In this document: piece after piece, positions 1 to 23,725 of the stretch
Layout: each line of letters opens with the position of its first letter
Position numbering within the stretch: position 1 is the first letter of the stretch
Origin: a virus
DNA length: 23,725 nucleotides
Strand: one strand, 5' to 3'
IMG/VR virus record: IMGVR_UViG_3300009071_000074
Location: 1-23,725 of that record
Program-made: the position numbers and the translations under genes
Notes under the pieces: generated by a model
What the model saw: the letters and a program-made list of their open reading frames with translations, nothing else
The model's database searches: none
Told to the model about the DNA's origin: nothing

Positions 1-338
1 GTGTTGGCTGTTAGTTCTCCGATGGATTTTTTAAATGTTACATTCTCGCCGATACTAGCTTGAGATGTTTCTAGGACTCTCTGCAACATTCTCTTTTCTT
101 CAGAATTTACGCCTTCTAGGGATGCCAGTCCTCTTTGCATTTCTTCTATTTGTTTTTTAGTAGCTTTGAATTCTGATAATGAAGTGCCCTGTTGTGCTTC
201 AAATATTTTGGCAATTTCATCTAGACCTTGTCTAGCACCAGAAGAAACCAACTGTTCATTTGCGATTCTTATTACACTTGCCAATTCCTGCTGGTTTTGA
301 CGTTGTAGTTGATCTGTTACTCCTGCTAGACTTGCCAT
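1..338 (-). CDS. Probable tail tape measure protein, N-terminal fragment (runs off left edge)
   Basis: The reading frame is open from an ATG at 338 to the left edge, giving 112 residues with no stop. The start follows directly on the stop codon of the EF-hand gene (TAA then ATG), so the two are translationally coupled. The visible part is polar and helical, rich in Q, E, K and A (for example QLQRQNQQELASVIRIANEQ), and looks like coiled coil; no membrane segment or enzyme motif is visible. I infer tape measure from position: in tailed phages the tape measure gene normally follows the tail assembly chaperone, and here the frameshifting gp26-like chaperone lies just upstream. T4 gp29 would be the counterpart. 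The identity is not proven by sequence, because the diagnostic hydrophobic and repeat regions lie outside the window. It could be another coiled-coil virion protein. Confidence 0.6.
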   Translation of the reverse strand, partial: MASLAGVTDQLQRQNQQELASVIRIANEQLVSSGARQGLDEIAKIFEAQQGTSLSEFKATKKQIEEMQRGLASLEGVNSEEKRMLQRVLETSQASIGENVTFKKSIGELTAN

Positions 339-680
339 TTACTTTTTACCCATTACTTCTTTCGCATAGAATGCTGCGACTATTGCAGCAACCGACACAA
401 AATATGTTGGGGCCATATCTCCCAGAATTGAGCTTGCCTTGATAAGTCCTATTAATTCTGCAATAACTACTGCAAAAGGGTATAATAACATACCAAAAAG
501 AGCGAACCATGCCATGTGTCTTTGGGCGTCTTGTTTCTTATCTTCATTTTCCACGTTCGATTTCATGTCGGCCAATTCTATCATTTGTTTTTCCATTGCC
601 ATTTCCTCATCACTAACTATGCCATCATGGTCTCTATCTAGGTAGGCATATTTGGAGTCTTTTTCTAGTTGTTTTTCCAT
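339..680 (-). CDS. Small membrane protein with one EF-hand loop
   Basis: A 113-residue protein. Residues 15-26 (DRDHDGIVSDEE) form a canonical EF-hand calcium loop, with D15, D17, D19, S23 and E26 at the ligand positions and G20 at the turn. A charged helical stretch follows (about 27-55), then two likely membrane helices at about 58-80 and 90-107, and a short basic tail ending KEVMGKK. There is no signal peptide. A clear ribosome site (AAAGGA on the minus strand, 690-695) sits 9 bases before the start and overlaps the stop of the upstream -1-frame extension. The gene lies between the tail chaperone and the probable tape measure. I do not recognise a specific family. A membrane-docking, holin-like or calcium-responsive virion role is speculation; the calcium loop and the two hydrophobic helices are what the sequence shows. 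Confidence 0.85.
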   Translation of the reverse strand: MEKQLEKDSKYAYLDRDHDGIVSDEEMAMEKQMIELADMKSNVENEDKKQDAQRHMAWFALFGMLLYPFAVVIAELIGLIKASSILGDMAPTYFVSVAAIVAAFYAKEVMGKK

Positions 681-689
681 TGAAATTTT

Positions 690-695
690 TCCTTT
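690..695 (-). promoter_or_regulatory. Ribosome binding site for the EF-hand gene
   Basis: The minus strand reads AAAGGA 9 bases before the ATG at 680. It overlaps the TAA at 694-696 that ends the frameshift extension, so termination there places ribosomes on the next start. Confidence 0.6.
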
Positions 696-1586
696 ACTGT
701 TGATTTTGTCTGGCGTTTTCTTCTTTTATATAATCCATCAATAATGTAAGGTATATTTCGCGTTCCCACGGAATCATGTTTTCCAATTCTGTCAAACTAT
801 ATTTATGATGATGCATTAATGCAAAATTGTTTCTATATAGAGATACCAAAGATTCATGATTCAAAGTTAGAGAAAAAAATCGGTGATCCCCGCCACCCTC
901 ATATCTTTCTCAAATCCGCATTTATTGCATTTAATTTTACAAATCGCGGCAGCTTCAGGCATATTTTCAAAAAAATCATTTATTTTTCCAAACTGTTCTT
1001 GTGTCAAATTTTCTATAAAATCTTTTACTTCACTTATAGGGTGATCGGTTGTATTAAAAATGTCCTCGTCTTGATATATCATATCAATACATGTAGCAAT
1101 GACACTCACTATATCTTCGTATGTGTCTGTCTGTGATAACATTCGCATAGTGCTAAAATTTGGATATTTCATTATGATGCCAATATTATCTGTCAAACTG
1201 ATTTTATTATAATTTTCTTGAGACTCAAATTCCACAACCACATCGTCTAAGTTAAGATGAAATGGTATTTTTTCTTCTTTTGATTCTCCACCAACATTAC
1301 ATACATGATTATAATTTAATTCGACAATATTGCTTATAGATTTTGATCGAAGATTTACAAAAATATACTCTATATCGAATGTCGCTAATCTTTCAACATC
1401 AATATCTTGAATTATACAATTTCTTATCACTTGTTTGATAGATTCGATTTTTTCGTCTGTGTCGTCCCCCTGTTGTGCCATCAGAAGAATTTTTTCTTCT
1501 TTTATCAAGAATGGTCGAAATCTTACTTTCTGTTTTGTTGATGGTATTTCTAATTCATAAGTTGGGGTGTCAATTCTTGGTAACAT
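694..1586 (-). CDS. Predicted -1 frameshift product of the gp26-like gene (297 aa tail assembly chaperone, long form)
   Basis: This product shares residues 1-238 with the gp26-like protein, then shifts to the -1 frame on a run of seven T (minus strand, 879-873) and continues for 59 codons to the TAA at 694-696. The tail begins SLTLNHESLV and contains ENMIPWEREIYLTLLMDYIK. That helical segment, with its proline-tryptophan-glutamate-arginine core, resembles the C-terminal T domain of phage tail assembly chaperones. The -1 frame is open from the slip site onward, which chance would rarely give over 59 AT-rich codons. The only ATG inside it (816, a 40-residue frame starting MHHHKYS) has no Shine-Dalgarno sequence, which favours frameshifting over independent initiation. 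Role inferred: the long form would bind the tape measure and recruit tube subunits, as lambda gpGT does. Frameshifting has not been measured. Confidence 0.7.
867..1586 (-). CDS. gp26: gp26-like baseplate hub / tail assembly chaperone, zero-frame form
   Basis: A 239-residue protein close in length to T4 gp26 (208 aa) and to the T4-type baseplate protein family that contains it. It opens MLPRIDTPTYELEIPSTKQK, typical of these proteins. The C-terminus has a zinc-ribbon-like C216-x3-C220-x2-C223-G pattern followed by a short GITDFFL end. An earlier site, where relatives often carry a second Cys pair, keeps only C96 (NHVCNVGG), so the metal site may be partly degenerate. The family acts in hub or tail assembly. 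Position before the probable tape measure supports a chaperone role equivalent to lambda gpG. The gene ends with a slippery T7 run just before its stop. The start has only a weak ribosome site (GGAA) and follows a 42-base gap after the tube-fold gene. Confidence 0.75.
   Translation of the reverse strand: MLPRIDTPTYELEIPSTKQKVRFRPFLIKEEKILLMAQQGDDTDEKIESIKQVIRNCIIQDIDVERLATFDIEYIFVNLRSKSISNIVELNYNHVCNVGGESKEEKIPFHLNLDDVVVEFESQENYNKISLTDNIGIIMKYPNFSTMRMLSQTDTYEDIVSVIATCIDMIYQDEDIFNTTDHPISEVKDFIENLTQEQFGKINDFFENMPEAAAICKIKCNKCGFEKDMRVAGITDFFL
873..879 (-). promoter_or_regulatory. Slippery heptamer for -1 ribosomal frameshifting
   Basis: On the minus strand the gp26-like gene ends GAT TTT TTT CTC TAA. 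The seven T form an X XXY YYZ heptamer in exactly the right phase, so both tRNAs can re-pair after a one-base backward slip. The zero-frame stop comes one codon later. G-rich sequence (GAGGGTGGCGGGG) lies 9-21 bases upstream and could act as an internal Shine-Dalgarno stimulator. I see no convincing downstream pseudoknot. Confidence 0.7.
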
Positions 1587-1628
1587 TATTTTTCCATTTC
1601 ATTTCAATTCGTATATTTAGTAGTATTA

Positions 1629-2288
1629 TTAAAATCCGGATGCAGAAAGAGCTCTTTTTATATCCGCAGCAGATCTGCCCTGAGATTCTACTGTATTTCT
1701 AAGATTTTCTTGAGATTTTCTTTTTTTTCTGCCGCCGCCGGCTTCTGTGTATGATGATTTTGAGATATATTTTCTATATGTCATTGATATGTCGCATGTT
1801 GCTGGCTCTTCGTTTGAGTAAGACATACTGACTTCGCCAACAGATAGAGGATATGACTCTTCAAATACATATGTATTTGTAACTTTGTTTGTTTCATCCA
1901 TTACCATTAGTTGCATATCACTAGCAGAATAATCTTTGTAATATCTAATTCTGTGTGTATCGTAATCAATTACATAATGCATCCAATCTTCAAAATATTG
2001 TCTTTCTCTAAAGTCATCGCTAAGATATACACTAAAAGAAAGTTGGTCATATGTGATTTGATATGGTGCTAATCTTACTGGTCCATATATTTTGGTTTCT
2101 GATGTTGCAATAGATTTGCTAGGCAAACTTACAGTCGAGACTCTGTATCTTAGTTGCTCAGCGCCGCCGTTGTTTGCAAAATTTCCTAAAGCCGAAATGC
2201 TGGGCGCAGTAATCAGTAGTTCGTATCTATTGCCACGACTCAATCCGCCTTCTTTTATATTTGCAATAAATCTATCCATATTTCCCAT
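1629..2288 (-). CDS. Tail-tube-fold protein of the gp19/gp54 family
   Basis: A 219-residue protein whose first ~165 residues look like the T4 gp19 tail-tube fold: an early RGNRYELLITAPS strand, PSKSIATSETKIYGP, the DDFRERQYFEDWMHYVID segment, and late strands around LSVGEVSMSYSNE. T4 gp19 has 163 residues, so this protein carries an extra ~50-residue C-terminal tail that is Gly-rich and basic (GGGRKKRKSQ) and ends in a small helix. Tube-fold proteins with extensions include the tube initiator gp54. Position next to gp26, gp4 and the divergent gp48 suggests an initiator or baseplate-proximal tube protein, but the main tube subunit cannot be excluded. It begins immediately after the stop of the gp2-like gene, with a good AAGGA ribosome site 7-8 bases before the ATG. 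Confidence 0.75.
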   Translation of the reverse strand: MGNMDRFIANIKEGGLSRGNRYELLITAPSISALGNFANNGGAEQLRYRVSTVSLPSKSIATSETKIYGPVRLAPYQITYDQLSFSVYLSDDFRERQYFEDWMHYVIDYDTHRIRYYKDYSASDMQLMVMDETNKVTNTYVFEESYPLSVGEVSMSYSNEEPATCDISMTYRKYISKSSYTEAGGGRKKRKSQENLRNTVESQGRSAADIKRALSASGF

Positions 2289-2867
2289 TTAACTGTTCCT
2301 TGCGCTTTCCGACCAGACTGTACTTGCAGCGGCCTTTCTAAATTTCTGAACAGGAAGGAAGATTGCAATATCCCATTCGTTTGCATCTATTTTTACAAAA
2401 TTTGATTTCACTTGTCCATATAAATATCTTTTCAGACATGGTTTTATCATATTATATTTAGACAGTCCTTTTAGTATATTATACGACAATGCTAATTTTG
2501 TTTTTTTGTTGTAATTTTTGTCGGTGGATATTTTTGTTAAACTGTCCATCAAAACAATTCTATTTCTTGGAGAAACATAATGTAGATTGATTCCGATAAA
2601 TCCGCCCGGCGATGGTTCGACCACAAATATCAAAGGAAATTCATCATAATATTCTAATTTCTTTTTCCACTTTGGATCGTATGCATAACAATACATAGAA
2701 CCAATCTGGGGCCTTGCTTCCAACCTGTCAGATGCCGACATAAGTTTTTGTCTGTTTACTCTTGTGCTTCTGACCTTAGTCCGAAACCAATTTCTGGCTG
2801 CGGGAGTGTTAGGTTTTACTCCTTTTGCCGCAAGTCTTTTGAGTAGTGGTGTAAAATTAACTGCCAT
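2289..2867 (-). CDS. gp2-like protein (possible DNA end protector)
   Basis: A 192-residue protein with a basic N-terminus (KVRSTRVNRQKLM), then IGSMYCYAYDPKWKKKLEYY, an EFPLIFVVEPSPGGFIGINL strand region, a helix with IVLMDSLTKI, and a WDIAIFLPVQKFRKA end. I recall this conserved pattern from proteins of T4-like marine phages that are often annotated as DNA end protector (gp2), and T4 itself places gene 2 just before gene 4. T4 gp2 is longer (274 aa), so the match is only partial and rests on recollection plus gene order. A general virion structural role is the safer statement. The start overlaps the gp4 gene by 11 bases and has AAGG about 9 bases upstream within gp4. Confidence 0.55.
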   Translation of the reverse strand: MAVNFTPLLKRLAAKGVKPNTPAARNWFRTKVRSTRVNRQKLMSASDRLEARPQIGSMYCYAYDPKWKKKLEYYDEFPLIFVVEPSPGGFIGINLHYVSPRNRIVLMDSLTKISTDKNYNKKTKLALSYNILKGLSKYNMIKPCLKRYLYGQVKSNFVKIDANEWDIAIFLPVQKFRKAAASTVWSESARNS

Positions 2868-3312
2868 TTAGTAGTGCCTTAAAATCTTCAGTGAGTATTT
2901 TGAATTCCCAATTTCTATCTTTGCAAAATTCTTCTGCATATTTCCACTTTGCTTCATTGATGCTCCATGTTTTCATTTCTTGTAAATATCTGGGGGTTAT
3001 TTTCTTTTTCTTTTTAGGTGCTTTGGTTTCTCTTTTTGGTTTCACTTCTATTACCATTGTTTTTGTTTTTTCATCTTTGGTCTTTACTGTCAGCAAAAAA
3101 TCAGGATAGTATTTGTGCATTTTTCTATCGACTGGCGAATAATATGGTATTATTAACTCCTCACTGGACCATCTTACAACATTTAGATTCATATCACAAT
3201 ATTTCATAAATCTGCGTTCCCACATAGACCTGTAGGTTACATTTGATACATTTCCCACATATTTATGTGCATTGACCGGATTATATTTTCCTTTATATGT
3301 AAATCTCCGCAT
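2857..3312 (-). CDS. gp4: gp4 head completion protein, TnsA/PD-(D/E)xK nuclease-like
   Basis: A 151-residue protein that matches T4 gp4 (150 aa) in length and pattern. After a basic start come YRSMWERRFMKYCDMN with E32, then RWSSEELIIPYYSP, HKYYPDFLL with D71, and MVIEVKPK with E89 and K91. These residues fit the E, D, E-x-K active site of TnsA-like restriction-fold nucleases. In T4, gp4 completes filled heads before tail joining. A lysine-rich loop (APKKKKK, about 98-104) follows the active site, as in other DNA-binding relatives. This is the first gene of the leftward operon. Its ATG has only a poor ribosome site (AAGG about 15 bases upstream), and I found no exact late-promoter octamer on the minus strand in front of it. 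Confidence 0.88.
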   Translation of the reverse strand: MRRFTYKGKYNPVNAHKYVGNVSNVTYRSMWERRFMKYCDMNLNVVRWSSEELIIPYYSPVDRKMHKYYPDFLLTVKTKDEKTKTMVIEVKPKRETKAPKKKKKITPRYLQEMKTWSINEAKWKYAEEFCKDRNWEFKILTEDFKALLNGS

Positions 3313-3329
3313 TGTCGTATAAAAAACCT

Positions 3330-3337
3330 TATAAATA
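3330..3337 (+). promoter_or_regulatory. T4-type late promoter -10 element for the gp48 operon
   Basis: An exact TATAAATA octamer, the T4 late consensus recognised by the gp55 sigma-like factor, lies 27 bases before the gp48 ATG in the 52-bp divergent spacer. Transcription would start near 3343, leaving a leader of about 20 bases with a good AGGAG ribosome site at 3351-3355. The octamer overlaps a perfect 12-base palindrome (TAAATATATTTA, 3332-3343). The minus strand lacks an exact octamer, so how the leftward genes are transcribed is not visible. Confidence 0.75.
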
Positions 3338-3364
3338 TATTTAACTATTTAGGAGTCTTTACTG

Positions 3365-4507
3365 ATGTTTAATTTGCCATTTGGGAATTTTAATATATCT
3401 CAGGTCACCAATACGTTTGACGATAATAATATTGCTATACCAGATATACCAAATCTTTCTATACCGGATATACCAGATATATCAGAAATCACACCTCAAC
3501 TTATTCTTGAGAGATCGGGTATACCTGTCACAACGGAAAGTCTTGAGGCACAGGCAAAGTTATTGGAAGGCGCCACTCAAGAGAAATTGCAAGAAGCTCT
3601 TGCAAATGCTGATGCGGTCGGAAGGGCCCGCGCATCAATCGAAAAAGCAGCAAATGATGCAGCTGGGGTAATCTCTCAACAAGTAACAAGAACTGGTGGA
3701 CCTAATACAGTACAGGCTAGTGACATGGAAAGGCCTTTCGCTGGGGCATATCCTGGCGATACGGGATCTGATAATGTTCGTGATTATATCATATTTACTG
3801 CTTATTCAAATGACGTTGCAGGATATACAAAGATGGAAACTGTAGGTTCGCAATCGCAGGGTGGAGAACCAGAAGGAACTGTCCAGTTATATATCCCAGA
3901 AAGTCTTACAGTAAATTCTCAGGTAGGATATAGAAATACAGACGGTGGAAGTATTGCGGGTACGATAGGGAATCTAGGAAGTGATGGAGATGATAATAAT
4001 ATGGATGTACTTACAAATCTTGCTTCGCAGATTATCGGTCAAACTGGTCAACAATTGGGTGATACTGGCGGGGTTCTTGCCCAGACACAGGGCCTTGGTG
4101 TTGGTGCTGCAAATCGAACTGTTTTATTTGAGGGAGTAGAGTTTAGGACTTTTAGTTATGCATATGAATTTTTGCCCAAATCTTGGGAAGAATCTGATAT
4201 GTTGAGAAAAATAATTAAATTTTTTAGGATCCAGATGTTACCCGAAATTAGAGGAAATGGAAATACTTTCAAAACGCCCAATTGGTTTAGTATAGAATAT
4301 ATGATTGATGGAAAACCTACTGAATATCTCAATAAGATAAAACCATCGGTATGTACGGGTTGTGATGTATCATATGGTGGCAATGGACAGTTTGCAATGT
4401 TTCAAAGTGACAGGGGTGAGGCCCCTGCTCCAGCACTAATAAATCTCACATTAACATTCCAAGAAGTACAAGTCGTATCCACACGCGATGCTGCAGAAGG
4501 ATATTAA
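3365..4507 (+). CDS. gp48: gp48 baseplate tail tube cap
   Basis: A 380-residue protein close to T4 gp48 (364 aa). The N-terminus is a low-complexity stretch with repeated IPDIP motifs (residues 25-40), then a helical region (about 50-105) and a Gly-rich middle. The C-terminal third holds the tube-cap pattern: TFSYAYEFLPKSWEESDML, a helix IIKFFRIQMLPEI, NWFSIEYMIDG, and final strands LINLTLTFQEVQVVS. gp48 caps the hub and primes polymerisation of the inner tube. The start has an AGGAG site 9 bases upstream and lies downstream of an exact late promoter. It opens the rightward operon and ends two bases before gp53. Confidence 0.88.
   Translation: MFNLPFGNFNISQVTNTFDDNNIAIPDIPNLSIPDIPDISEITPQLILERSGIPVTTESLEAQAKLLEGATQEKLQEALANADAVGRARASIEKAANDAAGVISQQVTRTGGPNTVQASDMERPFAGAYPGDTGSDNVRDYIIFTAYSNDVAGYTKMETVGSQSQGGEPEGTVQLYIPESLTVNSQVGYRNTDGGSIAGTIGNLGSDGDDNNMDVLTNLASQIIGQTGQQLGDTGGVLAQTQGLGVGAANRTVLFEGVEFRTFSYAYEFLPKSWEESDMLRKIIKFFRIQMLPEIRGNGNTFKTPNWFSIEYMIDGKPTEYLNKIKPSVCTGCDVSYGGNGQFAMFQSDRGEAPAPALINLTLTFQEVQVVSTRDAAEGY
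3437..3484 (+). repeat. IPDIP microrepeat in the gp48 N-terminus
   Basis: Two near-identical 15-base units (ataccagatatacca and ataccggatatacca) encode IPDIP, followed by a third partial unit. The result is a short extended proline-spaced segment before the helical region. Confidence 0.7.
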
Positions 4508-4509
4508 AA

Positions 4510-5790
4510 ATGTTTAATAAAATTTCAAATATTAAATATGATATAAAACTCGATAATCGTCCAGTAGAATCTAAAAATATTTTTAGATTTGCATATATTT
4601 TAGATTCTTACAAAGATGATCCCAAAAATTATTTGGTACATACTATAGAATCTGATCAGACAGTAGAAAGCATATCTGCACAATATTATGGCGATGCGAA
4701 ATATAGTTGGGTTATTTTGATGTACAATAACTTGTTAGACGTTTATGAAGAATTACCTAAGACGGAATCTATGTTTTATGAATATATCTCTAAAAAATAC
4801 ACTCCAAAAAATGTTTTAGAACTAAAACGTATGTTACCAGCGCCTTTGTTGCCCAAAAATGGAAACACTTCATTTGGAAATTATAATGGTCAGATTGTTT
4901 ATGACGAAAGTATTGATAGAGGCGTCAAATGGGATAGTATAACTCAAAATTGGTCTCCATTACCTGAACTTGGGGTGCCAACTCCTAGCTCTGCCGAATT
5001 TAATATATCATGTAATAATTGGAATAATCCTGAAGAATCTAATCATTTTTTAATTAATGGCCTTACAGATCCAGAACTTGTGTTATTTCGAGGTGGTACA
5101 TATAAATTTAAAATAAATTTTTCTCCTTATGATACTTTTTATTTAACTACCGATGATGGAAAAAATTATTGGAATCCGAATCGTTTTTATGGTCTATATG
5201 ACAATGGAATATCTGAAAAAGATTTTTTTGGATCTTCCCACATAACTTTCAAAGTTCCTGATGATGCTCCAGATTTATTATATTACTCATCTGATATGAC
5301 CCGACCTTTTGATGAAAATAACAATAGAAATATGTCTAATATGATAAGAATTATAAATCTTGAAGATGTTCCATATGTTAGTCAGAGCGATAGAAATTCG
5401 TTACAAAATCTAAATGGCCGAGTGATGGGCAAAGTAGTAAAAATTGAAGATAATTTTTATGTTTGGAATGGAATATATACAGAGCCAAATCAAACTAACT
5501 TTCTCGAGGGTTGGAATTTACTAAATCCGCAATCGTCCTCTGAGTATACAATAGAATTAGGATTGTTGGTTGCAATGCAGACCCCACACAAATTTACTCA
5601 TAAAATAGAAGGCTATAAAATAACATCAGATACATATTCTGCGTTGCCGGCAGAAGAAAAAAATTCGTATATTATGCAGTCTAAGTATGCATATGAAGAA
5701 GAGAAAAACGAAAAAAATAGAACTATAAGAATTATGAAAAAAGATCTTTTGGGTAAATTTTTAGAAAATTGGGAAAGGATTGTTGCATAA
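4510..5790 (+). CDS. gp53: gp53 baseplate wedge protein with inserted cupredoxin-like domain
   Basis: A 426-residue protein, more than twice T4 gp53 (196 aa). Residues 1-100 carry the gp53 core: VHTIESDQTVESISAQYYG, the WVILMYNNLLDVYEELP pattern, and ISKKYTP. The last ~50 residues (EEEKNEKNRTIRIMKKDLLG to the end) match the usual C-terminal helix. Between them lies an insert of about 280 residues. Residues ~163-285 look like a cupredoxin fold of the type common in marine phage proteins: ELVLFRGGTYKFKINFSPYD, then FKVPDDAPDLLYYSSDM, then NMIRIINL. The usual copper ligands are absent: the His site reads P206-Y207 and the Cys/His loop reads Y259-S260-S261-D262. The gene starts two bases after gp48, with AAGGA 8 bases upstream inside gp48. 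It acts in the wedge, next to gp48 and gp25. Confidence 0.88.
   Translation: MFNKISNIKYDIKLDNRPVESKNIFRFAYILDSYKDDPKNYLVHTIESDQTVESISAQYYGDAKYSWVILMYNNLLDVYEELPKTESMFYEYISKKYTPKNVLELKRMLPAPLLPKNGNTSFGNYNGQIVYDESIDRGVKWDSITQNWSPLPELGVPTPSSAEFNISCNNWNNPEESNHFLINGLTDPELVLFRGGTYKFKINFSPYDTFYLTTDDGKNYWNPNRFYGLYDNGISEKDFFGSSHITFKVPDDAPDLLYYSSDMTRPFDENNNRNMSNMIRIINLEDVPYVSQSDRNSLQNLNGRVMGKVVKIEDNFYVWNGIYTEPNQTNFLEGWNLLNPQSSSEYTIELGLLVAMQTPHKFTHKIEGYKITSDTYSALPAEEKNSYIMQSKYAYEEEKNEKNRTIRIMKKDLLGKFLENWERIVA
5774..5779 (+). promoter_or_regulatory. Ribosome binding site fixing the gp27 start
   Basis: AAAGGA lies 10 bases before the ATG at 5790. An in-frame TTG at 5769 would place this site inside the coding region, so the ATG, which shares its A with the gp53 stop codon, is the better start. 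Confidence 0.65.
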
Positions 5791-7118
5791 TGAGTATTTC
5801 TCAGACATATGGGCTGTGTGAAATAAAAAAAATGACTATAGTTTCTCACAACGACTTTGAATTGAATCTTTTTGGTGTTTACAAATCTCTTAATATTTAC
5901 GAAGACTTATTTTCTCCTTCGATTACGGCTCAACTGACTTTGGAAGATGCTAACGGGATTCTCAACTTTTTGCCTATTATAGGACAGGAAAGGGTAAATA
6001 TATCTTTTGCGACTCAAGGATTAACAGAATTTACAGAACTTGATATGATTGTCAATAAAATTACAGATTTAGAAAGCGATGTCAGTACGCAAACTTATAA
6101 TTTGGAATTGGTTTCTGTAGATATGATAACAAATTTTGAACAAAGAATATCAGAATATTTTGAAGGCAGTTCTACAGAAATTGCTGAAAAATGTTTTCAA
6201 CGATTAGAATCTAAAAAGACATTTGAGTTTGAGCCAAGCGAAGATAAATATGATGAAGAACTTGGTGTCGTAATTCCTAATATGACACCTATGAAAGCAA
6301 TTTCTTTTTTGTGTGGAAAGGCCTTTCACGAAGAATATAAGAGTTCATCTTATATGTTTTATGAAACCAGTAAAAAATATGTAATGAAACCTATGGAAAT
6401 GTTGGTGGAAGAAGAGCCTAAAAATGAATTTAATCTTGGTTCTTATAAAAATGCTGGTGTTGATGGAAAAGAGATATTGGACGTAAATGTAGAAAACAAA
6501 AAGGCGATCACTTATAAGTTTCTTTCCAATTTTTCGGTTTTGGATAATATTACAAATGGAGTTTTTGCTTCCAAAGTTTCTACTATTGACATGATTACAA
6601 GAAATAAAACCGATCTAGAACATAGTATATGGGAAGATCACGAAGAATACAAATACTTGAATTATGACAAAGACAATAAAAACACATCAGGTCCAATTTT
6701 TGATGTTTCTGGAAAAGGCAAACAATATATGAAAGTCGATGATGACACTTCGGTACGATTTATAGTACCTGAAGTGGAAGTCAAAGAAGGCCGGCCAATG
6801 TATAATCAAGAGAAAATTTTTAGGCAGAGGTTATTTTATACAAATCTTATGAATAACATCAAATGCGAGATGTCGATTTATGGTGACAGCGACTTAGTGG
6901 TCGGCGACACTGTAAATTTAACATTACCTCTGTTTACTAGAGTCGATATGGGCGAAGAATGGAAAGATAAATATTATAGTGGAAAATATTTGATAACAGG
7001 AATTAGACATATACTAGCCGGCGATCAGTACACCACAGATTTAGAATTAGTCAAAGACAGTTTCAATGATGTTTTACCATCGAAAGAACCAGTATTGACG
7101 GGGGGCGGTGGTAAATGA
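5790..7118 (+). CDS. gp27: gp27 baseplate hub protein
   Basis: A 442-residue protein (T4 gp27 has 391). Early residues show the hub/VgrG-type pattern of the first barrel: LNIYEDLFSPSITAQLTLED, then NFLPIIGQERVNISF. A middle region has NKITDLESDVSTQTYNLELV and the helix MTPMKAISFLCGKAFHEEY. The C-terminus ends with the second barrel, GDSDLVVGDTVNLTLPLF, then YYSGKYLITGIRHILAGDQY and TTDLELVKDS. gp27 trimers form the torus that holds gp5 at the tip of the tube. The start overlaps the gp53 stop by one base, and the end overlaps the gp5 start by four (ATGA), so gp27 and gp5 are translationally coupled, fitting a 1:1 complex. Confidence 0.85.
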   Translation: MSISQTYGLCEIKKMTIVSHNDFELNLFGVYKSLNIYEDLFSPSITAQLTLEDANGILNFLPIIGQERVNISFATQGLTEFTELDMIVNKITDLESDVSTQTYNLELVSVDMITNFEQRISEYFEGSSTEIAEKCFQRLESKKTFEFEPSEDKYDEELGVVIPNMTPMKAISFLCGKAFHEEYKSSSYMFYETSKKYVMKPMEMLVEEEPKNEFNLGSYKNAGVDGKEILDVNVENKKAITYKFLSNFSVLDNITNGVFASKVSTIDMITRNKTDLEHSIWEDHEEYKYLNYDKDNKNTSGPIFDVSGKGKQYMKVDDDTSVRFIVPEVEVKEGRPMYNQEKIFRQRLFYTNLMNNIKCEMSIYGDSDLVVGDTVNLTLPLFTRVDMGEEWKDKYYSGKYLITGIRHILAGDQYTTDLELVKDSFNDVLPSKEPVLTGGGGK

Positions 7119-9424
7119 ATCTTTTTACTGGTACTGAAGGATTGGTCTGGTGGCAAGGCATTGTAGAAGATGTCAATGATCCAGAGACATTAGGTCGCGT
7201 CCGAGTTCGTATTTTTGGATTTCATAGTGATGATAAATCAAAAATTCCAACAGATAAATTACCTTGGGCTGCGCCGATAATGCCCATCACTAGTGCTGCT
7301 ATTGGTGGTATCGGACAATCTCCTACTGGATCTCTGCCTGGCGCATGGGTTATGGGATTTTTCCGAGATGGCATGAATGCTCAGGATCCTATAGTTTGGG
7401 GGACCGTTTATGGAAAACCAAATGCAACTTCTATAAAATCTCCAGATGGGTCTTATCCCGCTGAAGGAAGTGCGTCTGTCGAGGGTGGTACAGTCGTAAA
7501 TCAGAGTGACGTAAACCCTCTAGCAACTGGAGCAGGAGTCGGAACAAGTGAAACCAGCGGGCCAGCATCAAATGACCACCACAATAAGGGAAATGATAGC
7601 GCAAGTCCAGATCAATCTGGTACTCCAAATGATGCAGACAATAGAGAACGACTTTCAAAAATTACAACTAAAAATGGCAAAAGTACTTGGGTTGCGACTA
7701 TCTATGCAAAGAATTTTCAAAACTTTATAAATGAATTTGAAAGAACTCCTGCTCCTAATCATCCGGATGGATATACTATTTATAGTCTGGGTGGATATGT
7801 CCATAGACAAAGTAGAGGTTCTAAAAAATGGAGTTATCATGCTTCTGGTGTTGCGATAGATATCAATCCTGCTGAAAACCCATACCAAAAAACATTTGAA
7901 AGTGATATGCCAGCAAATACTTCCGCGATTGCAAGGAAATATGGCCTTGGTTGGGGTGGTGATTGGAATAGTGTCAAAGACGCAATGCACTTCAGTGTGG
8001 CAAAAGGCGAACGTGGTTCTGTACCAATAAAAAGAAATGGTATTGTACCAGACCCAGAAACAGGAAGTCAAGATTCCAAAAGTACCGGATCTTCGGTTGA
8101 AGGAACTCCTTTAGAGTATTCGCCTTCTACATCAGCCCCCACCGGCAATACTGGAACTTATGATAAACCAGAACCAAAATCTAGCGAAAACATCGGAGCT
8201 GCCCCAAGCTTGGATGTCAGCGAATGGAAGAATGGGTCAGATTATTCGGAGGGAGACTTGGTGCGTTCTCCACAACTGCAAGAAAATCAAATTGGAAGTC
8301 TACCTCCGTATACATATAGAACTGGCATCATTACAGCTGCTGCTGCAATGCAGTGTAGTGCATTAGACTTTGGTACTGTTATGTCTTATGAAATGGGCGG
8401 TAGATGGGACGCCAGACGCAAGGGACCAACTACACAATGGGGTCAGCACCGAGGCGTCATTCAATTTGGAGAACCACAAGCTAAAAAATACGGCATTGAT
8501 TTTTCAACGGAACAAACCGCGATTGATACACAACTTGGTCCTAACGGCGCGGTTGTAAGATATCTGAGAGATCATGGCGTCAAAAATGGTATGGGTAGAT
8601 TAGAAATTTATTCTTCAATTAATGCGGGTGGTGTTGGTGAAAAATACTATGGAAGATCTGATGCGAATAATAATGGCGCGCCCGGATCGGTCAGAGATAA
8701 AGTTAATAATCAAATGGGTGGCCACGAAGCAAATGCCAGAAGATTATTGAACAGTAAAGACGATGGTAAATACATAGAACAAAAAGTTTATCGGGCGGTA
8801 AAATCAGGAACATCTAGTGATAGTGGAACTGGACCGGCTTCATCTAAACTGAAAGATGGAGATGTGATGTGGGAAGTTGCTCCAGAAGAATTTCAGAGTG
8901 CTTCTAGGAATACTCAAAATGCAATGTATGAGTCAGAGGCTCCATCTTCAAGTGATGGTTATTCTGTAGCGCCCCAACAATCCGGTGGCGGTAGCAGTAG
9001 TCCAAAACCACCATCAGTTGAGAAAAAAATTGCAGATACCGATGTTACAGATTTGTTTCAAGAACCGGACAATCCATTTGGAGCAAAATATCCGCATAAT
9101 AAAGCACTATTCACAGAATCAGGACACATTCAAGAATTTGATGATACGCCAGGAGCTGAAAGAATACATACTTATCATAGAACTGGAACTTTTGAAGAAA
9201 TACATCCAGACGGTACTAGGGTTGTAAAGGTAGTAAAAGACAATTACGAAATCATTTTTGGAGAGAATAATATTCATGTAAAGGGTACTGCAAATGTTGT
9301 GGTAGATGCTGATGTAAATGTCAAAATAGGTGGAAATGTAAATGTAGAGGTTGGTGGCAAAATCGACACTACAAGCGGTGGAAATACAACTATCAAGGGC
9401 GCTCAAATTCATCTGAATCCATAA
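7115..9424 (+). CDS. gp5: gp5 baseplate hub spike with M15-type peptidase and lysozyme-like domains
   Basis: A 769-residue protein (T4 gp5 has 575). Residues 1-110 are the gp5/VgrG OB fold: WWQGIVEDVNDPETLGRVRV, PGAWVMGFFRDG, PIVWGTVYGKP. Residues ~178-300 look like an M15 (D-Ala-D-Ala carboxypeptidase/VanY-type) zinc peptidase, with S-Y-H242-A-S-G-V-A-I-D249 and D289-A-M-H292 as the expected metal and active-site residues. Residues ~390-550 look like a lysozyme/transglycosylase fold with SYEMGG (E426), HRGVIQFGEPQAKKYGI and YSSINAGG. Ser/Gly/Pro-rich linkers separate these parts. Residues ~700-769 are the triple-stranded needle, with VNVKIGGNVNVEVGGK octads. T4 gp5 has a single lysozyme domain; here two wall-cutting activities appear in one spike. 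Activity is inferred from motifs only. Confidence 0.88.
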   Translation: MNLFTGTEGLVWWQGIVEDVNDPETLGRVRVRIFGFHSDDKSKIPTDKLPWAAPIMPITSAAIGGIGQSPTGSLPGAWVMGFFRDGMNAQDPIVWGTVYGKPNATSIKSPDGSYPAEGSASVEGGTVVNQSDVNPLATGAGVGTSETSGPASNDHHNKGNDSASPDQSGTPNDADNRERLSKITTKNGKSTWVATIYAKNFQNFINEFERTPAPNHPDGYTIYSLGGYVHRQSRGSKKWSYHASGVAIDINPAENPYQKTFESDMPANTSAIARKYGLGWGGDWNSVKDAMHFSVAKGERGSVPIKRNGIVPDPETGSQDSKSTGSSVEGTPLEYSPSTSAPTGNTGTYDKPEPKSSENIGAAPSLDVSEWKNGSDYSEGDLVRSPQLQENQIGSLPPYTYRTGIITAAAAMQCSALDFGTVMSYEMGGRWDARRKGPTTQWGQHRGVIQFGEPQAKKYGIDFSTEQTAIDTQLGPNGAVVRYLRDHGVKNGMGRLEIYSSINAGGVGEKYYGRSDANNNGAPGSVRDKVNNQMGGHEANARRLLNSKDDGKYIEQKVYRAVKSGTSSDSGTGPASSKLKDGDVMWEVAPEEFQSASRNTQNAMYESEAPSSSDGYSVAPQQSGGGSSSPKPPSVEKKIADTDVTDLFQEPDNPFGAKYPHNKALFTESGHIQEFDDTPGAERIHTYHRTGTFEEIHPDGTRVVKVVKDNYEIIFGENNIHVKGTANVVVDADVNVKIGGNVNVEVGGKIDTTSGGNTTIKGAQIHLNP

Positions 9425-9434
9425 GGAAATTAAA

Positions 9435-9872
9435 ATGGCATATGCAACAGAAACAAACAGAGATTTCGATTTAAAATTTATGAAAAACCCCATTAGCAAT
9501 GATGTGGTAATAAAAATAGACCGACCCGAAAGGAATAGATTTCCTGCTATTGAACAGAGTATTACTAATATATTAATGACCTCTAAACTGGAAAGAAAGT
9601 TTATGCCTGCATTTGGTGGAAATGTATTGAAAACTTTATTTGAGTTATTAACAGATTTTGACCAAATCAGTGTACCGGGCGAGATAAATATTAAAGAAGT
9701 TATAAGAATGTCACTGAAAAAATATGAACCCAGAATTACAGTCGAAAATGTCGATTTTGGTGATTGGAAAGAAGATAGTAACTCAAATAAACTAAATATC
9801 ACCATTATGTATTCGGTGCCACCTGTCAATGAGGTACTGTCATATACGCTAGGGATTAAAAGAGTAAAATAA
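9435..9872 (+). CDS. gp25: gp25 baseplate wedge protein
   Basis: A 145-residue protein near T4 gp25 (132 aa), which is related to GpW/gp25-type lysozyme-like sheath initiators. Visible family features are DLKFMKNPISNDVVIKIDRP, the segment IEQSITNILMTSKLERKFMP with FGGNVLKTLFELL, and a final strand region ITIMYSVPPVNEV. gp25 starts sheath assembly and sits in the wedge core with gp6 and gp53. An AAGGA site lies about 7 bases before the ATG, and its stop abuts the gp6 start directly (TAAATG). Confidence 0.9.
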   Translation: MAYATETNRDFDLKFMKNPISNDVVIKIDRPERNRFPAIEQSITNILMTSKLERKFMPAFGGNVLKTLFELLTDFDQISVPGEINIKEVIRMSLKKYEPRITVENVDFGDWKEDSNSNKLNITIMYSVPPVNEVLSYTLGIKRVK

Positions 9873-11936
9873 ATGGCAAAAAATATTCAAATTTCCGAAT
9901 TAGACTTTTCAAGTATCAAAAGTAGTATAAAAGAATATATGAAAAGTGATCCTACATTTAAGGATTATGATTTTGAAGGCTCTGGACTATCAACTCTCAC
10001 AGATCTTTTGAGCTATAATACCTACTACAACTCTTTTTATCTTAATATGATATCTAACGAAATGTTTTTGGATACTGCTAGGTTGAGAGATAATGTTGTA
10101 GCTAAAGCAAAGTTGCTAGGATATACGCCAACTTCAGTACGTGCGGCTGAGGCATCACTATCATGTACGTTTGAGATTGTTTCAGACTATGAAGATCCAT
10201 CGATTTTCAATAGTATAAAAATAGACAAAACTTTTATGTTTTCAAAAAATAATAGCCAGACATACGAAGAATATAAGTTTATTCCAAAAGTGAGCAGGAC
10301 TGTCCCCCGAACTTTCTCACCTCAACTTCTAGCGAATGGTACATATAAACATACATATGAAATATTTGATTTGGAAGTAATCCAAGGCATATATGTCGAA
10401 GAAAAAATAATAGTAGATACTACAGATCCAAATCAAAAATTTCTTATATCAAATTCTAATGTTGATACAGATACTTTGCAAGTGTTTATTCAATCAAATG
10501 TTACTGACACCAATTTGACTGAGTTTAAACGATCTACTGATACAATGTCATTGTCAGATATAAGTAAAGTATTTTTCTTGCAAGAATCTTACGAGGAAAA
10601 ATATGAAATTGTTTTTGGTGATGGTGTTCTAGGATCTGCCGTAGAAAGCGGAAATATAATTATTTTAAAGTATTTAGTTACTCAGGGATCCGTGGCTAAT
10701 GACATGACAGGAAATTTAAGACTTATTTCTTCTAATAGAAATATTAGGGCGTCAAATATACAGGACAATTTGCAAATAATTGGACGTACTTATGGAGGTA
10801 GTGATAGGGAATCTGTAAATTCTATTAAATTTTATGCACCAAAAACTTTTGAAGGACAGAATAGAGCTGTAACTGCAAGAGACTATCAAACAATAATTCC
10901 TAAAATTTATCCACAAACCTCATCTGTTAATATTTGGGGCGGCGAAGATTCCGATCCACCCGAATATGGAAAAGTGTTTATCAGTATCAAACCCAATTCT
11001 GGATTTTATGTTTCTGCTCAAGAAAAACAATCCATAAAACAAAATTTAGTAAAAAATTACTCTGTACTGACTTTGACTCCGACCATTATCGATCCAGACT
11101 TTATAAAATTAAAAATAACAACACAAGTAAAATATGATAATGAAGCTACAATGTTGGATGAAGCTACATTACAAGAAATCGTTAAAAAATCTATTATAGA
11201 TTATGATATGAATATGTTGAATGATTTTAATAGTTACTTTAGATATTCTCAGTTCTTGGCTAAAATCGATCAATCGGACGAATCTATAACTAACAACTTG
11301 ACAGAAATATTGATGATAAACGAAAAAACGATATTTGTGGATACATCTACTAGTTATAGATTTCAATTTAATAATGCTTTAACTCCATCAACTCTATATT
11401 CGAAAGCATTTTATATTACTGGTAATGAAAATGCATATTATCTTGATGACAATGGTCTTGGTAAAGTAAGATTTCACACTATGAACGTCGCTGCAGAAAA
11501 AGTTTATGATCCGATATATTCTGGAACAATAGATTATGAAACAGGAACAATAATTATTCCCGATATTTCTTTATCCAGTGTTGTTGGATCATCATCTTCT
11601 ATTGGTGTGGTCGTTAAGCCTTTGAATAATGATATATTTCCTGTAAGGAATCAAATTATCTTATTAGATTTAGATGAACTGTCAATCACAATGCTAGAAG
11701 ATACCGATGACTTTAATGAAAATTATGACATATCTTCGCAAAGAGTTGTAGTATCCAGAAATGCTACATCTACATATAATAATTCATCTATGTCTGTCAC
11801 TTCGGCAACTGGAACCACATCTATAACTAGAACTTATTCGGATTCTCCATCTGCTGGTACTTCAGGATCAAGCAGTGGTGGTGGATCTAGTAGTGGCGGA
11901 TCCAGCAGTGGTGGTGGATATGGCGGTGGGTATTAA
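9873..11936 (+). CDS. gp6: gp6 baseplate wedge protein (baseplate J-like)
   Basis: A 687-residue protein, close to T4 gp6 (660 aa). The N-terminus shows the gp6 pattern: ISELDFSSIKSSIKEYMKSD, TLTDLLSYNTYYNSFYLNMI and ARLRDNVVAKAKLLGYTP. The middle has YEIVFGDGVLGSAVESGNII and ARDYQTIIPKIYPQTSSVNI, typical of baseplate J/gp6 proteins, followed by a C-terminal dimerisation region. gp6 forms the ring that binds wedges together. Unusual is a Gly/Ser-rich tail of about 27 residues (starting near residue 660, ending GGGYGGGY) that T4 gp6 does not have to my knowledge. The gene directly follows gp25 and ends two bases before gp7. Confidence 0.9.
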   Translation: MAKNIQISELDFSSIKSSIKEYMKSDPTFKDYDFEGSGLSTLTDLLSYNTYYNSFYLNMISNEMFLDTARLRDNVVAKAKLLGYTPTSVRAAEASLSCTFEIVSDYEDPSIFNSIKIDKTFMFSKNNSQTYEEYKFIPKVSRTVPRTFSPQLLANGTYKHTYEIFDLEVIQGIYVEEKIIVDTTDPNQKFLISNSNVDTDTLQVFIQSNVTDTNLTEFKRSTDTMSLSDISKVFFLQESYEEKYEIVFGDGVLGSAVESGNIIILKYLVTQGSVANDMTGNLRLISSNRNIRASNIQDNLQIIGRTYGGSDRESVNSIKFYAPKTFEGQNRAVTARDYQTIIPKIYPQTSSVNIWGGEDSDPPEYGKVFISIKPNSGFYVSAQEKQSIKQNLVKNYSVLTLTPTIIDPDFIKLKITTQVKYDNEATMLDEATLQEIVKKSIIDYDMNMLNDFNSYFRYSQFLAKIDQSDESITNNLTEILMINEKTIFVDTSTSYRFQFNNALTPSTLYSKAFYITGNENAYYLDDNGLGKVRFHTMNVAAEKVYDPIYSGTIDYETGTIIIPDISLSSVVGSSSSIGVVVKPLNNDIFPVRNQIILLDLDELSITMLEDTDDFNENYDISSQRVVVSRNATSTYNNSSMSVTSATGTTSITRTYSDSPSAGTSGSSSGGGSSSGGSSSGGGYGGGY
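11860..11933 (+). repeat. Gly/Ser codon repeat at the gp6 C-terminus
   Basis: Imperfect repeats of agtagtggtggtgga-like units encode a flexible SSSGGG tail that ends with two GGY groups. It is locally GC-richer than the flanks. Confidence 0.7.
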
Positions 11937-11938
11937 AA

Positions 11939-14900
11939 ATGAATAAAACTAATATTTCAAATATTGCAAACCATGTAAAAAGTCAGCTTCCATCTTATAT
12001 TTCTTCTGATGAAGATTATTCTAGGTTTGTAAAATTTTTAGAATTGTATTATGAGTGGATGTCTCAGTCAGATAATCCGTCCGGTGTCACCGGCGATATG
12101 ACTGAATATGCCGACATTGATGATACACTAGAAATGTTTGTTTCTTTATACAAGAACGAGTTGGCTTCATCTTTTCCAAATGTTGTAAAAATAAAAGGAA
12201 TAGAAGAAAAAAACTCTGAAAATGTGAACGCAAACCAATTAGGAAAAACCGCTGAGTCTGCTACAGAAAGTTTGTATGACCAAGAATTTTTAATGGATGG
12301 AATTGCAACATCTTTCAAACTTAATTATTTTAATCCTTTTTATTATTTTGGCGAAACTGATGCGACATCTGTTGTTGATGAAATTGTGGTGTTTAAAAAT
12401 CCAGCGACTTCAACTGATCGTGGAGATGGAGATACATTGCAATCTTATGTCGATAATCTGACTCCGCCAGCTGTAAGTCGTACAGGAACAACAGGTGATT
12501 ATGTAAAACTGGTCGAAAATACAGATTATGTTATAGAAGGAAATGTCATTAAATTTGTGGACTCTAGTGGAGATCCCGACACTTTGATTATAAATGATAT
12601 AGTAAAAATTAGATTTTATGTAAAAACATACTTGGATGTTTCAACGACACCGGACACAGAAGATGGTGTTAAAAGATTAGTTGAATCTACTGGCGTCAAA
12701 AAAACTACATATGAAAATCAAAGAAACTTTCTAAAATTTATGAAAGATTTTTATCAATCTAAGGGTACAGAAAAATCATATGATTTTTTATTCCGATCAA
12801 TTTTTAACGAACCCATAGAAATTTATTATCCAAAAGACAACCTATTTAAAGCCAGTAATAATATTTGGGAAAGTACTACATCAGTACGATCGATACCACA
12901 TGTCGTTACTTTAGAGAATCCAGAAATACAAAATCCATATAGAATAACAGGAAAAGTATCCGAAGCAACTGCTATTGTTGAATATTATAAAGACTTGAAA
13001 ATTGGCGATTATGATGTTAGAGAATATTTCATAACAAATATTTTTGGAACTTTTCAGAGCGAGGAAGATATTATAGTTTCTCAGACCAATGGAACTAAAT
13101 TCGAAGAAAAATTATATGAATGTGTTGTGGGGTTTGATATTACAAATGCGGGTACGGATTATTCCAGAAATCAACCAATTCACTATAATCTTTCTTCAGA
13201 AGGTAGTGGCCATGGATTTGCAGCCGAAATTGGTCATACAACCACCGGCAAAGTGGAAAGAATCGATATCGGATCTGGCGGAGATGGATACACAGATGGA
13301 GAACATATAGAATTTGTTGATGATGGGACATTGGGTTCAGGTGCATCAGGTATAGTAATAGATACAAGCGCCACCACTAGTAATTATAGTGTATTGTTTA
13401 ATCAGAATCCAGCATCTAGTGAATATATTGCAAATGGCCCACAGACTATATTTGATATAGGATTGTCTGGTGATGTTTATCACGATACCGCAAAAAACAC
13501 GGTGGTATCTATTGAAAATATTGATTCTATGTCAGATTCGGTTTTTGCTTTGTATGATTTTGAAAGTATTGATACTTCTATTATCACTGTTAAAGATAGT
13601 ACTCAATTTTCTGGTTTGATACCAGATCTGAAATCAAATTTGAATGGTATTAGAATAGAAACATCGCTTGTTTCTACTGTGTCGCCGCCGTATGCGGTAT
13701 CCAATATTGACCCCAGTGATGATTTGGATACTAGATATAAAAACGATTTAATTTTGAGCGTGTCAAGTGTGGATTCAAATGGATCTATCACTGGTATTTC
13801 TACTGAAAATTCATTATTTGGTTCGTCTTTCACGTCATTATCATCACCATCCGCCGGTAAAACTAGTTCTAATGCTCAAGTTCTTCCTTCTCCTGTTAAT
13901 TTAACCAACCAAACAGCTAGATATGAGTCTGGCAATGGTTTCGGTGGTAAATTTGATATATCAATAGAAAATAATTCGATATTAACTATTCTTTCTAGTA
14001 CATCTGGTTTGGGATTTCAATATTTAAAAAATGATGTATTAAAGATTGACGGAACTCAACTTGGTCTGAACGGATTATCTGACACGAATGATATTTTTAT
14101 AAAAATAGATTCTGTAACAGCTGGTAGTGATTATATGGCAATTAATCAAGAAGATCCTATTACTTCGACCGCTGGATATACCACCACATCTGTCAGTGGT
14201 ACGAATGCTAGTTGGAACGTCAATACGGGTATGAATTTGCCCAGCGGTTCGCCCATACCACTTTTTGTTAAATTGGCAGATTCTCCCTCTTCTGTAGGAT
14301 ATTCTGTAAATGATGTAATTATAATTCCTGGCGACTTATTAGGTGGATTTTCGCCTACAAATGACTTGACAATTATTGTAAATCAGGTCGATTCTATTGG
14401 AAGAATAGAAGAATTTTCTTTTAGTGGGGTTTCTTCGGTTGGACAAATAGCTTCGTTTAGTGTGATTGGTACTCCAATTATTCCCGATGTCAAAGATAGT
14501 CATTATAACCCTTCATTTACCCTAACACAGTTCGATACATCTCTTCCAGCAGGAACTGATGCGAAATTTTTTGTTGAGAGAAGTGGTGCAACGTATCAAG
14601 TTTTGTTGCCCAGTTTTTCTGATAGAGGTACTAATTATGTAGTTGGCGACTCAATACTTATTGATGGTGCCCAGCTGGGTGGCGTTAGTACTACAAATGA
14701 TCTAATTTTTGAAATTTCTTCTATTGACAGTAATGGTGGAGTCACAGGGATTTCTATTATATCCGGTACATCTAAAAATTCATTTTCTATCTCTGACATT
14801 TCAGCGGAATCTGTCAAAGGAATTGGCGCAGAATTTGATATTGTTATTACAAATGATGTCTATTCAGCAAGTGTTAGTTCTGGAAAAGGTGGCACTGGAT

Positions 14901-17900
14901 ATAATGTAGGGCAAGTTTTAACTATCAAAGGTTCTGTTTTAGCCCATCAGTGGGTTAAAAGTGGATTTACTGCAAAAATAAATCAGGTTGGTGAAAATGC
15001 ACTATTTACTGATTCTGGATATATGAGACTTTCCGATATCGGTGAAACATTTAGAAAAAATTCTACGGATGGTATTACTATTGATTTTTGGTATTTCCGA
15101 AAAGGCACTGAAATTAGTGGTACTTATGGAGGCGCATCTATATTTTCTATAAATGAATCTGTAGGTGGTACACAAAAAACATTTTTACAACAACTTCCAG
15201 ATGGTACTTTGGAATTTGGAAACGGGACTGTATCGCAGACTGGCTCAGCTCTTTCCTTTGGCGATTGGCATCACATTGCCGTATTTTTAGGCCCAACAGA
15301 ATCCAGAGTTTATGTTGATGGGCAAGACTATATCACAACAATCACCGATAATAGTTATTTTGATATTTCTGAATATGGAGAGTATACAGAAACAATCACT
15401 ATTGCCTCTGGTCAAGAAAATGGTATTTCTACGATAGTATATGATCCTAATAAAAATATAGAAATGTCGGTTGACTATACATCGGGCCCATCTGCCGGAA
15501 CACTTGTTTCTGTTACACCTACGACCAACTCTGCGGGTAATGTTATTTCCTGGCCAACATTGTCGATTGGAGACGTGGTCACTCTAACATATTCAAAACC
15601 AGTAAAGAATTTTTACTTGGGTGCTAGACAAAAAGTAGATTCTTCATATTCCATAGAAGATTATAATCATGCTTTCTTTGGAACTCTGAGATTTACAACT
15701 GGTCGCAGATATGAAGAAGTCTCTGGCCTCATTGAAGATACGGGTACTGATAATTCTATCTCTGGTGTTGGATTGAATCCAATATATGTAAATCCAATTC
15801 CTTCTGTTACTACTATTCGAAAATCTGAACCATTAAAGGTTACATTTAAAGTGACAGAGTCAAATAAATCTGCATTTTCTATGATGTTTGATATAAATGA
15901 AATCCCCACAATTACTAGAAGTGTAAACTCTACTGTTCCCTCTGGTGAAATAATAACAAATACTTCCGAATTAATTCAACCAGGCCAAACCGGCGCACAG
16001 TTTTCATTGACTCAGGCTTTAGATTCTGGTGGTAATGCTATAAGTGGAATGGGCAGTGGAATTGCATTTTCGCCAGATTTGGGAATAGATGAAGTAATAG
16101 AAATAAGTTATTTGAGCGTTCTTGAAGATGATGTAGAATATATTATTCGTAATGAAAATCATCCTGTGTCTGCTAATAAAATTTCTTTGCGAAAATCTGA
16201 CGAAAATGGCATATATTCTACCTATGCTCTACCGGACGGAAATTCTTTGCGAGTTTCTTGGTCGTCAAAACCAAGAGCTGCGGTTACTATTGTAAGTTTG
16301 TCTACTTTTGGAAATAATTATATGAAGAAACCATATGGTTATGTCAAGGAATATACTGGTATTTATAAGTCGATTGGTAAGGGTGCATGGTTCAAAGGAC
16401 ATGGCAAAGACATAGGTAAAATAGAAAGTTTTAAAATAAAAGGAAATGCACTTCAATCAGAACTGGAAGGGTTTGGAGTTGATTATACTACCCCACCAGT
16501 AATTGATCTAAGTTCCTTTGGTGATGGACAAGCGACAGCGACTGTATTGACAGGACCCCTTTGTGTGCGGCCTGGCGAGTTTTTAAACAAACAGGGATTT
16601 TTGTCGGATGACAATAGATTATATGATGGGTATTTGTGGCAGGAGTTTTCTTATGTTGTTAAAGTCGGAAGATATATTGACGAATGGAGAAAAATTGTTA
16701 AAAAAGTGATTCACCCTGCCGGATTAATGATGTTTGGAGAATATAGTATTTCTACTGCTGCAGAAGTCAGAAAAGGTGCTGGTATTGCATGGGCCCAACT
16801 TATATACGAGATTATTAAAAATGTCAACATGAAAGTTAAAAATATGGACGGTCTTGGTCGATGGGCATATGGAGAAACTAATGGCCAATGGTATCCGACT
16901 TCGACAAGACAGGACACAAATTATTTAAATTCTCATGGAAATATATTCACATATGACAATAGACAACTAAGTGTAAATTCTACAATAGATGGAATGTATA
17001 ATGGCGTAGGCGAAGGCGAAGTGTCTGACGATACCGCTGGATCTACAACAGTAGATAACGGATCTGGAAGATATGCTTTACTACAGGTTGATGGTACAAA
17101 CGCTTCTGGTGGATGGTGGCAAGTTAAAAAAATTGCATTAAATTTTAGAGAAGCATTTGGAAAAGACTATTCACACTATTACACTTCCGGGCTTATAGGA
17201 AATACTGTAACTATTTACGATATTTCTGATGAAGATATGATCTCTGATAATTGGATTAATACTCGACCTTGGGGAAAGTATGAAATAATTGGAGCTCTAA
17301 TTGATTCATCGGTTGGCGAAAGATATGTTGTATATGATGTCAAATTGATTTCAAGTTATTCTGCTGACATGCCCGAATGGGATAATGCAGTATTCGGTGG
17401 TCCGAATAGAGTAGAATTTAGATGGGATAATATATTTCGTGGAAATGTAGATAGAAATGCCAATAGTTGGATCGGTTCTATCGCAGATGGTGCAAATCCT
17501 CGCGATGAAAAAATGATTATAAATATTTCTGGAAGATTTAACAATAATAAAGAAGGCGATGTGCCGACTTTACATACGACTTGGAAATCTTTAGAAAGAT
17601 TTAAATTTTATTTTAGGGATACTTATCCTCGTAACGAATTGGTGCAACAAATGTTTAGTCCAGCTTCGGAAATGGTAGGTTCGCCTTATAATAACCATAG
17701 AAAATTGGTACAGGGAAATAATTTGACACATATAGCAGTTAGACATCCGGATTATAATATGTGGTATAATTTGCCAGTAGAAGAAAATGGAAATGAGGAA
17801 TGGATATCTACCACTGACGGAACAGATCATAAATGGAGAAATACTGTTATGTCAGATGTAGTTACTAAATCTGATAGAAAGTATAGGGCGGTTTTAGATT

Positions 17901-18211
17901 CTATTGTAAATATTTCTCCCGTTTATTTGATTATGTCGGAAGAAACCCCCCTATCAGGGACAAGAAAAAGAATGGGCCCAACAAATCTTTCAGTAGAAAG
18001 AGCTAAATTTAACGAAAAACTACAGTCGGGATCTGATTATAACATTAGTGTTTTGGATGAAAATACATTTGAAAAATTTATATCGCCGGGCACTATAAAT
18101 GACAAATCCAATTTCGCATCAGAATCTACATTGGTAAAATATACGACAGCAAATATACCATCAACTGTTGAAGAATTGAATCAAATTTTAGAAACTATGA
18201 CAATCGACTAA
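11939..18211 (+). CDS. gp7: gp7 baseplate wedge protein, enlarged, with repeats and LamG-like domain
   Basis: A 2090-residue protein, about twice T4 gp7 (1032 aa). The N-terminal wedge core shows FVKFLELYYEWMSQSDNP and, at about 262-300, FMKDFYQSKGTEKSYDFLFR followed by FNEPIEIYYPKDN. The core ends with WRKIVKKVIHPAGLMMFGEY (HPAG at about 1592). Inserted between are repeats of about 100 residues (about 660-1005) carrying VGDSILIDGAQLGG-like motifs, and a LamG/concanavalin-type domain (1021-1260) with GITIDFWYFRKG, DWHHIAVFLG, SRVYVDGQDY and FFGTLRFTTGRRY. A 70-residue segment appears nested inside the LamG part. Residues ~1604-2090 form a further, aromatic-rich region that I do not recognise. 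gp7 spans the wedge periphery, so the inserts probably face outward. The start is two bases after gp6. Confidence 0.85.
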   Translation: MNKTNISNIANHVKSQLPSYISSDEDYSRFVKFLELYYEWMSQSDNPSGVTGDMTEYADIDDTLEMFVSLYKNELASSFPNVVKIKGIEEKNSENVNANQLGKTAESATESLYDQEFLMDGIATSFKLNYFNPFYYFGETDATSVVDEIVVFKNPATSTDRGDGDTLQSYVDNLTPPAVSRTGTTGDYVKLVENTDYVIEGNVIKFVDSSGDPDTLIINDIVKIRFYVKTYLDVSTTPDTEDGVKRLVESTGVKKTTYENQRNFLKFMKDFYQSKGTEKSYDFLFRSIFNEPIEIYYPKDNLFKASNNIWESTTSVRSIPHVVTLENPEIQNPYRITGKVSEATAIVEYYKDLKIGDYDVREYFITNIFGTFQSEEDIIVSQTNGTKFEEKLYECVVGFDITNAGTDYSRNQPIHYNLSSEGSGHGFAAEIGHTTTGKVERIDIGSGGDGYTDGEHIEFVDDGTLGSGASGIVIDTSATTSNYSVLFNQNPASSEYIANGPQTIFDIGLSGDVYHDTAKNTVVSIENIDSMSDSVFALYDFESIDTSIITVKDSTQFSGLIPDLKSNLNGIRIETSLVSTVSPPYAVSNIDPSDDLDTRYKNDLILSVSSVDSNGSITGISTENSLFGSSFTSLSSPSAGKTSSNAQVLPSPVNLTNQTARYESGNGFGGKFDISIENNSILTILSSTSGLGFQYLKNDVLKIDGTQLGLNGLSDTNDIFIKIDSVTAGSDYMAINQEDPITSTAGYTTTSVSGTNASWNVNTGMNLPSGSPIPLFVKLADSPSSVGYSVNDVIIIPGDLLGGFSPTNDLTIIVNQVDSIGRIEEFSFSGVSSVGQIASFSVIGTPIIPDVKDSHYNPSFTLTQFDTSLPAGTDAKFFVERSGATYQVLLPSFSDRGTNYVVGDSILIDGAQLGGVSTTNDLIFEISSIDSNGGVTGISIISGTSKNSFSISDISAESVKGIGAEFDIVITNDVYSASVSSGKGGTGYNVGQVLTIKGSVLAHQWVKSGFTAKINQVGENALFTDSGYMRLSDIGETFRKNSTDGITIDFWYFRKGTEISGTYGGASIFSINESVGGTQKTFLQQLPDGTLEFGNGTVSQTGSALSFGDWHHIAVFLGPTESRVYVDGQDYITTITDNSYFDISEYGEYTETITIASGQENGISTIVYDPNKNIEMSVDYTSGPSAGTLVSVTPTTNSAGNVISWPTLSIGDVVTLTYSKPVKNFYLGARQKVDSSYSIEDYNHAFFGTLRFTTGRRYEEVSGLIEDTGTDNSISGVGLNPIYVNPIPSVTTIRKSEPLKVTFKVTESNKSAFSMMFDINEIPTITRSVNSTVPSGEIITNTSELIQPGQTGAQFSLTQALDSGGNAISGMGSGIAFSPDLGIDEVIEISYLSVLEDDVEYIIRNENHPVSANKISLRKSDENGIYSTYALPDGNSLRVSWSSKPRAAVTIVSLSTFGNNYMKKPYGYVKEYTGIYKSIGKGAWFKGHGKDIGKIESFKIKGNALQSELEGFGVDYTTPPVIDLSSFGDGQATATVLTGPLCVRPGEFLNKQGFLSDDNRLYDGYLWQEFSYVVKVGRYIDEWRKIVKKVIHPAGLMMFGEYSISTAAEVRKGAGIAWAQLIYEIIKNVNMKVKNMDGLGRWAYGETNGQWYPTSTRQDTNYLNSHGNIFTYDNRQLSVNSTIDGMYNGVGEGEVSDDTAGSTTVDNGSGRYALLQVDGTNASGGWWQVKKIALNFREAFGKDYSHYYTSGLIGNTVTIYDISDEDMISDNWINTRPWGKYEIIGALIDSSVGERYVVYDVKLISSYSADMPEWDNAVFGGPNRVEFRWDNIFRGNVDRNANSWIGSIADGANPRDEKMIINISGRFNNNKEGDVPTLHTTWKSLERFKFYFRDTYPRNELVQQMFSPASEMVGSPYNNHRKLVQGNNLTHIAVRHPDYNMWYNLPVEENGNEEWISTTDGTDHKWRNTVMSDVVTKSDRKYRAVLDSIVNISPVYLIMSEETPLSGTRKRMGPTNLSVERAKFNEKLQSGSDYNISVLDENTFEKFISPGTINDKSNFASESTLVKYTTANIPSTVEELNQILETMTID
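13915..14950 (+). repeat. Diverged tandem repeats of ~100 codons within gp7
   Basis: Four protein-level repeats are visible. Each has a glycine-started FDI-type strand, a Y-x-VGD/VND turn, an I-x-G-x-LGG or similar segment, NDL plus strands, and a VDS-x-G-x-I turn. The second-half motifs are KIDGTQLGLNG (about 14045), IIPGDLLGGFS (about 14320), LIDGAQLGGVS (about 14660) and TIKGSVLA (about 14920). A half unit (NDLILSVSSVDSNGSITGIS) sits near 13747. Confidence 0.6.
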
Positions 18212-18218
18212 AAAAGAT

Positions 18219-18226
18219 TATAAATA
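18219..18226 (+). promoter_or_regulatory. T4-type late promoter -10 element for gp8
   Basis: An exact TATAAATA octamer lies in the 46-base gap between gp7 and gp8, 31 bases before the gp8 ATG. A leader of about 25 bases would follow, with an AAAAGG ribosome site at 18245-18250, 7 bases before the start. This allows gp8 and downstream genes to be expressed apart from the long gp7 message. Confidence 0.7.
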
Positions 18227-18257
18227 ATATAAAAAATCATATGCAAAAGGTAAAACA

Positions 18258-19940
18258 ATGGCAGCAATTATCACAAATAAACTGAGAATATTTAATGCTC
18301 AGGAATTTTTGCAATCTATTAACAGATCCGCACCAATTTGGAAGGCATCAACAACTTATTCAGAAGGCACTTCTGTAGTGAAAGATGGAAATCTTTGGCT
18401 TGCATTGGGTAATGGAACTTCTGGTACTACAGGTCCAACACCGTCCGTACCCACCGATGGAAATATTACTTGGTCCCATCTAGGACAATCAGTATATAAT
18501 AATCTTTATATGTCGATTGGGAAACCTACTGCTTGGTTGAATGATGCAAACCCGCCAACACCGGAAGATTCTATCGGATATGGATATGCAGTCAAACAGG
18601 GTTCTATTGCAATGAAAAAGGTCGAACAGACTGATATGACTCTTGCAATTCCTAGAATTAACTGGACACCAAATACAGTTTATACGATGTATGAACATGA
18701 CTTGGCAGAAGAGATTATCCCAAATTCTTATGTGATAACGGAAGGTTCGAATCAATACAATGTGTATAAATGCATAAACAATCAAAAATTTGTGGATGAC
18801 AGTGCAACATCTATCGCAGTTCAATCGACTGTGAAACCTACATCCACTTCTGTATCAGAAATAGAAACTACAGCTGATGGTTATAGGTGGAAATATATGT
18901 ATTCTATTTCTCTTGCAGATTCCTTGAAGTTTTTGACAAAGGATTATATTCCTGTAACCACTGTTGAATACAATCCATCAGATTCTTCTTCTGCTGAAGG
19001 TGTTCAATGGCAAATTCAACAAGCTGCTCTGACAGCGCCTGGCCATATAGATCATGTAAAAATAATGCCTAATGAGGTCAATGGATCAATAACAGGAGGA
19101 GTAGGTTATCATGACAATATTTCTCGCAATGACATGCTCCTTGATGGGACAAGTACTGTCACAATCACTGGTGTAGAATCTGGCATGTTGAGTGGTAAGT
19201 ATAACGGATATTATGTTGTAGATGTACAAAATCAAAATCAACAAAAAATTACAGATTGGGTAGTTACTGGAACAACTGTTGTTGTTACTCTCGATGGTGC
19301 TCTTCCTGCACAGGCCTCAACTACTATAATCGTGGCGCCAGGAATTACCACTACGGGTAATGGTTCGGGTTTCGATGCATATGGTATTGTTTCTTCTGGT
19401 AAAATTTCTAATATAAACATTACTAATAAAGGAACAAATTATACTACGATTACTTCAGCAGTTATAGATACCGATCACTTGCCGGCTCTTAGTTCTGGTG
19501 CAGATAATGTGAACGCATGTAAGGTAAAGCCGATCATTAGTCCCGATAAAGGCCATGGATCCGATGCTATAGAAGAACTTGGTGGATATTATATTATGAT
19601 AGCTATGCGACTTGAATATGATGAACAACATACCAGACCTAATGATGCGGGCACTGATACAACTAAAGTAATGTTTCCAGTTTCGGACACATCTTCTGTG
19701 TTTAGACAAATCGCAATTGTTGCAGATCCCCTCGAAAAAACATCTCTTATTCCTGCAACAAATGTATCATATCGTGGTCCATCTTATACAACGCCATCGT
19801 CCGATGCTTGGGGTACTGCCGGAGAAACTACTTTTGATGTAGAATCTGGTTCTGGTAAGGTTTTGTATACTGAAAACAGACAACCCGTATCTCGCGCTAT
19901 AGATCAAATCGAAGATATTAAGGTTGTCTTTGAATTTTAA
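18258..19940 (+). CDS. gp8: gp8 baseplate wedge protein with carbohydrate-binding-like insert
   Basis: A 560-residue protein (T4 gp8 has 334). The ends match gp8: MAAIITNKLRIFNAQEFLQS at the start, then NNLYMSIGKPTAWLND, the segment WTPNTVYTMYEHD, GYRWKYMYSIS, and a C-terminus with TSLIPATNVSYRGPSY and VSRAIDQIEDIKVVFEF. Residues ~24-75 are an insert resembling a small CBM5/12-type carbohydrate-binding module: APIWKASTTYSEGTSVVKDG, W47, and W72 in ITWSHLG. A second extra region around residues 290-420 contains a GFDAYGIVSSGKISNINITN plus GTNYT pattern like that of the gp7 repeats. gp8 sits on the wedge arm next to gp7 and gp10. It has its own late promoter just upstream. Confidence 0.88.
   Translation: MAAIITNKLRIFNAQEFLQSINRSAPIWKASTTYSEGTSVVKDGNLWLALGNGTSGTTGPTPSVPTDGNITWSHLGQSVYNNLYMSIGKPTAWLNDANPPTPEDSIGYGYAVKQGSIAMKKVEQTDMTLAIPRINWTPNTVYTMYEHDLAEEIIPNSYVITEGSNQYNVYKCINNQKFVDDSATSIAVQSTVKPTSTSVSEIETTADGYRWKYMYSISLADSLKFLTKDYIPVTTVEYNPSDSSSAEGVQWQIQQAALTAPGHIDHVKIMPNEVNGSITGGVGYHDNISRNDMLLDGTSTVTITGVESGMLSGKYNGYYVVDVQNQNQQKITDWVVTGTTVVVTLDGALPAQASTTIIVAPGITTTGNGSGFDAYGIVSSGKISNINITNKGTNYTTITSAVIDTDHLPALSSGADNVNACKVKPIISPDKGHGSDAIEELGGYYIMIAMRLEYDEQHTRPNDAGTDTTKVMFPVSDTSSVFRQIAIVADPLEKTSLIPATNVSYRGPSYTTPSSDAWGTAGETTFDVESGSGKVLYTENRQPVSRAIDQIEDIKVVFEF
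18327..18483 (+). other. CBM5/12-like insert region in gp8
   Basis: Codons 24-75 of gp8 encode a W-x5-Y-x2-G-x2-V ... W ... W pattern of the kind found in small chitin/cellulose-binding modules. The insert lies exactly between two conserved gp8 blocks, FNAQEFLQS and NNLYMSIGKP. Confidence 0.5.
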
Positions 19941-19972
19941 TTCGTTTAACTACCCAATGAGAGAAGAAACAT

Positions 19973-22900
19973 ATGACTTTAAATCTTAATGTCACCCCCT
20001 ATTTTGACGATTATGACATAAACAAGGGATATCTAAAAATACTATTCAAGCCTGGAAATTCCATTCAGGCAAGAGAATTGACTCAAATGCAGAGTTTGTT
20101 GCAACAACAGATTACTAATTTGTCAGATCATTTCTTTAAAGAAGGGGCGATGGTAATACCTGGCCAATCAGCGATTGATTTAAATGCTCAGTATGTAAAA
20201 GTTATGCTTCCAACTACTCTACCATCTGCAAATGATTTTGTAGGAAAGATAGTTCAAGGTAACAAAACTGGTTTGAAGGCATTAGTTGTTAAACATGTAG
20301 ATATTTTTGATGGAAATAGTGACGGAGATTTTACAGATTATGCAGCAGATGGTGATGAACCAACTACACTATATTTGAAATATCTTGATGGAGCCCCTGC
20401 TCCGAATACACAAGTTAATGTGGGAAGCGGATTGGTTTCTATTCAAAATTCGGTGCCGGGCACCACGACATTTACTGTCAATGGAGAGACCGTAACTATT
20501 GCTGAAGGGGCTACTTCTACATTTGTTGAAGGCGAAACTCTTGTAACAACTGGAACAGATGGTTCTACTTTAACTTGCGAAGTCATGTCAAATTCTGTTG
20601 TCTCTAGACCCATTGGTCAAGGTACGATTGCCTTTATTGAGGAGGGCGTTTATTATATCAGCGGACAATTGGTAAAAGTCCAAGCACAAAGTATTGTATT
20701 GAGTAAATACACTTCGGAACCAACTGCAAAAATTGGTCTGGATATTTCACAATCTGTTATTACTTCTAATGATGATAGTTCTTTGCTTGATACATCTTTG
20801 GGTAGTGTAAATTATAATGCGCCTGGAGCTGATAGACTGAAAGTTGTATTGACTTTAGTAAAAAAGGATATTGATGTAGTAGATACATCCGATTTTGTTG
20901 AGTTGATAACTGTTAAAAATGGTAATATTGCTAAAGAAGCGGCGAGAGATGATTATGAAATTCTTATGAAAACTTTGGCCAGAAGAACTTATGATGAATC
21001 CGGCGATTATACTGTACGACCTTTCAAATTAGATATTAGAGAATATTATAAAGAGAATTTTAATGATGGCGTTTTTGATATGTCGGACTTTGTATTTGAT
21101 ACTGATGTTGAGGCTAGATTCTGGGCAGAAACTAAAATGCCAGAAGAATATGGAATGACTATCGATGGAGTCGGTCAATCGCATCAGATTACACAGCAAG
21201 ATATTAATAATTATCCCGATCAGGTGCTAGATACAACTCAGACAAAATACTATCCTGGCGTTACGCATCAGAATTTGATTAATGCAGTTAGAAATAAAAT
21301 TGCAATTGGTATCGAATCTGGTAAGGCATATATAAAAGGATATGAAGTAGAACCCAAGGCCTTAAGCAAAGAGGGTAAATATCTTATATACGATAAAGCA
21401 AGAGAAATTTATAAAGAAAACAATGAGTTTATTCCAGTAGATTTGGGCCCATATATCTTTGTGTCTGATATGAAGGGATTGCCAAAAATAAATAGTGCGG
21501 TCAATTTGGTAAATTGTCACATAGGTAAATCTGCGTCCGAAAAATGGGTTAGCGTGCCGGCAGATTCTAATACAACCTCTCTCAATATAGCGGGAATGAC
21601 AGTCGATGGTGTTGCCGGAGAAATCCCACCAGTTATGTTTGATGGTGGGGCGGAGACATTGACATCAAACGTATATGGTATTGATATTGTCGGTACTGCA
21701 AAGGTTAAAGCAATTTCTTATTACGAAGATTCTAGTAGTGGTGCCAGATCATATAATCACACAACGGGGGATTTTAGACCTCCTGTTACCACACAAGAAA
21801 CGGCGATCTATAAATTATATCTATATGACATAAATTTTGAAACTAACCCCAGAACTAACGCAGAATATAATATATTAGATGCTAGGTCTGTTACATCTCA
21901 AGAGACACATGGCGCAACAAAAGTATATGACTTTGGTTCAAATATTTTAACAAAGATGTCTATGATGCAACAAGAAGGAAATTTTTCCAGAAAATCTTTG
22001 ATTTACCAAAAAAATAATGATGCTATTCGTGGCATTGTTTATGATTACAACTCTTTTACTGGTTCTTTATTGGTAAAAGAATTAAATTCTGGAAATGCGG
22101 GTGGATCAAATGGTTCGGTCGGAGACACTAATATTTTACCGAGAAATCGTTTTGCTCTTAATGAGGTAATTTTTGAGGCAATCGGAGTTAGTTCTGGTGG
22201 CAATTTCGCTAATACTGGAAATTCGACAGACGGAACTATTTCCAATACTACAACTACAGCTAGACTCTTTAGTAAATCGGTTATATCAAATTCCCTTGGC
22301 GGAAGTATAATTGAAACTGGAAATAATTGGCTCAAGACAATACGAAGTATAGATGACATTAGTGGTACTTCTACTGTTGATACACAATATTCTGTAATGA
22401 AAGAATTTGTGACTTCATCCAGTAATTTAGGATCGGTAACTCTTACTCTAGCTGCCGCCGACGAATATTTTGAACAAACTACAACATTATATAATGTATG
22501 GACGCCTCCAAATGGAACTAGTTTATTCGCAGGCGAAGTAGGAACTCAAAGCAACTTTTCATTCTCATCCGATCTAAAATCGGTTACTTTTATAACTACA
22601 TTATCTAGTATGTCGAACTTAAATGTACTGGTTCCTGTGAGAAAAACACAATCGAAAGAAAAAATAAAGACTGAAAACACACAAATATATATGCCATATA
22701 CATTGACAAGTTTGACCGGCGGTACTATATCTGGACAAAATTGGGATTCGAACACAACGAACAATGATACAAATAACACTAATACATATGATATTGATAT
22801 TGCTTCTCAAAGATCTTCTTCATCTGGACAACTTTTATCTACTCTCACTGGATTGGGTGTAAGTACAGATTTATCATTATCTATAAACGAATTTCAATTA

Positions 22901-23725
22901 CATCATTCTGATGTCGTCAACCTTAAAAAACTATATGATACGTGTAATGTAAATAATTATGCGTATAGAGTTGCTATAGATTCGTCTGATAAGAAAAACA
23001 TTCACCAGATGTCAGAGGAAGATTTTGAATTTGCATTGAAAGCTTATAATTTTTATGAACAAACTGGTTCAAGCCCTTTCAATGTAACTTTGACAGCTGT
23101 CGGTGGGTTGACTTATGATGACGTGAAAAATTCCCTTACAATTTCTGGTATAGAAAATCCATTTTCTGATGAAATATTAAATCTATTTGTTTCTGGTGTA
23201 ACTGCAATTCCAAATCCATCTGATGTACCTGTTAAAATTAATGATATTACAGATCGATATATTTTAGATGATGGATCAAAATTTAATGTTTTAGGCCTTG
23301 GTAAAGTAAAAATTAAAGGCGCGGGAGAATCTTGTAAAGGTAGACCTATTATAGTGTATTCGTATTGGTCACATGGTGTAGGAGACTATGCTTCGGTAGA
23401 TTCTTATCCAGATTATGAACTTATTGGAAATTTTGATAATATCAGATTGTCCGATGTTTTTGATTTCAGGCCTGCACTAGAATGGTCTCAACTCGATGGG
23501 ACGGGTGGATTAGTTGGCGGTGGGTGGCCAAATGTACTAGGTGTCGTAAATAGTCCATCTGGAGATTATCCCAGAACGGGTAGTGCTATCAGCGCCGATT
23601 TGCGGGGATATTTGGGTCGCAAAGATAAACTTTATGCAACAGAAAAAGGTAAATTTTTAATAAAATATGGCAGTTCTTCTATATCTCCTCAAATGCCCGA
23701 TGATCCTGTAAATGGAATGGTTTTA
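19973..23725 (+). CDS. Large DUF4815-like virion structural protein, N-terminal 1251 residues (runs off right edge)
   Basis: The frame is open from the ATG at 19973 to the right edge, 1251 codons without a stop. The N-terminus (MTLNLNVTPYFDDYDINKGY, FKPGNSIQARELTQMQSLLQ, FFKEGAMVIPGQ) matches the DUF4815-type proteins of marine phages, which are large baseplate or fibre-associated structural proteins. The block near residues 430-470 (KIAIGIESGKAYIKGYEVEP) also fits. A long Ser/Thr/Asn-rich middle has no motif I recognise. Near residue 1160, the block IRLSDVFDFRPALEWSQ recalls other members. Its place after gp8 corresponds to the T4 gene 9-10 region, so it may replace gp9/gp10 as the peripheral wedge protein; this is inference. 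A purine-rich but weak ribosome site (GAGAAGAA) precedes the start, 32 bases after gp8. Confidence 0.8.
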   Translation, partial: MTLNLNVTPYFDDYDINKGYLKILFKPGNSIQARELTQMQSLLQQQITNLSDHFFKEGAMVIPGQSAIDLNAQYVKVMLPTTLPSANDFVGKIVQGNKTGLKALVVKHVDIFDGNSDGDFTDYAADGDEPTTLYLKYLDGAPAPNTQVNVGSGLVSIQNSVPGTTTFTVNGETVTIAEGATSTFVEGETLVTTGTDGSTLTCEVMSNSVVSRPIGQGTIAFIEEGVYYISGQLVKVQAQSIVLSKYTSEPTAKIGLDISQSVITSNDDSSLLDTSLGSVNYNAPGADRLKVVLTLVKKDIDVVDTSDFVELITVKNGNIAKEAARDDYEILMKTLARRTYDESGDYTVRPFKLDIREYYKENFNDGVFDMSDFVFDTDVEARFWAETKMPEEYGMTIDGVGQSHQITQQDINNYPDQVLDTTQTKYYPGVTHQNLINAVRNKIAIGIESGKAYIKGYEVEPKALSKEGKYLIYDKAREIYKENNEFIPVDLGPYIFVSDMKGLPKINSAVNLVNCHIGKSASEKWVSVPADSNTTSLNIAGMTVDGVAGEIPPVMFDGGAETLTSNVYGIDIVGTAKVKAISYYEDSSSGARSYNHTTGDFRPPVTTQETAIYKLYLYDINFETNPRTNAEYNILDARSVTSQETHGATKVYDFGSNILTKMSMMQQEGNFSRKSLIYQKNNDAIRGIVYDYNSFTGSLLVKELNSGNAGGSNGSVGDTNILPRNRFALNEVIFEAIGVSSGGNFANTGNSTDGTISNTTTTARLFSKSVISNSLGGSIIETGNNWLKTIRSIDDISGTSTVDTQYSVMKEFVTSSSNLGSVTLTLAAADEYFEQTTTLYNVWTPPNGTSLFAGEVGTQSNFSFSSDLKSVTFITTLSSMSNLNVLVPVRKTQSKEKIKTENTQIYMPYTLTSLTGGTISGQNWDSNTTNNDTNNTNTYDIDIASQRSSSSGQLLSTLTGLGVSTDLSLSINEFQLHHSDVVNLKKLYDTCNVNNYAYRVAIDSSDKKNIHQMSEEDFEFALKAYNFYEQTGSSPFNVTLTAVGGLTYDDVKNSLTISGIENPFSDEILNLFVSGVTAIPNPSDVPVKINDITDRYILDDGSKFNVLGLGKVKIKGAGESCKGRPIIVYSYWSHGVGDYASVDSYPDYELIGNFDNIRLSDVFDFRPALEWSQLDGTGGLVGGGWPNVLGVVNSPSGDYPRTGSAISADLRGYLGRKDKLYATEKGKFLIKYGSSSISPQMPDDPVNGMVL

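Follow-up and report, generated by a model that had tools for sequence, protein, structure and literature searches.

A probable −1 frameshift joining gp26- and gp51-like coding regions in a putative tail assembly chaperone gene of T4-type marine phages

The window, by which we mean the whole 23.7-kb virus record that was analyzed (IMG/VR record IMGVR_UViG_3300009071_000074, positions 1 to 23,725), carries on its minus strand the tail genes and associated features collected in Table 1. The gp26-like protein matches PF12322 with a score of 193 bits against a cut-off of 24.5, and the match is full-length, spanning profile positions 2-218 of 219. Its gene lies between those for the tail tube protein and the tape measure protein, with one small gene intervening. 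The same order of tube, chaperone and tape measure genes is found in phage lambda. The tape measure gene is cut by the end of the window, and was extended by using L002, a viral contig whose gp26 sequence is identical to that of the window. Positions 3749-5716 of this contig encode 656 or more amino acids that match phrog_794, tail length tape measure, with an E value of 7e-8.

Table 1. Features of the chaperone locus and its neighbors in the window.
Feature	Position	Strand	Basis
Tail tube protein (gp19/gp54-like), upstream of gp26	1629..2288	−	phrog_45 E 3e-39
gp26-like gene, putative short chaperone form, 239 aa, T4_baseplate family	867..1586	−	PF12322 E 7e-57; phrog_150 E 2e-58; model pLDDT 93
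SD-like element GGCGGGG, proposed stimulator, 8 nt before heptamer	888..894	−	anti-SD pairing −6.7 kcal/mol
Slippery heptamer T_TTT_TTT, in gp26 phase, one codon ahead of gp26 stop	873..879	−	sequence
TAA stop of short form, bypassed by the proposed shift	867..869	−	sequence
Extension in −1 frame, 59 codons and stop; gp51 domain of predicted long form	694..873	−	phrog_634 E 2e-25
Predicted small membrane protein, contains DRDHDG motif; lies between gp51 and tape measure gene	339..680	−	ORF translation
Tail tape measure protein, N-terminus, cut by window end	3..338	−	via locus L002

The small membrane-type protein encoded between gp51 and the tape measure gene has no confident family assignment in profile searches. 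It bears LDRDHDGIVSDEE, an EF-hand-like calcium motif, and several relatives have DTNGDGKVS-type motifs downstream, in roughly the same place. Elsewhere in the window, the plus strand contains an ORF of 2090 codons at positions 11939-18211.

The gp26-like frame ends, on the minus strand, with GAT (881-879), TTT (878-876), TTT (875-873), CTC (872-870) and TAA (869-867). The run of seven T residues at 879-873 forms the heptamer T_TTT_TTT, which is of the X XXY YYZ type and is in phase with the zero frame. After a shift of one base backward, reading would continue with TCT CTA ACT TTG AAT CAT GAA and onward until a stop at 696-694, adding 59 sense codons (SLT followed by LNHESL...NQQ) and producing a fusion of 297 residues, ...ITDFF-SLTLNHESLVSLYRNNFALMHHHKYSLTELENMIPWEREIYLTLLMDYIKEENARQNQQ. 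An earlier sequence-only reading of this DNA had proposed that the T run joins the gp26-like frame to a 59-codon −1 extension, and had written the junction peptide as DFFSLTLNHE; both were read correctly. Its count of a single internal ATG in the extension must be revised, since three are in frame (FALMHHH, NMIPWE and LMDYI), while the companion statement stands that no such ATG follows an SD sequence, as judged by inspection. The sole start-like codon in frame near the head of the extension is a TTG at 864, likewise without an SD.

Profile matches assign the extension to gp51, the “baseplate hub assembly catalyst” (phrog_634, E 2.4e-25, residues 1-56 aligned to profile positions 60-115 of 121). 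A second match of the extension, with an E value of 3e-5, is to phrog_150, the gp26 family, at its C-terminal end; it follows that some members of that family hold both parts in one chain.

The arrangement was compared among viral contigs and named phages that contain a complete gp26 end. These comprise 164 loci, or 97 non-redundant sequences at 90% gp26 identity. In 93 of the 97, an in-phase T TTT TTC, T TTT TTT or T TTT TTA is followed by a gp51 domain in the −1 frame. Most relatives carry TTTTTTC, and hence six T residues, whereas the window has seven and some relatives have eight; the in-phase six-T site and the −1 frame, whose conservation the sequence-only reading had proposed to check in relatives, are both kept. 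The four sequences lacking the heptamer are L071, in which one T is missing, and three from Ackermannviridae-type phages. The extension is in the −1 frame in all aligned loci except L071, whose indel changes the frame; L108, which falls outside the set of 97, has no T run at all.

At the family level the arrangement is present in Kyanoviridae, and also in Straboviridae outside the T4 subgroup (KVP40-type Vibrio phages and Aeromonas phage 65). The set includes P-SSM2, S-PM2, S-SKS1, Pelagibacter phage HTVC008M, Methylophilales phage Melnitz, Sinorhizobium phage phiM7, Pseudomonas phage pf16, Stenotrophomonas phage Moby and Acidovorax phage ACP17. Ochrobactrum phage OC, Synechococcus phage DSL-LC03, ACG-2014e and Desulfovibrio phage 7757 were added later and have the same arrangement, as does Rhizobium phage RL38J1, with T TTT TTG. 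In P-SSM2 the predicted junction peptide is ...LQSFFRISMAHEDLESYYK.

The first Phe codon of the putative slip site is TTT in 93/93 relatives, compared with 706 TTT to 255 TTC elsewhere in the same genes. This bias corresponds to a log10 P of about −16 if the loci are treated as independent, an assumption that overstates its significance. In these alignments, codons and not only amino acids are therefore conserved at the site. The extension is also conserved as a protein family, and IPWERE-type cores are kept across very distant phages. The residue encoded by the fourth −1 codon is hydrophobic throughout (I, L or V in 92/93, F in one); we do not count this as evidence, since the gp26 stop largely forces xTA or xTG at this place.

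Some loci depart from the common form. In L149 (2486-2530), zero-frame reading of gp26 continues beyond the slip site, so that gp26 and the extension overlap by several codons up to the gp26 stop, which is unusual in the family. Ackermannviridae-type gp26 ends (L161:2221-2300, L162, L167, L188-L202 and L207) keep a gp51-like −1 extension, ...GYSIFEIxESMPWHLDxLTE..., with ATT TTC ATT TAA or CTT TTC AAG TAA in place of the canonical heptamer. In Kuttervirus there is no start codon ahead of the conserved extension residues.

T4 itself provides a comparison in which the two products are encoded separately. T4 gp26 and T4 gp51 both match PF12322, and each other, and T4 gp51 by itself covers positions 13-280 of phrog_150 and matches phrog_634. 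In a joint alignment, T4-type gp51 crosses the slip point without a gap (...VFKLLVNPDEIFTFYQINH versus ...FFRISMAHEDLESYYKINF). Judged from these alignments, T4 gp51 is a paralogue of gp26 whose single ORF is co-linear with the predicted frameshift product. Because the alignment runs without a gap over the junction, T4 gene 51 can be regarded as a ready-made long form and gene 26 as the short form. T4 thus appears to have one gene for the short form and another for the long, on opposite strands and lacking a slip site, whereas phages of the window type appear to use one gene with a −1 extension reached by a slip. The same FF pair is also found in T4-type gp26, for which no slip is needed, encoded by TTC TTT in T4, Merlin and L174 and, by chance, as TTT TTT in the control L176. 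PMC3004832 counts T4 gp26 and gp51 among the hub assembly chaperones, gp51 being required yet absent from the particle.

That T4-type gp51 is an in-frame fusion invites a different reading, namely that the long form is not needed in window-type phages, and that the −1 frame and the T run are remnants of an ancestral fusion of this kind. We find this scarcely credible, given that the −1 frame is intact and is conserved at the protein level in very distant phages, with the IPWERE-type cores retained.

Two elements flanking the heptamer are candidate stimulators of a ribosomal slip. The first is an SD-like element, which in the family ends 6-7 nt ahead of the heptamer and has a mean pairing energy of about −7.2 kcal/mol, compared with −0.5 for background. 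Pairing of −5 kcal/mol or stronger occurs in 86% of relatives and in 5% of background positions. The observed value of −7.33 also exceeds in strength the −5.28 ± 0.13 obtained when synonymous codons are resampled, and the Glu codon within the element is GAG in 55 cases and GAA in 8, against 571 and 1489, respectively, elsewhere. The signal overlaps a conserved Gly codon and is weaker outside the lineages with Glu-Gly at this place (−5.55 versus −4.73 resampled). Control scans, which were also applied to folding, used T4 gp26, T4 gp51 and Kuttervirus gp26. Because T4-type gp26 controls, which have no slip, pair there as well (−4.5 to −7.2), we retain the SD-like element only as a proposed stimulator, a role that is plausible but unproven.

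The second element is a hairpin of 11 bp, common to 35 cyanophage-type sequences and beginning 5 nt after the heptamer. Among these sequences, 96.9% of alignment cells are paired, and the covariation score is 0.106 versus 0.033 in shuffles. Covariation links the third, silent position of an Ala codon (T, A or G; Ser replaces Ala in two sequences) to the middle base of a Glu, Val or Ala codon in 33 of the 35. Folding of the region after the slip site in P-SSM2 gives a z score of −4.6. In locus L153 (1486-1535) and 34 loci like it, the 5′ arm of this hairpin contains the ATG annotated for gp51, which therefore would be hidden in RNA structure if it served as a start.

No stable hairpin is found directly after the slip site of the window, where 44 nt fold with −1.4 kcal/mol (z +1.2), and a scan of window positions 600-1700 against Rfam gave no match. 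Because RNAalifold detects no common structure over all 93 sequences, we treat the hairpin as lineage-specific and do not claim it for the window. For the window itself, the sequence supports the heptamer and a putative SD-like element and not a hairpin.

This combination of signals resembles the frameshift cassette of Escherichia coli dnaX, which likewise has an upstream SD-like element and an in-phase heptamer, and whose downstream hairpin has a counterpart in the cyanophage-type members. The two differ in that the dnaX heptamer is A_AAA_AAG rather than T_TTT_TTY, and in that the dnaX shift shortens its product whereas the phage shift would lengthen it; moreover, the window is without a clear hairpin. 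A passage of the review PMC5009743 describes U_UUU_UUU as far less shift-prone than A_AAA_AAG in E. coli.

The same signals bear on the possibility that the slip occurs in transcription, with RNA polymerase deleting a T, or adding two, and normal translation of the altered message giving the fusion. Polymerase slippage on homopolymers is known, and the runs of seven T residues in the window and eight in some relatives might favor it. However, the heptamer retains its codon phase, and an SD-like element and a covarying hairpin are signals of a translational type. Most of the runs, moreover, consist of six T residues (TTTTTTC), compared with the nine A or T residues given for bacterial slippage in a passage of PMC5009743, and because of this shortness above all we consider transcriptional slippage highly improbable.

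The main rival to a ribosomal frameshift is re-initiation, in which gp51 is a small gene in its own right, translated by coupling to gp26 termination, as public annotation assumes. The gp26 stop usually lies two bases ahead of the residue named as the gp51 start in public records, a distance that suits coupling; P-SSM2, S-PM2 and S-SKS1 are annotated with a separate gp51; and an ATG two bases past the stop is present in many cyanophages, 43 of the 93 relatives having it at that position. In the window, re-initiation would take place at the TTG at 864. In 40/93 relatives, however, there is no ATG, GTG or TTG within the first nine −1 codons, the usual position being occupied mostly by CTC, CTA, CTT, CTG or TTA, and the start-like codons of the remaining 53/93 have no SD upstream. 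Conservation extends to the H, E/D, L, Y, N and F residues that lie ahead of any start farther on. Where the ATG is present, it is buried in the 11-bp hairpin in 35 sequences, and the position as a whole alternates between Leu (48) and Met (43), as an internal hydrophobic residue would. Finally, re-initiation would not need the TTT TTY codons, nor would it account for the gapless match to T4 gp51. Re-initiation thus accounts for the ATG lineages only, and as a general explanation we judge it improbable.

We therefore favor, with a probability of roughly 0.9, the reading that at this locus a T4-type marine phage encodes its tail assembly chaperone in two forms, the long gp26-gp51 form being made by a minority −1 slip. 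From the slip site, the open −1 frame, the conservation of both and the co-linearity with T4 gp51, we infer that in window-type phages ribosomes at the T7 run very probably move back by one base. Most ribosomes would end at the gp26 stop and release the 239-residue short form, while a minority would slip on T_TTT_TTT, probably with help from the SD-like GCGGGG that lies 8 nt upstream, and read on in the gp51 frame to give the 297-residue long form. By analogy with lambda gpG and gpGT, the short form may coat the tape measure protein, whose gene lies just downstream, and the extra domain of the long form may recruit tail tube and hub components.

In lambda a short protein is lengthened by a −1 shift near its stop, as would happen in the window; the slip site of the window differs in being T_TTT_TTN. 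A passage of PMC5009743 states that the lambda chaperone binds the tape measure protein and that neither product is found in the mature virion. The sequence-only reading had likened the locus to this G/GT arrangement, and the comparison of relatives supports it: the heptamer and the −1 frame are conserved, often with no usable start, and further backing comes from the synteny of tube, gp26, gp51 and tape measure and from the natural in-frame long form in T4 gp51. Another parallel, in the slip site, is offered by the chaperone genes of Vandenendeviridae and Andersonviridae. As described in PMC12846349, these have a poly-T −1 site at the end of a short chaperone gene, with an extension that was likewise long annotated as a separate hypothetical gene; the motif there is GTTTTT, and the likeness noted here is one of arrangement.

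Evidence for a relation to lambda-type chaperones in sequence or fold is at most suggestive. Neither lambda G nor another chaperone family appears among the profile matches of the window proteins, and a PDB sequence search with the gp26 profile returned nothing meaningful. Predicted models of T4-type gp51 and window gp26 are confident (pLDDT 90 and 93, respectively), and Foldseek searches with them find the same family in other phages, with no significant match to a solved structure in the PDB. The window gp26 model matches the HK97 tail assembly chaperone 2ob9 with a probability of 0.57, a TM score of 0.49 of the target and an E value of 1.4, values that are only suggestive, and no 2ob9-like match is found among the 50 listed for the gp51 model. 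Thus, the resemblance to T-domain chaperones that the sequence-only reading had in mind gains no confirmation from structure.

Vladimirov, Gautam and Davidson (2022) reportedly identified the tail assembly chaperones of T4-like phages. The PRFect paper (PMC10885494) cites that work for T4-like phages that have a short chaperone gene together with a longer, fused one, and the Adele paper (PMC12846349) cites it for poly-T slip sequences in the chaperone genes of T4-like phages. Because of these reports the phenomenon is of a known kind, and the earlier suggestion that such use in a T4-type gene is not well described does not hold. New details may lie in how widely the cassette occurs, in its SD-like element and in its covarying hairpin.

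With the exception of the T4 subgroup and Ackermannviridae, phages of the T4 type, among them the cyanophages that abound in the ocean, are likely to share this dnaX-like cassette. Its parts are an SD-like element, an in-phase T_TTT_TTN and, for many members, a covarying hairpin in which the annotated gp51 ATG is buried. What hundreds of public records list as a “gp51 gene” would then be the −1 tail of gp26, with the T4 lineage using two genes and no slip. The gp51 domain has no annotated feature in many cyanophage records, such as KJ019094 (L209), KU686196 and HQ634191, and is labelled as a separate gene in others. If this proposal is true, many marine phages of the T4 type, in which gp51 is either annotated separately or missed, would have their gene models corrected. 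It would also tie gp26 and gp51, which are essential in T4 and have long been called hub factors of unclear function, to a general mechanism of tape measure chaperones. Furthermore, the occurrence of one slipping gene in some phages and two paralogous genes in others would serve as a clean natural experiment for studying how phages fix the proportions of two protein forms.
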